Shown here piece by piece: positions 1-64,000 of a stretch of DNA of 64,000 nt. This DNA is from Caldicellulosiruptor bescii DSM 6725 (GTDB lineage: Bacteria; Bacillota; Thermoanaerobacteria; Caldicellulosiruptorales; Caldicellulosiruptoraceae), in NCBI RefSeq assembly GCF_000022325.1, contig NC_012034.1, positions 1,134,501-1,198,500 of the forward strand. The letters run 5' to 3'. Position 1 is the first letter of the stretch. The number at the start of each line of letters is the position of its first letter. Made by a program: the position numbers and the translations under genes. The notes beneath the pieces were generated by a model, which was given only the letters and a program-made list of their open reading frames with translations, had not been told where the DNA came from and did not search any database.

Positions 1-792
1 TTTGCTCAAAAGGTTGGAAAAGATGTTGTTCAACCAGAAAAGCTAAAGAATAACGAGGAGTTTTTTGAACTTCTAAAAGAAATAAATCCTGATACAATCG
101 TAGTTGTTGCATATGGGAAAATTCTTCCCAAAGAAGTGCTTGAGATACCCAAGTATGGCTGCATAAATGTTCATGCTTCCCTTTTACCAGAGTACAGAGG
201 AGCTGCACCAATTCAAAGAGTACTTATGGATGGAAAGGAATATACAGGTATTACCATTATGAAAATGGACGAGGGATTAGACACAGGAGATATTCTTCTT
301 CAGAAAAAAGTTAAAATTGAAAATGATGATGACATTTTAACACTTTCAAAAAAGCTTGCAGAAGTGGGTAGCCAGCTTTTAATTGAAACTTTGAGGAATA
401 TCGAAAATATAACTCCTGTAAAACAGGACCACAGCAGAGCAACATATGCCCCACCTATCAAAAAGGAAGAAGGAAATATTGACTGGAATATGAGTGCGAA
501 GGAAATTTATAATAGATTTAGAGCTCTTAAAATATGGCCAGGAATTTTCACAACTTTCAAAGGAAAACTTTTAAAAATTCACGATATTGAAATTGCTCAG
601 GATAATAAAGACAATATTAATAGTAATGTACCAAATGGTACTGTAGTTGAGATAGATGACAGCAGCATTATAATAAAAGTTAGAGATGGACTGATAAGAC
701 TTAAACTTCTTCAGCTTGAAGGTGGAAAAAAGATTGGAGCAAGAGACTTTGTCAATGGGTATAAAATAAAAAAAGGAGATGTTTTAGCCTAA
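1..792 (+). CDS. fmt: Methionyl-tRNA formyltransferase (5' end outside window)
   Basis: Transfers a formyl group from 10-formyl-THF to Met-tRNAfMet for translation initiation, in the cytosol. The frame is open from base 1, so the N-terminal part of the formyltransferase domain is missing; 263 codons remain. The visible part has the family signature around the catalytic Asn/His (INVHASLLPEYRGAAPIQR, starting near base 166), the following DxGD stretch (MDEGLDTGDI), and the C-terminal tRNA-binding OB domain ending GDVLA. An internal GTG at 136 opens a shorter frame, but the homologous sequence clearly continues upstream. Followed after 21 bp by the zinc protease gene, as in the Firmicute def-fmt-rsmB-rlmN-prpC-prkC-rsgA-rpe cluster. 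Confidence 0.97.
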   Translation, partial: FAQKVGKDVVQPEKLKNNEEFFELLKEINPDTIVVVAYGKILPKEVLEIPKYGCINVHASLLPEYRGAAPIQRVLMDGKEYTGITIMKMDEGLDTGDILLQKKVKIENDDDILTLSKKLAEVGSQLLIETLRNIENITPVKQDHSRATYAPPIKKEEGNIDWNMSAKEIYNRFRALKIWPGIFTTFKGKLLKIHDIEIAQDNKDNINSNVPNGTVVEIDDSSIIIKVRDGLIRLKLLQLEGGKKIGARDFVNGYKIKKGDVLA

Positions 793-813
793 AATCAGGG
801 GAGAGGATGAAAA

Positions 814-1509
814 GTGTTTTACTATTTTGACCCTTTGTATCTTGTGTTTGCTATTCCTGCATTTTTGATATCTCTTATAGCCCAAATGAGGGTCCAGATG
901 GTTTTTTCAAAGTATTCCAGAGTCAGAACATTTTCAGGGCTGACAGGTGCCGAGGTTGCCAAAAATATACTGTGGTCCAACGGTATTTATGATGTCAGAG
1001 TAGAATATGTACCGGGACTTTTGACAGACCATTACGACCCGCGATTTAGAGTGCTCAGACTATCACAGGGGGTTTTTGATTCCAATTCTGTTGCTGCAGT
1101 TGGAGTTGCTGCACATGAGGCAGGGCATGCCATTCAGCACTACCAAAAATATCCGTGGCTGGCTCTTAGAACTGCCATGGTACCTGTTGTGAATATAGGG
1201 TCGAATTTGGCTTTTCCGCTTATTTTGATAGGGCTTTTACTGAAGAATGGAGATATATTTATAAATCTTGGAATTTTGCTTTTCAGTTTAGCAGTTGTGT
1301 TTACCTTGATTACACTGCCTGTTGAATTAAATGCCAGCAAAAGAGCTGTAGAGGCGTTAAAAGTATCAGGCGTTATACTTCCTGACGAGGAGATAGCAGT
1401 AAAGAAAGTGCTTGGTGCGGCTGCTATGACATATGTTGCAGCGGTATCTGTTGCAATACTTCAGTTATTATATTATCTTAGTTTAGTTCAACGAAGAAGG
1501 GATGATTAA
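814..1509 (+). CDS. YugP-type neutral zinc metallopeptidase, membrane-bound
   Basis: Putative membrane zinc peptidase of the YugP (Zn_peptidase_2, PF04298) family; the physiological substrate is unknown. The protein has 231 residues, an N-terminal membrane helix (about 7-30), the HEAGH zinc-binding/catalytic motif at 101-105, then two strongly hydrophobic segments (about 125-175) and a C-terminal one (about 200-225). The GTG start is chosen because a GGGAGAGGA Shine-Dalgarno lies 7 bp upstream. Family members usually sit in this place between fmt and rsmB in Clostridia. The motif gives the fold; substrate and biological role are not visible. Confidence 0.9.
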   Translation: MFYYFDPLYLVFAIPAFLISLIAQMRVQMVFSKYSRVRTFSGLTGAEVAKNILWSNGIYDVRVEYVPGLLTDHYDPRFRVLRLSQGVFDSNSVAAVGVAAHEAGHAIQHYQKYPWLALRTAMVPVVNIGSNLAFPLILIGLLLKNGDIFINLGILLFSLAVVFTLITLPVELNASKRAVEALKVSGVILPDEEIAVKKVLGAAAMTYVAAVSVAILQLLYYLSLVQRRRDD

Positions 1510-1511
1510 AG

Positions 1512-2807
1512 ATTAATACGAGAGAAGCTGCTTTTCTTTTACTGTTTGAGGTTGAAAAGAAAAAGTTTTCTGGCATGGACTCTTTGATGGAGAAATTCCA
1601 TCAAAAGTTAAAAAATGAAAAGGACAGGGCTTTGTTTGTTGAGCTTGTTCATGGTGTTTTGAGATACAAAAGCCTTATTGACTACTATATTAATTTTGTT
1701 GCTAAAAAAGGAGTAAAGGATAAAAGGATATTAAACATTTTAAGGGTTGCCACATATGAACTTCTTTTTCTTGAAAAGATTCCAGAGTATGCAACAGTAA
1801 ATGAGGCATGTGAGGTTGCAAGCAAAATAAATCCACATTTAAAGGCTTTTGTGAATGCAATTTTGAGAAATATAATCAGAAACAAAAATCAAATAGAAGA
1901 GTCATTGGAAAGAATTAAGGACGTGGACTATAAAAGTTATTTATCAATAAAGCTTTCTTATCCCAGATTTTTAATAGATTATTTAGAAGAGAGTTATGGA
2001 CTTGAAAAAACTATAAAAATTTTAGAATTTTTAAATACAAAACCTCCTCAGAGTATAAAGATAAATACTAAAAAAACCAATGTAAATACATTAACACAAG
2101 AGCTTGAGAAAAACGGATTTAAGTATGAGATTAATTCTCGTAACAATGAAATAGTCCTTATTTTGAAGGGCAACATAAAGGAAACAGAACTTTATAAGGA
2201 AGGCTATTTCTATTTTCAGGATTTGGCATCTTCTCTTGTTGTAAAGTTTAACCAAGAAGATTTTAAAAGAGCAAAGAAAGTGATAGACCTGTGTGCCGCA
2301 CCAGGTGGAAAGACTTTTAACTGCGCAGAGGTTATAGATGGGTTTGTTGTTGCATGTGATATAAACGAACATAAGCTTGATATATTGCGAGAAAACATTT
2401 TGCGGCTTGGTTTTGATAATATCATTGTTGCAAAAAGTAACGCTGAGGTTTTTAACCCTGATTTTGCCGAAAAATTTGACATTGTGATTGCCGACCTTCC
2501 ATGTACTGGTTTTGGCGCAATTAGGAAAAAGCCTGATATCAAATGGAATAAAAGTTATCAGGACATTGAGAATCTTCATGAACTGCAGGTAAGAATACTT
2601 GACAATTCAGCAGGTTACCTAAAAAGAGGAGGAATACTTTTTTATTCTACATGTACGCTTGGGAAAAAAGAAAATGAAGAAACAGTTATAGAGTTTTTAG
2701 AGAAGCACAAAGATTTTTCGTTGGTATCCCTAACTACTATTTTTCCCGATGAGTTTGAATGTGATGGATTTTTTATAGCTAAACTTAGAAAAGAGGGCGA
2801 AAGATAG
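1512..2807 (+). CDS. rsmB: 16S rRNA (cytosine-967-C5)-methyltransferase RsmB, probable ATT start
   Basis: SAM-dependent RNA m5C methyltransferase with an N-terminal NusB-like RNA-binding domain. The Rossmann motif DLCAAPGGKTF and both conserved cysteines of the family (DLPCTG and YSTCT) are present. The first in-frame ATG (1575) would remove the first NusB-like helix, yet the upstream codons read NTREAAFLLLFEVEKKKF, the family's expected N-terminus. No ATG, GTG or TTG lies between the upstream stop (1503-1505) and 1575. The best initiator is ATT at 1512, 11 bp after an AAGAAGGG Shine-Dalgarno inside the end of the preceding gene. That gives 431 residues, the usual length. An ATT start is an inference; a sequencing error would be the alternative. 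Confidence 0.9.
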   Translation: MNTREAAFLLLFEVEKKKFSGMDSLMEKFHQKLKNEKDRALFVELVHGVLRYKSLIDYYINFVAKKGVKDKRILNILRVATYELLFLEKIPEYATVNEACEVASKINPHLKAFVNAILRNIIRNKNQIEESLERIKDVDYKSYLSIKLSYPRFLIDYLEESYGLEKTIKILEFLNTKPPQSIKINTKKTNVNTLTQELEKNGFKYEINSRNNEIVLILKGNIKETELYKEGYFYFQDLASSLVVKFNQEDFKRAKKVIDLCAAPGGKTFNCAEVIDGFVVACDINEHKLDILRENILRLGFDNIIVAKSNAEVFNPDFAEKFDIVIADLPCTGFGAIRKKPDIKWNKSYQDIENLHELQVRILDNSAGYLKRGGILFYSTCTLGKKENEETVIEFLEKHKDFSLVSLTTIFPDEFECDGFFIAKLRKEGER

Positions 2808-2812
2808 GGAAG

Positions 2813-3838
2813 ATGAAAAGGCTTATAAAAGATTTGACGTTTGATGAGCTAAAAAAGTGGCTCGAAAATATTGGTGAAAAACCTTTTAGAACAAGCCAGA
2901 TTTTTGAGTGGCTTTACAAGAAAAATGCTACTGATGTAATGCAGTTTACCAATCTACCACTCGAACTTCGAGAAAAGATTGAGGATGAGTTTTTGATAAA
3001 CTCTTTACAGATTTTGAAACATCAAAGTGATGGAGAGAGTATAAAATTCCTGTTTGAACTTTGCGATAAAAATGGAGTTGAAAGTGTGTTTTTACCTTAT
3101 CGGTATGGGAATGCAATATGCGTCTCAACACAAGTTGGATGCAAAATGAACTGCAGGTTTTGTGCCTCTGCCATAGGCGGATTTGTAAGAAACCTTTCGG
3201 CAGGGGAGATGGTTGACCAGATAATCAACGTAGAAAACTTTACAGGCAAAAGAATAACAAATGTGGTTCTGATGGGAAGTGGCGAGCCATTTGACAACAT
3301 TGAAAATGTGTTTAAATTTATTGAGATAATAAACTCAAAAGAGGGGAAAAACATAGGGGCAAGGCATATCACCATTTCCACAGTTGGCATAGTTGAAGGA
3401 ATTTATAGGCTCTGTGATTTTCCAAAACAAGTAAACCTTGCAATATCTCTGCATGCCCCAAATAATAGCCTGAGAGACAAGCTTGTTCCGATAAACAAAA
3501 AGTATCCTGTTGAAGATATTATGAAAGCAGTTGATTACTACATTAAAAGGACTAATAGAAGAGTTACTTTTGAGTACGCCCTGATAGATGGGGTAAATGA
3601 TTCTATTGAATGTGCTCAAGAGCTTGGCAAGATGCTAAAAGGTAAGCTTGTACATGTAAATTTGATACCTGTTAACCCAGTTGAAGAAAAAGGGTTTAGA
3701 AGACCTTCAAAAGAAAAAATAAAAGTATTTTTTGAAACCTTAAAATCATATCAAATTAATGTTACAATTAGAAGAGAGCTTGGCAGCAGTATATCTGCAG
3801 CGTGTGGACAGCTGAGAAAACGATATTTTAACATATAA
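2813..3838 (+). CDS. rlmN: Dual-specificity 23S rRNA (A2503-C2) / tRNA (A37-C2) methyltransferase
   Basis: Radical-SAM methyltransferase that methylates C2 of A2503 in the peptidyl-transferase centre and, in several bacteria, A37 of some tRNAs. The radical-SAM cluster motif CxxxCxxC is at Cys110, Cys114 and Cys117; the SAM-binding MGSGEP stretch follows near residue 152; a conserved C-terminal cysteine (SAACGQ, about 331) is the expected methyl-carrying or resolving residue. Length (341) is normal. It starts 5 bp after rsmB with a GGGAAG ribosome site, so translation is probably coupled. Methionine-versus-arginine (Cfr-like) specificity cannot be proven by eye, but housekeeping context favours RlmN. 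Confidence 0.96.
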   Translation: MKRLIKDLTFDELKKWLENIGEKPFRTSQIFEWLYKKNATDVMQFTNLPLELREKIEDEFLINSLQILKHQSDGESIKFLFELCDKNGVESVFLPYRYGNAICVSTQVGCKMNCRFCASAIGGFVRNLSAGEMVDQIINVENFTGKRITNVVLMGSGEPFDNIENVFKFIEIINSKEGKNIGARHITISTVGIVEGIYRLCDFPKQVNLAISLHAPNNSLRDKLVPINKKYPVEDIMKAVDYYIKRTNRRVTFEYALIDGVNDSIECAQELGKMLKGKLVHVNLIPVNPVEEKGFRRPSKEKIKVFFETLKSYQINVTIRRELGSSISAACGQLRKRYFNI

Positions 3839-3850
3839 GGGAATTAGGGG

Positions 3851-4588
3851 ATGAAGTATGTGAAATACGTTGCTCTCACAGAAAAAGGAAATATAAGGAC
3901 AAACAATGAGGATTATTATATTGTTTACAAAGGAGAAGATGGATTGAATGTTTTTTTAATAGCTGATGGTATGGGTGGACACAGTGCAGGTGAGGTGGCA
4001 AGCAGCTTTGCCTGCCAGTATGTACTTGACTATATATTACTAAATCAGAAAATGTTAAAATATTCTCTGAAAGAGATCATAAAAGAAGCTTACAGGTATG
4101 CAAATCAAAAGATTATAAACCATCAGATAAAAAATCCCCTTTTGTATGGAATGGGGACCACTTTAGCGGGACTATTTTGCTACAAGGATAAGATACTTGT
4201 GAGCAACATCGGAGATTCAAGAGTCTACATTATAGATAACAATGAAATTAGACAAATTACAGAGGACCATTCTCTGGTTTATGAGATGTTTAAAGATGGA
4301 AAAATTACAAAAGAGGAAATTTATACTCATCCCAAGAAAAACATCATAACAAGAGCAATTGGAATAGAAGAAGAATTAGAAGTTGATCTTTACGAAATTG
4401 AACGCGAGCAAAATAAGGATTATTGCTTTTTGATGTGTACAGATGGACTGACCAACATGGTTTTTGATACCCAAATTCACGAAATATTTAAGAAAAATGA
4501 TTTTTATGATGTAGGTAAGAAATTAATTGAAAAAGCTCTTGAGGCAGGTGGTATTGACAATATAACAATTGTCTATCTCTTGGTATAA
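3851..4588 (+). CDS. prpC: PP2C-family Ser/Thr protein phosphatase (PrpC/Stp)
   Basis: Metal-dependent protein phosphatase that reverses the action of the neighbouring PASTA kinase. The 245-residue protein is a single PP2C domain with all metal and phosphate motifs: NEDYY near residue 20, ADGMGGHSAGE near 39, GDSRVY near 118, CTDGLTN near 196 and a terminal GGIDNIT. No membrane segment is visible, so it should be cytosolic. It lies 28 bp upstream of the kinase gene, the standard Firmicute arrangement for cell-wall and growth-state signalling. Confidence 0.96.
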   Translation: MKYVKYVALTEKGNIRTNNEDYYIVYKGEDGLNVFLIADGMGGHSAGEVASSFACQYVLDYILLNQKMLKYSLKEIIKEAYRYANQKIINHQIKNPLLYGMGTTLAGLFCYKDKILVSNIGDSRVYIIDNNEIRQITEDHSLVYEMFKDGKITKEEIYTHPKKNIITRAIGIEEELEVDLYEIEREQNKDYCFLMCTDGLTNMVFDTQIHEIFKKNDFYDVGKKLIEKALEAGGIDNITIVYLLV

Positions 4589-4616
4589 GAAAAAAGAGAT
4601 TTTGTGAGGGTGATGA

Positions 4617-6506
4617 TTGTTCATGGATGAGTTTATAATAGGAAACAGATACAAAGTTGAGGAGAAGTTAGGAAGCGGTGGAATGTCGGTTGTGTACAAA
4701 GCCAAAGATGCAATTTTGAATAGATATGTTGCCATAAAAGTTTTAAGGTCGGAGTTTGCAACAGACGAGGAATTTTTGCAACGGTTCAGAACAGAAGCGC
4801 TGGCAGCAGCATCTCTTTCGCATCCCAACATTGTATCAATCTATGATGTTGGTGAGCAGGACGGGATGTACTACATAGTTATGGAATATGTAAATGGCAA
4901 AACTCTAAAAGAGTTTATGAAAGAAACTGGTAGGCTCAGTCCAAAAGATGCAACAACCATTGCTATACAGGTTTTAAGAGCTTTGGACCATGCCCATAAA
5001 AAAGGTATTGTGCACAGAGATATAAAACCTCAAAATATCTTGATTGATGAAAATGGGATTGTCAAAGTAACAGACTTTGGTATTGCACGAGCAGTTTCAA
5101 CAGGCACCATTATAAATACAAATATCACCATTGGCTCTGTTCACTATTTTTCACCAGAACAGGCAAGAGGAGGATATGTGGACAGCAGGTCTGACCTGTA
5201 CTCTCTTGGAGTTGTTCTTTATGAAATGGTGACAGGAGTTTTGCCATTTGATGGAGATACTCCGATTTCTATTGCGCTAAAACACCTGCAAGAACAGCCA
5301 ATAAAACCTACACTTTATAATCCCAATATACCAAAAAGTTTAGAAGCAATAATTTTGAAGGCAATGCAAAAGGATATTTTGCTGAGGTATCAATCAGCCA
5401 GTGAGATGATTCAAGATTTGAAAAATTCGCTTATTGAACCAGACGGTGATTTTGTCAAGATAGAGTCGCATGAAAATGCTGCTACCAAACAGTTTCAGTT
5501 TGAAAAGATAAAATCAGATAATACCCCAGTAGACCCAAAAAAAGAGTCAAAAGAAAAAAGAAAAGATTGGATTTATGTTGTAGCAGGGATTTTAACTGCC
5601 CTTATTATTGTTGCAATAGGCTGGCTAATATTTTATAATGCTATTGGGAAAAGCTTGACTTATCAAGAAAATGACATTACAATGCCAGACCTTGTAGGTT
5701 TTTCAATTGATGATGCAAAGGCAAAACTTGATGAGCTGGGACTAAAATATTCGGTTGAAGAGCAAAACGACCCGGCTGAGAAAGGTACAGTCATCAATCA
5801 AGACCCTGCTGCAGGTATTAAAGTAAAAAAAGATACTACTGTCAAGCTAATAGTTAGCAAAGGACCGGAAATGGTCAAAGTTCCTGATGTGGTTGGGCTC
5901 AATATCAAAGATGCTCAGATAGAGCTTGATAACAATGGTTTGAGTGTTGAGATAAAGAAAGATTATTCTGACAAGCCAGTGGACACAGTTATTGATCAAC
6001 AGCCTTCTGCAAACCAGCTTATAGAAAAAAATGGTACTGTAATTTTGACTGTAAGTTTGGGTCCCAAAATAGAAAAAGTATTAGTTCCAGATGTAACAGG
6101 AATGAATATAGTTGATGCCAAGGATGTTTTACTAAAAATCGGACTTAACGTCGGTAACGTTACTTATAAAGAGGTCACAGATAGAGAGTCTGATATTGTT
6201 ATCAGTCAATCACCATCTTACGGGCAGCAGGTTGTAAAAGGAAGCACTGTTGATTTAATAGTGACCAAAAAGGTTGAGACAAAAACTACAACAAAGATTA
6301 TTATAAAAACAGTAATTTTACCTTCTGATTTAAATGAAGCAAATGTTAAAATAGTGGTAAGTTCAAACGGAAATGAGAGCATTGTATTTGATAGAATAGT
6401 AAAAAAAGAAGAGACTCCTTTACAGGTTAAAATTCCTATCACTGGACAATCTACAATTAGGATGTATATAAACGACCAATTATCAACAGAGGAGACGGTG
6501 GAATAG
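4617..6506 (+). CDS. prkC: PASTA-domain Ser/Thr protein kinase PrkC
   Basis: Membrane kinase that senses muropeptides/lipid II outside and phosphorylates cytosolic targets. Domains in order: kinase (about 10-275; glycine loop GSGGMSVVY, ATP-binding Lys41, catalytic HRD at 133-135, DFG near 155), a charged juxtamembrane linker, one transmembrane helix (about 318-341), three PASTA repeats (about 353-418, 419-484, 485-555), and a short C-terminal beta-rich tail. The TTG start at 4617 is preferred because GAGGG lies about 7 bp upstream; the ATG two codons later is an alternative. Three PASTA repeats are normal for the family; the extra tail of about 75 residues resembles the extension seen in B. 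subtilis PrkC. Confidence 0.96.
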   Translation: MFMDEFIIGNRYKVEEKLGSGGMSVVYKAKDAILNRYVAIKVLRSEFATDEEFLQRFRTEALAAASLSHPNIVSIYDVGEQDGMYYIVMEYVNGKTLKEFMKETGRLSPKDATTIAIQVLRALDHAHKKGIVHRDIKPQNILIDENGIVKVTDFGIARAVSTGTIINTNITIGSVHYFSPEQARGGYVDSRSDLYSLGVVLYEMVTGVLPFDGDTPISIALKHLQEQPIKPTLYNPNIPKSLEAIILKAMQKDILLRYQSASEMIQDLKNSLIEPDGDFVKIESHENAATKQFQFEKIKSDNTPVDPKKESKEKRKDWIYVVAGILTALIIVAIGWLIFYNAIGKSLTYQENDITMPDLVGFSIDDAKAKLDELGLKYSVEEQNDPAEKGTVINQDPAAGIKVKKDTTVKLIVSKGPEMVKVPDVVGLNIKDAQIELDNNGLSVEIKKDYSDKPVDTVIDQQPSANQLIEKNGTVILTVSLGPKIEKVLVPDVTGMNIVDAKDVLLKIGLNVGNVTYKEVTDRESDIVISQSPSYGQQVVKGSTVDLIVTKKVETKTTTKIIIKTVILPSDLNEANVKIVVSSNGNESIVFDRIVKKEETPLQVKIPITGQSTIRMYINDQLSTEETVE

Positions 6507-6508
6507 CT

Positions 6509-7381
6509 ATGCATATAAATGGAGTAATTGGAAAACTAATTGCTGGTTTTTATTATGTATATGACCATGATGGAAATATATATGAATGTAGGGCACGAGG
6601 AGTTTTTAGAAAGGATGATATCACTCCGCTTGTGGGCGACAACGTTGTTATCGTAGAGAAAAGCAAAGGTTCATATATTATTGATAAGATTCTACCAAGA
6701 AAAAATCAGCTAATCCGTCCACCAATTGCAAATGTGGATATTGCCATAGTAGTGGTAGCATCAGTGTCGCCAGAGGTATCTTTAATCGCACTGGATAAAC
6801 TTTTAGTGAATGTATTAAAGGAAAAGGTAAAGCCTGTAATTTGCGTAAATAAAATTGATTTAGATGATGGAAAGACATTTGAGATGATAAAGCAACAGTA
6901 CAGTGTATTTGATGTAATAGGTGTGTCTGCAAAGACTGGAGAAGGCATTGATAAACTCAAAAATTATATTCAAGGAAGGATTTCAGTTTTTGCTGGGCAG
7001 TCTGGTGTAGGGAAAAGTTCTATACTAAACTGTCTAATTCCAGGAGCTAACTTGAAAGTGGGTGAAATTTCTAAAAAAATTGAAAGAGGAAGACATACAA
7101 CAAGGGTAGTAGAACTTTTGCGTGCAGGGGAGGATACATACATTGCAGACACGCCAGGTTTTAGTTCAATTGAGATAATAGGACTTTTAAGACATGAGCT
7201 AAAATATTATTACCCGGAATTTTATGATTTTGAAGGGTGCAAGTTTCCAGGGTGCAACCACATATTTGAACCAGAATGTCTGGTAAAAGCTGCAGTTACC
7301 GAGAAAAAAATAAATTTTGAAAGGTATGAGAGGTACAAACAGATATTTATGCAACTTCCTGCACAAAAAGAGTACGATTAA
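6509..7381 (+). CDS. rsgA: Ribosome small-subunit-dependent GTPase RsgA
   Basis: Circularly permuted GTPase that acts late in 30S ribosome assembly. The order is OB fold (about 1-75), then the G4 motif (NKID, about 113) before the P-loop (GQSGVGKSS, about 163), the switch region (RGRHTT) and G3 (DTPGFS), and a C-terminal zinc domain with the CxxxxCxH pattern (CKFPGCNH). This permutation is diagnostic. Length of 290 is typical. The ATG follows the prkC stop by 2 bp with GGAGACGGTGGA upstream, so expression is coupled to the kinase gene. Confidence 0.97.
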   Translation: MHINGVIGKLIAGFYYVYDHDGNIYECRARGVFRKDDITPLVGDNVVIVEKSKGSYIIDKILPRKNQLIRPPIANVDIAIVVVASVSPEVSLIALDKLLVNVLKEKVKPVICVNKIDLDDGKTFEMIKQQYSVFDVIGVSAKTGEGIDKLKNYIQGRISVFAGQSGVGKSSILNCLIPGANLKVGEISKKIERGRHTTRVVELLRAGEDTYIADTPGFSSIEIIGLLRHELKYYYPEFYDFEGCKFPGCNHIFEPECLVKAAVTEKKINFERYERYKQIFMQLPAQKEYD

Positions 7382-7397
7382 AGGAGAGGATTAAAAG

Positions 7398-8063
7398 TTG
7401 CAGATAAAGATTGCGCCGTCTATTTTATCTTCTAATTTTGCAGATTTGAAAAATGAACTTAAAAAACTTGAGTTAGCTAAAGCTGATTTGGTCCATATAG
7501 ATGTTATGGATGGAAACTTTGTAGACAATATCACAATTGGTGCTCCCGTGGTAAGCAGTCTCAGAAAAAATTCAACACTTTTTTTTGATGTACATCTAAT
7601 GGTTTTACATCCTGAAAAGCATATTGAAAAATTTGTCCAAAGCGGTGCTGATAATATTACAGTTCACGCAGAGGTAACCTACCACTTGGATGCCCTCATC
7701 AGTAAAATAAAAAGTTTTGGCAAAAAAGCAAGTGTTGCGCTAAATCCTGCAACGCCTGTATACATGATAGAAAATGTTCTTGAAATTGTTGATATGGTTT
7801 TAGTTATGACTGTAAATCCTGGATATGGAGGACAAAAATTTATACCATATACCCTAAAAAAGATTGAAATGTTGGCAAACCTCAGAGAAAAGGAAGGACT
7901 TTCGTTTGAGATAGAAGTTGACGGTGGTATTAATGAAGAGACCATTATTGATTGTGTAAACGCAGGTGCAAACGTGATAGTTGCAGGTTCATATGTATTT
8001 GACAGTGGTGATGTTTCAAAATCTATTGAAGTTTTGAGAAGTAAGGTCCAGAGTTTGAGGTAA
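7398..8063 (+). CDS. rpe: Ribulose-phosphate 3-epimerase
   Basis: Interconverts ribulose-5-phosphate and xylulose-5-phosphate in the pentose phosphate pathway, which matters for pentose catabolism in a plant-polymer degrader. It is a TIM barrel of 221 residues with the signatures HIDVMDGNFV, DVHLMV, VNPGYGGQKF and EVDGGI, which hold the metal ligands and phosphate-binding loop. The start is TTG with an AAAGGAGAGG Shine-Dalgarno about 8 bp upstream. It is the last gene of the fmt-to-rpe operon; a hairpin with a weak T-tract follows. Confidence 0.96.
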   Translation: MQIKIAPSILSSNFADLKNELKKLELAKADLVHIDVMDGNFVDNITIGAPVVSSLRKNSTLFFDVHLMVLHPEKHIEKFVQSGADNITVHAEVTYHLDALISKIKSFGKKASVALNPATPVYMIENVLEIVDMVLVMTVNPGYGGQKFIPYTLKKIEMLANLREKEGLSFEIEVDGGINEETIIDCVNAGANVIVAGSYVFDSGDVSKSIEVLRSKVQSLR

Positions 8064-8078
8064 TAATTTTTGCACTTC

Positions 8079-8107
8079 TTGTTAAAATAAAATTAAGGTG
8101 GTATAAT
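8079..8107 (+). promoter_or_regulatory. Sigma-A promoter for the rimP-nusA-infB operon
   Basis: TTGTTA, a 17-bp spacer and a perfect TATAAT. Transcription should start near 8114, giving a leader of about 120 nt before rimP that contains a hairpin (see next entry). Confidence 0.75.
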
Positions 8108-8147
8108 ATTTATAATCAGAGTTGCTGACATAAAGTAAATTAGCATG

Positions 8148-8172
8148 AGAGTGGGTATCCCCCACTCTTTAA
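8148..8172 (+). terminator. Hairpin with weak T-tract: rpe terminator or rimP leader attenuator
   Basis: An 8-bp perfect stem (AGAGTGGG / CCCACTCT) with a 5-nt loop followed by TTAATATT. It lies downstream of the rimP promoter, so it can end read-through from rpe and also sits in the leader of the nusA operon. Confidence 0.6.
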
Positions 8173-8232
8173 TATTGTTTATGGAGTTTTAGGTAGTAAA
8201 AAGTTTTAATAGAAGGGAGAAGAGTATTTCTC

Positions 8233-8688
8233 ATGTCAAAGATAACAAAGAAAGTGGAAGAGCTTGTAAAGCCTATATTAGAAAGGTATGGTTTTGACCT
8301 GGTGGATATTGAATTTAAAAAGGAAGGAAAAAGTCATTTTTTGAGAGTGTATATAGATAAACCCGGCGGGATTACAATAGATGACTGTCAGCTTGTCAGT
8401 GAAGAACTTTCTGAAAAGCTTGACATTGTTGACCCTATTCCATTTAGCTATTATTTAGAGGTTTCATCACCGGGTGTTGACAGGCCACTTGTCACTGACA
8501 GGGATTTTATAAGAAACAAGGGAAAAGTTGTTGATGTATTTTTGAATCAGCCTTTTTTGAACCGTACAAGGATTACAGGAGAGCTTGTGGAGAAGAATGA
8601 AAAATCTTTAATTTTGATTGTGGATAAAGAGAAGATAGTTATACCTATTGAAAATATAAAAAAGGTAAAGCTTGCAATAAGATTCTAA
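8233..8688 (+). CDS. rimP: Ribosome maturation factor RimP
   Basis: 30S assembly factor. The 151-residue protein has the two-domain RimP layout: an N-terminal alpha/beta domain with GFDLVDIEFKKEG and the signature YYLEVSSPGVDRPL near residue 75-90, and a C-terminal SH3-like barrel. The ATG is preceded by a good AAGGGAGAAG site. It is the first gene of the nusA operon, 29 bp before nusA, the conserved bacterial order. Confidence 0.95.
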   Translation: MSKITKKVEELVKPILERYGFDLVDIEFKKEGKSHFLRVYIDKPGGITIDDCQLVSEELSEKLDIVDPIPFSYYLEVSSPGVDRPLVTDRDFIRNKGKVVDVFLNQPFLNRTRITGELVEKNEKSLILIVDKEKIVIPIENIKKVKLAIRF

Positions 8689-8717
8689 CTAAAAATGAAA
8701 AGGGGGATTTTTGAAAG

Positions 8718-9791
8718 ATGCCCAAAAAAGAGCAAACTCTTGATTTTCAGGAGCTGTTTTCGGCAATTGATGAGCTTGAAAGAGAGTATAAGATTGAAAA
8801 GGATTATGTATACTCAGTTTTAGAATCAGCTCTTTTGACAGCTTATAAGCAGGTAAAAGGAATAAAAGACAAAAATCTTTCTAACGTTAAAGTTTCCATT
8901 GATCCAGAAAAGGGAAGTGTAAAAATTTATGAATACAGAAAAGTTGTCGAAAATGTAAAAGATAGAAAAAATGAAATTTCACTTGAGGATGCACAAAAAA
9001 TTGATAAGAGATATAAAATTGGTGATATTGTAGCAATAGAGATTCCCATTTCCCAGTTTAGCAGAAAGGCGGCAATGACAGTCAGGCAGACAGTTATAGG
9101 CAAGATAAGAGAAAAAAAGAGGAGCATCATATTTGAAGATTATTCTTCAAAGATTGATAATATAGTTACAGGTATTATACAGAGGATTGATAAAAAGAAT
9201 GTTATTGTAGAAATTGAAGGTGGGAAGGTTGAAGCAATACTTCCAATGGAGGAGCAAATACCCGGTGAAGAGTACAAACCAGGGACATTGATGAAATTTT
9301 ATCTTGTTGATGTTAAAATTCCTCCCAAAGAAAAAGAACCTATTGTTTATCTTTCAAGAACTCATCCAAATTTAATAAAAAGGCTTATGGAGAATGAAGT
9401 GCCTGAGATACAAGAGGGTATAATTGAAATAAAAGCAATTGCAAGAGAGGCAGGGTCAAGGTCAAAGGTAGCAGTTTATTCTAACAGCTTAAAAGTTGAT
9501 CCTGTTGGAGCTTGTATAGGTGAAAAGGGGATACGAATTCAGAATGTGCTAAAGCATTTGAATGGTGAGAAAATTGACATTGTAAAATGGAGTAGTGACA
9601 TTGGGGAATTTATAAAGAATGCACTCAGCCCTGCGGAGGTCGTCCATATTGATTTAAATTTAATTGAAAAAAAGGCATTTGTCCTTGTTCCAAACAGCCA
9701 ATTGTCTCTTGCGATTGGCAAGGGTGGACAAAACGCTCGGCTTGCAGCAAAACTTACTGGTTGGAAAATAGATATAAAGGGTAAAGATTGA
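8718..9791 (+). CDS. nusA: Transcription termination/antitermination factor NusA
   Basis: RNA-polymerase-binding elongation factor controlling pausing, termination and antitermination. The 357 residues cover the N-terminal RNAP-binding domain (about 1-125), an S1 domain (about 130-200), and two KH domains (GSRSKVAVYS and the later SQLSLAIGKGGQNARLA). It lacks the C-terminal acidic repeats of E. coli NusA, which is normal for Firmicutes. The start is ATG after AGGGGGA. Cotranscribed with rimP and rnpM. Confidence 0.96.
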   Translation: MPKKEQTLDFQELFSAIDELEREYKIEKDYVYSVLESALLTAYKQVKGIKDKNLSNVKVSIDPEKGSVKIYEYRKVVENVKDRKNEISLEDAQKIDKRYKIGDIVAIEIPISQFSRKAAMTVRQTVIGKIREKKRSIIFEDYSSKIDNIVTGIIQRIDKKNVIVEIEGGKVEAILPMEEQIPGEEYKPGTLMKFYLVDVKIPPKEKEPIVYLSRTHPNLIKRLMENEVPEIQEGIIEIKAIAREAGSRSKVAVYSNSLKVDPVGACIGEKGIRIQNVLKHLNGEKIDIVKWSSDIGEFIKNALSPAEVVHIDLNLIEKKAFVLVPNSQLSLAIGKGGQNARLAAKLTGWKIDIKGKD

Positions 9792-9804
9792 TTGGGGTGA
9801 AAAT

Positions 9805-10068
9805 GTGCAAGAGTTTATTCCTCATAGAAAATGTGTTGGCTGTATGAGTATAAAACCTAAAAAAGAGCTTTTGAGAATTGTCAGAACAGATAAAGAAATT
9901 TTTATTGACTCAAAACAGAAAATGCCAGGAAGAGGAGCATATATTTGTAAAGATTTAGAATGTTTAAAACTTGCTATGAAGAAAAAAGGATTAGAAAAAT
10001 CGCTAAAAGTGAATATTTCAAAAGATTTTTATGAAAAGCTTGAAGAATTTTTAAAAAATTGGCAGTAA
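9805..10068 (+). CDS. rnpM: YlxR-family RNA-binding protein (RNase P modulator RnpM)
   Basis: Small basic protein of the YlxR/DUF448 family (87 residues) with the signature RKCVGCMSIKPKKELLRIVR near the N-terminus and GRGAYICKD further on. In B. subtilis the YlxR protein binds RNase P RNA and modulates its activity; that role is transferred here from the family. The start is GTG at 9805 with GGGGTG upstream; an ATG two bases earlier is out of frame. Lies between nusA and infB as usual, but the L7Ae-like ylxQ gene that often follows is absent: infB starts 25 bp downstream. Confidence 0.9.
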   Translation: MQEFIPHRKCVGCMSIKPKKELLRIVRTDKEIFIDSKQKMPGRGAYICKDLECLKLAMKKKGLEKSLKVNISKDFYEKLEEFLKNWQ

Positions 10069-10093
10069 AAAGCTTTGATGCGGAGGTGTGGGA

Positions 10094-12631
10094 ATGACTA
10101 ATAAGCTTAGGATATATGAATTTGCAAAGCTTCTTGACATGCAAAATAAAGATTTAATGGATGTACTTAATAAGTTAAACATTGAACACAAAAATCATAT
10201 GAGTGCTCTTGAAGAGAATGATATAAATCTTGTACTTGAATATATTTTGCAAGAGAAGGACAAACAACAAGCTGAAAGAAGAGCAGAAAGAAGAAATGTT
10301 TCAAAGGATCAACAGGTTCAAGAAAAGAGGCAAAAAATAGAAGACAGAAAACCTCGAAAGTTTGATGAAAAGCCTCGTCATGAAAGAAAGGTAGAAGAAA
10401 AAGAAAAAAGTAGACAGCTACGAGATGAAAGACAGAAAGAAGAGAGATATAAAAAAGAAGATAAACCAGTAAAGTCTGGGGCAAGAGACAAAACAACAGT
10501 GCAAGAGAGTAGGAAAACTATAGAGATTGAACCCAAGCAGGAAGTAGAAAAAAAACAGGTTTCTAAACCAAAATACGAGGTCGCGAAGGAACAGAAAATA
10601 GAGAAGAAATTTCAGGATAAGGCTCAAGCAAAACAGAAGCAGGAAAAGGCTCCAAAACACAAAAAACAAACTTTTGCTATTGAGGAAGAACATCATGAAG
10701 AAGTGATATTAGGCAGAGAAGAACTTGAAAAGGTTGACAGAGAAGTTGAAGATACTCTTTTAGAAGAAGAATACTTGCAAGAAAAGCATGTCAGACGCGG
10801 GAGAAAAGAAAAACTTAAGAAGAAGTCGAAAGAGCAAAAAGAGGTTTTGAAATTACAGACAAAGCCAGCTCAGGAGGAGAAAAAAGAAGAGGTAATAAAG
10901 ATACCAGAAAAGATTGTGGTTGGCGAGTTTGCAAACTTGATAGGAAAACCTGCGGCAGAGATTATCAAAAAGCTAATAATGCTTGGTGTGATGGCAAATA
11001 TCAATCAAGAGATAGACTTTGATATTGCATCTTTAATAGCAGAAGACTATGGATTTAAAGTAGAAAAAGAGATTATAAAAACTGAAGAAGAGATTCTTTT
11101 AGAGGACCAGGAAGACCCGTCAGAAAGCCTTGTTCCACGACCGCCTGTTGTGGTTGTAATGGGTCACGTTGACCATGGAAAGACATCCTTACTTGATGCT
11201 ATAAGAAAAACTAATGTAACAGAAAAAGAAGCGGGTGGAATTACACAGCATATAGGTGCATCTGTTGTTGAGATAAACGGCAGAAAGATAACATTTTTAG
11301 ACACGCCTGGGCATGAAGCGTTTACTGCGATGAGGGCAAGAGGTGCTCAGGTCACTGATATAGCAGTACTTGTTGTTGCAGCTGATGATGGTGTTATGCC
11401 ACAGACGGTAGAAGCTATCAACCACGCAAAAGCAGCAAATGTTACTATCATAGTTGCAATAAACAAAATTGATAAGCCAGAGGCAAACCCTGAAAGAGTA
11501 AAGCAACAGCTATCAGAATATGGACTTATTCCAGAAGAGTGGGGTGGAGACACAGTCTTTGTAAATGTATCTGCAAAGAAAAAGATAGGTATTGACCATC
11601 TGCTTGAAATGATTTTGCTTGTTGCAGACCTTATGGAGCTCAAAGCAAATCCAAACAGACCTGCACGTGGTAGGGTAATTGAAGCAAAACTTGATAAAGG
11701 TAGAGGACCTGTTGCAACAGTTTTGATTCAAAAAGGAACACTAAAAGTAGGGGATTATGTTGTTGTTGGAAACACATGGGGAAGAATTCGTGCAATGATG
11801 GACGACAAAGGTCAGAGAATAAAGGAAGCAGGTCCTTCCATGCCTGTTGAGATTTTAGGGCTTGAAGATGTGCCCATTGCAGGTGACGAGCTTGTATGTG
11901 TGAAGGACGAAAAGACAGCAAAGACGGTTGCGCAGATAAGGCAGGAAAAGCTCAAAGAAGAAAAGATGCAAAGCACAAAGATATCCCTTGATGAGCTTTT
12001 TGAAAGAATTCAAAAAGGCCAGTTGAAAGAGCTAAGGGTTATTATAAAAGCTGACGTTCAAGGGTCGGTGGAAGCACTAAAATCTGCTGTTGAAAGACTT
12101 TCAAACGACAAGGTTACTGTCAAGGTCATACATGCCGCGGTTGGTGCTATCACTGAATCGGATGTTACTTTGGCTTCTGCATCGGACGCTATTATAATAG
12201 GATTTAATGTCAGACCAGAGGTTGGTGCAATGTCACTTGCTGAAAAAGAAAAGGTTGATGTGAGGATGTATAGGATAATCTATGATGTAATAAATGACAT
12301 TGAAGCTGCTATGAAAGGGCTGCTTGAGCCTGTCTACAAAGAAGTAGTAATAGGACATGCAGAAGTAAGACAGATATTCAAATCATCTGCAGTTGGCACA
12401 ATTGCAGGATGTTATGTTCTGGACGGCAAGATAACAAGGACAGCAAACGCGCGAATTATTCGTGACGGTGTTGTTGTTTATGAAGGGAAACTTGCATCGC
12501 TCAAGCGTTTTAAAGATGATGTCAGAGAAGTTGCAGCTGGGTATGAATGTGGTATGACCTTTGAGAAGTTTAACGATATAAAAGAAGGGGATATTGTGGA
12601 AGCATATGAAATGCAGAAAGTGGAAAACTAA
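10094..12631 (+). CDS. infB: Translation initiation factor IF-2
   Basis: GTPase that brings fMet-tRNA to the 30S subunit and promotes subunit joining. Domains: IF2N at the N-terminus ([12 protein letters not shown]), a long Lys/Glu/Arg/Gln-rich linker (about 55-270), a second IF2N (about 275-325), the G domain with [29 protein letters not shown] and NKID, then domains II, III and the tRNA-binding IV. ATG at 10094 is chosen over the in-frame GTG at 10088 because GGAGGT ends one base before that GTG and gives ideal 6-bp spacing to the ATG. The low-complexity linker has the composition usual for this factor. Confidence 0.97.
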
Positions 12632-12658
12632 ATTATAAAAAGGTGAGGGGAGCAGAAT

Positions 12659-13057
12659 ATGCAATTTGAAAGGTCAGACAGGGTTTCTGAAGAGATAAAA
12701 AAGGAACTTAGCGATATAATTCAACATGATCTCAAAGATCCTCGCCTTTGTGCAGAACTTATAAGCATAGTAAAGGTGAATATGAGCAAGGATTTGAGAC
12801 ATGCAAAGGTTTATGTTAGTATATTTGACAAGGACAAAGAAAAAGTTGAAACTACAATGAAAGCGTTAGAAAATGCAAAACCTTATATTCGAAGAGAAAT
12901 ATCAAGAAGGATAAGCTTAAGATTTACTCCAGAGATAACATTTGAGCTGGACGACTCGATTGAGTATGGTGCACGAATTTCCCAGATTTTGAATCAGCTT
13001 AATATTCCAAAAGAAGATGAAAACATTGAGGAAAGTGAAGGTGAAGAAGAAAATTGA
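12659..13057 (+). CDS. rbfA: Ribosome-binding factor A
   Basis: 30S maturation and cold-adaptation factor binding helix 1 of 16S rRNA. The KH-like fold signatures are present: RSDRVSEEIKKELSDI at the N-terminus, DPRL, the DLRHAKVYVSIF strand, and RISLRFTPEITFELDDSIEYG. A Glu-rich C-terminal tail closes the 132-residue protein. A strong AGGTGAGGGG ribosome site precedes the ATG. The stop overlaps the start of the next gene by 4 bp (TTGA). Confidence 0.96.
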   Translation: MQFERSDRVSEEIKKELSDIIQHDLKDPRLCAELISIVKVNMSKDLRHAKVYVSIFDKDKEKVETTMKALENAKPYIRREISRRISLRFTPEITFELDDSIEYGARISQILNQLNIPKEDENIEESEGEEEN

Positions 13058-14010
13058 TAGAGAGTAAGATTATTCAGCAGCTTTTAGAATCAAATTCGAT
13101 TGCTATTGTATCGCACGAGAATCCTGATGGGGATTGTATCGGCTCAATGCTTGCGCTTTATATGGCACTTAAAAGAAAAGGTAAAAATGCAAGAATGTTC
13201 TTGAAAAATAATGTTCCAAAGAATTTGAGGTTTTTGCCTGCAGCAGAAAAAATAGAGGTGGTAGACAGAATTGACGAAAATTTTGATGTTCTTGTCCTGC
13301 TTGACACAGGTGAGCTTGAGAGGACGGGAATTGAAAACATTGAAAATTGTTATTCAAAGCTAATAAATATAGACCACCATGTGACAAGCGAAGGGATAGG
13401 AGATCTGTTTTATATAAATTCTTCCTCTGCTGCAACAGGTGAAATTATATACCAGATTGTCAAACTTATGGGGATTGATAATGATAAAGAAATTGCAACC
13501 TGTCTTTACACAAGTATTTTTACCGACACAGGAGGATTTAAATATTCAAACACTACTTCAATAACCCATCAGATTGCAGGTGATTTAATAAACACTGGAA
13601 TTGACTTTGTGTATATTATCAACAAGGTATTTGATGAGATGAGCCTTTCAAAGTTTAATCTTTTGAAAGATGTTTTGCAAACATTAGAACTTTTTGAGGG
13701 AAACAAGATTGCTTTTTTGACAGTGACAAAAGAGATGCTGAAGAAAAATGGTGCCTCACGAGATGAGACAGAAAACATTATAAATTTTGCAAGAAACATT
13801 GAAGATGTTGAAATAGCTGCAATATTTATTGAAGAAGAAGACAAAATAAAGGTGAGTCTGAGGTCGAAATACTATATTGACTGTGCCCAGATTGCTAAGG
13901 AATTTGGTGGAGGAGGGCATTTGAGGGCAGCTGGTTTTTCAAGTAGAAACGTTTCTTTAGCTGCTGTAAAGGAAAACCTACTAAAAAGATTAAAAAGTGA
14001 TCTGAGATGA
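13054..14010 (+). CDS. nrnA: DHH-family phosphoesterase, NrnA-like oligoribonuclease/pAp phosphatase
   Basis: Degrades very short RNA (nanoRNA), pAp and probably linear dinucleotides from cyclic-di-nucleotide breakdown. The 318-residue protein has the DHH domain motifs SHENPDGDCIGS, LLDTGELERTG and NIDHH, and the DHHA1 domain with the terminal GGGGHLRAAGF substrate loop. The TTG start overlaps the rbfA stop, a translational-coupling arrangement. Position between rbfA and truB is conserved in Firmicutes. Exact substrate preference is inferred from family and context. Confidence 0.92.
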   Translation: MIESKIIQQLLESNSIAIVSHENPDGDCIGSMLALYMALKRKGKNARMFLKNNVPKNLRFLPAAEKIEVVDRIDENFDVLVLLDTGELERTGIENIENCYSKLINIDHHVTSEGIGDLFYINSSSAATGEIIYQIVKLMGIDNDKEIATCLYTSIFTDTGGFKYSNTTSITHQIAGDLINTGIDFVYIINKVFDEMSLSKFNLLKDVLQTLELFEGNKIAFLTVTKEMLKKNGASRDETENIINFARNIEDVEIAAIFIEEEDKIKVSLRSKYYIDCAQIAKEFGGGGHLRAAGFSSRNVSLAAVKENLLKRLKSDLR

Positions 14011-14879
14011 ATGGAGTTTTGCTTGTTGACAAACCAGTAGGAATTACCTCACATGATGTTGTTGAATTTGTCAGAAAAGTGTTCAACGTGAAAGCTGGGC
14101 ATGCAGGAACGCTCGACCCGTTTGCAACAGGGCTTTTGGTCATTTTGCTGGGGGAGGCTACAAAGCTTTCTTCTTTCTTTACAAGCCAGGAAAAAACATA
14201 TATAGCAACAATGCAGTTTGGCATAAGGACTGACACGCTTGATATAACTGGTAAAATCAAAGAAAAGAATAGTGTAATTGTTGAAGAAAAGGAGATAGAA
14301 GAATGCTTTAAAATTTTAAAAGGAGAAATCGAACTTAAGGTTCCAATTTTTTCTGCAAAGAAACTCAATGGCAGAAAACTCTATGAGTATGCGCGAAAAG
14401 GAATAAATATTGAAATTCCAAAGGTGAAGAGTATCATATATAATATAGAGATAATCAACTTTTCATATCCGTATCTTGAATTTAAAGTTCAGTGCAGCCA
14501 TGGAACATATATAAGAAGTTTGGCAGAAAAGATTGCAGAAAATCTTTCTACTGTGGGTCTGCTTTCTGAGCTAAGAAGGATAAGAAGCGGTTTTTTTGAT
14601 TTGAAAGATGCAGTTACTTTGAGCGATATCAGGGCAGAAAGTATAATTCCTGTATGTAGGCTATTTAAAAATGAGATAAAAGTAGGCAGAAAAACATATA
14701 AGAAGATTTTAAATGGGAATCCACTCGTAAACCAGGACATAGAAGATATTATAGATATTGACACTGTATTTGCAGACTTTTATAAAATTTGGGTTGATAA
14801 GGTTGTCTTTATATACAAACGAGAAAATGATGTGTTTAAATATATTTTAAAGGTGGAAACTACAGATGAATGTTTATGA
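14007..14879 (+). CDS. truB: tRNA pseudouridine-55 synthase TruB
   Basis: Makes the universal pseudouridine 55 in the T loop of tRNA. The catalytic motif HAGTLDPFATGLL places the catalytic Asp at residue 37; KLNGRKLYEYAR and CSHGTYIRSLA are further TruB signatures. 290 residues, normal length. The ATG overlaps the previous stop (ATGA), and its own 3' end overlaps ribF by 14 bp, so rbfA-nrnA-truB-ribF behave as one coupled unit. Confidence 0.96.
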   Translation: MNGVLLVDKPVGITSHDVVEFVRKVFNVKAGHAGTLDPFATGLLVILLGEATKLSSFFTSQEKTYIATMQFGIRTDTLDITGKIKEKNSVIVEEKEIEECFKILKGEIELKVPIFSAKKLNGRKLYEYARKGINIEIPKVKSIIYNIEIINFSYPYLEFKVQCSHGTYIRSLAEKIAENLSTVGLLSELRRIRSGFFDLKDAVTLSDIRAESIIPVCRLFKNEIKVGRKTYKKILNGNPLVNQDIEDIIDIDTVFADFYKIWVDKVVFIYKRENDVFKYILKVETTDECL

Positions 14880-15783
14880 AATGGTGGCGAAAAGGGAAGA
14901 TACCCCGGCTGTTGCGCTTGGATTTTTTGACGGCTTTCATATAGGTCATAAAAAGTTGTTTGAGGTTTTAAATGCAAATGCCAATGGAAAAAAGAAAGTT
15001 GTTTTTACTTTTAAAAATCATCCCGACAACCTTCTTGGTTTTGATACAAAGTATATACTTACGAACGAGGAAAGATTAGAATTTTTCAGAAATTATGGCA
15101 TAGATGATGTGTATTTTATAGAATTTAATAAAAAGATAATGCAGATGGATAAAGATAGGTTTATTGAGGAAATTCTAATTGATAAGTTAAATGTATCAGT
15201 GGTAGTTGTAGGGTATGACTTTACGTTCGGATACATGGCAGAGGGAGATAGCAGGTATCTGTGTGAAAAACTTTACCAGTTTGGCCGAAAGTGTATAGTG
15301 ATTGACCCGGTGATGTACCAAGAGCACATTGTGAGCAGCACGCTTATCCGAAGGTTAATACTTGAGGGGAATATAAAACTTGCGAACTGCATGCTTGGCT
15401 TTCACTTTTTCATTAGTGGTACTGTAAAAAGAGGTAACAGGTTGGGGAAAAAGATGGGTTTTCCAACCATTAACATAAAATTTGATAAAGAAAAGATAGT
15501 ACCAAAAAAAGGTGTATATGTCACAAATACAATTATTGATGATAAGAGGTATCTTTCCATAACCAATGTGGGGACAAACCCCACTGTTTCAGCCTCAGAA
15601 AATATAAAGATAGAGACACACGTATTGGGTGTTGATAAGGACATGTATGGCAAGCGAGTTAAAATAGAATTTATCGATTTTGTGCGTGAAGAGAAAAAAT
15701 TTTCAAATATAGATGAACTTAAAAACCAAATAACGCAAGATGTTGAATATGTAAAAGCTTTATTTTGCAAAGCAAGTATATAG
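14866..15783 (+). CDS. ribF: Bifunctional riboflavin kinase / FAD synthetase
   Basis: Converts riboflavin to FMN and FMN to FAD. N-terminal nucleotidyltransferase domain (about 1-180) with ALGFFDGFHIGHKKL, VVVGYDFTFG and the SSTLIRRLI motif; C-terminal flavokinase domain (about 185-305) with GNRLGKKMGFPTINI and the NVGTNPTV loop. 305 residues, full length. It ends the nusA operon; a separate promoter for rpsO overlaps its stop region. Confidence 0.96.
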   Translation: MNVYEMVAKREDTPAVALGFFDGFHIGHKKLFEVLNANANGKKKVVFTFKNHPDNLLGFDTKYILTNEERLEFFRNYGIDDVYFIEFNKKIMQMDKDRFIEEILIDKLNVSVVVVGYDFTFGYMAEGDSRYLCEKLYQFGRKCIVIDPVMYQEHIVSSTLIRRLILEGNIKLANCMLGFHFFISGTVKRGNRLGKKMGFPTINIKFDKEKIVPKKGVYVTNTIIDDKRYLSITNVGTNPTVSASENIKIETHVLGVDKDMYGKRVKIEFIDFVREEKKFSNIDELKNQITQDVEYVKALFCKASI

Positions 15784-15809
15784 ACATAAGCGAAGATTTT
15801 TGCTACAAT
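15781..15809 (+). promoter_or_regulatory. Promoter of rpsO
   Basis: TAGACA, 17-bp spacer and TACAAT with an upstream TGC (extended -10). It begins at the ribF stop codon. Predicted transcription start is near 15816, just before the structured leader. Confidence 0.75.
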
Positions 15810-15823
15810 ATGCTATGTGCTAA

Positions 15824-15871
15824 CCTGAGTCATTGTCAGAGGATGCTCCCAGCCTTTGACAAAGATTCAGG
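15824..15871 (+). promoter_or_regulatory. Structured 5' leader of rpsO, candidate S15 autoregulatory element
   Basis: A long hairpin: outer arms CCTGAGTC / GATTCAGG (one G-U pair), one unpaired A on each side, inner arms TTGTCAGAGG / CCTTTGACAA (one G-U pair), and a 10-nt loop ATGCTCCCAG. It is followed by CATTTTTAG and then the GGAGGTG ribosome site 7 bp before the ATG. Autoregulatory leaders bound by S15 are known upstream of rpsO in several bacteria; that this one is such an element is inference. Confidence 0.6.
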
Positions 15872-15901
15872 CATTTTTAGAGGAAAGGGAGGTGTAAAGA
15901 T

Positions 15902-16168
15902 ATGCTCACAAAACAACAGAAGGAAGAAATTATTAAAAAGTATCAGCTCCATGAATCTGACACTGGTTCTCCAGAGGTACAAATTGCGCTTTTGACAGAA
16001 AGAATTAACAGGCTCAACGAACACCTTCAGGCTCACAAAAAGGATTTTCATTCAAGAAGAGGACTTTTGAAGATGGTAGGGCAGAGAAGAAAACTTCTCA
16101 ATTATCTTAAAAATTATGATATCAACAGGTATCGTGAGCTTATAGAGAAATTAGGACTGAGAAAATAA
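15902..16168 (+). CDS. rpsO: 30S ribosomal protein S15
   Basis: Primary 16S rRNA-binding protein of the central domain. 88 residues; signatures [35 protein letters not shown] and [11 protein letters not shown] are all intact. Strong GGAGGTG Shine-Dalgarno. Followed by a terminator hairpin and then pnp, the classic rpsO-pnp pair. Confidence 0.98.
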
Positions 16169-16181
16169 TTGGCAGAATAAG

Positions 16182-16210
16182 TGGAGCGGTATTATTCCGC
16201 TCCATTATTT
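16182..16210 (+). terminator. Intrinsic terminator between rpsO and pnp
   Basis: 8-bp perfect stem TGGAGCGG / CCGCTCCA with a 7-nt loop and a T-rich tail (TTATTTT). No separate pnp promoter is obvious downstream, so partial read-through probably supplies pnp. Confidence 0.8.
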
Positions 16211-16229
16211 TAGAAAGAGGTGGTAGGGA

Positions 16230-18335
16230 TTGGAGAGTAAAATTTATAAAATGGAGCTTGCTGGAAGAGAGCTAAGCTTTGAGATTGGAAAATACGCTCT
16301 TTTAGCAAACGGGGCTGTGCTTGCAAGATATGGTGATACGGCAGTACTTGTCACTGCATGTGCTTCTGAAAAGCCCAGAGAAGGTATAAACTTTTTCCCT
16401 CTTACAGTTGACTATGAAGAGAGGCTGTACTCTGTTGGTAAAATTCCAGGTGGATTTATAAAAAGAGAAGGTAAACCGTCCGAAAAAGCGATTCTTTCTG
16501 CAAGATTAATTGACAGACCTATAAGACCGCTTTTCCCAAAGGATTTTTATCATGATGTCTCTGTTATAGCCACAGTACTGTCAGTTGACCCTGACAATCC
16601 ACCGGATGTCCTTGCAATGCTTGGTTCATCTGTTGCACTGTCAATCTCTGATATACCATTTGAAGGTCCGACTGGTTCAGTGCTTGTTGGGTATGTGGAC
16701 GATAAAATTGTCATAAATCCGACCGCAAAAGAAAGAGAAGTGAGCAAACTTCATCTTGTTGTATCAGGAACAAAAGATAGGGTAATGATGATAGAAGCTG
16801 GTGCGAAAGAAGTTTCAGAAGACATAATGCTTGAGGCTATAATGAGGGCACAGGAAGAGATAAAGAAGATTGTTGAATTCATTGAGGGAATAGTAAGAGA
16901 AGTTGGCAAGCCGAAAATGGAATATCAAAAGAGGATTGTGCCAGAAGATATAAAACAAAAGGTACGTGAGATTGCATACGACAAGGTTTACCAGTATGTG
17001 CAGATACCTGACAAGATTGAGAGGGATAAAAAGCTTGATGAGCTCAAAGAGGAAGTATTCAAGGCTTTTGAAGGTGAGACAGAAGAAACTCTTTTACTTG
17101 TAGATGATGCTCTTTATAGCCTTGAAAAAGAGATTGTCAGAAAGATGATTGCAGAGGAAGGGAAACGCCCTGATGGCAGAAAATTCGACGAGATAAGACC
17201 TCTTTATGCTGAGATTGGTATTCTGCCAAGAACACATGGTTCAGCGCTGTTCAAAAGAGGTTACACTCAGGTCTTGACAGTGGCAACTCTTGGTACAAAA
17301 GGTGAGATGCAATTTTTAGATGGTCTTGAAGAAGAAGAGGCAAAAAGGTATATGCATCATTATAACTTTCCGCCATTTTCTACAGGTGAATCAAAACCTG
17401 TAAGAGGTCCTGGAAGAAGAGAGATAGGACATGGCGCATTAGCTGAAAGGGCTCTTGAACCTGTTATTCCTTCAGAAGATGAATTTCCTTACACCATTCG
17501 ACTTGTATCTGAGGTTTTGACATCTAACGGTTCAACGTCACAGGCAAGTGTATGTGGTAGTACTCTTGCACTTATGGATGCTGGTGTGCCAATCAAAGCT
17601 CCGGTTGCAGGAATTTCTATCGGCCTTATTACAAAAGACGACGGCAGTTTTATTTTACTTACTGACATTCAAGGTATAGAAGACTTCTTTGGAGATATGG
17701 ACTTTAAAGTGGCAGGGACCCGAGAAGGTATTACTGCCATTCAGCTTGACATAAAAATCCATGGACTTACAAAAGAAATTATCGAAAAAGCACTCTACCA
17801 GGCAAGAGAAGCAAGGCTTAAAATTTTGGATTTTATGCAAACTGTAATTGACAAACCAAGAAGCGAGCTTTCACCTTATGCTCCAAAGATATTCAAAACT
17901 ACAGTTGACCCTGAGAAAATTAGAGATATAATTGGACCTGGTGGAAAGATGATAAATAAAATCATCGCAGAGACAAATGTAAAGATTGATATAGAACCCG
18001 ATGGAAGAATATTTGTTGCGGCACCTGATGATATCTCTGGTAACAGGGCAATTAGTATGATTGAGGGAATTGGTCGCGAGATTGAAGTTGGGCAGTTTTT
18101 CCTTGGCAAGGTGACAAGAACTGCATCTTATGGAGCATTTGTTGAAATATATCCTGGCAAGGAAGGACTTGTGCATATATCTCAGTTAGATGAGAGAAGA
18201 TTAAAATCTGTAGACGAAGTTGTAAAAGTTGGAGATTTGGTGCTTGTAAAGGTAATAGGGATTGACAAGCTTGGCAGACTTTCACTTTCACGAAAAGAAG
18301 CACTGAACGTAACATACTCAAGAAAAGCAAAATAA
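16230..18335 (+). CDS. pnp: Polyribonucleotide nucleotidyltransferase (PNPase)
   Basis: Phosphorolytic 3'-5' exoribonuclease of RNA decay. 701 residues: first RNase PH domain (about 10-140), an alpha-helical linker, second, catalytic RNase PH domain (about 310-540; [23 protein letters not shown]), KH domain ([13 protein letters not shown]) and S1 domain ([25 protein letters not shown]). The start is TTG with AAAGAGGTGG about 9 bp upstream. The protein is complete and ordinary. Confidence 0.97.
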
Positions 18336-18381
18336 AAGAAAGCATAAACCATTTGCAAGTGGCTTATGCTTTCTTTTATTT
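18334..18381. terminator. Bidirectional terminator between pnp and the exporter genes
   Basis: 14-bp perfect stem AAAAGAAAGCATAA / TTATGCTTTCTTTT with a 16-nt loop; T-rich on the right for pnp and, read on the minus strand, T-rich for the convergent exporter gene. Confidence 0.85.
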
Positions 18382-18397
18382 TTATTTATAATTAAAC

Positions 18398-18844
18398 TTA
18401 TGATTTTCTCTGAAAGGCCTTGAACACCCAGTTAAAAGACGTTACAATCATTATCGCCACTGCAATTGAACCTGCAATCAAAAGGGTTTGCATGCCCGTC
18501 TTAATAGCAAGTTCAAACTGGCTTTTGAGAAGTGCTGTCATTGTATTATACATGCCAGCTCCTGGCACAAGTGGTATCAATCCCGGGATAAGAAAAATTG
18601 GTACAGGATTTTTGAGAAATCTTGCAAATATTTCTGACAGCACATTTATAGAGAGTGCTGCGAAGAAAACAGAAAGAATTTGAGAAAACCCAAATTGCAA
18701 CAGAAGTAAATTGACAAGCCAGCCGCACATTCCATTTATTCCACAGTACAGCAGACTTTTGCGTGGTGAGTTTGTAAGGATGGCAAAAGAAAAACTTACA
18801 ATAAACGCTGAAGTTAGCTGAAACACCAAACTTCTTTCCAACAT
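18398..18844 (-). CDS. ThrE-like threonine/serine exporter, small C-terminal half
   Basis: About 148 residues, almost wholly hydrophobic with four to five membrane helices; it resembles the ThrE_2 (DUF3815) half of the Corynebacterium threonine/serine exporter ThrE, including the PGLIPLVPGAGMYNTM stretch. The start is the ATG at 18844 because AGGAGG lies 6 bp upstream; a longer frame reaching 18886 overlaps the partner gene. It pairs with the larger upstream gene, 19 bp away, and the two presumably form one split transporter. Substrate (Thr/Ser) is inferred from the family. Confidence 0.87.
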   Translation of the reverse strand: MLERSLVFQLTSAFIVSFSFAILTNSPRKSLLYCGINGMCGWLVNLLLLQFGFSQILSVFFAALSINVLSEIFARFLKNPVPIFLIPGLIPLVPGAGMYNTMTALLKSQFELAIKTGMQTLLIAGSIAVAIMIVTSFNWVFKAFQRKS

Positions 18845-18863
18845 TTTTTCCTCCTTTTGAGGT

Positions 18864-19637
18864 TTATCTAAAAAGACTGAGCGCAATACCGGCTCCTGTT
18901 GCGATGAACACAGCTATTAAAAAAGCTTCAACTCCTCTTGCAACCCCAGATAAAAGATCACCTGCAATAGTATCTCTTATTGCGTTAGTAATTGCAACAC
19001 CTGGTGTCATTATCATTACAGAACCAATAATTATTTTATCTAAGTGAATACCTATATTGAGACTTACTGTGATAATAGCTATCAAAGCAGTGATAGCCCC
19101 TCCAATGATGTATGAAATAAAATAAGAAAAGTTTTTAGAGTTAGTATAGTTTAAAATGGTTTGAGTGACAAAACCTACAAAAAAAGCTGAAATTGCATCT
19201 CTCAGTTTTCCTCCAAACAAAATTGTGGAAAAACAACACACAAGTGCTGCTGCAAATGGTAGCAAATAAGAAGCATATCCTTTTTTATTTTTAATCTTAT
19301 TCAAGATTTCAATTGCTTGATCGTAAGTGAAGTCTTTGATTTGAAAATCGCGGGAAAACTGATTTACAAGTGAGATTTTATTAAGATCGATTGTTCTACT
19401 TTTAATTCTTTTTGAGACAGTAACCAGATTATTATTTTCATCTGAAATTGTTGCGACAATCACTGTAGGTATTACAAAACTTTCGGCAAGCTTTAATTTT
19501 CCTTTTGAGCATATTCTAACCATTGTATCTTCTACTCTGTGCGTTTCAGCACCGTTTGTAAGCATTATCTCACCTGCTAAGAGCGCAATCTCTATAAGTT
19601 GTTTCGAGCTCATCATTTTTTTAAGAATAGCCTCCAT
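18864..19637 (-). CDS. ThrE-like threonine/serine exporter, large N-terminal half
   Basis: 257 residues of the ThrE_1 (DUF1212) family. A soluble N-terminal region contains the family signature EIMLTNGAETHRVEDTM; five hydrophobic segments follow (about 125-255) with VMIMTPGVAITNAIRDTIAGDL. In one-piece ThrE this half precedes the small half, as here. The start codon is uncertain: ATG at 19637 has only a weak AAGAAG upstream, while ATGs at 19616 and 19613 are downstream of a distant GGAGG. Divergent from glyA, whose product makes and consumes serine and glycine, which supports an amino-acid role. Confidence 0.87.
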   Translation of the reverse strand: MEAILKKMMSSKQLIEIALLAGEIMLTNGAETHRVEDTMVRICSKGKLKLAESFVIPTVIVATISDENNNLVTVSKRIKSRTIDLNKISLVNQFSRDFQIKDFTYDQAIEILNKIKNKKGYASYLLPFAAALVCCFSTILFGGKLRDAISAFFVGFVTQTILNYTNSKNFSYFISYIIGGAITALIAIITVSLNIGIHLDKIIIGSVMIMTPGVAITNAIRDTIAGDLLSGVARGVEAFLIAVFIATGAGIALSLFR

Positions 19638-19659
19638 CTTCTTGATTTTTCACAGTAAG

Positions 19660-19688
19660 ATTATATAGTATTTGTGCCAATATGTGAA
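19660..19688 (-). promoter_or_regulatory. Promoter of the ThrE-like exporter operon
   Basis: On the minus strand: TTCACA, 17-bp spacer, TATAAT. The -35 box lies inside the left arm of the palindromic element shared with glyA. Confidence 0.7.
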
Positions 19689-19720
19689 CATTAAACTTTG
19701 TGCACAAATATGTTCATATG
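19681..19720. promoter_or_regulatory. Nested palindrome between divergent exporter and glyA promoters, candidate operator
   Basis: Outer inverted arms TATGTGAACAT and ATGTTCATATG (9 of 11 positions match) enclose a perfect 12-bp palindrome TTTGTGCACAAA (19697-19708). The element fills the gap between the two -35 boxes. No regulator family could be assigned; the GAAC cores recall PurR boxes but spacing does not fit. Confidence 0.5.
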
Positions 19721-19721
19721 G

Positions 19722-19751
19722 TTGACTTTTAAAATTGGGCTAAAATATAAT
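19722..19751 (+). promoter_or_regulatory. Promoter of glyA
   Basis: TTGACT, 18-bp spacer, TATAAT. A second TATAAT at 19774-19779 has no good -35. The transcript would carry a leader of about 80 nt containing a 24-bp dyad at 19783-19806. Confidence 0.7.
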
Positions 19752-19837
19752 ATACACAAAGAAGAAATTGATGTATAATCATAAGGTATGAACGTTCGAA
19801 TACCTTTACAATAAAATATTCGGAAAGGGAGATGAAA

Positions 19838-21085
19838 ATGTATTTTTACAATTTAGTAAAAAATACAGATCCAGAAATAGCTGAGGCAATAAAGAGCGAG
19901 CTTAAAAGACAGCAGAATAAAATTGAGCTTATTGCATCTGAGAACTTTGTTTCAATTGCAGTAATGGCAGCAATGGGTTCACCTTTGACAAATAAATATG
20001 CAGAAGGATATCCAGGAAAGAGATATTATGGTGGATGCGAATATATCGATGTTGTTGAATCTATAGCAATTGAGAGAGCTAAAAAGCTGTTTGGAGCTGA
20101 ACATGCTAATGTCCAGCCGCACTCAGGTGCACAGGCGAACATGGCTGTGTATTTTGCAGTATTAAATCCGGGCGATACTATCCTTGGAATGAATCTTTCG
20201 CATGGTGGACATCTGACTCATGGCAGCCCTGTGAACTTTTCAGGGAAGCTTTACAATATTATTTCATATGGGGTTGACCCTGAAACAGAGACAATAAATT
20301 ATGATGAAGTTTTAAAACTTGCAAAGGAGCACAGACCAAAACTTATCTTGGCAGGCGCATCGGCGTATCCGAGAGTAATAGATTTTAAAAAGTTCAGAGA
20401 GATAGCTGATGAAGTGGGAGCTTATTTGATGGTAGATATGGCTCACATTGCTGGGCTTGTTGCTGCAGGACTTCATCCATCACCTGTTGAATATGCTGAT
20501 TTTGTTACAACCACAACACACAAAACGCTCAGAGGTCCACGCGGTGGTCTTATTCTTTGCAAAGAAAAGTATGCAAAATTAATTGACAAGTCCATTTTCC
20601 CTGGAATACAAGGTGGCCCGCTTGAACATGTAATAGCTGCAAAAGCTGTTGCTCTCAAAGAAGCTATGACAGAAGAGTTCAAAAACTACCAGGTTCAAAT
20701 ATTGAAAAATGCAAAAGCTCTGAGTACAAGACTTATTGAAAGAGGATTCAGACTTGTGAGTGGTGGAACTGATAATCATTTAATGTTAGTAGATTTGAGA
20801 AATAAAGGTATAACAGGAAAAGACGCCGAAAAGATATTGGATGAGCATAATATAACATGTAACAAAAATGCGGTTCCTTTTGATACTCAAAGTCCGATGA
20901 TAACAAGCGGGATAAGACTTGGGACGCCGGCTGTCACAACCAGAGGGTTTAAAGAAGGGGATATGCTTGAGGTTGCAGATATTATCCATGATGCTTTGAC
21001 AAATTCTGATACTAAAGAGAATATTTTAATCAGAGTGAAAGCTCTTTGCGAAAAACATCCTTTGTATAAAGAATTTGATGAATAA
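19838..21085 (+). CDS. glyA: Serine hydroxymethyltransferase
   Basis: PLP enzyme converting serine and THF to glycine and methylene-THF; main source of one-carbon units. The PLP lysine motif [14 protein letters not shown], the substrate-binding [13 protein letters not shown] and the [12 protein letters not shown] stretch are intact. About 415 residues. ATG at 19838 is preferred over the one at 19832 because AAGGGAG ends immediately before the latter and stands 6 bp from the former. Followed 17 bp later by rarA. Confidence 0.97.
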
Positions 21086-21102
21086 GCTTAAGGTGAATTA
21101 AA

Positions 21103-22428
21103 ATGGACTTTTTCCAATATCTTGGCGAAAAGAGGTTGAAAAAGGAATCACCTCTTGCTTACAAGCTCAGACCCAAACGCCTTGAGGAAATTGTGGGACA
21201 GGAACACATATTAAGCCCGGGCAAACCTCTTTATAACTTAATTAAAAACGATAGACTTACTTCAATAATTCTCTATGGGCCACCTGGGACTGGGAAAACT
21301 ACAATTGCACATGTGATTGCTAACGCTACAGGCAAGACTTTCAAAACCATAAATGCTACAATTGCAGGTGTAAACGATATTAAGAAGATTATAGAAGAAG
21401 CAAAGTTTGAGTTTACTCAAACAGGTAAAAAGACAATTCTCTTTATTGATGAGATACACAGGTTTAACAAACTTCAGCAGGATGCCCTTTTGCCTTCTGT
21501 AGAAGAAGGAGTAATAATCTTGATTGGGGCAACAACCGAAAATCCTTTTTATGAAGTCAATAAAGCGCTTGTGTCAAGGTCCTTGGTATTTGAGCTTTTT
21601 CCACTTAAAGAGGAAGATATATTAAAGATTATTGAAAGAGCAATTTCGGATAAAGAAAATGGGCTTGGAGAGTTGAATATCCAAATAGAAGATGATGCTA
21701 AAAAGCTAATAGCAAAACTCTCAGGTGGAGATGCAAGAGTTGCTTTAAACATCTTAGAAGCTGTTGTGTATTCTTCTACAGCCCAAGACGACGGCAAGAT
21801 TTGTATTTCTCAGGAATCTGTCATAAATCTTTCAAATAGGAAGACAGCATTGTACGATGCTACAGGAGATATGCATTACGATACTATTTCTGCGTTTATA
21901 AAAAGTGTAAGAGGGTCTGAACCGGATGCAGCGCTGTTTTACTTGGCAAAGATGCTTGACAGTGGAGAGGATATAAAGTTTATCGCAAGAAGACTAATAA
22001 TATTGGCAGCAGAAGACATTGGTTTGGCAGATCCGATGGCGCTCACAATTGCAGTTTCTGCAGCAATGGCATGTGAATTTGTAGGAATGCCAGAAGCAAG
22101 AATTATTTTGTCTGAGGCGACAATCTATCTTGCATGTGCTCCAAAAAGCAACTCTGCATATTTGGCAATTGAAAAAGCCTTGGAAGATGCTAAAAATGTG
22201 AGTATAAAAAGTATTCCCATGCATCTTAGAATGGCAACACATGGAGAGGAAAAACTTGGACATGGTATTGGGTATTTGTATCCTCATGATTTTGAAAATC
22301 ACTGGGTTTCTCAGCAATATCTACCTGATGAGCTTGTTGGTAGAAGATACTATTTTCCAACTGAGATGGGAAAAGAAAAGTTTATAGCTGAATATATTAA
22401 AAAGTTGAGAGAACAGCTTGATAGCTAA
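21103..22428 (+). CDS. rarA: Replication-associated recombination protein A (RarA/MgsA AAA+ ATPase)
   Basis: Clamp-loader-like AAA+ ATPase that acts at stalled replication forks. Walker A YGPPGTGKTTIAH, Walker B FIDEIHRFNK, sensor 1 GATTENPF, then the C-terminal tetramerisation domain with the MHLRMATHGEEKLGHGIGYLYPHDF region typical of RarA. 441 residues, full length. Probably cotranscribed with glyA. Confidence 0.95.
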   Translation: MDFFQYLGEKRLKKESPLAYKLRPKRLEEIVGQEHILSPGKPLYNLIKNDRLTSIILYGPPGTGKTTIAHVIANATGKTFKTINATIAGVNDIKKIIEEAKFEFTQTGKKTILFIDEIHRFNKLQQDALLPSVEEGVIILIGATTENPFYEVNKALVSRSLVFELFPLKEEDILKIIERAISDKENGLGELNIQIEDDAKKLIAKLSGGDARVALNILEAVVYSSTAQDDGKICISQESVINLSNRKTALYDATGDMHYDTISAFIKSVRGSEPDAALFYLAKMLDSGEDIKFIARRLIILAAEDIGLADPMALTIAVSAAMACEFVGMPEARIILSEATIYLACAPKSNSAYLAIEKALEDAKNVSIKSIPMHLRMATHGEEKLGHGIGYLYPHDFENHWVSQQYLPDELVGRRYYFPTEMGKEKFIAEYIKKLREQLDS

Positions 22429-22479
22429 AAAGTCAAAAATTTGCATGCATAAAAAGAGCGTGAGAGGAGAAAATAAAAA

Positions 22480-23703
22480 ATGGATGTAAAAACGCTTGCA
22501 CTGCAACTTCATAGGCAACACAGAGGAAAGATTGCCCTCAAAAGCAAAGTTAGCGTAGATAATCAGCACGACCTTAGTATATACTATACACCCGGTGTTG
22601 CAGAACCTTGCAGAGAGATTGTAAAGAATAAGTTTCTTGTGTATGAGTATACATCTAAATCCAACTGGGTTGCAGTGGTAACAAATGGTACAGCTGTCTT
22701 GGGTTTGGGAGACATTGGTGTGCATGCCTCTTTGCCTGTTATGGAAGGCAAGGCAATTTTGTTTAAACAGTTTGGTGGTGTTGATGCATTCCCCATTTGT
22801 ATAGACTCAAAAGATGTTGAAGAGATTGTAAAGACAGTAAAGCTTATTGAAACATCTTTTGGTGGAATAAATTTAGAAGATATAGCTGCACCAGCATGTT
22901 TTGAGATTGAACAAAAGCTAATTGAAAGTCTTGATATTCCTGTGTTTCATGACGATCAGCATGGAACTGCTGTGGTAGCACTGGCGGCTTTGATAAATTC
23001 TCTCAAAATTGTAAGGAAAAGAATATCAGATGTAAAAATAGTCATAAACGGTGCTGGTGCTGCTGGAATTGCAACTGCTAAGCTTTTATTAAAGTATGGA
23101 GCAAGAAATATTGTTATTTGTGATAAATGTGGTGCCATATATGAAGGAAGAGAAAAAGATATGAATAAGTATAAAGAAGAAATAGCAAGAATTACCAATA
23201 AAGAAGGAATAAAAGGTTCGCTACACAGAGCAATTGAAGGTGCTGATGTATTTATTGGTCTTTCTGTTGCAAATGTCCTGAATGAAGATGATATTAAAAA
23301 GATGTCGAATGACGCAATTGTGATGGCAATGGCAAATCCGATACCAGAGATTATGCCAGATATTGCAAAAAAGGCAGGAGCAAGGATTGTTTGCACAGGA
23401 AGGTCTGATTTTAATAACCAAGTCAATAACGTATTGGCATTTCCAGGTATTTTTAGAGGAGCACTTGATGTTATGGCAACAAGGATAACAGATGAGATGA
23501 AGATAGCAGCTGCTGAGGCTATAGCTAAGGTTGCAGAGGAGGAACTTTCAGAAGATTATGTAATTCCGAAGCCTTTTGACAAGAAAGTAGCCTTTGAGGT
23601 GGCTTTAGCAGTTGCAAAAAAGGCAGTGGAACAAAAGGTAGCGCGGCTGGATCTGAATGATGAAGAGCTCAGAACAAGGATTTTGTCTATGTTAAATATA
23701 TAA
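22480..23703 (+). CDS. NAD(P)-dependent malic enzyme
   Basis: Oxidative decarboxylation of malate to pyruvate, or the reverse. 407 residues of the short bacterial type: N-terminal malic domain with YYTPGVAEPC, the catalytic lysine region GKAILFKQFGGVDAFPICID and the metal-binding NLEDIAAPACFEIE / FHDDQHGTAVV, then the Rossmann domain with INGAGAAGIA. The residue after the second glycine-rich strand (ICDKCGA) is Asp, which favours NAD over NADP, but this is not decisive. GAGAGGAGA precedes the ATG. A strong terminator follows. Confidence 0.93.
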   Translation: MDVKTLALQLHRQHRGKIALKSKVSVDNQHDLSIYYTPGVAEPCREIVKNKFLVYEYTSKSNWVAVVTNGTAVLGLGDIGVHASLPVMEGKAILFKQFGGVDAFPICIDSKDVEEIVKTVKLIETSFGGINLEDIAAPACFEIEQKLIESLDIPVFHDDQHGTAVVALAALINSLKIVRKRISDVKIVINGAGAAGIATAKLLLKYGARNIVICDKCGAIYEGREKDMNKYKEEIARITNKEGIKGSLHRAIEGADVFIGLSVANVLNEDDIKKMSNDAIVMAMANPIPEIMPDIAKKAGARIVCTGRSDFNNQVNNVLAFPGIFRGALDVMATRITDEMKIAAAEAIAKVAEEELSEDYVIPKPFDKKVAFEVALAVAKKAVEQKVARLDLNDEELRTRILSMLNI

Positions 23704-23715
23704 AAGAGTCAAGAG

Positions 23716-23755
23716 CAGAGTTAGGTGAAGTTTTGATGCCTAACTCTGATTTTTT
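23716..23755 (+). terminator. Intrinsic terminator after the malic enzyme gene
   Basis: 10-bp perfect stem CAGAGTTAGG / CCTAACTCTG, 13-nt loop, tail ATTTTTTATT. Confidence 0.88.
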
Positions 23756-23814
23756 ATTATCTCTAATCTTATCATTATAAATAAAACATTATCTTAAACT
23801 CAACAATGTTACTA

Positions 23815-23843
23815 TTGACAAAGTAATATTAGACTTTTAAAAT
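23815..23843 (+). promoter_or_regulatory. Promoter of rho
   Basis: Consensus TTGACA, 17-bp spacer, TAAAAT. Predicted transcription start near 23850, giving a leader of about 100 nt. Confidence 0.8.
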
Positions 23844-23869
23844 AAAAGATGTCAGATTAAGCGTCATCT

Positions 23870-23917
23870 CTTGCAATTAACTTCCCCAGACAGAAGTTAA
23901 TAGAATATAAGTGCAAG
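23870..23917 (+). promoter_or_regulatory. Structured 5' leader of rho
   Basis: A two-tier stem: outer CTTGCA / TGCAAG directly enclosing, on the left, a 9-bp perfect inner hairpin ATTAACTTC / GAAGTTAAT with an 8-nt loop; ten nucleotides are unpaired on the right. It ends about 20 nt before the AGGAGGG ribosome site. Rho autoregulates in several bacteria; that this fold is the sensor is a guess. Confidence 0.5.
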
Positions 23918-23950
23918 AAATGAGAAGTAAGTAGACAAGGAGGGAAAAGA

Positions 23951-25621
23951 GTGCCTGGGTCACTTGATGAGTTTTTAAAAGGAAAGTCTATTATTGAACT
24001 TAGAGAAATAGCAAAAAGTCTGGGTATTCAGAAATATTCTTTGCTCAAAAAAGGTGAATTGATGGAAGCTATTAGAAATTTTCTGGGAAGTTCAAAAGAA
24101 GATGCCACAGTTCTTGAGGGCATAGGCAAAAAAGAAAAAGGAAGAAGAGGAAGAAAAAAGAAATCAGAAATTGCAGAAGTTCAGCAGACTTTTGAATTAA
24201 AGAGCGAGGAGCTACAATCAAAGGTTGGAGAGACCAATGAGAAGGAAGAGGAAAGACCAAGTGAAATGGAAAATAAAGAAGAAGATAACATAAAAGAACA
24301 GACTTTGTCTGAGGATATACAAAAAGAAGAAGAAAAAACTGAAATGCCAACAGATGTTAGTTTAAATGAGGAGAAAAAAGAGGAGAGTAAAGTCATAGAG
24401 TTAAAACCTAAAAAAGAAGAAAAAAGAGAGGATAAAATGCAGATAGAAATTCCGCCAGAATTAAAAGAACTTGAAGGTAAAGTGGAGATAGGCGGCATAG
24501 GCGAAGGAGTTTTGGAGATAATTTATGAGCCTGGTGGCGGTGGCGGTTACGGATTTTTGCGCGACGATTCGTTCGTTCCTGGCCCAAACGACATATATGT
24601 TTCGCCATCTCAAATCAGAAAATTCAATCTCAAAACCGGAGATAAAATTAGAGGTCCCATTAGGCTTCCGAAAGAAAATGAGAAGTTTGCAGGGCTTTTG
24701 TATGTTCAGAGCGTCAACGATATGAAACCAGAAGAAGTTGCAAAACGCACTCCTTTTGAAGACCTTACCCCTATTTTCCCAAACAAAAGAATAATTTTGG
24801 AAAATAAAAATGAGCCTAAGGATTTAGCAGTTAGACTCATAGACCTTATTGCGCCAATTGGAAGAGGACAGAGAGGATTAATTGTAGCACCACCAAAAGC
24901 AGGTAAAACTACGCTATTAAAGAAAATAGCAAATAGTATTCTGACAAACTATGATGATTTGCATTTGATTGTACTGCTCATTGATGAAAGACCCGAAGAG
25001 GTCACTGACATGCAAGATTCAATAAAAGCAGAGATACATTACTCTACATTTGATGAAACTCCTGAACACCACATAAAAGTTGCTGAAATGGTTTTAGAGA
25101 GGGCTATGAGACTTGTTGAGTGTAAAAAAGATGTTGTCATTTTGTTAGATAGCTTGACAAGGCTTGCACGTGCTTATAACTTAGTTGAACCACCTTCTGG
25201 CAGAACACTTTCTGGCGGTCTTGACCCGAACGCTCTTCATAAACCTAAAAAGTTTTTTGGTGCTGCAAGAAACCTTAAAGAAGGTGGTAGTCTTACTATC
25301 CTTGCAACAGCGTTGATTGAAACAGGGTCACGAATGGATGATGTCATATTTGAAGAGTTCAAGGGTACTGGCAACATGGAGTTGCACCTTGACAGAAAAC
25401 TTTCTGAAAAACGAATATTCCCGGCTATTGATATAAACAAGTCAGGGACGCGAAGAGAGGAACTTTTGCTGTCTGAAGAGGAAAAAGCAGCTGTTGATGC
25501 TATCAGAAGAGCACTTTCTAACTTTGGAACAGCTGAAACTACAGAGAGAATTATAAGTATGCTTTCCCAAACAAAGTCAAATGAAGAATTCATAAGAAAG
25601 ATATTACAAAATTTAAGATAA
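23951..25621 (+). CDS. rho: Transcription termination factor Rho with charged N-terminal insertion
   Basis: Hexameric RNA helicase that ends transcription. Order: Rho_N SAP-like domain (about 1-45, [20 protein letters not shown]), a Lys/Glu-rich insertion of roughly 120 residues, the cold-shock RNA-binding domain (about 188-250, [16 protein letters not shown]), then the RecA-like motor with P-loop [13 protein letters not shown], Walker [17 protein letters not shown] and the Q/R-loop region. GTG start with AGGAGGG 6 bp upstream. Insertions between Rho_N and the cold-shock domain occur in several phyla; here the stretch is low-complexity and probably disordered. Normal at 556 residues given the insertion. 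Confidence 0.96.
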
Positions 25622-25681
25622 AAATAGAAAGTAATTTTAAAAAAAATTGAGATTTGAACAAATCCAATTGATATTTTGGAG

Positions 25682-25730
25682 AAAGTAGCTGCTATTTTGA
25701 GCAAAATAGCAGCTACTTTTTTATTTCTGA
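25682..25730 (+). terminator. Very strong intrinsic terminator after rho
   Basis: 17-bp perfect stem (25682-25698 with 25703-25719), 4-nt loop GAGC, tail TTTTTTATTT. A longer reading of the downstream amidase frame would be translated through this hairpin. Confidence 0.92.
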
Positions 25731-25795
25731 GCATTTTTTTAAATTTCACAAACATAATGAATTTAGAATACACTGATTTTGAGGAGGTGAAAAGG

Positions 25796-26368
25796 ATGAG
25801 AGTGTGTATAGACCCGGGACATGGCGGGAAAGACCCTGGAGCAATAGGAAAGAACAACACTAGAGAAAAAGATATAACACTTGCAATTGCTAAAAAATTA
25901 AAATTCATATTGGAAGATGGTACAAATGCCAAAGTGATTTTGACAAGAGAATCTGATATTTTGCCGTGGGGAGAAAAAAGTGTAAAAGAAGACTTAAAAG
26001 CAAGGTGTGATATAGCAAACAAGAATTTGGTAGACATTTTTGTCAGCATTCATTGCAACAGCAGTAAAAATGAGTTTGCAAGGGGTGTAGAGACTTTTTA
26101 TTACAAAACAAGCCAGAAAGGATTTTTGCTGGCCGTTGAGGTACAAAAAAGCATAATTGAGTCAATAAAGACCATAAATCGCGGAGTTAAATTTGCAGAC
26201 TTTTTTGTGTTGAGAGCTACCAAAATGCCTGCAATCTTAATAGAGTGCGGTTTTTTGAGCAATCCTGAAGAAGAAAAGATGCTAAATAATCAAAATTACC
26301 AGACTCAAATTGGTTTGGCAATTGCAAAGGGAATTGTGAATTATCAAAAAAATATTGATAAAGCATAA
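25796..26368 (+). CDS. N-acetylmuramoyl-L-alanine amidase, amidase_3 domain only
   Basis: Zinc amidase that cuts the bond between MurNAc and the stem peptide. About 190 residues form a lone amidase_3 domain: first zinc His and Gly loop [15 protein letters not shown], catalytic/zinc region SIHCNSS and the terminal glutamate in [14 protein letters not shown]. The ATG at 25796 follows a near-perfect GAGGAGGTG. The open frame continues to 25676 and would add a hydrophobic N-terminus, but that part is the rho terminator, so the extension is probably not made. Without it no export signal exists, which is odd for a wall enzyme; CwlD-like sporulation amidases do carry one. Confidence 0.85.
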
Positions 26369-26396
26369 AAAATGCTGTATTCTTATACTTAAAAAT

Positions 26397-26428
26397 AGAG
26401 CCAAGAATAAGTTGGCTCTTTTTGTTTT
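26397..26428 (+). terminator. Intrinsic terminator after the amidase gene
   Basis: 8-bp perfect stem AGAGCCAA / TTGGCTCT, 7-nt loop, tail TTTTGTTTT. Confidence 0.85.
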
Positions 26429-26461
26429 ACAACATAAGTAGTTGGAAAGGAATGAATTTTT

Positions 26462-27316
26462 TTGAACATAAAAGAGTATACTGATTTTCTTCGCATAAAT
26501 GGAGTAGAGATTAATTTTGACGCAACATTTTTTAGCGGGCAGTGTTTTAGATGGAAAAAGGTAGAATATGGATACATAGGGGTTGTAAACAGAAAAATAG
26601 TTTTAGTATATCCGCAGGATAACAATACATTTGATATATACAACTGTTCACCTGACGAGTTTAAAAAATTTTTTTACTGGTATTTTGACTTGGACAAAGA
26701 CTATGATTTGATTTTGAAAGAGCTTTCTGAGCATGATGAGATTTTGAAAAAAGCAGTTGAGAAGTACAGAGGGATGAGACTTTTAAATCAAGAGCCTTTT
26801 GAATGTATGATTTCTTTTATTATATCTCAGAATAACAACATAAAGAGAATTCAAATTCTGGTGGAAAGACTTTGCCAGGCTTATGGGGAAAAAATAGAAT
26901 ACAGAGGATTTTCTTCTTGGACATTTCCAGAAATTGAGGATTTAAAAAAGGTCTCAATAGAAGATTTAAAACGCTTAGGGTTAGGTTATAGAGCGGAGTA
27001 TATCAAAGATGCAATTGCTAAATTAGATGAAGGTAAAATAGACTTTGAAAGTCTTGAGTCTTTGAGTTCTGATGAAGCAAGGAAGATTTTAAAAACGGTA
27101 AAAGGAATAGGAGACAAGGTTGCTAATTGTATATTGCTTTACTCACTGCAAAAGTATGATGTGTTCCCTGTGGATGTGTGGGTGAAGCGTGCCTTGAGAG
27201 AATATTATGGAATTGAAAATACAAAACAGCTGAGGCAGTTTATAAAGTCGTTTGGAGAACTTGCCGGGTATGCGCAACTTTTTTTATTTCACTACATTAG
27301 AAACAACAATAAATAA
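26462..27316 (+). CDS. 8-oxoguanine DNA glycosylase/AP lyase, OGG1 type
   Basis: Base-excision repair enzyme removing oxidised guanine. 284 residues: N-terminal OGG domain (about 1-105; FFSGQCFRW) and HhH-GPD domain with QNNNIKRIQ, the hairpin TVKGIGDKVANCILL holding the catalytic Lys219, and the catalytic Asp238 in FPVDVWV. The 19-residue Lys-to-Asp spacing equals that of human OGG1 (Lys249/Asp268). TTG start with GGAAAGGA 10 bp upstream; the nearby ATG is out of frame. AlkA-type enzymes lack the lysine, so OGG activity is preferred. Confidence 0.9.
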   Translation: MNIKEYTDFLRINGVEINFDATFFSGQCFRWKKVEYGYIGVVNRKIVLVYPQDNNTFDIYNCSPDEFKKFFYWYFDLDKDYDLILKELSEHDEILKKAVEKYRGMRLLNQEPFECMISFIISQNNNIKRIQILVERLCQAYGEKIEYRGFSSWTFPEIEDLKKVSIEDLKRLGLGYRAEYIKDAIAKLDEGKIDFESLESLSSDEARKILKTVKGIGDKVANCILLYSLQKYDVFPVDVWVKRALREYYGIENTKQLRQFIKSFGELAGYAQLFLFHYIRNNNK

Positions 27317-27346
27317 ACTCAAGTGAACAAATGGAGGTAAATTGCT

Positions 27347-28051
27347 GTGACGCTTTACAAACTGATTATTTTGAGCATAGCTCCATCTTTGTTCATAGCT
27401 CTTTATATCTATTTTAGGGACAAATTCGAAAAAGAACCTCTTCATCTTCTTTTAAAGACCTTTATATTGGGGATACTTATTAGCTCTATTGTGGTGCCAA
27501 TTGAATATTTTTTAATGGCATATGGAAGTATTTCTGCTTCAAGCAGACTCTCATTTATTGCATTTGAAGCATTTATTGTTGCAGGTCTTACAGAAGAGTA
27601 TTTCAAAAGGCTTGTTGTGCTAAGAGTGGCTTTTGACACTCCTCATTTTAACCAACCATTTGATGGGATTGTTTACTGTGTATTCTCTGCAGTTGGATTT
27701 GCTGCAATTGAGAATGTAGGATATGTTTATCAAGCTTTTCAAGCCTCGTATGACGCTGCAATTTCAGTTCTTGTTCTAAGAGGTGTGATGGCAGTACCTG
27801 CACATGCTATGTTTGGAATTGTAATGGGATATTATTTGGGCTTTGCAAAATTTGCGCCCGAGAGTAGAAGTTATTGGTATTTCAAAGCTTCTTTAATTAT
27901 CCCTATGCTTTTGCATGGGTTTTATGATTTTGTGCTCATGTTGAATGTCTATGGAGCGCTTGCCATTGTTGGTATTTATGAGATTATATTGTTTGCTTAT
28001 TGCCTAAGATTAATTAAAAGAAGTCAAGAAATTTCAAGGTTATACTTTTAA
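27347..28051 (+). CDS. PrsW-family intramembrane metalloprotease
   Basis: 234-residue polytopic membrane protein (about eight hydrophobic segments). It carries the PrsW/glutamic-type signature: EEYFKR near residue 83, a second motif around PAHAMFG near 150 and HGFYDF near 198, which together form the predicted metal site. B. subtilis PrsW performs site-1 cleavage of the anti-sigma factor RsiW; no sigma/anti-sigma pair is nearby, so the substrate is unknown. GTG start after GGAGG. Confidence 0.88.
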   Translation: MTLYKLIILSIAPSLFIALYIYFRDKFEKEPLHLLLKTFILGILISSIVVPIEYFLMAYGSISASSRLSFIAFEAFIVAGLTEEYFKRLVVLRVAFDTPHFNQPFDGIVYCVFSAVGFAAIENVGYVYQAFQASYDAAISVLVLRGVMAVPAHAMFGIVMGYYLGFAKFAPESRSYWYFKASLIIPMLLHGFYDFVLMLNVYGALAIVGIYEIILFAYCLRLIKRSQEISRLYF

Positions 28052-28089
28052 ACTTGTTAGGAATTTTATTTAAGGAGATGAGATAAAAA

Positions 28090-29361
28090 GTGACATCTGA
28101 AGACCAAGAACGGGAATTTAAAAGACTTGAGGTTTTTGCCTATAAAAATTTAAAGAAAAATTCTATCATTTCGATTGCAGATGGAGCAGTATTTGCAATA
28201 GGAAGCGGTATGCTTCCAGTTTCTACTGTGATAGTTTATTTTATTTCACATTATGTTCACTCAAATACGCTGATTGGACTTTTAACCACCTTGAATGTAC
28301 TTTTATCTAACTCTCCGCAGATTCTTGTTGCTAAAAAATTAGAGATGCTTGATAGCTACAAAGAGTATTTTATTAAAGTTGCCTTACTTATGAGACTTAT
28401 GTGGTTTTTACTGGCAATTGATGTGTTTGTGTTTGCAACCACAAATGAGCTTTTATTTGTAATTCTCTTTTACCTAATTTTTAGTCTTCAAGGTTTTTTT
28501 GCTTCATTTGCCAATATAACATGGTTCAATCTTATTCTAAAGCTTGTTCCTGAAAGACAAAGGAGCAAGTTTTTTGGTATAAGGTCTTCGATAGGGGGAC
28601 TGTGTGAGACATTTGGAGCCTTTTTGATGGGAAGAATATTGAGGCTTTTACACTTTCCTTATAACTATGGTCTTTTATTTTTAATTTCGTTTTTGATAAT
28701 GATGCTCTCATTGTACATAGCTTCTATGATGAAAGAGATTCCTATCAAGAAACCCAAAAAGGTGATTGATAATAAGCATTATTTTAGGAGCATGTTTTTG
28801 ATACTGAAAGAAGATAGAAATTTTAAATATTATCTTCTTTCAGTTTTATTTATTGGCGCACTGGGTAAGATGCCATTTGGTTTTCAAACCATATTTGCAA
28901 AAAATAGCCTGAGTATTTCAACACAACATGTTGCAATTGCAACCACAATATTGCTTTTTTCTCAGACAATAGGATATATGCTATGGGGAATAATCGGTTC
29001 TAAGTATGGGTTTAAAAGTACTCTTTTGATTTCTGCTTTGATGTTTTTACCTGCAATATATTTTACATACCTTATGAGTTCTATAAGCGTTTATTATCTT
29101 TCTGTTGCTCTGTTTGGGATTGCTCAAAGTGCAAGGAACGTAAACGAAAGCAATATGGCTGCAAAACTTTGCAAGGACCCTTTAAAGCAGCCATCTTATA
29201 TTGGTCTTAGAAATTTTTTGATGGGACCATTTTTTGCTTTTAATTCTATAATAGCTGGAGGTATAATTGATACTCTTGGTAAAAACATTCTCTTTTTAAT
29301 TTCATTTAGCTGCATGGTGCTCGGATTTTTTATTCTGTGTTTTTTAGTCAGAGAGGACTAA
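28090..29361 (+). CDS. Major facilitator superfamily transporter
   Basis: 423 residues with about twelve membrane helices and a short cytosolic N-terminus (TSEDQEREFKRLEVF). Loop 2-3 and the central loop (MKEIPIKKPKKV) follow the MFS pattern. The sequence resembles clostridial MFS proteins of unassigned substrate. GTG start with AAGGAGATGAG upstream. Located 38 bp after the PrsW-like gene; no substrate clue from neighbours. Confidence 0.82.
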   Translation: MTSEDQEREFKRLEVFAYKNLKKNSIISIADGAVFAIGSGMLPVSTVIVYFISHYVHSNTLIGLLTTLNVLLSNSPQILVAKKLEMLDSYKEYFIKVALLMRLMWFLLAIDVFVFATTNELLFVILFYLIFSLQGFFASFANITWFNLILKLVPERQRSKFFGIRSSIGGLCETFGAFLMGRILRLLHFPYNYGLLFLISFLIMMLSLYIASMMKEIPIKKPKKVIDNKHYFRSMFLILKEDRNFKYYLLSVLFIGALGKMPFGFQTIFAKNSLSISTQHVAIATTILLFSQTIGYMLWGIIGSKYGFKSTLLISALMFLPAIYFTYLMSSISVYYLSVALFGIAQSARNVNESNMAAKLCKDPLKQPSYIGLRNFLMGPFFAFNSIIAGGIIDTLGKNILFLISFSCMVLGFFILCFLVRED

Positions 29362-29389
29362 TCTTTCAATGCCGGTTTTTAAAAAACTC

Positions 29390-29418
29390 TTGTAAAAGGG
29401 AAATAACTGTTGTAAAAT
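29390..29418 (+). promoter_or_regulatory. Promoter of rpmE
   Basis: TTGTAA, 17-bp spacer, TAAAAT. The predicted leader is about 80 nt. L31 leaders that bind their own protein are known in some bacteria; no clear fold was found here. Confidence 0.65.
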
Positions 29419-29503
29419 ATTTTTGCACCTTTATGGGTATTAACAAGTTATTAATTTTAGGAAACAACAAAAATTTGTATAAATCTTGTAGGAGGTGAAA
29501 GCA

Positions 29504-29713
29504 ATGAAAGAAGGAATCCATCCAACATATTACCATGATGCAGTTGTCAGATGTGCATGCGGTGAGACATTTATAACTGGTTCTACGAAAAAAGAAATTC
29601 ATGTAGAAATTTGCTCAAAATGCCATCCATTCTTTACAGGTAAGCAAAAATTTGTTGATACAACAGGTAGAGTAGAAAGATTCATGAAAAAATATGGACT
29701 TGACCAAAAATAA
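29504..29713 (+). CDS. rpmE: 50S ribosomal protein L31, zinc-binding type
   Basis: 69 residues beginning [15 protein letters not shown]. Four zinc cysteines are kept (CAC near the N-terminus and CSKC before HPFFTGKQK), so this is the C+ form used when zinc is sufficient. The ATG at 29504 has GGAGGTG 6 bp upstream; the in-frame GTG at 29495 is part of that Shine-Dalgarno and is rejected. Confidence 0.97.
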
Positions 29714-29728
29714 TAAAGAGTGCACGCC

Positions 29729-29764
29729 AAAAGGGGATTAGCTTGTGCTAATCCTTTTTATTTT
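29729..29764 (+). terminator. Intrinsic terminator after rpmE
   Basis: Stem GGATTAGC / GCTAATCC extended by AA-GG/CC-TT pairs, 4-nt loop TTGT, tail TTTTATTTTAT. Confidence 0.85.
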
Positions 29765-29792
29765 ATAAATTGACAAAGATAGGAAGATGAGT

Positions 29793-30734
29793 ATGAAAAA
29801 AACTACTATAGGCGGAATGGCTCTCATAGAAGGTATAATGATGAAAGGACCTAAAAAAATTTCCATTGTTATAAGAAAACCTAATGGAGAACTTTACAAA
29901 GAGGTAAAGGATTTAGCCATAGATGACACTAACAAGCTGAAAAAGATTCCTTTTATAAGGGGAGTATTTATTTTATTTGAGCAGATGATTCTTGGAACAA
30001 AAGCTTTGATGAAATCTGCTGACATTGCATTAGAAGAGTTGCCAGATGAAGAAAAAGAAAAACAAAAGGATTTTGTTGATAAAATTTTTGAAAAAAAGTT
30101 TTTTCAAAAGCTTGGTATCACTGATATAGCAATTTATTTTTCTGTAATTGTATCCATACTTCTTGGAATACTTCTATTTATTTACATTCCTACCTGGTCT
30201 GTTGAGGCACTGAAAGGATTTACTCTCAGTAGCTTTTGGAAAAACATGATAGAAGGAATAGTGAGAGTAATAATTTTTGTTCTTTATCTTTTATTTGCAT
30301 CCCAAATGAAAGAGATAAAAAGAGTTTTTGAATATCACGGTGCAGAGCACAAAACAATTTTTGCTTATGAAAATGGAGAGGAATTAAGTGTTCAAAAAAT
30401 AAAAAAATATTCTACACACCATCCACGGTGTGGCACAAGCTTTTTATTTATTGTTATAATTATCAGTATTATCATTTTTACATTATCTGGTTGGCAATCT
30501 GTTGTTATGAGAACTCTAATACGACTTTTACTTCTTCCTGTAATTGTTGGTATATCATATGAGATAATAAAATGGGCTGGGAAAAGTGAAAGCATTTTAG
30601 CGAGAGTAATCTCATATCCTGGTCTTTGGCTTCAGAACATTACCACAAAAGAGCCTGACGAAAAGCAGTTAGAGGTTGCAATTGAAGCTCTAAAAGAAGT
30701 AATTCCGGAGGATACAAAGCTTGATGAGTGGTAG
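29793..30734 (+). CDS. DUF1385 (YqhQ-like) membrane protein
   Basis: About 313 residues. N-terminal GGMALIEGIMMKGP signature, a hydrophobic central region with several helices (about 110-180, 210-260) and the conserved EYHGAEHKTIFAYE and HPRCGTSFL motifs, which contain conserved His and Cys that look like a metal site. Function is unknown; the gene is commonly found between rpmE and prmC-prfA in Firmicutes, as here. ATG at 29793 is preferred over 29787 because of the position of the AGGAAG site. Its 3' end overlaps prmC by about 14 bp. Confidence 0.88.
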   Translation: MKKTTIGGMALIEGIMMKGPKKISIVIRKPNGELYKEVKDLAIDDTNKLKKIPFIRGVFILFEQMILGTKALMKSADIALEELPDEEKEKQKDFVDKIFEKKFFQKLGITDIAIYFSVIVSILLGILLFIYIPTWSVEALKGFTLSSFWKNMIEGIVRVIIFVLYLLFASQMKEIKRVFEYHGAEHKTIFAYENGEELSVQKIKKYSTHHPRCGTSFLFIVIIISIIIFTLSGWQSVVMRTLIRLLLLPVIVGISYEIIKWAGKSESILARVISYPGLWLQNITTKEPDEKQLEVAIEALKEVIPEDTKLDEW

Positions 30735-31590
30735 GATAAAGACCATTGGTGAGGTTTTGAATGAAGCTGCTTTGATGTTAAGAGATTATTGTGAAAATAA
30801 GGAAGAAGACTATAAGAAGATTGCACTTATGATGCTTTCGCAGATACTTAATATGGAAAAAACAGAGGTTATTCTAAATAAAGGTTTACCTGTGGAACAA
30901 GACAAGTATGAAAAGATTGTAAATGCTATTTCCAAATATTTACAAGACTATCCTCTTCAATATTGTACAAATAAAGCTTTCTTTATGGGGCTTGAGCTTT
31001 ATGTTGATGAGAATGTTTTGATTCCGCGATTTGATACAGAGGTTTTGGTAGAGGTTGCTATAGAAATATTTAAGAGTAAAAAGAATCTGTACTTTTTAGA
31101 TATTGGCACGGGTAGTGGATGTATTGCAGTAGCTCTTTGCAAATTTTTAGATTGCAAGGTTTTTGCTGTTGATATTTCAGAAAGAGCGCTTGAGGTTGCA
31201 AGTAAGAATGCAAAATTGAATGGTGTAGAAAATAGGATTTCATTTGTAAGGAGCAACTTATTTGAAGATATTCCTAAAAATCTTAGATATGATGCCATAA
31301 TTAGCAATCCACCTTATATCTCTGATGAGGAAATTTTTGAACTTGACCCACGGGTTTTAAAAGAACCACATATAGCTTTGTTTTCAAAAGAGGATGGGCT
31401 TTGGTTTTTCAGAGAGATTGCAAACAAAGCAAAGCTATATCTCAAAGATGGTGGTTATATTATTTTTGAAGTAGGATTTTCTCAAGCTGAAAAAGTCAAA
31501 GAGATTTTGAAGAAAAATGGATACAAAAATATAAGTTCAAGGAGAGATTTAAATAATGTTGAAAGATGCATCTTTGCAATAAATGGGTAA
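30721..31590 (+). CDS. prmC: Peptide chain release factor N5-glutamine methyltransferase
   Basis: Methylates the Gln of the GGQ motif of release factors. SAM motif LDIGTGSGCIAVAL and the catalytic ISNPPYIS are intact; the N-terminal helical domain binds the release factor. 289-290 residues. Start uncertain between TTG 30721 (9 bp from GGAGG) and ATG 30724 (12 bp). Directly upstream of its substrate gene prfA. Confidence 0.95.
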   Translation: MMSGRIKTIGEVLNEAALMLRDYCENKEEDYKKIALMMLSQILNMEKTEVILNKGLPVEQDKYEKIVNAISKYLQDYPLQYCTNKAFFMGLELYVDENVLIPRFDTEVLVEVAIEIFKSKKNLYFLDIGTGSGCIAVALCKFLDCKVFAVDISERALEVASKNAKLNGVENRISFVRSNLFEDIPKNLRYDAIISNPPYISDEEIFELDPRVLKEPHIALFSKEDGLWFFREIANKAKLYLKDGGYIIFEVGFSQAEKVKEILKKNGYKNISSRRDLNNVERCIFAING

Positions 31591-31614
31591 AAATATATTG
31601 AATGGGGTGATTAA

Positions 31615-32682
31615 ATGATAGAAAAGCTTCAAGTAATTGAAGAAAAATATTTAGAGCTTGAGAAAAAGATTTCAGACCCTGAGATAATAAGCCAACCACA
31701 AGAGTGGCAAAAACTTATGAAAGAACATAGCAATCTTCAGCCAATTGTGGAAAAGTTCAGAGAATACAAAAGAATTTTAGACACTATCAAAGAGGCTGAA
31801 GAGCTTTTAGATACAGACCTTGACGAGGATTTTGAAAAACTTGTGAAAGAAGAGCTAAATCGGGCAAAAGAACAGAAAGAGATTGTTGAAACACAGCTCA
31901 AGATTTTACTTTTGCCCAAGGACCCCAACGACGAAAAAAATGTTATAATGGAGATAAGAGCAGGTGCTGGCGGCGAGGAAGCAGCACTTTTTGCAGCAGA
32001 GCTTTTCAGGATGTATTCAAGATATGCAGAGAGGAAAAACTGGAAGGTTGAAGTAATGTCAACAAGTGAAAGTGATTTGGATGGGTTTAAAGAGGTAATT
32101 TTCATGATAAGCGGAAAAGGTGCGTATAGCAGGCTCAAATATGAAAGTGGTGTTCACAGAGTTCAGAGAGTACCTGTGACAGAGTCAGGCGGAAGAATTC
32201 ATACATCAACAGCAACTGTTGCGGTTTTGCCAGAAGTTGAGGATGTTGAGGTGGAGATAAGAGAAGAGGACCTTGAGATAGACACGTTCAGGGCAGGTGG
32301 TGCAGGAGGCCAACATGTGAACAAGACAGAGTCGGCTGTTAGGATTGTTCACAAGCCCACGGGAATTGTTGTGACCTGCCAGGACGAAAGGTCGCAGCAT
32401 GCAAACAGGGACAGGGCAATGAAGATACTCAGGGCAAGGCTTTATGATTACTATCAGAGCATTCAGCAAAAAGAGATAGAAAGTCAGAGAAGAAGTCAGG
32501 TTGGAACAGGTGATAGAAGCGAAAGGATAAGAACATATAACTTCCCTCAAGGGCGTGTGACAGACCATAGGATTGGTCTTACTTTGTACAAGCTTGAGCA
32601 GATTTTAGATGGTGAGCTTGACGAGATTATCGATGCACTGATTACTCATTTTCAGACAGAAAGATTAAAAGAAATAGGTTAA
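31615..32682 (+). CDS. prfA: Peptide chain release factor 1
   Basis: Recognises UAA and UAG. 355 residues with the GGQ catalytic loop ([17 protein letters not shown]), the PxT-type stop-codon reader in the preceding superdomain ([16 protein letters not shown]) and ENVxMEIR-like region ([15 protein letters not shown]). Start ATG after GGGGTGA. A sigma-D promoter for motAB begins inside its last codons. Confidence 0.97.
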
Positions 32683-32693
32683 AATGCCGATAA
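32666..32693 (+). promoter_or_regulatory. Sigma-D (sigma-28) promoter of motAB
   Basis: TAAA, 16-bp spacer, GCCGATAA: a match to the flagellar sigma-28/sigma-D consensus (TAAA-N14-16-GCCGATAT/A). It overlaps the prfA stop and lies 54 bp upstream of motA. Strong support that the downstream stator genes belong to a flagellar regulon. Confidence 0.8.
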
Positions 32694-32746
32694 AAATTAT
32701 GACTGAGTGCGCAAAATTATCACCAGAAAAGGGATGATGATAAAAG

Positions 32747-33544
32747 ATGGATATTCTTTCAATTGGCGGGTTGATATTGGGGTTTGGTTCTCTTTTGACT
32801 GCGTTTATAATTGAGAAGGGTAATCCTGCAAAGCTTTTACAGATTTCAGCTGCCATGATTGTTTTTGGTGGGACAATTGCAGCAGTGCTTGTATCGTTTC
32901 CAATGTCACAGATAAAAACTGCTGTAAAACATTTTAAAATGGTCTTTATGGATAAGAAAATTGATTTTGTAAGTGTGGTTGAACAGCTTGTCCAGCTTTC
33001 TGACAGGGCGCGAAAAGAAGGTCTCTTGGCTTTAGAGCAAGAGATTCCTAACATTCAAAATCCGCTTTTGAAAAAGGGTTTGGGACTTGTTGTTGATGGT
33101 ATTGAAGGAGAAGTTATAAGAGATATTTTAGACAGAGAAGTTTATCTTGCTGAAGATGAGCTAAAAGAGGCAGCTGAGGTATTTGAAGCAGCAGGTGGAT
33201 ATTCTCCTACAATGGGTATTATTGGTACTGTTATGGGACTTATTTCTGTGCTTTCAAACTTGACAAATCCAGATGAACTTGGCCCAGCTATAGCTGTTGC
33301 GTTTGTTGCAACTTTGTATGGTGTTTCATCTGCCAACCTTATTTGGCTCAACTTTGGTAAAAAGATAAAGACAAAAGCAAAACAAGAGAGAATGTTAAAT
33401 GAGATAATTGTGGAAGGACTTTTGTCAATCCAAGCTGGGGAAAACCCAAGGATACTAAGAGAAAAAATTGGTGGAATGCTAAAAGAAACTGGTCAGAAAC
33501 AAAGCCAAGCTCAAGAGCCAGCAGGCGCAACTGTTGGGGGGTAA
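32747..33544 (+). CDS. motA: Flagellar motor stator protein MotA
   Basis: Proton- or sodium-channel stator subunit. 265 residues, four membrane helices (about 3-22, 30-50, 145-168, 180-200), the conserved proline loop YSPTMGIIGTVMGLI between helices 3 and 4, and a charged cytosolic loop (about 65-140) that contacts the rotor. The family also includes PomA; ion type cannot be read reliably. GATGATGA-type weak ribosome site. Followed 7 bp later by motB. Confidence 0.92.
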   Translation: MDILSIGGLILGFGSLLTAFIIEKGNPAKLLQISAAMIVFGGTIAAVLVSFPMSQIKTAVKHFKMVFMDKKIDFVSVVEQLVQLSDRARKEGLLALEQEIPNIQNPLLKKGLGLVVDGIEGEVIRDILDREVYLAEDELKEAAEVFEAAGGYSPTMGIIGTVMGLISVLSNLTNPDELGPAIAVAFVATLYGVSSANLIWLNFGKKIKTKAKQERMLNEIIVEGLLSIQAGENPRILREKIGGMLKETGQKQSQAQEPAGATVGG

Positions 33545-33551
33545 AAAATAG

Positions 33552-34325
33552 ATGGCAAGAAAGCGTATGGAAGAACCAGCCCATGAAAACCATGAACGAT
33601 GGCTTATTACCTATGCAGATTTAATTACTCTCTTGCTCATATATTTTATTGTTATGTATTCCATGAGCAAGCTTGACATGGACAAATTTAAGAACTTCAC
33701 AGAATCCCTAACGTCTGTTTTGAAAGGTACAGCCTATATTTTTGAAAACTCTGGTCCCTCTATACTGGAAGGATTATCTGGGAAGAATGTCAAAGGAACA
33801 AACACTGATGTTGGTGGGGCGACAAAAAATAAGCAGATGACTGAGGAAGAGCTTATTAACGATATACAAAAACAGGTTTTAGGGCTTATAAAGGAACATG
33901 GTATTGAAGGAAAGGTGCTCGTGATACAGGAAGAGAGAGGATTATCAATTTTACTTAAAGATGTATTATTTGATACAGGTTCAGCAAAACTTACACCACA
34001 GGCGAAAGAAGTTGTGCATGAGATTGCAAAGATTTTAGAAAAAGTCCCGAATAATAACATAAGAATTGAGGGACACACAGACAATGTCCCTATTCACAAT
34101 AAATACTTTTATTCTAACTGGGAACTTTCAACAGCAAGAGCTACATCTGTTTTGCAAGAAATTTTAAGAGTTTCAAAGGTAAGGCCAGAAAGATTTTCTG
34201 TTGTTGGCTATGGCGAGTACAGACCAATTGCTTCTAATAAGACACCAGAAGGAAGAGCACTCAACAGAAGAGTTACAATTGTGATACTGAGAACAGTCTA
34301 CAGTAAAGCTGAACCTGTAAGATAA
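33552..34325 (+). CDS. motB: Flagellar motor stator protein MotB
   Basis: 257 residues: short basic N-terminus, one membrane helix (about 18-40) with the ion-carrying Asp in TYADLITLL, a plug/linker, and an OmpA-like peptidoglycan-binding domain (about 135-245) with the signatures LFDTGSAKLTPQA, EGHTDNVPI, NWELSTARA and NRRVTIVI. Anchors the stator to the wall. With motA it is driven by the sigma-D promoter. Confidence 0.93.
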   Translation: MARKRMEEPAHENHERWLITYADLITLLLIYFIVMYSMSKLDMDKFKNFTESLTSVLKGTAYIFENSGPSILEGLSGKNVKGTNTDVGGATKNKQMTEEELINDIQKQVLGLIKEHGIEGKVLVIQEERGLSILLKDVLFDTGSAKLTPQAKEVVHEIAKILEKVPNNNIRIEGHTDNVPIHNKYFYSNWELSTARATSVLQEILRVSKVRPERFSVVGYGEYRPIASNKTPEGRALNRRVTIVILRTVYSKAEPVR

Positions 34326-34345
34326 TAGAATTCTAAAACATCTGT

Positions 34346-34375
34346 TTGAAGTGTTTGTAAAGAAGTGTTTATAAA
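34346..34375 (+). promoter_or_regulatory. Possible promoter upstream of the ZIP transporter
   Basis: TTGAAG, 18-bp spacer, TATAAA. Only a moderate match. Confidence 0.4.
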
Positions 34376-34401
34376 AGAGATAAAATTCTCATAATATTTA
34401 A

Positions 34402-35169
34402 ATGAAATTTGTTAAATTTGAAGCTACTTTGTTAAACATAGATTTTTTATTTTTCAATCTCTTTGCTTTTTTTTGTGGGATAGCTGGAGCATTTGTCGGT
34501 GCTCTACTGGGTTTGGTCTTGCATTTAAATGATGAGAAGTTCAAAGACTCCTTAATTGGTTTTACATCAGGACTTATGCTTGGTTTAATTTGCTTTGGGC
34601 TTATCCCTGAAGCTGTATGTATTTCAAACTTGCTCACGTGTATTTTAATATTGATTGCTTCGTATTTTTTGATTGGGATATTGGAAAGAGCATTAACAAT
34701 GAAATTTTCAATTTCACAGGACAGATATCTCAAAAGTGGAATACTTATTTTAGTTGCTCTTTCACTTCACAACTTTCCTGAAGGGTTGGCAATAGGAAGC
34801 AGCTTTTCCGTAGAAAAAAGTTTTGGAATTTTAGTAGGGATTATGATAATAGTTCATGATATTCCAGAAGGATTTGCACTTTCGTTACCTTTGAAGATGG
34901 CTAAGCAGAGTAAAATAAAAATATTAAGATATGCAATATTGTCTGGAGTTCCAACAGGTATTGGGTGTTTGGTTGGAAGTGTGATAAGCTATATTAACAA
35001 GTATGTGGTAGCAAGCTGTCTTGCATGTGCAGCTGGTGCAATGCTTTATGTTGTAATGAATGAGCTTATTCCAGAGTATAGTCGAAAAGAAAATCTTAAA
35101 GTGGCTACAATGTCAAGTGTGATAGGTATCATAGTAGCATTACTACTTTTGGAGTGGTTGGAATTATGA
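34402..35169 (+). CDS. ZIP-family divalent metal transporter
   Basis: 255 residues, about eight membrane helices. The metal-binding motifs of ZIP/ZupT helices are clear: HNFPEGLAIG (about 128-137) and HDIPEGFAL (about 151-159). Likely substrate Zn2+, Fe2+ or Mn2+; specificity is not visible. No strong Shine-Dalgarno precedes the ATG. The stop overlaps the start of tsaC (ATGA). Confidence 0.88.
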   Translation: MKFVKFEATLLNIDFLFFNLFAFFCGIAGAFVGALLGLVLHLNDEKFKDSLIGFTSGLMLGLICFGLIPEAVCISNLLTCILILIASYFLIGILERALTMKFSISQDRYLKSGILILVALSLHNFPEGLAIGSSFSVEKSFGILVGIMIIVHDIPEGFALSLPLKMAKQSKIKILRYAILSGVPTGIGCLVGSVISYINKYVVASCLACAAGAMLYVVMNELIPEYSRKENLKVATMSSVIGIIVALLLLEWLEL

Positions 35170-36212
35170 CAATTATTATTGACGCAAAAGAAGGAATAGA
35201 TTATAAGAAGCTTGAAAAAGCGGCTTTGATATTGAGAGAAGGTGGGCTTGTTGCCTTTCCAACAGAAACTGTTTATGGTCTTGGAGCGAACGCACTTTTG
35301 AAAGATGCGGTGGATAAGATTTTTTTAGCTAAAGGGAGACCTCAGGACAATCCATTGATTGTTCATATATCTTCAAAAGATATGCTTGAGATGTGTGCTG
35401 AAATTACAGATGATAGGGTTTATATGTTAATAGAAATGTTTTGGCCAGGACCGCTTACGATTGTTCTACCTAAGAAAAATGTTATTGCTGAAAACGTCAC
35501 AGCAGGTCTTTCAACGGTTGGTGTTAGGATGCCTGCAAACAAAATCGCACTTGAACTTATACGACTTTCAGGTGTTCCTGTGGCAGCGCCATCAGCTAAC
35601 GTCTCTGGAAAACCAAGTCCGACAGAAGCCAAGCATGTGATAGAGGACCTGATGGGTAAGGTGGATGTCATAATAGATGGAGGCAAATGTTCTTTTGGAC
35701 TTGAATCAACTGTAGTAGATTTAAGTGGGGAAAAAGCTGTGATTTTAAGACCTGGTGCTATTTCGTATTTTGCTTTGAAAGAAGTGCTTAGTGATATAGA
35801 GTATAGCAAAGCAGTGGTGGAAGGGCTAACTGGAACTGTTCCAAGGTCACCTGGCATGAAGTACAAGCACTATGCTCCTGATGCCAAGCTCATAATAGTA
35901 AAAGGAAGAATTGATAAGAGGATTGACAAAATGAATGATATGAAAAAGGAGTTTGAGTATAAAGGATACAGGGTTGGGATTTTGTGTTTTTATGAGACAG
36001 CCCATAATTTTGAGTCTCAATACAAACTCATTTTAGGAAGCATGTTTGATGCAAAAGAGTGTGGGAGAAATCTATTTTCGATACTCAGAAAATTCAACCA
36101 ACTTGGTGTTGATTATATCCTTTGTGAGTGGGGAAAATTTGACTTAGAATTTCTTGCCTTGGAAAATAGACTTTACAAAGCAGCGGCAAACAATATTGTT
36201 GAGGTGTTGTAG
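35166..36212 (+). CDS. tsaC: L-threonylcarbamoyladenylate synthase, Sua5 type
   Basis: Makes threonylcarbamoyl-AMP for t6A37 modification of ANN-decoding tRNAs. YrdC domain (about 10-200) with the signatures AFPTETVYGLGANAL, KGRPQDNPLIVHI and SAPSANVSGKPSPT-like stretch, followed by the C-terminal SUA5 domain (about 225-348; PRSPGMKYKHYAP), so it is the long Sua5 type. ATG at 35166 in an ATGA overlap is preferred to the in-frame GTG at 35154. Confidence 0.94.
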   Translation: MTIIIDAKEGIDYKKLEKAALILREGGLVAFPTETVYGLGANALLKDAVDKIFLAKGRPQDNPLIVHISSKDMLEMCAEITDDRVYMLIEMFWPGPLTIVLPKKNVIAENVTAGLSTVGVRMPANKIALELIRLSGVPVAAPSANVSGKPSPTEAKHVIEDLMGKVDVIIDGGKCSFGLESTVVDLSGEKAVILRPGAISYFALKEVLSDIEYSKAVVEGLTGTVPRSPGMKYKHYAPDAKLIIVKGRIDKRIDKMNDMKKEFEYKGYRVGILCFYETAHNFESQYKLILGSMFDAKECGRNLFSILRKFNQLGVDYILCEWGKFDLEFLALENRLYKAAANNIVEVL

Positions 36213-36214
36213 TA

Positions 36215-36679
36215 TTGAAGAAAAAGATACTTTTTGTGTGCACAGGTAATACCTGCAGAAGTCCGATGGCAGAATATCTTTTAAAGGAAAAGCTAAGAAA
36301 GATGAATATTGATAACGTTGAAGTTGAATCAGCGGGACTTTCTGCATTTTTCCCACAAAAGGCTTCCAAAAATGCTATATTGGTGATGAGTGAACTTGGT
36401 ATTGACATTTCGTCGCATGTCTCAAGACTTATAAATGAGGAGATGATAAAAGAAAGCACTCTTATCTTGACAATGGAAAGGTATCATAAAGAGGTAATTA
36501 CGAAAATGTATCCTGGTACTGCAGACAAGGTGTTTACTTTAAAGGAGTATGTTATGAATACCAAAGAAGATTTGGATGTTGTTGACCCATATGGTGGAGA
36601 TATTGAAGAGTACAGAAGCTGCAGAGATGAACTGAGTTATCTTATTGACAAACTTTTGTCGAAAGTGGATGATATATGA
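36215..36679 (+). CDS. ywlE: Low-molecular-weight phosphatase, probable protein-arginine phosphatase
   Basis: 154 residues. The P-loop is CTGNTCRSPMAE with nucleophile Cys9, and the general acid Asp is in DPYGG near the C-terminus. Thr at the fifth P-loop position (CTGNT) is the residue that gives B. subtilis YwlE preference for phospho-arginine over phospho-tyrosine, so arginine phosphatase is favoured; a tyrosine phosphatase is the alternative. TTG start 8 bp after GAGGTG. Context (tsaC upstream, rlmH overlapping) gives no further clue. Confidence 0.85.
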   Translation: MKKKILFVCTGNTCRSPMAEYLLKEKLRKMNIDNVEVESAGLSAFFPQKASKNAILVMSELGIDISSHVSRLINEEMIKESTLILTMERYHKEVITKMYPGTADKVFTLKEYVMNTKEDLDVVDPYGGDIEEYRSCRDELSYLIDKLLSKVDDI

Positions 36680-37140
36680 TAAAAATAATTAGTGTAGGAA
36701 CTATAAAGGAGAAGTATTTTTTACAGGCATGTGAAGAGTACAAAAAAAGACTTTCGCGATGGGTAAAAGTCGAAGAAATAGAGATAAAAGAAGAAGATGA
36801 AAATAAATATTTCAATATCGAAACGCTTTTAGAAAAAGAAGCTGATAAGATTTTAAAACATGTCAAGGAAGGCGAATTTATAATAGTGTGTGATATTAAT
36901 GGAATAGAGCTTTCATCAGAAGAGTTTTCTGAAATTTTAAGAAAAAATATAAATAGCAGCAAGAATATTACTTTTATCATTGGCAGTTCCAACGGTCTTT
37001 CAAATGAAGTGAAAAGAAGAGCTGATTTGCTTCTCTCATTTTCAAAACTCACTTTCCCTCATCAGCTTTTTAGAGTATTACTTTATGAACAGATTTACAG
37101 AGGATTGTCAATTATTTATGGGACAAAGTACCATAAATAA
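36676..37140 (+). CDS. rlmH: 23S rRNA (pseudouridine-1915-N3)-methyltransferase RlmH
   Basis: SPOUT methyltransferase acting on helix 69 of 23S rRNA in the assembled 70S ribosome. 154 residues with IISVGTIKEKYF at the N-terminus, FIIGSSNGLS (knot loop) and the terminal LPHQLFRVLLYEQIYR-like and YHK signatures of the family. The start ATGA overlaps ywlE. A convergent bidirectional terminator follows. Confidence 0.95.
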   Translation: MIKIISVGTIKEKYFLQACEEYKKRLSRWVKVEEIEIKEEDENKYFNIETLLEKEADKILKHVKEGEFIIVCDINGIELSSEEFSEILRKNINSSKNITFIIGSSNGLSNEVKRRADLLLSFSKLTFPHQLFRVLLYEQIYRGLSIIYGTKYHK

Positions 37141-37182
37141 ACGGGGCTATGGTCAAAGAAGGATAAAGCCCCGTTTATTTAT
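37133..37182. terminator. Bidirectional terminator between rlmH and argB
   Basis: 16-bp perfect stem around AACGGGGCT / AGCCCCGTT with an 18-nt loop; T-rich on both strands. It overlaps the last codons of rlmH. Confidence 0.88.
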
Positions 37183-37199
37183 ACTGACATACATAATTT

Positions 37200-38093
37200 T
37201 TACAGATGAATCATTGTTCCAATGCCTTTATCTGTGAATATCTCAAGTAAAATACAGTGGGGAATTCTTCCATCAAGTATGTGTGTACGATTGACACCGT
37301 GCTTTAGTGCATCAATGCATCCTAAAACCTTTGGAATCATCCCGCCATCTATCTTTCCTTCCTCAATCATCTTCAAAACTTCATCGGCACTTATTGCTGA
37401 GATTATTTTCTTGCTATTTTTATCATATTTTAATCCTTCGACGTCTGTCATAAACATTAGCTTTTCAGCCTTTATTGCCTTTGCAATCTCAGCCGCCACA
37501 GTATCTGCATTTATGTTGTAACTTGTGCCATCTTCACCAACACCAATTGGTGCAACAACAGGTATATATTCGTCTTTGGCAAGCATTTCTAAAACCTTTG
37601 CGTTTATTGACACGACCTCTCCCACATAACCTAAATCAATTTTTTCCCCATTTACATATTCATAATGTTTTCGTGCTTGAATTAAATTTCCATCAATTCC
37701 GCAAATACCAATTGCCTTTCCACCTTTTTGATTTAGCATTGATACAAGTTCTTTGTTTGTCTTTCCTACCAGAACCATTTGAGCAACTTCCATGGTTTGC
37801 ATATCTGTTACTCTGAGCCCATTGACAAACTGACTTTCAACATTGAGCTTCTTGAGGACTGAATTTATGTCAGGTCCACCGCCATGAACAACTATTGGAT
37901 TTACGCCAATGTATTTGAGCAAAGTTATATCTTCCATAACCCAGTTTTTAAGCTTTTCATTTATCATGGCATTCCCGCCATACTTTATTACAACAGTCTT
38001 TCCATAGAGTTTTTGTATGTAGGGAAGGGCTTCTATTAATATGCTTGCTTTTTCAATCAGAGAATCCATTTCTTCGTACATATAGACCGTCAT
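37200..38093 (-). CDS. argB: Acetylglutamate kinase
   Basis: Phosphorylates N-acetylglutamate, second step of arginine synthesis. Amino-acid kinase fold with [29 protein letters not shown] and GGMIPKV. The N-terminal helix (about 1-25) is the kind that mediates arginine-sensitive hexamers, so feedback inhibition by arginine is likely. Start codon uncertain: ATGs at 38093, 38081 and 38069 are in frame, with GAGGGG touching the first. It follows argC by 16 bp; argJ, argD and argF are not in the window. Confidence 0.95.
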
Positions 38094-38109
38094 CCCCTCA
38101 TTTTATTTT

Positions 38110-39150
38110 TTAAAAATATTCTCCCACCATTATAAGTCCCATTTTTTCATCAAGAGAAAATTTTATATTCATATTTTGAATTGCCTGGCCGGCAGCACCT
38201 TTTATGAGATTGTCAATGCATGAGATTATGATAACCCTGTTTGTCTTCTTATCAACCTCAAATCCAATGTCCACAAAGTTTGTTCCTCTTACGTACTTTA
38301 GTTCAGGTAGTTCGTCTTCAAAAATACGAATAAAGTATTCGTCTTTGTAGAATTCATTGTAGATTTCAACAAGGTCGTTTTTATCAATCTTTTTTATAAG
38401 GTTTGCATATATAGTTGACAGTATTCCTCTTTTTACAGGCAGAAGATGTGGTGTAAATGATAAATTCAAATCTTCGCCAAATAGAAAGCTGCACTTCTCT
38501 TCAATTTCGCTTGTATGTCTATGTTTTGTAACCGAATATGCTTTGAAATTTTCATCAAGTTCGCAAAAACTATATGCAAAGTCAAATTTTTTACCAGCTC
38601 CAGAAACACCTGACTTTGAATCTATTATAATACTGTTTTTGTCTACGAGCTTATTTTTCAAAAGAGGAGCAAGTCCCAATATTGCACTTGTTGGATAACA
38701 TCCAGGATTTCCAATAATCTGAGCATTTTTAATCTCTTCTCTGTTTATTTCACAAAGTCCATAAGCACTTTTGCTCAAAAGCTCAGGGTATTTGTGCTGA
38801 CTATAATCTTTTGCATATCTTTGCAGATCTTTGTATCTAAAATCAGCACTTAAATCAATTACAACCTTGCCAATGTCATATCCTATTTTGACATATTCCT
38901 GTGAAATACCGTGAGGCAGTGCACAAAACACTACATCTGCCTCTTGAATAGCTTCTATTTTAAATTCCTCAAATACAAGGTTTGAAACTTTTTTAAACTG
39001 TGGGTTTGTTTTATCAATAGAAAGCTGGTTGCTACTTGAAGATATAATGGATACAATTTCAACTTCAGGATGTCTTAACAAAAGCCGAATAAGCTCTACT
39101 CCCACATATCCTGATGCTCCTATAATACTTGCTTTTATCAATTTGGTCAT
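38110..39150 (-). CDS. argC: N-acetyl-gamma-glutamyl-phosphate reductase
   Basis: NADPH-dependent third step of arginine synthesis. 346 residues: Rossmann GASGYVGVELIRLL, catalytic cysteine in NPGCYPTSAILG, and the HRHTSEIEE region. ATG at 39150 is immediately after GAGGAG; the in-frame TTG at 39141 has better spacing and gives the family-like N-terminus MIKASIIGASGY. Transcription is likely controlled by an ARG-box-like operator in its promoter. Confidence 0.95.
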   Translation of the reverse strand: MTKLIKASIIGASGYVGVELIRLLLRHPEVEIVSIISSSSNQLSIDKTNPQFKKVSNLVFEEFKIEAIQEADVVFCALPHGISQEYVKIGYDIGKVVIDLSADFRYKDLQRYAKDYSQHKYPELLSKSAYGLCEINREEIKNAQIIGNPGCYPTSAILGLAPLLKNKLVDKNSIIIDSKSGVSGAGKKFDFAYSFCELDENFKAYSVTKHRHTSEIEEKCSFLFGEDLNLSFTPHLLPVKRGILSTIYANLIKKIDKNDLVEIYNEFYKDEYFIRIFEDELPELKYVRGTNFVDIGFEVDKKTNRVIIISCIDNLIKGAAGQAIQNMNIKFSLDEKMGLIMVGEYF

Positions 39151-39194
39151 CTCCTCTTTGTATTAATGAAATTTTGTTTTCAACTATGCAAATA

Positions 39195-39223
39195 ATTATA
39201 CAACACAGTGTATAAAAATACAA
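39195..39223 (-). promoter_or_regulatory. Promoter of argC-argB
   Basis: Minus strand TTGTAT, 17-bp spacer, TATAAT; transcription start near 39188. Confidence 0.78.
39209..39222. promoter_or_regulatory. ARG box (ArgR/AhrC operator) in the argC promoter
   Basis: Minus strand TGTATTTTTATACA, which matches the ArgR consensus TGAAT-wwww-ATTCA in length, dyad symmetry and 12 of 14 positions; the two differences are symmetrical. It covers most of the -35 box and the start of the spacer, where a bound repressor would exclude RNA polymerase. Confidence 0.7.
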
Positions 39224-39243
39224 TACATTGGCAAATATTTAAA

Positions 39244-39272
39244 TTGATTTATTCGACAAAATGGGGTATTAT
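39244..39272 (+). promoter_or_regulatory. Promoter of the secreted amidase gene
   Basis: TTGATT, 17-bp spacer, TATTAT. Transcription would start near 39279, downstream of the ATG at 39261, which supports the start at 39312. Confidence 0.7.
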
Positions 39273-39311
39273 ATACCTATAAATTACATTTTTTGCGGGG
39301 TAGGTTCTGGG

Positions 39312-41423
39312 ATGAAACGAATTAAAGTTCTGGTAGCTACGATAACAATATTTATGTTGATTTTTGTATCTGCTTTTGCTGCCGCCTCGTACAAGCTCTA
39401 TGTCGAAGGAAAGCTTATCTCTTCAGTTAAAACCTTAGAAAGCAAAGGTAATGTTTACCTTGCACTTGCTGACTTTTTCAAGCTAAAAGGGTTTAGCGTT
39501 TCTTATAATTCAAAATCTAAATCTATCTTAGCCAAAAAGTCTAAGGATACATATCAGTTCTATATTGATAGGGCATATTACTACTACAACAAAAACAAAA
39601 AAAGTCTTTCAGCTAAGATTTTCGTAAGTGGTGGAAAGTCGTACATTTTAGCAAAAGATATAGCTTCTATTTTTGGCTATACCTGTTATGTTGATAAAAC
39701 AAAAAAACTTGTAAATTTGAACATTAACAAGCCAAAAACTGCTGTATTGCCTTTACAGCAGAGTCAACAGAAAAATTCTCTTGCTTCGAGAAATAGTTTT
39801 CAAAGGGTAGAGAAAGATTCAATTTATATCAATGATATAAGATATAATATAGAAAATGATAAGTTTACACTATATATTTTGGCAACAAAAAGTATTTCTT
39901 TCAAGGACTATAGGCTTTCCAATCCTGATAGGATAGTTTTGGATATTTCGGATAGTATTGATAATATACAAAACAACAAAATAGAAATAAATAAAAGTGG
40001 CATTTTCAGAATTAGACATGCTCAAAACAAGGATACAAATGGTGGTTTATTTACACGCATTGTAATAGATTATGATTCGACTTTAATAAAAGATTATAGG
40101 ATAACTAACCTTAGCAATCAACTAAAGATTGAGATAGACCTGCCAAGAAACTTACCAGCTTACACAAATATTGACAGCAGTGAAGATTTTCAAAATCAAG
40201 ATGTACAAAATTCAACTGAAACCTTTTCTCCAGTGTATGTAATTCAGAAGATAAATATTATACCTTCAGATGGTTTTACACTTGCAGAACTTGATATTCT
40301 TCCAACAGTTGTAAGTGATGTTTATCGTGCAGACCAATCGTTTATAGTTTTGAATTTAAAAGGTGCTCAAATATCCACTCAGTTAAGTAATTTTTATCAA
40401 GTAAACGATGGAAGGGTGGATTATTATATAGCATCAAACGTTGACCAAAACAGTGTTCAGATTATATTTTCTTCTAAGGCAAAGATTTTTGTTTTAAACA
40501 AATTAGATGGGAAATTAGAAGTGGTGTTTGCTGACCAGTATTCAAGCTTAAGAGTAAATCCGCCCTCAAGTCTTGTTTTGAGTTCGCCTTTTGTTTCTCA
40601 GATAAACTATTTTTACGACCAGGGCAGCAACACCATAAGACTTGAAAGCCAGTATCCTATAACAATTGCAGATGATGTGTATTCTTTGCAAGCTTCGGTT
40701 GTGACTACTGTATATTCTATTTATCAGCAGGATAAGTGCATTGTTTACATCCAAATTAATCCTAACTACATAGCAAACATAAGCAAAAGTGGAACTGATA
40801 TTACAATAAGTTTTTCACAAAAATTACAAAAACCTCAGAAGAAATTGAAGATATTCATTGACCCTGGTCATGGGGGTTCTGATCCAGGTGCTATATACAC
40901 CAAAGTGGTAAATGGCAAACAGGTAACATATAATGAAAAAGATTTTAATTTGGATATTTCTTTAAGGCTTAGCGAAAAGCTCAAAAGCCTTGGTTATGAA
41001 GTTTATATGTCACGCGATAAAGATGTATATGTGGACCTTTATGATAGAACAAGGGTGGCAAATAGTTTAAATGCGGACTTGTTTATTTCTATCCATAACA
41101 ATGCACATGATAATTCATCTGCGCGCGGAACCATGGTTTTGTATAAAGAAAAACAACAAAATGGGCTTATTTCTGATAAGCAGTTTGCCCAGATAGTACT
41201 TGACAGCATAGTCAAACAGGTTGGTACACAGAACAAGGGCATTGTAGAAAGACCAAACTTGGTTGTGCTAAGGACATCGAATATGCCAGCTGTGTTGATT
41301 GAGGTTGCATTTGGAACAAACCCTCAGGATTTGGACCTTCTTTTGAGCGATAGTTTTAAAGAGGCAGTTGCAAAGGCTATAGCTGATGCTGTTGAGTATA
41401 TAAATACAAATTACAACAAATGA
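39312..41423 (+). CDS. Secreted N-acetylmuramoyl-L-alanine amidase with copper-amine-oxidase-like and AMIN domains
   Basis: Cell-wall hydrolase of 703 residues. Signal peptide (about 1-25: basic MKRIK, hydrophobic core, AFAAA), copper-amine-oxidase N-terminal-like domain (about 30-125; LYVEGKLISSVKTLE), AMIN-type beta repeats (about 160-275 and 310-500) that usually target septal or wall sites, and a C-terminal amidase_3 domain (about 525-700; FIDPGHGGSDPGA, SIHNNAHDNSSARG, VLIEVAFGTNP). Zinc ligands and the terminal glutamate are present. ATG at 39312 is chosen because the promoter lies across the longer frame. Typical for clostridial thermophiles. Confidence 0.92.
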   Translation: MKRIKVLVATITIFMLIFVSAFAAASYKLYVEGKLISSVKTLESKGNVYLALADFFKLKGFSVSYNSKSKSILAKKSKDTYQFYIDRAYYYYNKNKKSLSAKIFVSGGKSYILAKDIASIFGYTCYVDKTKKLVNLNINKPKTAVLPLQQSQQKNSLASRNSFQRVEKDSIYINDIRYNIENDKFTLYILATKSISFKDYRLSNPDRIVLDISDSIDNIQNNKIEINKSGIFRIRHAQNKDTNGGLFTRIVIDYDSTLIKDYRITNLSNQLKIEIDLPRNLPAYTNIDSSEDFQNQDVQNSTETFSPVYVIQKINIIPSDGFTLAELDILPTVVSDVYRADQSFIVLNLKGAQISTQLSNFYQVNDGRVDYYIASNVDQNSVQIIFSSKAKIFVLNKLDGKLEVVFADQYSSLRVNPPSSLVLSSPFVSQINYFYDQGSNTIRLESQYPITIADDVYSLQASVVTTVYSIYQQDKCIVYIQINPNYIANISKSGTDITISFSQKLQKPQKKLKIFIDPGHGGSDPGAIYTKVVNGKQVTYNEKDFNLDISLRLSEKLKSLGYEVYMSRDKDVYVDLYDRTRVANSLNADLFISIHNNAHDNSSARGTMVLYKEKQQNGLISDKQFAQIVLDSIVKQVGTQNKGIVERPNLVVLRTSNMPAVLIEVAFGTNPQDLDLLLSDSFKEAVAKAIADAVEYINTNYNK

Positions 41424-41436
41424 AGGATTGTCCAAT

Positions 41437-41486
41437 AATAAAAAGAGGGATGGGGAAGCAAAACTTTTACCCATCCCTTTTTATTA
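41437..41486. terminator. Bidirectional terminator overlapping the end of the HAD phosphatase gene
   Basis: Stem GGGATGGG / CCCATCCC extended by AATAAAAA / TTTTTATT with a single bulged A, 15-nt loop. The last codons and stop of the minus-strand gene lie inside the right arm. Confidence 0.88.
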
Positions 41487-42321
41487 TAAACATTTCAATA
41501 GCTTCAGCAACTGCACCTTCATTATTTGTTCTGGAGGTTACAAACTTTGCAGCTTTTTTTACTTCTTCGGGTGCATTTGCAACTGCCACACTTATTCCAG
41601 AGATTTTGAACATTCCGACATCGTTGAAATTATCACCAATTGATATCAATTCTTCAGATGAGATATTTTTAAAGTTCATAAATTGCAGAAGAGCTTTTTC
41701 TTTTGATGCATTATTGCTCAAGACTTCTAAAAAACCATATTCTTTGTTGTCTGATGCATAGTAGAGAATAATATTACAATCCAACTCAAGTGTTTTAAGG
41801 ATTTCTTTAATCTCTTTAAGTTTTTCATATTTGCCTACAATTCCAGTGTGACTGATAGGGTATTCTAAAAACTTTAAAAGCTTTTCTGCAGGGTATGTAG
41901 ATTTAAATTGTTTGCGACCATTTACAAAGCTTAGAAAATAGCTATCATAATTGGTTCTCTCTTTATAAATCATGTGAAAATCTTGTTCATATCCCAGTAC
42001 AATATAGTAGTCTATTTCAAAATGATTGTTATCAAGAAACTCAATTAATACTTTCTTCTGACGTTCTGTAAGATAATTTTTTATAATAGGTGGAAAATTA
42101 GGATTTTCGAAGACATAAACACCATTTGCCGAGATTAATGAACATGGTAGCTGTAAATCTTTTGCAATTTTAAAGGCTGAAGCGCCTCTTCCTGTGCAAA
42201 GTACTATCACAATTTTGTACTTTTCAACAGCAATTTTTAAAAACTCTCTGTTTATTTGAGGGATGTAACCTCTATCGTCCAAAAGTGTTCCATCAATATC
42301 CAGTGCAATTAATTTTATCAA
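41467..42321 (-). CDS. HAD-superfamily Cof-type phosphatase
   Basis: 284-residue Cof/IIB subfamily hydrolase acting probably on sugar phosphates or nucleotides. Motif I is DIDGTLLDD at the N-terminus, motif II CTGRGAS, motif III a Lys around residue 212, motif IV SIGDNFNDVGMF. The cap domain sits between motifs II and III. TTG start with GAAGGTGAG upstream. Substrate unknown. Confidence 0.9.
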   Translation of the reverse strand: MIKLIALDIDGTLLDDRGYIPQINREFLKIAVEKYKIVIVLCTGRGASAFKIAKDLQLPCSLISANGVYVFENPNFPPIIKNYLTERQKKVLIEFLDNNHFEIDYYIVLGYEQDFHMIYKERTNYDSYFLSFVNGRKQFKSTYPAEKLLKFLEYPISHTGIVGKYEKLKEIKEILKTLELDCNIILYYASDNKEYGFLEVLSNNASKEKALLQFMNFKNISSEELISIGDNFNDVGMFKISGISVAVANAPEEVKKAAKFVTSRTNNEGAVAEAIEMFIIKRDG

Positions 42322-42386
42322 GTCTTCTCACCTTCTTTTAAAATGTTGAACAAAAAATAGTAAGAATTTCACCTGTATTCTGGGGT

Positions 42387-42404
42387 TTGTTAACAAATTA
42401 ACTT
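42387..42404. promoter_or_regulatory. Rex-like redox operator upstream of the ech-hyp operon
   Basis: TTGTTAA-CAAA-TTAACTT against the clostridial Rex consensus TTGTTAA-N4-TTAACAA: 12 of 14 defined positions match. The left part also forms a perfect 12-bp palindrome TTTGTTAACAAA (42386-42397). Located about 34 bp upstream of the -10 box. Rex senses NADH/NAD+ and commonly controls hydrogenase genes. Confidence 0.6.
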
Positions 42405-42434
42405 TTGCATACTGTATACAAGACAAAGATTATA

Positions 42435-42443
42435 TGTTATAAT
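42435..42443 (+). promoter_or_regulatory. Extended -10 promoter of the ech operon
   Basis: TGT-TATAAT with no convincing -35 (a TATACA is 17 bp upstream). Weak -35 with an extended -10 suits a regulated promoter. Transcription start near 42450, leader about 47 nt, Shine-Dalgarno AAAGGGGC. Confidence 0.6.
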
Positions 42444-42496
42444 CTTTAATAGCAATAGTTTATCATCATAAATAGAAAGGGGCAAGAAAGAAACAG

Positions 42497-44407
42497 ATGG
42501 CGAGCATCTATCTACTCCTAATTTTTCTACCCATGATAGCAGCATTTTTCATTCTTCTTATTAACAATAGCAGTTTTAGAAAAGCTATTGTTTTTTTAAT
42601 GTCTGCAATATTAATTGGTGTAGCTTTGTATTCTATTTCACAAGGTGATAAAGTGATAGTGCTTTCTCATTCATTAAATTCAGCACTTGAGTATCTAATA
42701 ACCTTTGCTGATTATTTTCTATTAGCAATAATCTTTTTGATTGGTACAAAACTTAAAAACAAGCTCATTAGCCTTCTTGCTATTTTGCAGTTTGTTTTAA
42801 TGTTTGTGTTTGAGTTTAAAGTAGGGAAACTGGATGTTGAAAATGTATTTTTTGTTGACCATTTGAGCTTTATTATGCTTCTTTTGATAAACATTATAGG
42901 TCCGCTTATTGCAATATTTGCACTTTCTTATATGGAAGAGCATGAGAAACACCTTCATCTTGAAAAAAGCAGACAAAACATATTTTTTGCAGTAATTATG
43001 CTATTTTTGGGTGCAATGAACGGTCTTGTGATTTCGAACAATATACTGTGGGTATACTTTTTCTGGGAGATTACTACACTCTGTTCGTTCCTGCTAATTT
43101 CTCATGACCAGAATGAAGAGAGTATTAAAAATGCAACAAGAGCTCTTCTTTTAAATTCGATAGGTGGACTTAGCTTTGTTATAGGTATAATATTTATGTA
43201 TTACAAATCTGGAACGGTTGCTTTGAATGAGATTATATCTTCACAAGACAGCAGTATTTTGATGATCCCAATTGCATTTTTAACTTTGGCAGCATTTACA
43301 AAGTCTGCACAAATGCCATTCCAGAGCTGGCTACTTGGTGCTATGGTGGCACCAACACCTGTGTCTGCCCTGCTTCACTCAAGCACAATGGTAAAAGCAG
43401 GTGTTTATTTGGTTTTGAGATTGTCACCGGTATTTATTGATACATGGCTGGGAAGAATAGTTGCTGTGGCAGGTGCTTTTACTTTTGTTTCAGCAGCGCT
43501 TTTAGCAATATTTCAGTCAAATGCAAAAAGAGTGTTGGCATACTCAACAATTTCTAATTTGGGTCTTATAATTGCATTGTCATCCATAGCACATAGATAT
43601 GCTATATATGCAGCTGCACTTTTGATAGTTTTGCATGGTGTGTCTAAAGCGCTTTTGTTCTTGTGTGTTGGTTCAATAGAACAGGGTATAGGTTCCCGAA
43701 ACATAGAAGATATGGATGGAATCAAGTATAAAATGCCAATTGTTGCTTTCTTAACTCTTTTGGGAAGTGTGTCAATGCTACTTCCTCCATTTGGCGTTTT
43801 AATTACAAAATGGATTGCTATTGAAGTGTCAACTCAAAACATTGCGGCAATGCTTGAAATAATCTTGGGAAGTGCTTTTACAGTTGTTTTCTGGACAAAG
43901 TTTATAGGCAAGATTCTTTCTGATGGAAAGGATAGAAATAAGATAGAGAAATTTGAATTTATAAAGCATATTCCGTTGATGGCTATTTCAATATTAGTAG
44001 TTTTGGTAAGCATCTTTTTGATCCAGTTTACAAATATGTTTGTTGTGCCATTTTTCAAGTCTTCTTTTGCAAGGTATTCAGGAGTTAGCAGCACCAATAT
44101 AAAAGAATTGTATGTAAAAGATTTCTTTGGATTTAATCCGGTTGTATTTTTTGGTGTGCTGGTAACAGCAGTCGTTCTGGGAGTTCTAATATATAGGTGG
44201 TTTAAGCCGAAAAGATATGTACCTGTGTATATGTCATGTGAAAATTCGGACAATTTTGGTTTCAGAGGAGAAAAGGATAAGATTGTGCCGTTTGAGTTCA
44301 AAAATTATTATTTTGAGACACTGACAAATGAGAAAACAGTAACGCTTGTTGTAAATGTTCTTTCAATTGCATTAATCGCAATAATGTTTGGGGTGATTTT
44401 AAAGTGA
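42497..44407 (+). CDS. echA: Energy-converting hydrogenase subunit EchA (NuoL-like)
   Basis: Large membrane subunit that pumps H+ or Na+ in the Ech [NiFe] hydrogenase. 636 residues of nearly continuous hydrophobic helices, homologous to complex I NuoL/MrpA. The antiporter signature AMVAPTPVSALLHSSTMV (about 290-307) and the upstream conserved lysine and glutamate helices (FFWEITTLCSFLLI) are present. Opens a six-gene cluster in the order A-B-C-D-E-F known from Methanosarcina barkeri. Overlaps echB by 4 bp. Confidence 0.92.
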   Translation: MASIYLLLIFLPMIAAFFILLINNSSFRKAIVFLMSAILIGVALYSISQGDKVIVLSHSLNSALEYLITFADYFLLAIIFLIGTKLKNKLISLLAILQFVLMFVFEFKVGKLDVENVFFVDHLSFIMLLLINIIGPLIAIFALSYMEEHEKHLHLEKSRQNIFFAVIMLFLGAMNGLVISNNILWVYFFWEITTLCSFLLISHDQNEESIKNATRALLLNSIGGLSFVIGIIFMYYKSGTVALNEIISSQDSSILMIPIAFLTLAAFTKSAQMPFQSWLLGAMVAPTPVSALLHSSTMVKAGVYLVLRLSPVFIDTWLGRIVAVAGAFTFVSAALLAIFQSNAKRVLAYSTISNLGLIIALSSIAHRYAIYAAALLIVLHGVSKALLFLCVGSIEQGIGSRNIEDMDGIKYKMPIVAFLTLLGSVSMLLPPFGVLITKWIAIEVSTQNIAAMLEIILGSAFTVVFWTKFIGKILSDGKDRNKIEKFEFIKHIPLMAISILVVLVSIFLIQFTNMFVVPFFKSSFARYSGVSSTNIKELYVKDFFGFNPVVFFGVLVTAVVLGVLIYRWFKPKRYVPVYMSCENSDNFGFRGEKDKIVPFEFKNYYFETLTNEKTVTLVVNVLSIALIAIMFGVILK

Positions 44408-45264
44408 AACAGGCTTTAATTGTACTTGCGTCAGTAGTGCTTTCGCCCATAATTGGCGGACTTTTGACCGGAATTGACCGCAAAATAACAGCAAGAATGC
44501 AAAACAGGTTTGGTCCACCTATTCTACAGCCTTTTTATGATCTTTTTAAACTATTTTCAAAAGAAACTATCGTTGTTTCGAATACTCAGATATTATATGC
44601 GTTTTTATTCTTGGTATTTAACATTGTTGCAGTTGTGATGTTTTTGCTTAAGATGGACCTTCTTTTGATTTTATTTATTCTTGCATTTGCCACAACAGCG
44701 CTCATTCTTGGAGCAATGGCAACAAATTCGCCATATTCAAGGATAGGTGCTCACAGGGAATTGATATCTGTACTTGCATATGAGCCTGTTTTAATTGCTA
44801 TGATAGTAGCAATTTACTTTGTAACTGGGAGTTTCAATATACAAGACATTTTAAAACACAATAGCTTTCTAATATTAGATTTACCGTTTATCTTCATAGC
44901 ATTCAGCTATGTTTTAACAATTAAGTTTCGAAAATCTCCGTTTGATTTGTCAACCTCACACCATGGTCATCAGGAACTTGTAAAAGGTATTACAACAGAG
45001 TTTGCAGGACCTGTTCTTGGCTTGATTGAACTTGGTCACTGGTACGAACTTGTACTTTTGCTTCTTTTTGTATGGCTATTTTTTGCAAAAAATATCTTTG
45101 TGGCAATAGCAGCAATTTTGATTTGCTACTTTTTAGAGATTGTTATTGACAATATCTCAGCAAGGCTTACATGGAAGATAATGTTACAGCTTACTTGGTC
45201 AGTGGCATTTGGTTTTGCGCTTGTTAATCTCATTTGGGTATATATAAAGTATAGGTTATTATAA
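44404..45264 (+). CDS. echB: Energy-converting hydrogenase subunit EchB (NuoH-like)
   Basis: Membrane subunit homologous to NuoH/HycD that joins the hydrophilic arm to the ion pump. 286 residues, about eight helices; loop signatures DRKITARMQNRFGPP (near the N-terminus) and SPFDLSTSHHGHQELVKG near residue 180. GTG start in a GTGA overlap with echA. Confidence 0.92.
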   Translation: MKQALIVLASVVLSPIIGGLLTGIDRKITARMQNRFGPPILQPFYDLFKLFSKETIVVSNTQILYAFLFLVFNIVAVVMFLLKMDLLLILFILAFATTALILGAMATNSPYSRIGAHRELISVLAYEPVLIAMIVAIYFVTGSFNIQDILKHNSFLILDLPFIFIAFSYVLTIKFRKSPFDLSTSHHGHQELVKGITTEFAGPVLGLIELGHWYELVLLLLFVWLFFAKNIFVAIAAILICYFLEIVIDNISARLTWKIMLQLTWSVAFGFALVNLIWVYIKYRLL

Positions 45265-45286
45265 AAAACAGGGGTGAAAATAAAAA

Positions 45287-45751
45287 GTGTTATTTAGAAA
45301 GGCATTGAAAAAGTCTCCATGGATTGTTCACTATGATTGTAACAGCTGCAACGGCTGTGATATAGAAATACTGGCAACGTTAACACCTGTATATGACGTT
45401 GAAAGATTTGGAATTATAAATGTAGGTAATCCCAAACATGCTGATATATTGGTTGTGTCAGGTTCTGTTAACCACAGAAATGCAAGAGTTTTAAAGACAA
45501 TATATGAACAGATGCCACATCCAAAAGCTGTTGTAGCAATTGGAGCATGTGCGTGCTCCGGTGGGATATTCAAAGAATGTTACAATACTCTTGGCGGGGC
45601 TGATACAGTTGTTCCTGTTGATGTATATGTTCCTGGCTGCGCGCCACGACCTGAGGCTATTATGGAAGGAATATTAAAAGCTGCACAGCTCTTAGAAGAG
45701 AAGAAAAAGAATATGAAAAAGGGTGAGATTTTGAATGTTGCAAAATCTTAA
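45287..45751 (+). CDS. echC: [NiFe] hydrogenase small subunit EchC (NuoB-like)
   Basis: Carries the proximal [4Fe-4S] cluster next to the NiFe site. 154 residues; the cluster cysteines are in CNSCNGC (near residues 18-24), GACACSGG and PGCAPRPE. As in Ech and complex I it lacks the long C-terminal domain of uptake hydrogenases and has no Tat signal, so it stays on the cytosolic face. GTG start after GGGGTGA. Confidence 0.94.
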   Translation: MLFRKALKKSPWIVHYDCNSCNGCDIEILATLTPVYDVERFGIINVGNPKHADILVVSGSVNHRNARVLKTIYEQMPHPKAVVAIGACACSGGIFKECYNTLGGADTVVPVDVYVPGCAPRPEAIMEGILKAAQLLEEKKKNMKKGEILNVAKS

Positions 45752-46106
45752 AGAACTTCAAAAAGAGGATTTGAGGAAAGAAGTTTTAGCCTTAAAAGCA
45801 GATGGTTATAGATTTGTCACTGCAACGTGTGTTGATTTGGGTGATGGTAGGTTTGATATAATCTATCACTTTGATAAGGATTACCGACTGACAAATATAA
45901 GAATTACTGCTCAAGCTGAGGAAAAAGTTCCTTCTATTTCAGATATATATTTTGCAGCTGTGTTTGTTGAAAATGAGATAAAAGATTTGTTTGGAATAGA
46001 ATTTGAAAATCTTTTGATTGATTACGAAGGAAAGTTCATGATAACTGAAGAGTTAGAATCTCCTATGCGCAAAAAGCCAGTGGTAAAAGTAAAGAAAGGA
46101 GAGTAA
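45735..46106 (+). CDS. echD: Energy-converting hydrogenase subunit EchD (NuoC-like)
   Basis: Small soluble subunit (123 residues) related to the NuoC/HycE N-terminal domain. Visible similarity: VTATCVDLGDGRFDIIYHF, the SISDIYFAAVFVENEIKDLFGIEFENL stretch typical of NuoC (quoted only to show DLFGIEF). Function is structural, at the junction of EchC and EchE. ATG start within the end of echC (17-bp overlap). Confidence 0.9.
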   Translation: MLQNLKELQKEDLRKEVLALKADGYRFVTATCVDLGDGRFDIIYHFDKDYRLTNIRITAQAEEKVPSISDIYFAAVFVENEIKDLFGIEFENLLIDYEGKFMITEELESPMRKKPVVKVKKGE

Positions 46107-46113
46107 GAAAGCT

Positions 46114-47193
46114 TTGGGGAAGAGAACGATAGTTCCGTTTGGTCCACAGCATCCTGTTTTGCCGGAACCTCTGCAGCTTAGGCTTGTTTTAGAGGACGAA
46201 AAAGTTGTTGAAGCGATACCTGCAATAGGTTATGTTCACAGAGGACTTGAAAAGCTTGCTGAGGAAAAGGATATAAACCAGAACATATATGTAGTCGAAA
46301 GAGTTTGTGGTATATGCAGTTTTCAACAAGCTTTGGCTTACTGTCAGGGAATTGAAGAGCTAATGGGCATTGAAGTGCCTGACAGAGCAAGGTATTTACG
46401 AGTTATTTGGGCAGAACTTCACAGACTTCACAGCCACCATTTGTGGCTTGGGTTATTGGCTGACGCTTTTGGTTTTGAAAGTCTTTTTATGCAATGCTGG
46501 AGAAATAGAGAGCTTGTGATGGACCTTATGGAAGCAACAGCAGGTTCAAGAGTTATAATTTCCACAAATATAATTGGTGGGGTTAGAAGAGATATAGATG
46601 CTGATAAACAAAAGTTCATTTTAGATAATCTTGCAAAACTGGAAGAGGAGCTAAAGAAGATAGAAGGTTCGTTTTTGAACGATTATACAGTCAAGAAAAG
46701 ACTTGTAGGTGTAGGTGTTCTGAGCAAACAAGAAGCTTACGAGCTTGGATGCGTTGGACCTATGGCAAGGGCAAGTGGAATTAGTATGGATTTGCGAACC
46801 CTTGGATATGCAGCATATGGCGAACTTGACTTTGAACCTGTCGTGGAAAATGACGGGGACTGCTATGCAAGACTTAAAGTAAGACTTCGCGAGTGCTATC
46901 AGTCAATTGACCTTATTCGTCAGGCTATATCTAAGATGCCAGAAGGTGAGATTTCAACACCAGTCAAAGGATTTCCAAACGGTGAGGTTATTTCAAGGGT
47001 TGAACAGCCACGAGGAGAAGATGTATATTATATAAAGGCAAACGGGACAAAGAATTTAGAAAGGCTTAGAATTAGAACACCAACATTTGCAAATATTCCT
47101 GCGCTTGTGAAGATGCTTCAGGGTGTGGATTTTGCAGATGTTCCAATGCTTGTTTTGACAATTGATCCATGTATCTCATGTACTGAAAGGTAA
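46114..47193 (+). CDS. echE: [NiFe] hydrogenase large subunit EchE (NuoD-like)
   Basis: Holds the NiFe(CN)2CO site that makes or oxidises H2. 359 residues. Nickel ligands: CGIC at residues 65-68 (ERVCGICSF) and CxxC at 353-356 (DPCISCTER). The protein stops three residues after the last cysteine, so the C-terminal peptide that is cut off during maturation of most large subunits is absent. TTG start with AAAGGAGAG upstream. The subunit is the cytosolic catalytic partner of EchC. Confidence 0.95.
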   Translation: MGKRTIVPFGPQHPVLPEPLQLRLVLEDEKVVEAIPAIGYVHRGLEKLAEEKDINQNIYVVERVCGICSFQQALAYCQGIEELMGIEVPDRARYLRVIWAELHRLHSHHLWLGLLADAFGFESLFMQCWRNRELVMDLMEATAGSRVIISTNIIGGVRRDIDADKQKFILDNLAKLEEELKKIEGSFLNDYTVKKRLVGVGVLSKQEAYELGCVGPMARASGISMDLRTLGYAAYGELDFEPVVENDGDCYARLKVRLRECYQSIDLIRQAISKMPEGEISTPVKGFPNGEVISRVEQPRGEDVYYIKANGTKNLERLRIRTPTFANIPALVKMLQGVDFADVPMLVLTIDPCISCTER

Positions 47194-47220
47194 AAAGTTT
47201 TTGTAAAGAGGGATGGTAAA

Positions 47221-47601
47221 ATGTTTGGAATGCTCAAAAATGTTCTTGACAACCTATTTTCAAAGCCTGCAACAAGACTTTATCCGAAGGAAAAGAGGCC
47301 GTTTTTTAAAGATACAAGAGGAAGCCTTGAGATAGAGATAGAGAAATGTATCTTTTGTGGTATTTGCCAGAGAAAATGTCCTTCAAATGCGATAGTGGTG
47401 GATAGAAACTCAAGGACATGGCAGCTAAATCAGTACAAGTGCGTGCTCTGCAATGTATGTGTTGAGTCCTGTCCTAAAAAGTGTTTAATTTCAAAAGAGC
47501 AATTTAACGTTCCAACCACTTATAAAGAGTTTTACATCAAAAAGCAGGAAGTAAAAGATGAGGTGCAGCCAAAGGCACAGGCTGCTGCAACTAATGGTTA
47601 A
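47221..47601 (+). CDS. echF: Energy-converting hydrogenase ferredoxin-like subunit EchF (NuoI-like)
   Basis: Polyferredoxin subunit that accepts electrons from reduced ferredoxin. 126 residues with two [4Fe-4S] motifs: CIFCGICQRKCP (about 42-53) and CVLCNVCVESCP (about 72-83). The Lys/Glu/Ala-rich tail is variable. ATG start after AGAGGGATGG. Ends the ech block; hypA follows after 51 bp. Confidence 0.93.
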   Translation: MFGMLKNVLDNLFSKPATRLYPKEKRPFFKDTRGSLEIEIEKCIFCGICQRKCPSNAIVVDRNSRTWQLNQYKCVLCNVCVESCPKKCLISKEQFNVPTTYKEFYIKKQEVKDEVQPKAQAAATNG

Positions 47602-47652
47602 ATATGAGACTTTGGCTAAAGCTTAAAGCAGAAGTGGAAGGAAAATGGTAAA

Positions 47653-47994
47653 ATGCATGAGTATTTTGTTACACAGCAGCTTGTAAAGATTGCAGAAGAT
47701 GAGCTGAAAAATATCCACTTTAAAAAGGTTACAAGAATTAAAGTTGTAGTTGGGGAGCTGAGTGGAATTATTGATGAATCGCTGAAATTTTATTTTGACA
47801 TTCTAACAAAAGGAACAATCTTAGAAGGCGCTCAGCTCAAAATAATTCCCAAAAAGGCTCTTTTGTACTGTCAAAAATGTAGTGAATATTTTGAGAGGAC
47901 AAAAGATTTTACCTGTCCAAAATGTTTGTCGTTAGGCAAACTTACTGAACATGGTAAGGAATTTTATATTGAGTCTATAGAGGTAGATGATTGA
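47653..47994 (+). CDS. hypA: Hydrogenase nickel-insertion protein HypA
   Basis: Nickel metallochaperone working with HypB. The N-terminus is MHE, whose His2 binds nickel in the family. The zinc-ribbon has four cysteines (CQKC and CPKC, about 75-95). 113 residues, normal size. ATG start. Its end overlaps the longest reading of hypB. Confidence 0.95.
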   Translation: MHEYFVTQQLVKIAEDELKNIHFKKVTRIKVVVGELSGIIDESLKFYFDILTKGTILEGAQLKIIPKKALLYCQKCSEYFERTKDFTCPKCLSLGKLTEHGKEFYIESIEVDD

Positions 47995-47995
47995 G

Positions 47996-48658
47996 ATGGA
48001 GATAAAGGTAATAAAAAATATTTTAGAGCGGAATCAAAACGCAGCCGACAATATAAGAAGGTTAGCAGATGAAAATAAATGGTATATTGTGAATGTGATG
48101 GGGTCACCTGGTGCAGGTAAGACATCTTTCATTAAGTGCATGATAGAAAATCTTAAAGACACATTTAACATTGCAGTGATTGAAGGTGATGTTGCATCAA
48201 CAATTGATGCCGAGCAAATTGCAAGCTATGGAGTTAAAGTTTTGCAGATAAACACAGGTGGTGCTTGCCATTTAGTTGCAGATAGTGTTGCAGAAGCAAT
48301 AGATACTCTCAAGCCTATGCCCAAAACAGTAATCTTTGTTGAAAACATTGGCAATCTCATCTGTCCATCTTCGTTCGATTTGGGAGAAAACCTGAGAGTT
48401 GTTGTATCTTCTGCTGCAGAGGGTGATGACAAGCCATATAAATATCCTATAATGTTTGAAAAAGCTGACGTTGTTGTTCTATCAAAGATTGATGTAATTG
48501 ATGTCATTGGTTTTGATATGCAAAGATACAAAAAGGGTTTAGAAGCTATAAAAGACAAAGATTTAAAACTGTTTGAGGTATCGTTCAGGACAAAAGAAGG
48601 TATGGAAAGACTTACTAATTACTTTTATACTCTTTTAGATCCATATTTCAAAAAGTAG
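47996..48658 (+). CDS. hypB: Hydrogenase nickel-insertion GTPase HypB
   Basis: SIMIBI GTPase that drives nickel delivery. P-loop NVMGSPGAGKTSFIK, the G-domain metal site NTGGACHL, and VVLSKID for guanine recognition. It lacks the N-terminal CCxxC nickel site and His-rich storage tail. ATG at 47996 (11 bp from AGAGGT) is preferred to that at 47987 (2 bp from it); both are in frame. About 220 residues. Confidence 0.94.
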   Translation: MEIKVIKNILERNQNAADNIRRLADENKWYIVNVMGSPGAGKTSFIKCMIENLKDTFNIAVIEGDVASTIDAEQIASYGVKVLQINTGGACHLVADSVAEAIDTLKPMPKTVIFVENIGNLICPSSFDLGENLRVVVSSAAEGDDKPYKYPIMFEKADVVVLSKIDVIDVIGFDMQRYKKGLEAIKDKDLKLFEVSFRTKEGMERLTNYFYTLLDPYFKK

Positions 48659-48670
48659 GGGAAAATGCTT

Positions 48671-50938
48671 ATGAAAAGGTACAGATTTATATTTAAAGGG
48701 CTTGTGCAAGGGGTCGGTTTTCGACCCTTTATTTATAGTTTCGCAAAAAAATATGAACTTACAGGGTTTGTAAAAAATACTGGTGAAGGCGTTTTGGCAG
48801 AGTTTCAGGGAGATATAACTTCAGAGCAAATAACACATTATATTATAACTAACCTTCCCAAAAACGCTATTTTAGAGAAAATAGAGTTTTATGAGATTGA
48901 ACCGGTTGTAGATGAAAAAGAATTTTGTATTGTTGAAAGTCAAAAAAATAGGATTTCAACAGTCCTGCCATATGACTTAGGGATGTGTGAAAATTGCAAA
49001 AGAGAATTTTATGATAAATCTCACAGACACTATCACAACGTATTTATTAGCTGCACAGACTGCGGACCAAGATACACAATTATTGAAGCATTGCCATATG
49101 ATAGAGAAAATACATCTATGAAGCAATTTAAATTTTGCAGTGATTGCGAAAGGGAGTACTTTACTCCGGACAACAGAAGATTCAATGCACAGTCAACAAC
49201 CTGCCCAGTATGTGGACCAAGACTTTTTCTTTTTTCATTTGGTGAAAAAAAACATATCCATGGAGAGGCAATTGAACTTTTAGATTTTGTTTCTCAAAAA
49301 ATTTTAGAGGGATATATAGTCGCAATAAAAGGAATAGGTGGCTTTCACTTGGTGTGTGACCCATACAATGAAACTGTAGTCAAAAGACTATTTGAAAGCA
49401 AAAGACGAGAAGGTAAGCCTTTAGCACTTGTTGCCCGGGGCATTGAAGTAGTAAAAAAATACTGCCATGTCAATAAGATGGAAGAAGAGATTTTTTCTTC
49501 TCCACGATGTCCTATAATTCTTTTCGAAAAAAAGACTGAGCATTTTTCACATGTAAATAGCAATCTTCACACCCTCGGTATAATGAGGGCGTACACCCCT
49601 ATTTTGGACTATATCCTGAGCAAAACTGGCAGGGACTTTTTAATTGCAACCTCTGCCAACCTTTCAGGAATTCCAATGATTATTGATGAAAGCGATGCTA
49701 TTCAAAAACTTGAGGGTATCTGTGACTATGTGCTCTATCATAACAGAAAAATAGTTCGAAGGTGCGATGATAGTGTTGGGTTTGTTGTAAAAGATAAGTT
49801 TGTACTGACAAGACCGGGAAGAGGTTTTGCTCCTCTGAGACTAAACCTATCTTTATCACAATTTGTAGAGAAAAATATCTTAGCGTTAGGAGGTCATGAA
49901 AAAGCTACAGTTGCTTTAAAAAAAGAGGATGAGGTTATTGTAAGTCAATACTTAGGTGACCTTGACACAAAAGAGTATATAGACTTTTACAAGTCTGCAC
50001 TAAGTGACCTTCTTTTTCTATACAACTTAGAATATGATTATATTGCCTGTGATTTTCACAAAAACTATTTTACAACCTCCATTGCCGAGGATATTGCCAT
50101 AAAAGATAACAAAAGAATTGTATATGTTCAGCATCATATAGCCCACGTGTTTTCAGGTATGCTTGAAAATGATTTAGAGAGCTGTATAGGCTTTGCATTT
50201 GACGGAACAGGCTTGGGATTGGATGGGAACATATGGGGAAGTGAAGGATTTATAATTAATAAAAGCGATGTAAAAAGGGTATTTCATTTGAAATACTATC
50301 CTTTAGTGGGCGGAGAAAAATCTATAAAAGAGCCTGTGAGACTGGCATACTATTTTGCATATGAAATTGATAAAAATTTCGCAGAAGAATATTTTGCTAA
50401 TTCAGTTTTTCTTTCAAAAATTGTAAAGGCAGCAAGGTTACTGAGTTACCCTCTTTGCTCAAGTTTTGGAAGGATATTTGATGTTGTTGGTGTACTTTTA
50501 AGGTGTGGTGAGAAAAATAGTTTTGAAGCACAGATTCCAATGGTTTTAGAAAGTATTGCAGACAAGACCGAAGAGGGGTTTTATGATTTTGTTATGAATT
50601 TTGAACATGAAATTGAAATAGATATTGTGTATATACTACAACAAATCATTAATGATATTAAAAGAAAGACTGACAGAAGCTTGATTTCTGCGAAATTTCA
50701 CAACACCGTTGCAAAAATAGTTGTTGAAGTGGCAAAGAGGTTGAGAGAAAATTATAATAAAGACGTTGTAGTACTATCTGGTGGAGTATTCCAAAACAGG
50801 CTTTTGCTTGAAAAGACAGTGTCTATGCTTGAGAAAGAAGGGTTTAAAGTTTATTTTAATTCCTTATTTCCCATAAACGATGGGGGAATTTCAGCTGGAC
50901 AAGTATATTATACAATCCAATTATTAAAAAATTGTTAA
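48671..50938 (+). CDS. hypF: Carbamoyltransferase HypF
   Basis: Uses carbamoyl phosphate to place a carbamoyl group on HypE, precursor of the CN- ligands. Domains: acylphosphatase-like (about 1-90; GLVQGVGFRPF), two zinc fingers (CENC..CTDCGPRY and CSDC..CPVCGPRL, about 100-180), YrdC-like (about 195-370) and Kae1-like (about 385-755; QHHIAHVFSGM, AFDGTGLG, VLSGGVFQN). Complete at 755-757 residues. ATG at 48671 or 48665 (both in frame, Shine-Dalgarno GTAGGGG). Confidence 0.95.
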   Translation: MKRYRFIFKGLVQGVGFRPFIYSFAKKYELTGFVKNTGEGVLAEFQGDITSEQITHYIITNLPKNAILEKIEFYEIEPVVDEKEFCIVESQKNRISTVLPYDLGMCENCKREFYDKSHRHYHNVFISCTDCGPRYTIIEALPYDRENTSMKQFKFCSDCEREYFTPDNRRFNAQSTTCPVCGPRLFLFSFGEKKHIHGEAIELLDFVSQKILEGYIVAIKGIGGFHLVCDPYNETVVKRLFESKRREGKPLALVARGIEVVKKYCHVNKMEEEIFSSPRCPIILFEKKTEHFSHVNSNLHTLGIMRAYTPILDYILSKTGRDFLIATSANLSGIPMIIDESDAIQKLEGICDYVLYHNRKIVRRCDDSVGFVVKDKFVLTRPGRGFAPLRLNLSLSQFVEKNILALGGHEKATVALKKEDEVIVSQYLGDLDTKEYIDFYKSALSDLLFLYNLEYDYIACDFHKNYFTTSIAEDIAIKDNKRIVYVQHHIAHVFSGMLENDLESCIGFAFDGTGLGLDGNIWGSEGFIINKSDVKRVFHLKYYPLVGGEKSIKEPVRLAYYFAYEIDKNFAEEYFANSVFLSKIVKAARLLSYPLCSSFGRIFDVVGVLLRCGEKNSFEAQIPMVLESIADKTEEGFYDFVMNFEHEIEIDIVYILQQIINDIKRKTDRSLISAKFHNTVAKIVVEVAKRLRENYNKDVVVLSGGVFQNRLLLEKTVSMLEKEGFKVYFNSLFPINDGGISAGQVYYTIQLLKNC

Positions 50939-50953
50939 AGGAGTTTTAAAAAT

Positions 50954-51181
50954 ATGTGTTTAGGGTATCCTGCAAAAGTGATTGAAATTTTAGAAGATGG
51001 TAAGAAAGCTATTGTTGACTATTTAGGTTTAAAGAAAACTGTAAATGTGTCTCTCATAAAAGAGCTTGCTGTTGGTGATTATTTGCTTATTCACTCAGGA
51101 GTTGCAATTGAAAAAATAGATGAAAAAGAAGCCGAGGAAATAGAAAAACTTTTTGGTGAGGTAAGAAATGCAAACTCTTGA
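50954..51181 (+). CDS. hypC: Hydrogenase assembly chaperone HypC
   Basis: Small chaperone (75 residues) that carries the Fe(CN)2CO group with HypD and escorts the large subunit. Starts MCLGYPAKVIEI; the Cys2 after Met is the iron-binding residue. Shine-Dalgarno AAAGGAG. Overlaps hypD by 14 bp. Confidence 0.95.
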   Translation: MCLGYPAKVIEILEDGKKAIVDYLGLKKTVNVSLIKELAVGDYLLIHSGVAIEKIDEKEAEEIEKLFGEVRNANS

Positions 51182-52223
51182 AAAGGGAAATCCTATTATT
51201 AACACAATAAAAAACAATATTGAAAAGATTGGCAGGCAGCTAAGAATAATTGAGGTGTGTGGCACCCATACTGTTTCAATTTACCGAAACGGTTTTCACA
51301 GTCTTTTTAAAGGATATATAGATTTTATTTCAGGTCCTGGCTGCCCAGTTTGCGTAACTCATGAAGGGTATATAGATAATCTCATTGAGCTTGCAAAAAT
51401 GAACTATACTATCTACACTTTTGGAGACCTTATGAAAGTTCCAGGCAAAAGTATGTCTTTAGCTGAGGCAAAAGCAAAAGGCGGCAAAATTAAAATTATG
51501 TACTCACCGGTTGATGCTGTTGAGAATATAGCCGAGGATGAAGAAGCAATAATTGCTGCAGTAGGGTTTGAGACCACAGTTCCAGCCTTTGCTCTGAGCC
51601 TGGAAAAGGTATTGGAAAAGGATTTGAAAAATGTCAAGTTTGCATGTGAGCTTAAAACCATTGACCAGCCGCTGAAAGTCCTCTTAAAAGATCACATAAA
51701 AGTGGATGGACTTATCCTGCCAGGACATGTTGCAACAATTTTGGGTGTTGATGGATTTAAGTTTGTTGAGGAGTTTGAGATTCCTTCTGTTATATCTGGA
51801 TTTGAAAAGTATGATATTCTGCTTTCTTTGCTGAGTTTAACACAAAGTATCTTAGATAATGATTTTACTGTAAAAAATGAGTACAAAAGAATTGTAAAAA
51901 AAGAGGGTAACACAGTTGCAAAAAGGTATATAGAGAGATTTTTTGAAAGAACTGATGCGTATTTTAGAGGACTTGGCTTGATTGAGGGTGGTGGGTTGAG
52001 ACTTAAAAGTGAGTATTCTTCCTTTTCAGTCCAGCTTAAATATGACTATGAAAGTTTTTCTAATTCTGCGTGCAGATGTGCAGATGTGCTCACAGGCAAA
52101 TTAAAGCCTTTTGAATGTCCTCTTTTTGAAAAGGTATGCACACCTCAGACACCAAAAGGGGCGTGTATGGTATCACAAGAAGGTTCTTGCAATGCATACT
52201 TCAGATTTGGGAAGTGGAAATGA
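51168..52223 (+). CDS. hypD: Hydrogenase Fe-S maturation scaffold HypD
   Basis: Scaffold where the iron centre of the NiFe site is assembled. 351 residues: VCGTHTVSI with a redox/iron cysteine, GPGCPVCVT, and a C-terminal [4Fe-4S] site with the spaced cysteines of CRCADVL, FECPLF, VCTPQ, ACMVS and SCNAYF. ATG start; stop overlaps hypE (ATGA). Confidence 0.95.
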   Translation: MQTLEKGNPIINTIKNNIEKIGRQLRIIEVCGTHTVSIYRNGFHSLFKGYIDFISGPGCPVCVTHEGYIDNLIELAKMNYTIYTFGDLMKVPGKSMSLAEAKAKGGKIKIMYSPVDAVENIAEDEEAIIAAVGFETTVPAFALSLEKVLEKDLKNVKFACELKTIDQPLKVLLKDHIKVDGLILPGHVATILGVDGFKFVEEFEIPSVISGFEKYDILLSLLSLTQSILDNDFTVKNEYKRIVKKEGNTVAKRYIERFFERTDAYFRGLGLIEGGGLRLKSEYSSFSVQLKYDYESFSNSACRCADVLTGKLKPFECPLFEKVCTPQTPKGACMVSQEGSCNAYFRFGKWK

Positions 52224-53221
52224 TGAGGACTATTCGTAAGGAACATGGCAATGGCGGAAAACAGACATATGAGCTGATTGACAACCTTTTCAAGCCAATA
52301 TTTGGTTCTGAAATATTGAAAAGCGGTGATGATTCAACAGTATTTTCTTTAAGCGGTATGAAAGTGGGAATATCAACAGATTCATTTGTAGTAAAGCCAT
52401 ATTTTTTTAAAGGAGGAGATATTGGAAAGCTTTCAGTATGTGGTACGGTAAATGACTTAGCTGTTGCAGGACTTGAACCAAAGTATATTACCGTTTCTTT
52501 TATAATTGAAGAAGGATTTTCAATAGATGATTTAGAGAAAATTACAAGATCAATAAAGAAATATGCAGATTTGGCAAAGGTTGAAGTTGTTGCAGGGGAT
52601 ACAAAGGTTGTAGAAAAAGGTGCGGCAGATGGGATATTTATAAATACGACTGGATTGGGTGTTGCAAGAGATACCCAAAAAATGCCTTTGATTTCAAGAA
52701 TAAAAGGTAATCAAGTTGTAATTGTCAGTGGGGATATAGGAAGACATGGAGCATGCATATATTCTCACAATGAAGACCTTGGGTTTGAAGACAGGATAGA
52801 ATCCGATTGTGGGCTTTTGTTAGATGTAATTTCAGAGCTGATGCAAGAGGTAGATGTTGCGTATATGAAAGACCTTACAAGAGGTGGGCTTGCAACAGCT
52901 TTAAATGAGATTGTCCAAAAGTCTGGCTTTGATATAAAAGTTGAGGAAGAAAAAATACCTGTGGCAGATGAGGTAAAAGCTCTGTGCGATATTCTGGGGC
53001 TGGATAGTTATTATCTTGCTTGTGAAGGTAGGTTTGTTGCCATAGTAAATGGTGATGAAAAAGAGAAAGCTATTGAGATTTTGAAAAAGTACAACAGGTT
53101 TGCATGTGAGATTGGGAAGGTAGAAGAAAGTAGGGAAAAGAGAGTATATCTGTCAACCACCTTTGGCGGTACGAGAATTTTGGACATGCTTTATTATGAA
53201 ATGTTACCAAGGATTTGCTAA
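52220..53221 (+). CDS. hypE: Hydrogenase expression/formation protein HypE
   Basis: Receives carbamoyl from HypF and dehydrates it to a thiocyanate. 333 residues: AIR-synthase-type fold with DDSTVFSL, GDTKVVEKG and LTRGGLATAL. The C-terminus is PRIC; the terminal Cys carries the thiocarboxamide. The longer frame reaching 52136 is inside hypD and is rejected; the ATG in the ATGA overlap at 52220 has GGGAAGTGG upstream. Confidence 0.95.
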   Translation: MMRTIRKEHGNGGKQTYELIDNLFKPIFGSEILKSGDDSTVFSLSGMKVGISTDSFVVKPYFFKGGDIGKLSVCGTVNDLAVAGLEPKYITVSFIIEEGFSIDDLEKITRSIKKYADLAKVEVVAGDTKVVEKGAADGIFINTTGLGVARDTQKMPLISRIKGNQVVIVSGDIGRHGACIYSHNEDLGFEDRIESDCGLLLDVISELMQEVDVAYMKDLTRGGLATALNEIVQKSGFDIKVEEEKIPVADEVKALCDILGLDSYYLACEGRFVAIVNGDEKEKAIEILKKYNRFACEIGKVEESREKRVYLSTTFGGTRILDMLYYEMLPRIC

Positions 53222-53254
53222 GGAAAATTTGTGACTGAGATGAGGGTGAAAAGA

Positions 53255-53944
53255 ATGTGCATGACGGTACCTTTAAGTTTTGTCAACAGGAAAACAAACA
53301 TCTTTGTTGGGACGGCGGGAAGCGGCAAAAGTGAGATAGCTCTGAATGTTTCTTTGGAACTTGGGGAGTTTTTCAATGTAAATTTAATTGATGCGGATAT
53401 AATAAATTTTTATTATAATCTCAGAAGTGTTAAGCATATTATTGAGAATAAAAATATAAATTTTATTTCTACACACTTTGAGGACAAAAGCATAGATCTT
53501 CCGGTTCTTTCTGGCAGGGTTTTTGAAGCGCTGAGCAGTTCAAACGGAGTCAACATAATAGATGTAGGTGGAGATGAGCTTGGCAGTAGAGTTGTTGGCC
53601 AGTTCAAAGAGTTGCTTGACAAAAAAGGGTACAGTGTTTTTTATGTTGCCAACATATACAGGCCGTTTAATTCAAATGAGGAAGAAATCTTGCAGAACAT
53701 GCATGAAATTGAGAGTATTCTGGGGATGAACATTACAGCTATTATAAATAATTCTCATCTTCTTTCAGAAACAAAACCAGAAGATATTATAAGAAGCCTC
53801 AAAATTATCCAAAACGTAGCTGAAAAAAAAGATATTCCCTATATTCTTACTGTAGTTGAAGAGAATCTATTTGAAGAAGAGCTTTTAGAAGAAATAAAAA
53901 AATATTCTCTTGTATATGCCATTAAAAGGTATATAATAAGATAA
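53255..53944 (+). CDS. Uncharacterised P-loop ATPase between hypE and the oxidoreductase genes
   Basis: Function not recognised. About 229 residues: Walker A-like NIFVGTAGSGKSE at about 20-32, a DAD-type Walker A-prime strand (VNLIDADIINFYY), Walker B-like VNIIDVGGDELG, and IINNSHL where SIMIBI NTPases have the base-recognition motif. It suggests a MinD/NifH/HypB-like (SIMIBI) fold. ATG at 53255 has GAGGGTG 6 bp upstream; the longer GTG frame at 53231 also exists. It stands 9 bp after hypE and 24 bp before korD, so it belongs to the same block. Role in Fe-S assembly or metal delivery to either enzyme is only a guess. Confidence 0.65.
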   Translation: MCMTVPLSFVNRKTNIFVGTAGSGKSEIALNVSLELGEFFNVNLIDADIINFYYNLRSVKHIIENKNINFISTHFEDKSIDLPVLSGRVFEALSSSNGVNIIDVGGDELGSRVVGQFKELLDKKGYSVFYVANIYRPFNSNEEEILQNMHEIESILGMNITAIINNSHLLSETKPEDIIRSLKIIQNVAEKKDIPYILTVVEENLFEEELLEEIKKYSLVYAIKRYIIR

Positions 53945-53968
53945 GAACCCATTTTGGAGGTTGATAAG

Positions 53969-54172
53969 TTGAGGCTAAAAATCGAATATGATAAGTGCAA
54001 AAGTTGTGGACTTTGTGTGGAAATCTGTCCTAAGAAAATCTTGTATATCAACAGAAGCAGAATAAACAAAAAAGGGTATAATCCTGTTGAAGTAAAGGAC
54101 CAAAACTCATGTATTGGCTGTGGAAGCTGCTATAAAATTTGTCCTGACATAGTGTTTGAGGTAGGTGAGTAA
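53969..54172 (+). CDS. korD: 2-oxoacid:ferredoxin oxidoreductase delta subunit (2[4Fe-4S] ferredoxin)
   Basis: About 67 residues with two cluster motifs: CKSCGLCVEICP and CIGCGSCYKICP. It carries electrons out of the TPP enzyme to free ferredoxin. The TTG at 53969 follows GGAGG by 8 bp; the earlier in-frame TTG at 53954 contains the Shine-Dalgarno. First of four subunit genes (D-A-B-C), the order common in Clostridia. Confidence 0.9.
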   Translation: MRLKIEYDKCKSCGLCVEICPKKILYINRSRINKKGYNPVEVKDQNSCIGCGSCYKICPDIVFEVGE

Positions 54173-54175
54173 ACT

Positions 54176-55228
54176 TTGAAAATTCTTATGAAAGGTAACG
54201 AAGCCATTGCTGAGGCAGCACTGAGGGCTGGCTGTGAATGTTTTTTTGGGTATCCAATCACACCTCAGACAGAACTTTTGCAGTATATGGCTAAAAAGCT
54301 TTTAAAAAGTGGCGGTGTTTTTATCCAGGCAGAGAGCGAAGTTGGAGCAATTAACATGGCTTACGGCGCGTCAAGCTGTGGCAAGAGGGTTATGACATCA
54401 TCATCTGGTCCAGGAATAAGCTTAAAACAAGAGGGTATATCATATTTAGCAGGTGCTCAGCTTCCATGCGTGATTGTAAACATTATGAGAGGTGGACCAG
54501 GGCTTGGCAATATAAACGCTGCCCAGTCTGATTATCTTCAGGCTACAAAAGGTGGCGGACATGGAGATTATAAGGTGATTGTGCTTGCTCCATCTTCTGT
54601 GCAAGAAGCAGTAGAGCTTACAATGAAGGCATTTGACCTTGCAGACAAGTACCGTAACCCTGTTATGATTTTAGGTGATGGAATGCTTGGACAGATGATG
54701 GAGGTTGTTGAGTTCGACGAAAACTATCAACCACAAAAGGTAGAAAAACCATGGGCAGTGACGGGCGAGAGAAATAGAGAAAAAAGAGTGACAAACTCTC
54801 TTTATATTGTTCCAGAAGAGCTTGAAAAACATAATTTTAAGCTAAAAGAAAAGTACAAAAAAATAAAGGAAAATGAGGTAATGCTCGAAGAATACTTGGC
54901 AGACGATGCAAGGGTTATTTTTGTCTCATTTGGAATGTGTGCAAGGATTGTAAAAAGTGCTGTAAACAGATTAAGACAAGCAGGCGAGAAGGTTGGGCTT
55001 GTAAGGCCAATCACCCTTTGGCCATTTCCAGAAAATGAGCTAAAAAGTTATGCATTAAAAGAGGAAGTAGAATTTTTTATTGACATTGAGATGAATTTGG
55101 GACAGATGCTTGAGGATGTTAAGCTTTCTGTGGAAGGGAAAAAAACAGTACACTTTTATGGAAGAACAGGTGGCATGGTTCCCACAATTCAAGAAATAAT
55201 AGACTTTTATTATTCCCTTAAAAAGTAG
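54176..55228 (+). CDS. korA: 2-oxoacid:ferredoxin oxidoreductase alpha subunit
   Basis: Pyrimidine-binding half of the TPP site. 350 residues: MKGNEAIAEAALRAGC, FGYPITPQTELLQYMA and QAESEVGAINMAYGAS signatures. TTG start 6 bp after GAGGTAGGTGAG; the in-frame ATG four codons later is too far from it. Whether the substrate is 2-oxoglutarate (Kor) or branched-chain 2-oxoacids (Vor) cannot be decided from the sequence; the four-subunit layout fits either. Confidence 0.9.
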   Translation: MKILMKGNEAIAEAALRAGCECFFGYPITPQTELLQYMAKKLLKSGGVFIQAESEVGAINMAYGASSCGKRVMTSSSGPGISLKQEGISYLAGAQLPCVIVNIMRGGPGLGNINAAQSDYLQATKGGGHGDYKVIVLAPSSVQEAVELTMKAFDLADKYRNPVMILGDGMLGQMMEVVEFDENYQPQKVEKPWAVTGERNREKRVTNSLYIVPEELEKHNFKLKEKYKKIKENEVMLEEYLADDARVIFVSFGMCARIVKSAVNRLRQAGEKVGLVRPITLWPFPENELKSYALKEEVEFFIDIEMNLGQMLEDVKLSVEGKKTVHFYGRTGGMVPTIQEIIDFYYSLKK

Positions 55229-55266
55229 CAAATGGGGCACACCAAATTTGAGAGGAAGATGATAGA

Positions 55267-56007
55267 ATGAAGTTCAAAAGACCAGAGTGTTTGACAAAAG
55301 AGAGTATGCATTACTGTCCGGGGTGTGGACATGGAATCATTCACAGGCTAATTGCTGAGGTTATTGACGAGGATTACAAAGAGAGTAAAATAATAGGTGT
55401 TGCACCTGTTGGCTGTGCAGTTTTTATATATGACTATTTTAATTTTGACTTTGTAGCAGCAGCTCATGGGAGAGCCACAGCCGCTGCAACAGGTGTAAAA
55501 AGGAGCATTCCAGACGCTCTAGTGTTTTCATATCAAGGTGACGGTGATATTGCGGCAATTGGGACATCTGAGGTCATACATGCAGCAACCCGAGGTGAAA
55601 ACTTTACAGCTATATTTGTAAACAACGGAGTTTATGCTATGACAGGTGGCCAGATGGCACCGACAACAATTCCTGGGCAGGTTACAGTCTCATCTCCATA
55701 TGGGCGTGACCCAAAGGTGCAAGGTTATCATATAAAGCTTTGTGAAATGCTTGTGCCACTTGATGGTGTTGCCTTTGTTGCAAGAACATCAATACATAAC
55801 TTAAAAAATATTGAGTTTACCAAAAAAGCGATAAAAAGAGCTTTTGAAGTTCAGATGAACAATGAAGGTTTTTCTATTATAGAAGTGCTCTCAAACTGCC
55901 CTACAAACTGGGGACTTTCACCTTTAGAGAGTATGAAGAGAATAGAAAATGAGGTACTAAAATACTACAGTATAGGAATTTTCAAAGATAAAGGCAGGGG
56001 AATTTGA
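55267..56007 (+). CDS. korB: 2-oxoacid:ferredoxin oxidoreductase beta subunit
   Basis: Binds the TPP pyrophosphate and Mg2+. 246 residues: YCPGCGHGIIHRL at the N-terminus, GRATAAATGVKR, YQGDGDIAAIG (the GDGD Mg2+/TPP motif) and NNGVYAMTGGQMAPTT. ATG after GAGGAAG. Overlaps the gamma subunit gene. Confidence 0.92.
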   Translation: MKFKRPECLTKESMHYCPGCGHGIIHRLIAEVIDEDYKESKIIGVAPVGCAVFIYDYFNFDFVAAAHGRATAAATGVKRSIPDALVFSYQGDGDIAAIGTSEVIHAATRGENFTAIFVNNGVYAMTGGQMAPTTIPGQVTVSSPYGRDPKVQGYHIKLCEMLVPLDGVAFVARTSIHNLKNIEFTKKAIKRAFEVQMNNEGFSIIEVLSNCPTNWGLSPLESMKRIENEVLKYYSIGIFKDKGRGI

Positions 56008-56009
56008 AG

Positions 56010-56549
56010 ATGACAGAGGAGATTTTAATTGCAGGATTTGGTGGTCAGGGTGTTCTTTTTTTAGGACAGGTATTTGCCCATCTTGGAATGAAAAAGGGGT
56101 TTAATGTGTCATGGCTTCCGTCGTACGGACCTGAAATGAGGGGTGGGACAGCGAACTGCAGTGTTATAATCTCAAGTGATATGATTGGTTCTCCTGTTGT
56201 GTTCAATCCCGATACATTATTTGTTTTAAATAAACCATCGCTTGAAAAATTTGAACCTGCGATAAAAAAAAGTGGGCTTTTACTTGTAAACAGTTCTCTT
56301 GTGGATATCTGTGCAAATAGAGATGATATAAATGTTCATTATATTCCGGCAACTGAGATTGCTTCAAGTGTAGGGAATATTCGAGTTGCAAACATTGTAA
56401 TGTTTGGCGCATATTTGGCAATAAAACAAAACTTTTCAGTTGACGAGGCAAAAGGTGTTTTAAGAGAGTTTTCAAAAACAGAAGAAATTTATAATTTAAA
56501 CTGTTTGGCTCTTGAAAAGGGCTTTGAAGCAATTGCTGGACGGGGGTAA
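56010..56549 (+). CDS. korC: 2-oxoacid:ferredoxin oxidoreductase gamma subunit
   Basis: Gamma-type domain of about 179 residues with ILIAGFGGQGVLFLGQV, and SYGPEMRGGTANCSV, the family signature that positions CoA. ATG at 56010 has GGGG 9 bp upstream; a TTG at 56004 overlaps the korB stop and would add two residues. Last subunit of the complex. Confidence 0.9.
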   Translation: MTEEILIAGFGGQGVLFLGQVFAHLGMKKGFNVSWLPSYGPEMRGGTANCSVIISSDMIGSPVVFNPDTLFVLNKPSLEKFEPAIKKSGLLLVNSSLVDICANRDDINVHYIPATEIASSVGNIRVANIVMFGAYLAIKQNFSVDEAKGVLREFSKTEEIYNLNCLALEKGFEAIAGRG

Positions 56550-56557
56550 AATTTGAG

Positions 56558-57934
56558 GTGAAAAGGTTTATATTAATTGGAATTGTTGTGGTGCTTTTGA
56601 TAGCAAGCACAGTTCTGGGATATACTCTTTATACCAATGTTACGAAAGTTCTTGATACAGATAGGATTTATAAAGGCATTTATGTTGAGGGTGTTCATTT
56701 GGGTGGACTTACCACAGAAGAGGCTCTTGAGCTTTTAAAAAAGACTTATTTTGAGCCACTGCAGAACAAAAAAGTTGAAGTTATAGTTGAAGACAAAAGC
56801 TATTTTCTTGAGTATTCTTCTCTTGGAATAAAGATGGATATTGACAAGGCAGTAGAAAAGGCATATTCAATTGGCAGAAAGGGCAATTTTGCAACACGGT
56901 TTAAAGAGATAAAAAAGGTTTATGAAAATCCAGTGGTCATAAGACTTAATTTCGAATATGATGAAAACAAACTCAAAAAGTTTGTAGATGAACTTTTTAA
57001 CACATACTATCAATCGCCTGTTAATGCAAGTATCAAAAAAGTAGGAGACCAGTTTGTTATAACTCCAGAGAGAATAGGGAAAAAACTTGATTATGGCTAT
57101 CTTTTGAATAAATTGAAAGACATAATTAAAAACAAGCAAGAAGGTAAGGTTTATGTAAGATTTTTAAGAATAACTCCGCGAATCACAGCGAGTGAACTAT
57201 CAAAAGTAAAAGAAATAATAGGTTCGTTTACCACAAAGTTTGATAGTTCAAATGTTGCAAGAAGCGAAAATATAAGGGTAGCTGCCCAAAAGATAAATGG
57301 TAGCTTAGTGATGCCGGGCGAAATATTTTCGCTGTCAAAGGTAATTGGACCTGTAACAGTCGAAAATGGTTTTAAAATTGCAAAAGTTATTGTCAATAAT
57401 GAGTTTGTAGACGGTGTTGGTGGAGGGCTTTGTCAAATAGCAACCACTATGTACAATGCAGTTTTGATGGCCCAGCTGAAGGTTGTGGAAAGAGCACCAC
57501 ATTCAGCTCTAATTTCGTACGTGCCACCTGGCAGGGATGCAACAATTGCTTCAGGTTCAATAGATTTTAAATTCAAAAATACAACAAATGCGCCTATCTA
57601 TGTTGAAAGTTATACTTCCAAAAATACTGTGACAGTCAACCTCTATGGCAAAAACAATCATAAGGCTGAAATTGTCAAATTCGAATCGGAAATAATTGAA
57701 AGGGTACCTTATAAAAAAGTCTACAAAAATGATCCAACACTTCCTCAAGGAGTAGAAAAGCTTTCCAATAAACCCCAGAATGGCTTAAAGGTAAAAACTT
57801 ATATGCTTGTTTATAAAGATGGCAGGTTAATAGAAAGAAAGCTTCTGTCCTATGACTATTATAAACCTGTAAATGCTGTGATACTGGTTGGAACAAAAGC
57901 AAAAGAGACCGTCTCTTCATCTGTTTATGAGTAA
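56558..57934 (+). CDS. VanW family protein with putative peptidoglycan-binding domain
   Basis: 458 residues: an N-terminal membrane anchor or uncleaved signal (about 3-22), a PG_binding_4-type repeat region (about 30-220) and a VanW domain (about 235-350; GEIFSLSKVIGPVT, GGGLCQIATTMYNAV, PHSALISYVPPGRDATI). A short G5-like beta segment may follow at the end. VanW function is unknown despite its presence near vancomycin-resistance genes in other species. It likely faces the cell wall. GTG start after GGGGG. Placed 8 bp after korC, perhaps by chance. Confidence 0.85.
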   Translation: MKRFILIGIVVVLLIASTVLGYTLYTNVTKVLDTDRIYKGIYVEGVHLGGLTTEEALELLKKTYFEPLQNKKVEVIVEDKSYFLEYSSLGIKMDIDKAVEKAYSIGRKGNFATRFKEIKKVYENPVVIRLNFEYDENKLKKFVDELFNTYYQSPVNASIKKVGDQFVITPERIGKKLDYGYLLNKLKDIIKNKQEGKVYVRFLRITPRITASELSKVKEIIGSFTTKFDSSNVARSENIRVAAQKINGSLVMPGEIFSLSKVIGPVTVENGFKIAKVIVNNEFVDGVGGGLCQIATTMYNAVLMAQLKVVERAPHSALISYVPPGRDATIASGSIDFKFKNTTNAPIYVESYTSKNTVTVNLYGKNNHKAEIVKFESEIIERVPYKKVYKNDPTLPQGVEKLSNKPQNGLKVKTYMLVYKDGRLIERKLLSYDYYKPVNAVILVGTKAKETVSSSVYE

Positions 57935-57952
57935 AAGGGAGAGGATAAGAAA

Positions 57953-58618
57953 ATGGACATTTATGAAAAGACATTAGAGTGCCCTGTATGCGGTAGCACA
58001 ATCAAAGCACCATTTGTAAAAAGTTCAGCAATTTATGTAGAGAGCCGGGATACTGACCTTTGTGTTTACTACAAGGGCGTCAACCCTCTTTTGTATGATG
58101 TTATTGTCTGCGGGGAATGTGGTTATGCAGCACTTAGCAAAAATTTTGGGAAACTTACAAAATGGGATGTAGAATCATTAAAAGAAAAGGTTGCTTCAAA
58201 GTGGGTAAAAAGAGAAATCCCGTTTGAAAGAACCGTAGATGATGCTATTACATTGTACAAGTTGGCTTTGATTACGGCAACATCTAAAAGAAAAGTTAAC
58301 AAATATGAGGTTGCAGGAATTCTGTTAAGAATTTCATGGCTCTACAGGCTAAGTCAGGATAAAGAAAAAGAGCTTGAATTTCAAAAACTTGCTCTTCAAA
58401 CATATAAGGATGCATTTGAACATGAAGAAGGGTCAGCTGATGAAATAGATTTGGCAACGGTCATGTATTTGATAGGTGAGCTTTCAAGACGAGTAGGTGA
58501 CCTTGACGAGGCAAGAAAATGGTTTTCAAAGCTTATATCCAGCAAAGAAGCACGAAACAATCCTCACATTCTTGAACTTGCAAGAGACCAGATTCAGGTT
58601 ATGAGAGATATGGAATAA
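57953..58618 (+). CDS. DUF2225 protein with zinc ribbon and TPR-like helices
   Basis: 221 residues. The N-terminus has a CPVC...CGEC pair (about 10 and 50) that forms the zinc-ribbon of DUF2225. From about 80 on it is helical with TPR-like periodicity (ATVMYLIGELSRRVGDLDEA). Cellular role unknown. Start ATG after AAGGGAGAGG. The gene lies 18 bp after the VanW gene, and this VanW/DUF2225 pairing is what can be read here. Confidence 0.8.
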   Translation: MDIYEKTLECPVCGSTIKAPFVKSSAIYVESRDTDLCVYYKGVNPLLYDVIVCGECGYAALSKNFGKLTKWDVESLKEKVASKWVKREIPFERTVDDAITLYKLALITATSKRKVNKYEVAGILLRISWLYRLSQDKEKELEFQKLALQTYKDAFEHEEGSADEIDLATVMYLIGELSRRVGDLDEARKWFSKLISSKEARNNPHILELARDQIQVMRDME

Positions 58619-58646
58619 AATACAAGAAAAATTGGTAGAAGAAATA

Positions 58647-58655
58647 TGATATAAT
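58647..58655 (+). promoter_or_regulatory. Extended -10 promoter before the coiled-coil gene
   Basis: TGA-TATAAT; no good -35. Transcription start near 58662; AGGAGG ribosome site about 30 bp downstream. Confidence 0.5.
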
Positions 58656-58691
58656 CTTTCTATAAAATTTTGAAAACTCAGGAGGCAAAAA

Positions 58692-59165
58692 ATGCCAGAA
58701 AGTGATGTCCTGCAAGCTATATTTACAACACTTGAAAAGATTAATGGGCGACTTGATACTATTGAGAAAAGATTAGATAAGATTGAGCAGAGGCTTGACA
58801 AAGTAGAAGAAAGACTCGATAAAGTAGAAAAAAGACTTGATATTGTGGAGATGAGATTGAATAAGCTTGAAGAGAGGGTTGCAAAATTTGAAGAAGATGT
58901 TCAGGTTATCAAACAGGACATTGTTATATTAAAAGAAAATGACAAAGAGCTAACAAGAAGAATGAACGCTGTATATGACCAGGTTGCATTCTTGACTGAA
59001 TTTCGAACAGAGATGATTATGTTCAGAGATGAGGTATACAAGAGATTTGATAATTTAGAGCAGCAAACAGGAAGATTAAAAGAAGGGTTTGAATATTTAC
59101 GTGACATGACAGTTGAGCATGAAATTGATATTCGATTTTTAAAAAGAGTTGTGAGAGCTTCATAG
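58692..59165 (+). CDS. Small heptad-repeat coiled-coil protein
   Basis: 157 residues; function unknown. Residues about 20-70 are seven near-identical heptads of the type RLDKVEE, giving a long coiled coil with Leu/Ile/Val at a and d positions, and 21-bp near-repeats in the DNA (58745-58890). A second helical region follows with weaker heptads and an EHEIDIRFLKRVV end. No signal or membrane segment. AGGAGG ribosome site 7 bp upstream. It has its own promoter and terminator. Confidence 0.85.
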   Translation: MPESDVLQAIFTTLEKINGRLDTIEKRLDKIEQRLDKVEERLDKVEKRLDIVEMRLNKLEERVAKFEEDVQVIKQDIVILKENDKELTRRMNAVYDQVAFLTEFRTEMIMFRDEVYKRFDNLEQQTGRLKEGFEYLRDMTVEHEIDIRFLKRVVRAS

Positions 59166-59200
59166 TTTACATAGAAAGTAATTAAAAGCTTGAGAGCTCG

Positions 59201-59229
59201 AAAGAGGGGAACATTCCCCTCTTTTGTTT
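59201..59229. terminator. Bidirectional terminator between the coiled-coil gene and the ArsR-type regulator
   Basis: 9-bp perfect stem AAAGAGGGG / CCCCTCTTT, 6-nt loop, T-tail TTGTTTT on the plus strand; AT-rich on the other side. Confidence 0.85.
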
Positions 59230-60143
59230 TATACTTCCTCATAAAATATTCGAAACTTTATATCCTGGTCATAGTTTCCAAAGTTTCTTCCAAAAAGAGT
59301 AACTCCTCCAATGTTCTTTGCGTGATCAGGTACAGCAACTCTGAACCTTATTTCATTTTTGGACTCAATATCAATATCTTTTATAGTGACATTAGAAATT
59401 TTAAATCCGTCTATATATGTCCCATCTTCTGAAACTGAAAGAAGTTTTAAAAGTCCATACTGGTTCCAGTTAGGGAACCACCAGTCAGGTGTAAAGATTC
59501 CTTTAGTCTCTCCTCCAAAATCCCCTGGGCTTGTCCAGTAACCAAGTTCAACTCCATTTAAGTAAAAGTATATATCTGAAGGCCAGTTTTCACTAACACC
59601 TGGGGCTTCTGAAGAAATTTCAAATGAAATCTGAATTTCAACAGCTTTTTGATTTTGGCGCAGAAAATTGGGGATTATATATTCTACATAACCCTTTGTA
59701 AACCAGATAATATCACAGTTAACATGCTCAGGATGAGCAAAGTATTTGGGGTCATCCACCTCTCCGATTAACTTGTCTTTTGTAGCAAGTCCGCAGGTTG
59801 GATAAACCTCAAAGATAGAATAATTACCAACTTTGATTTCGCATTCATATAATTTTTGAGGATGCTTTGTGACAATGTTAATAATTATTTTGTCTTCAAC
59901 AAGACGGCAAATCTTTTGATTGCCATGTTTTCCTGCAGCCGCACTGATTGTAACAATCCCAGCAGCAATTAGCTTTTTCATGTGCTGAGTAACTGCGCCA
60001 TTTGTAAGTCCAAGTTTTTGCGCAATTTCATTCATATTCATTTCACGATGTTTACTCAGAAGGTTTATAATTTCTAATCTTGCATCAGATGCTAAAGCTT
60101 CAAAGAGAATTTTTGCTTCTTTGAGATTGTCTATTTGTTTCAT
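59229..60143 (-). CDS. ArsR-type regulator with large C-terminal putative ligand-binding domain
   Basis: 304 residues. N-terminal winged helix-turn-helix (about 10-80; SDARLEIINLLS, EIAQKLGLTNGAVTQHMKKL) of the ArsR superfamily, but without the metal-binding CxC motif. The remaining about 220 residues look like an all-beta sandwich rich in Trp, Tyr, Asn and Asp (YFYLNGVELGYWTSPGDFG, PDWWFPNWNQYGLL), as in carbohydrate-binding folds; no family name could be assigned. ATG at 60143 follows GGGTGG by 9 bp; the longer frame to 60212 is upstream of its promoter's start site. Divergent from the arabinofuranosidase gene, so control by an arabinose-related ligand is inferred. Confidence 0.85.
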   Translation of the reverse strand: MKQIDNLKEAKILFEALASDARLEIINLLSKHREMNMNEIAQKLGLTNGAVTQHMKKLIAAGIVTISAAAGKHGNQKICRLVEDKIIINIVTKHPQKLYECEIKVGNYSIFEVYPTCGLATKDKLIGEVDDPKYFAHPEHVNCDIIWFTKGYVEYIIPNFLRQNQKAVEIQISFEISSEAPGVSENWPSDIYFYLNGVELGYWTSPGDFGGETKGIFTPDWWFPNWNQYGLLKLLSVSEDGTYIDGFKISNVTIKDIDIESKNEIRFRVAVPDHAKNIGGVTLFGRNFGNYDQDIKFRIFYEEV

Positions 60144-60183
60144 GATTTTTATTCCACCCTTTTTTATAGATTTGAACATTTTT

Positions 60184-60212
60184 ATTTTAGCTGGTTTTAA
60201 AATAATTTGCAA
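60184..60212 (-). promoter_or_regulatory. Promoter of the ArsR-type regulator gene
   Basis: Minus strand TTGCAA, 17-bp spacer, TAAAAT. Transcription start near 60177. It overlaps a 16-bp repeated element that recurs before abfA. Confidence 0.65.
60195..60212. repeat. Copy 1 of a repeated element (regulator promoter)
   Basis: TTAAAATAATTTGCAA inside the regulator's -35/spacer; the same 16-mer with one change recurs at 60389-60404. Confidence 0.5.
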
Positions 60213-60261
60213 GAAATGAGCAAAAGCTTATGAACTTAAACTGAGTTAGCTTGTATGTGGA

Positions 60262-60295
60262 CAAGTTTTTATTAAAAGTTTTAATAACAAACTTG
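60262..60295. promoter_or_regulatory. Long dyad overlapping the abfA -35 box, candidate operator
   Basis: Arms CAAGTTT / AAACTTG outside and ATTAAAA / TTTTAAT inside, separated by short asymmetric spacers (2 and 3 bp) around a single central G. The right arm ends inside the -35 TTGATT. Confidence 0.6.
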
Positions 60296-60321
60296 ATTTT
60301 TATGAATGCTATCTATATAAT
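60293..60321 (+). promoter_or_regulatory. Promoter of abfA
   Basis: TTGATT, 17-bp spacer, TATAAT. The leader to the start codon is about 90 nt, AT-rich, and ends with AAAGGAGG. Confidence 0.75.
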
Positions 60322-60381
60322 TTAACTAAAAATATTTTAATTAAGAATAAATAAAAATACGTGTATTGAGAATTTGCTTAA

Positions 60382-61935
<1,554 letters not shown>

Positions 61936-61953
61936 TTGCATTGCAAAGCTAAG

Positions 61954-62006
61954 CAAGACAGCTTCTTAAAGAGTATAAAATTTAAGAAGCTGTCTTGTTT
62001 GTTTTA
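61954..62006 (+). terminator. Very strong intrinsic terminator after abfA
   Basis: 17-bp perfect stem (61954-61970 with 61981-61997), 10-nt loop, tail TTTGTTTT. Confidence 0.92.
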
Positions 62007-62039
62007 TAAAATCTGATAGAAGTTTCAAAATTATAAGAA

Positions 62040-62068
62040 TTTAAATACAGCGGCCGAAAGGTTAAAAT
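62040..62068 (+). promoter_or_regulatory. Possible promoter of the GH4 gene
   Basis: TTTAAA, 17-bp spacer, TAAAAT. Weak match, but some promoter is needed after the preceding terminator. Confidence 0.4.
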
Positions 62069-62099
62069 AAAAGATATATTCATGGAAGGAGATGAGAGT

Positions 62100-63416
62100 A
62101 TGCTCAAAATAGCTATCATAGGTGCAGGAAGTGGAGTTTTCACAAGGAACTTGGTAAGAGACATTTTGTCATATCCAGAGCTAAGAAACTCTACAATAGC
62201 GCTTATGGACATTGACAGTATAAGGCTTGAATTTATGAGAAAAGCTCTGCAAAAGCTCATTGAACAGGAAAAGTATCCTACTAAACTTGAAGCTACAACT
62301 GATAGAAAAGAGGCTTTGAAAGGTGCAAAATATGTTATTGTCACAATACAGATTGGAGGTTTAAAACCTTTCGAGTATGACATTTACATTCCTCTAAAAT
62401 ATGGTGTAAAACAGGCAGTTGGTGATACAATAGGTCCGGGTGGAGTTTTCAGGGCTTTGCGAACAATACTGGTTTTACTTGACATTGCAAAGGACATGGA
62501 AGAGCTGTGTCCTGACGCACTTTTGCTCAATTATGTAAATCCAATGGCAATGAATTGCTGGGCGTTAAATAAGGCTACGAATATAAAAAATGTAGGGCTT
62601 TGTCACAGTGTTCAAGGAACTGCTGAATTTTTAGCAAAAATTATTGGGGCAAAAATGGAAGAAATTTCATACTTATGCGCAGGTATAAACCATATGGCAT
62701 GGTTTTTAAAATTTGAGTGGAATGGGAAAGATGCATATCCTCTTATAAGGGAAAAAGCAAGTGACCCCGAAATCTATACACAGGATGTTACAAAATTCGA
62801 AATACTAAAACATTTTGGATATTATGTAACAGAGTCAAGTTTTCACATGTCTGAATATGTTCCCTATTTTAGAAAGAGCGACGATTGGATAAATAAAATC
62901 CATAGAACACATTCATGGCACAAAGAACATTACAATGGTATGTATCTGCACTGCTGTTTAGATGCTGCGAAAACTTTGCTTGAAGACCTGAGGAAAATGG
63001 CAGAGGCAGACTACATCGACCCCAAGAGAAGTAACGAATACTGTGCAACTATCATCCATTCCATAGAGACAAATACTCCAGCTGTGATAAATGGTAATGT
63101 TGAAAACAAAGGTTTAATAACAAATCTACCTGAAGGATGTTGCGTTGAAGTACCATGTTTGGTTGACAAAAATGGTATTCAGCCAACTTATGTTGGAAAT
63201 CTACCACCACAGCTTGCAGCTTTGAACAGAACAAACATAAACGTTCAAGAGCTAACTGTTCTTGCTGCTTTGACAGGTGATAGGGAAGCAGTTTATCATG
63301 CAATTATGATGGACCCTCTCACAAGTGCTGTTTTGGATTTAGACCAGATACGCCAGATGGTAGATGAGATGTTTGAAGCTGAAAAAGAATGGCTGCCAGA
63401 AAAGTTTTATAGGTAA
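62100..63416 (+). CDS. GH4 family alpha-glycosidase (NAD+ and Mn2+ dependent)
   Basis: 438 residues. Rossmann start MLKIAIIGAGSGVFTRNLV, the metal/substrate site NYVNPM and the CHSVQG motif with Cys168/His169 that bind Mn2+, and AGINHMAWF. GH4 acts by a redox-elimination mechanism. The CHSVQ form points to the alpha-galactosidase (MelA) / alpha-glucuronidase side of the family rather than the 6-phospho-glucosidases; exact substrate is undecided. ATG at 62100 has AAGGAGATGAG upstream; the ATG at 62082 lies before that. Next to abfA, it could help process hemicellulose side chains. Confidence 0.92.
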   Translation: MLKIAIIGAGSGVFTRNLVRDILSYPELRNSTIALMDIDSIRLEFMRKALQKLIEQEKYPTKLEATTDRKEALKGAKYVIVTIQIGGLKPFEYDIYIPLKYGVKQAVGDTIGPGGVFRALRTILVLLDIAKDMEELCPDALLLNYVNPMAMNCWALNKATNIKNVGLCHSVQGTAEFLAKIIGAKMEEISYLCAGINHMAWFLKFEWNGKDAYPLIREKASDPEIYTQDVTKFEILKHFGYYVTESSFHMSEYVPYFRKSDDWINKIHRTHSWHKEHYNGMYLHCCLDAAKTLLEDLRKMAEADYIDPKRSNEYCATIIHSIETNTPAVINGNVENKGLITNLPEGCCVEVPCLVDKNGIQPTYVGNLPPQLAALNRTNINVQELTVLAALTGDREAVYHAIMMDPLTSAVLDLDQIRQMVDEMFEAEKEWLPEKFYR

Positions 63417-63444
63417 TTTTGATTAAGATAGAAATTAAAGTCAA

Positions 63445-63509
63445 AAAGGGCTTTGCACGCACAAGAAGCTCAAAATTCCCATCTTACAATGAGCTTTGCA
63501 AAGCCCTTT
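63445..63509. terminator. Bidirectional terminator between the GH4 and GNAT genes
   Basis: Outer stem of 13 bp AAAGGGCTTTGCA / TGCAAAGCCCTTT, an inner AGCTC / GAGCT stem, and a T-rich tail on either side. Confidence 0.85.
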
Positions 63510-63513
63510 AGTT

Positions 63514-63990
63514 TTATTCATCATATTCTTTACACAAAAGCGCTCTAATATACCCATTTTCATTTGATGTTGACACAATGTAAAAGCCTCTTGCATAATA
63601 GAATCGAACAAGGTCGCGAACCTTTGAAGCTGTGTGAAGATAAACCTTTTTGACTCCAAGTTCTTTTAGTCTTTCGTCTACCACCTTCATAAGTGCTTTG
63701 CCGACGCCGTTGTTTTGATAGTTAAGCCTTACACCAAATCTACTTATATACGCTGTTTTGTCAGGGAATATCTCCACTCTGATAGTGCCCACAATTATTC
63801 CATCCATAAAAGCAACATAAACCTCTTTGGTATCAATATCCCTTTTTATATCCTCTTCAGTCTCATTCACAGCCGCATTTTTGGCAGGGTCAATACCTGC
63901 AAGCTCACAATACTTTGTAAACGCCTCTTTTGTTATTTCTTTTATAGCCTTTACATCATCATAAGTTGCTCTTCGAACCACAAATTCCAT
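63514..63990 (-). CDS. GNAT family N-acetyltransferase
   Basis: 158 residues with the GNAT fold: N-terminal VVRRATYDDVKAIKEI, acetyl-CoA pyrophosphate loop in motif A (QNNGVGKALMK, about 98-108), and KVYLHTASKVRDLVRFYYARGFYIV in which FYYARGF is motif B. Substrate unknown. ATG at 63990 follows GGAAAAG right at the window edge. Confidence 0.9.
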   Translation of the reverse strand: MEFVVRRATYDDVKAIKEITKEAFTKYCELAGIDPAKNAAVNETEEDIKRDIDTKEVYVAFMDGIIVGTIRVEIFPDKTAYISRFGVRLNYQNNGVGKALMKVVDERLKELGVKKVYLHTASKVRDLVRFYYARGFYIVSTSNENGYIRALLCKEYDE

Positions 63991-64000
63991 TATCTTTTCC

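Follow-up and report, generated by a model that had tools for sequence, protein, structure and literature searches.

In Bacillus subtilis, arabinose-utilization promoters are repressed by AraR, which binds cooperatively to paired, in-phase operators composed of inverted TTGTA/TACAA-type halves (PMC4218819). For Caldicellulosiruptor bescii, the arbA–abfA gene pair and the name ArbA are given by Rodionov et al. (2021; PMC8579813), who propose that the divergently encoded ArsR-family protein ArbA potentially controls abfA, and who predict one candidate AraR site and three ArbA sites, conserved genus-wide, in the intergenic region (positions drawn in their supplementary Figure S1); the AraR targets named in the parts of that paper drawn upon here are abfA, XDL, araI, axg, and araBRD. 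By title and term counts, this appears to be the only paper in the literature on Caldicellulosiruptor and ArsR that treats ArbA. An arabinan cluster of Geobacillus 56T3 also places an ArsR-annotated gene beside an ABC transporter, a GH43 arabinanase, and an arabinofuranosidase, a likeness to ArbA at the level of annotation alone in the part of the source considered (PMC4428132).

The present analysis has in common with Rodionov et al. (2021) the gene pair, the proposed regulators, the intergenic region, and the deduction of repression from site position; because the pair and ArsR-type control of abfA are already in print, the finding itself is ordinary. It differs in dividing a conspicuous dyad into an AraR half-box and a -35 element, in describing a matching ArbA motif outside the genus, and in modeling the C-terminal domain of ArbA, none of which occurs in the consulted portions of that paper's text (PMC8579813). 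The window analyzed is a stretch of 64,000 nucleotides of the C. bescii DSM 6725 genome (NC_012034.1, positions 1,134,501 to 1,198,500), and coordinates are those of the window. The gap between arbA (minus strand) and abfA (plus strand) comprises 274 bases (60144–60417), and the features of the locus are as follows.

59229–60143, minus strand: arbA, regulator of 304 amino acids, with a winged helix (residues ~1–90) and a predicted jelly-roll C-terminal domain (~93–304)
60182–60205: probable ArbA operator 1, TTATTTTAGCTGGTTTTAAAATAA, overlapping the arbA promoter (motif, genus conservation)
60184–60212, minus strand: arbA promoter, TTGCAA-N17-TAAAAT (pattern search)
60249–60266: AraR-type box, GCTTGTATGTGGACAAGT (genome pattern search, 8 of 11 genus promoters)
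60262–60295: dyad, probably an AraR half-box, an inner A+T palindrome, and the -35 element (sequence, shuffles, genus promoters)
60269–60287: inner palindrome, TTATTAAAAGTTTTAATAA, a weak third ArbA site or chance (pairing in 11 genomes, motif scores)
60293–60321, plus strand: abfA promoter, TTGATT (60293–60298)-N17-TATAAT (60316–60321)
60332–60355: probable ArbA operator 2, ATATTTTAATTAAGAATAAATAAA, just downstream of the abfA -10 (motif, genus conservation)
60374–60397: possible further ArbA site, weak (third in the genus-motif ranking at 7.2 bits; direct repeat D2)
60418–61935, plus strand: abfA, alpha-L-arabinofuranosidase of GH51 type (Pfam Alpha-L-AF_C, 162 bits)
62082–63416, plus strand: GH4-family glycosidase gene (family scan)

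Both promoters are conserved across the genus, and the regulatory character that an initial annotation had given this region is supported. The form TTGANN-N17-TATAAT occurs in nine of 10 genus intergenic regions and in the tenth genome is kept at abfA beyond an insertion (stretch L011 lacks the abfA-side promoter owing to the insertion, and L105 was substituted for the same genome); it was also found upstream of abfA in L105 (genome G003) and L118 (G007). The arbA promoter form, TTGCNN-N17-TAAAAT, is present in all 10 regions. A GH4-family gene follows abfA in all five fetched genus stretches that reach past abfA (L098, L100, L101, L103, and L105; the copy in L103 is cut by the stretch end).

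The dyad, CAAGTTTTTATTAAAAGTTTTAATAACAAACTTG, can be read directly in the window at 60262–60295. Its outer arms (60262–60268 and 60289–60295) pair at seven of seven positions, as do the inner arms ATTAAAA (60271–60277) and TTTTAAT (60279–60285), which flank a single central G and are separated from the outer arms by two bases on the left and three on the right. The initial annotation had placed the dyad at 60262–60321; it does lie within these coordinates, but the span includes the promoter, and the dyad proper stops at 60295, the third base of the -35 TTGATT, so that the overlap with the promoter noted there holds. With a score of 14, this is the top hairpin-type dyad of the 274-base intergenic region, and the score was reached by three of 120 dinucleotide-preserving shuffles (mean maximum 9.6), a figure that pertains to this one A+T-rich intergenic region of the window; the dyad is therefore above chance, but modestly so. 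As a genome-wide motif, which the initial annotation had suggested seeking at other pentose genes, it was rejected: the dyad pattern, with unpaired positions free and up to three mismatches allowed, recurs nowhere in the 2.93-Mb genome, its sole match being the dyad itself.

We consider it probable that the dyad is a composite of an AraR half-box and the abfA -35 element, and that ArbA acts from the boxes at 60182–60205 and 60332–60355. The left outer arm, CAAGTTT, would be mostly the right half of the AraR-type box, the last five bases of which (CAAGT) are the first five of the arm. The right outer arm, AAACTTG, would be the -35 with the bases upstream of it; it contributes AACTTG entering the -35, where G001, G002, and G011 read CTTGACA. 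The A+T palindrome between the outer arms would be lineage-specific. From its position upstream of the abfA -35, the box at 60249–60266 would be bound by the arabinose-sensing AraR, and we infer that ArbA would bind across its own promoter (60182–60205), leading to autorepression, and at 60332–60355, where it would block initiation or escape just downstream of the abfA -10.

The AraR-type box takes the form ACTTGTAYRTRTACAAGT in eight of 11 genus promoters, starting 42–44 bases upstream of the -35. It resembles the B. subtilis AraR operators in its inverted TTGTA/TACAA-type halves and in its association with arabinose genes; however, the halves are spaced TTGTA-N4-TACAA in the boxes found here, none of which has the N2 spacing of the B. 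subtilis consensus, and abfA has a single box, as opposed to the paired boxes at three B. subtilis promoters (PMC4218819, as far as considered). With up to one mismatch, the pattern occurs at four places in the genome (vs. one for a reversed-pattern control); with up to three mismatches there is no enrichment (nine vs. 23). The three places other than abfA lie by a locus that encodes two sets of ABC transporters, by a gene whose product has a fucose-isomerase C-terminal domain, and in the interval between a DeoR-type gene and a divergent ABC ATPase gene; they are consistent with XDL, araI, and axg among the AraR targets given in PMC8579813, as far as that paper was drawn upon; four of the five published targets thus have a plausible counterpart here, each with inverted TTGTA/ACAA halves. 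For the fifth, araBRD, recognized from a reading of three ORFs rather than by family scan, the best upstream candidate is only TTGT-N6-ACAA, with five mismatches to the 18-mer, a level also reached by an unrelated coding stretch. The sequence AATACGTGTATT near 60353 was considered as an AraR site and rejected because the aligned G006 sequence does not retain it, whereas the box at 60249–60266 recurs in eight of 11 genus promoters. Beside one chance AraR-like match lie ORFs (L114:465–1205) in which SPLGIE-like peptides recur and which look, by eye, like a repeat array of CRISPR type.

The probable ArbA operator has the consensus TTATTTTA-N8-TAAAAYAA. The boxes at 60182–60205 and 60332–60355 match the motif and are conserved alongside arbA: the arbA-side box is present on the arbA promoter in all 10 genus intergenic regions, and the abfA-side box scores 11.3–20.6 in nine of 10, with 6.8 upstream of abfA in L105. 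A genus motif was built from 10 genus site sequences, with C. bescii and G006 left out as sources; under it the two boxes take the top two places in the window, a rank that is not independent since one of the 10 training sites (from G009) is one base off the C. bescii arbA-side box. The weaker position at 60374–60397 overlaps a stretch that repeats, at 18 of 20 positions, the right-hand portion of operator 1 and its flank, and on the dyad the genus motif yields at best 4.8 bits (60267–60290; fourth in the gap, rank 29 in the window). The scores that the two operators receive from the motif trained outside the genus (below) are reached by shuffled gaps (n = 2,000) in 9% and 7.7% of cases singly and 2.65% jointly, and most weight therefore rests on genus conservation; of 86 A+T-rich stretches of the window, not one attains both scores. 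In the genome, WTATTTTA-N8-TAAAAYAA is matched exactly at 60182–60205 alone, and with up to one mismatch there are 13 matches vs. 21 for the reversed control, with no enrichment; further ArbA targets sought in this way were thus rejected, and no ArbA regulon is claimed past the arbA–abfA locus.

Relatives of ArbA outside the genus were represented by the best 80 of 210 encoding stretches, 53–59% identical and chiefly from Lachnospiraceae. A GH43, GH51, or GH127 relative is present in 52 of these 80 loci and a permease or binding-protein relative in 51, raw counts for which several of the glycoside hydrolase and sugar-binding protein queries were drawn from three of the same loci. One locus was dropped owing to a short upstream region, and in the remaining 79 upstream regions an unseeded count of exact dyads (arms of 5–6, spacers of 0–20) placed TTTTA-N8-TAAAA first (22 of 79) and TTTAG-N6-CTAAA second (21 of 79). 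After dereplication, which removed 15 regions, each form is found in 15 of 64 regions and either form in 25, against a mean of 0.66 and a maximum of 5 in 300 shuffles; 39 of the 64 have neither exact form. A spacer of 8 is seen in 15 regions, and other spacers between 0 and 16 account for 0–4 each. ArbA relatives beside arabinan-type genes in Lachnospiraceae thus appear, by sequence, to have the same operator, an addition made here. A motif trained on these 64 non-genus regions alone, seeded with TTTTA-N8-TAAAA and with symmetry imposed, places 60332–60355 first in the C. bescii gap (11.4 bits; sixth in the window) and 60182–60205 second among separate positions (7.5 bits; 15th in the window); because the seeding form had already been seen in the genus alignment, this is not a blind test. 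On the dyad the same motif gives 0.4 bits (60264–60287; rank 207 in the window).

These results divide the claim of the initial annotation that the divergent ArsR-type protein represses abfA through the dyad. The protein itself is the published candidate abfA repressor (PMC8579813, in the part considered); the dyad fares poorly as its operator, since the motif from outside the genus favors the two boxes instead, five of the seven left-arm bases belong to the AraR-type box, the right arm falls on the -35 and the bases that precede it, and six of seven outer pairs persist in G007, where no arbA was found. In that genome, abfA has a perfectly palindromic AraR-type box and the -35, the inner arms pair at none of seven positions, and no ArbA-type box was found upstream of abfA (best score 3.4). 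Going upstream from abfA, the first large ORF of G007 (L118:1862–3274) is a GGDEF-domain gene in the same direction rather than arbA.

Within the genus, full-length arbA is found in 10 of 12 genomes (97–100% protein identity), with no match in G007 and only a weak 63-residue match in G008; abfA is found in 11 of the 12 and not in G008. The two genes diverge directly in G000, G006, and G009, and in G003 other ORFs sit between them; in the latter (L105:2165–4310) the abfA-side box, the AraR-type box, and the promoter are retained beside abfA together with the extra ORFs. In G001, G002, G004, G005, G010, and G011, abfA lies ~5–18 kb from arbA, and a transporter-type cluster stands between the two genes (L097, L099, L100, L102, L103, and L104). 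In five of these six genomes arbA diverges directly from the cluster, and in the sixth, G010, the two are separated by fragments of an ORF with a longer counterpart in G005. Among the cluster genes scanned are three sugar-binding proteins or permeases in G011 and G010, one GH43 in G011, and one GH51-type arabinofuranosidase in G002, where a 544-amino-acid cluster gene has no Pfam match at 1e-5; the remaining cluster genes were grouped by sequence similarity alone. It appears that the cluster was lost in C. bescii or gained in the other six. Second copies of abfA, situated away from arbA in G006, G010, and G001 (L115–L117), have no AraR-type box or pattern-matching promoter within 260 bases upstream, and the best ArbA scores upstream of them are 1.2–3.0.

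The pairing of the arms varies across the 11 genomes with abfA. With the register fixed to the -35, the outer arms pair at 7, 6, 6, and 6 of seven positions in G000, G006, G003, and G007, respectively, and at 1–4 in the other seven genomes, whereas the inner arms pair at seven of seven in G000 and G006, six of seven in G009, and 0–3 of seven in the other eight. As to whether relatives with the same gene pair keep the motif, a point raised in the initial annotation, the inner part is thus kept in the three direct divergons and is weak (3 of 7) in G003, where the insertion separates the pair, an outcome that does not refute the initial annotation. Against the composite, the intact or nearly intact inner palindrome of the three direct divergons is not what pure accident would predict, and PMC8579813, in the part considered, counts three ArbA sites, against two strong and one weak (60374–60397) found here. 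On the first point, a weak third ArbA site and chance with shared descent account about equally well for the distribution of the inner palindrome. We regard it as unlikely, while giving it some weight, that TTATTAAAAGTTTTAATAA serves ArbA as a third operator, weaker than the other two, and corresponds to one of the published predictions; the published number (PMC8579813), the restriction of strong inner pairing to exactly the direct divergons, and the 4.8 bits and fourth place under the genus motif all speak for it, but the motif from outside the genus hardly scores there, the inner arms lack the TTTTA-N8-TAAAA spacing, and in G010, which is nearer to C. bescii in abfA than G009 is (95.1 vs. 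94.3% identity) and in which arbA and abfA are not adjacent, only three of seven positions pair. The palindrome is moreover all A/T except for the central G, and chance pairing is therefore easy.

It is improbable that the dyad as a whole arose by chance in A+T-rich sequence: some shuffles equal its score, and both arm pairs are kept (at least six of seven each) in only two of 11 genomes, G000 and G006, but each outer arm falls on a conserved element, the left on the AraR-type box and the right on the -35, and the outer arms are therefore not random sequence. The same coincidence could instead mean an extended AraR operator, in which the box at 60249–60266 is joined by a third half-site, ACTTG, at the -35. 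All eight boxed genus promoters, even that without arbA, have CAA(G) facing CTTG at the -35 at a distance of 24–26 bases: G000, G003, G006, and G007 have a spacing of 26, and G001, G002, G009, and G010 retain facing CAAG and CTTG spaced 24–25 rather than 26. Further, at one of the three other C. bescii boxes (L110) a CAAG faces the left half at a distance of 27 bases, the chance of a facing half-site at 25–27 on either side being ~0.03 per box, and B. subtilis AraR binds in-phase pairs cooperatively (PMC4218819, as far as considered). The three unboxed promoters read CTTG (G011) and ATTG (G004 and G005); CTTGACA in G011, which lacks the box, indicates that CTTG can stand at a -35 independently of AraR. 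Neither CTTG nor CAAG faces the boxes at L107 and L108 within 60 bases, and a single half-site is weak alone, so an extended operator seems rather improbable, and the composite of an AraR half-box and the -35 is retained as the preferred reading.

ArsR/SmtB metalloregulators characteristically bind metal at a site in helix alpha-3 with an ELCxCD-type motif. ArbA resembles these proteins in its winged-helix domain, by both sequence and fold: the N-terminal part matches Pfam HTH_5 at 40.7 bits (cut-off 22; the top Pfam match is HTH_24, at 44.5) and NCBIfam HTH_metalloreg at 51.7 bits, below its cut-off of 55, and comparison of the fold gives Z scores up to 12.7. The N-terminal domain is thus an ArsR-type winged helix-turn-helix. 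It differs from the metalloregulators in its arabinoside gene context, in an additional domain of ~210 residues, and in the absence of the ELCxCD-type metal site, where ArbA reads MNMNEIAQKLG and no cysteine occurs in a 25-row alignment (23 of the 80 outside loci and two genus sequences); the homologue from G012 was left out of the domain alignment because of its stop.

The winged helix filled the fold comparison of the whole protein, and the C-terminal domain was therefore modeled alone, giving a beta sandwich with a mean pLDDT of 85.8. Its best structural matches include CBM6, CBM35, and CBM36 modules, xylan-enzyme domains, and Cry-toxin domains, all within ~1 Z. The match to 2cdp has a Z of 9.3, an rmsd of 3.1, and 123 aligned residues; among the 50 matches listed, Z is 8.0–9.3 over 112–149 residues with identities of at most 15%, modest values in which the carbohydrate-binding modules tie with Cry-toxin and enzyme domains, and a Z of 8–9 may reflect merely a common arrangement. 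Foldseek matches are to PorU, BcsB, and Cry proteins, with a best E of 3.6e-4. The C-terminal domain is a predicted jelly roll that may resemble carbohydrate-binding modules of CBM6/35/36 type, a possible likeness by predicted fold alone. ArbA would probably be released from its operators by an arabinoside bound to this domain. The longest invariant run of the alignment is the aromatic FTPDWWFPNWNQYG (25 of 25 rows), which lies mostly within a low-confidence loop of the model (residues 207–228).

The analysis supplies a concrete, footprintable candidate operator for ArbA and illustrates how two adjacent but unrelated elements can together look like one striking dyad. It also hints that, in many bacteria of the gut and rumen, an ArsR-type repressor may sense sugars by means of a domain like those that bind carbohydrates. 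It is an evenly balanced question whether ArbA represents a widespread family of sugar-sensing repressors at arabinan and arabinoside loci, extending from Caldicellulosiruptor to Lachnospiraceae, that combine the ArsR-type winged helix with a jelly roll like those of carbohydrate-binding modules, share a TTTTA(G)-N6/8-(C)TAAAA operator, and have FTPDWWFPNWNQYG as the sugar site.

The arbA DNA is 92–99% identical across nine relatives, and the adjoining upstream stretch is 38–57% identical in eight of the nine comparisons and 89% identical in that with G006 (gaps were counted, and some stretches were trimmed at a fixed length). By sequence, this difference points either to an exchange of arbA or to its being under strong constraint. 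In the sister genus, genome G012 (L016; L106:1471–2388) encodes an arbA homologue of 47% identity with one in-frame TGA, possibly a decayed gene, the upstream region of which scores only 8.4 bits with the ArbA motif.
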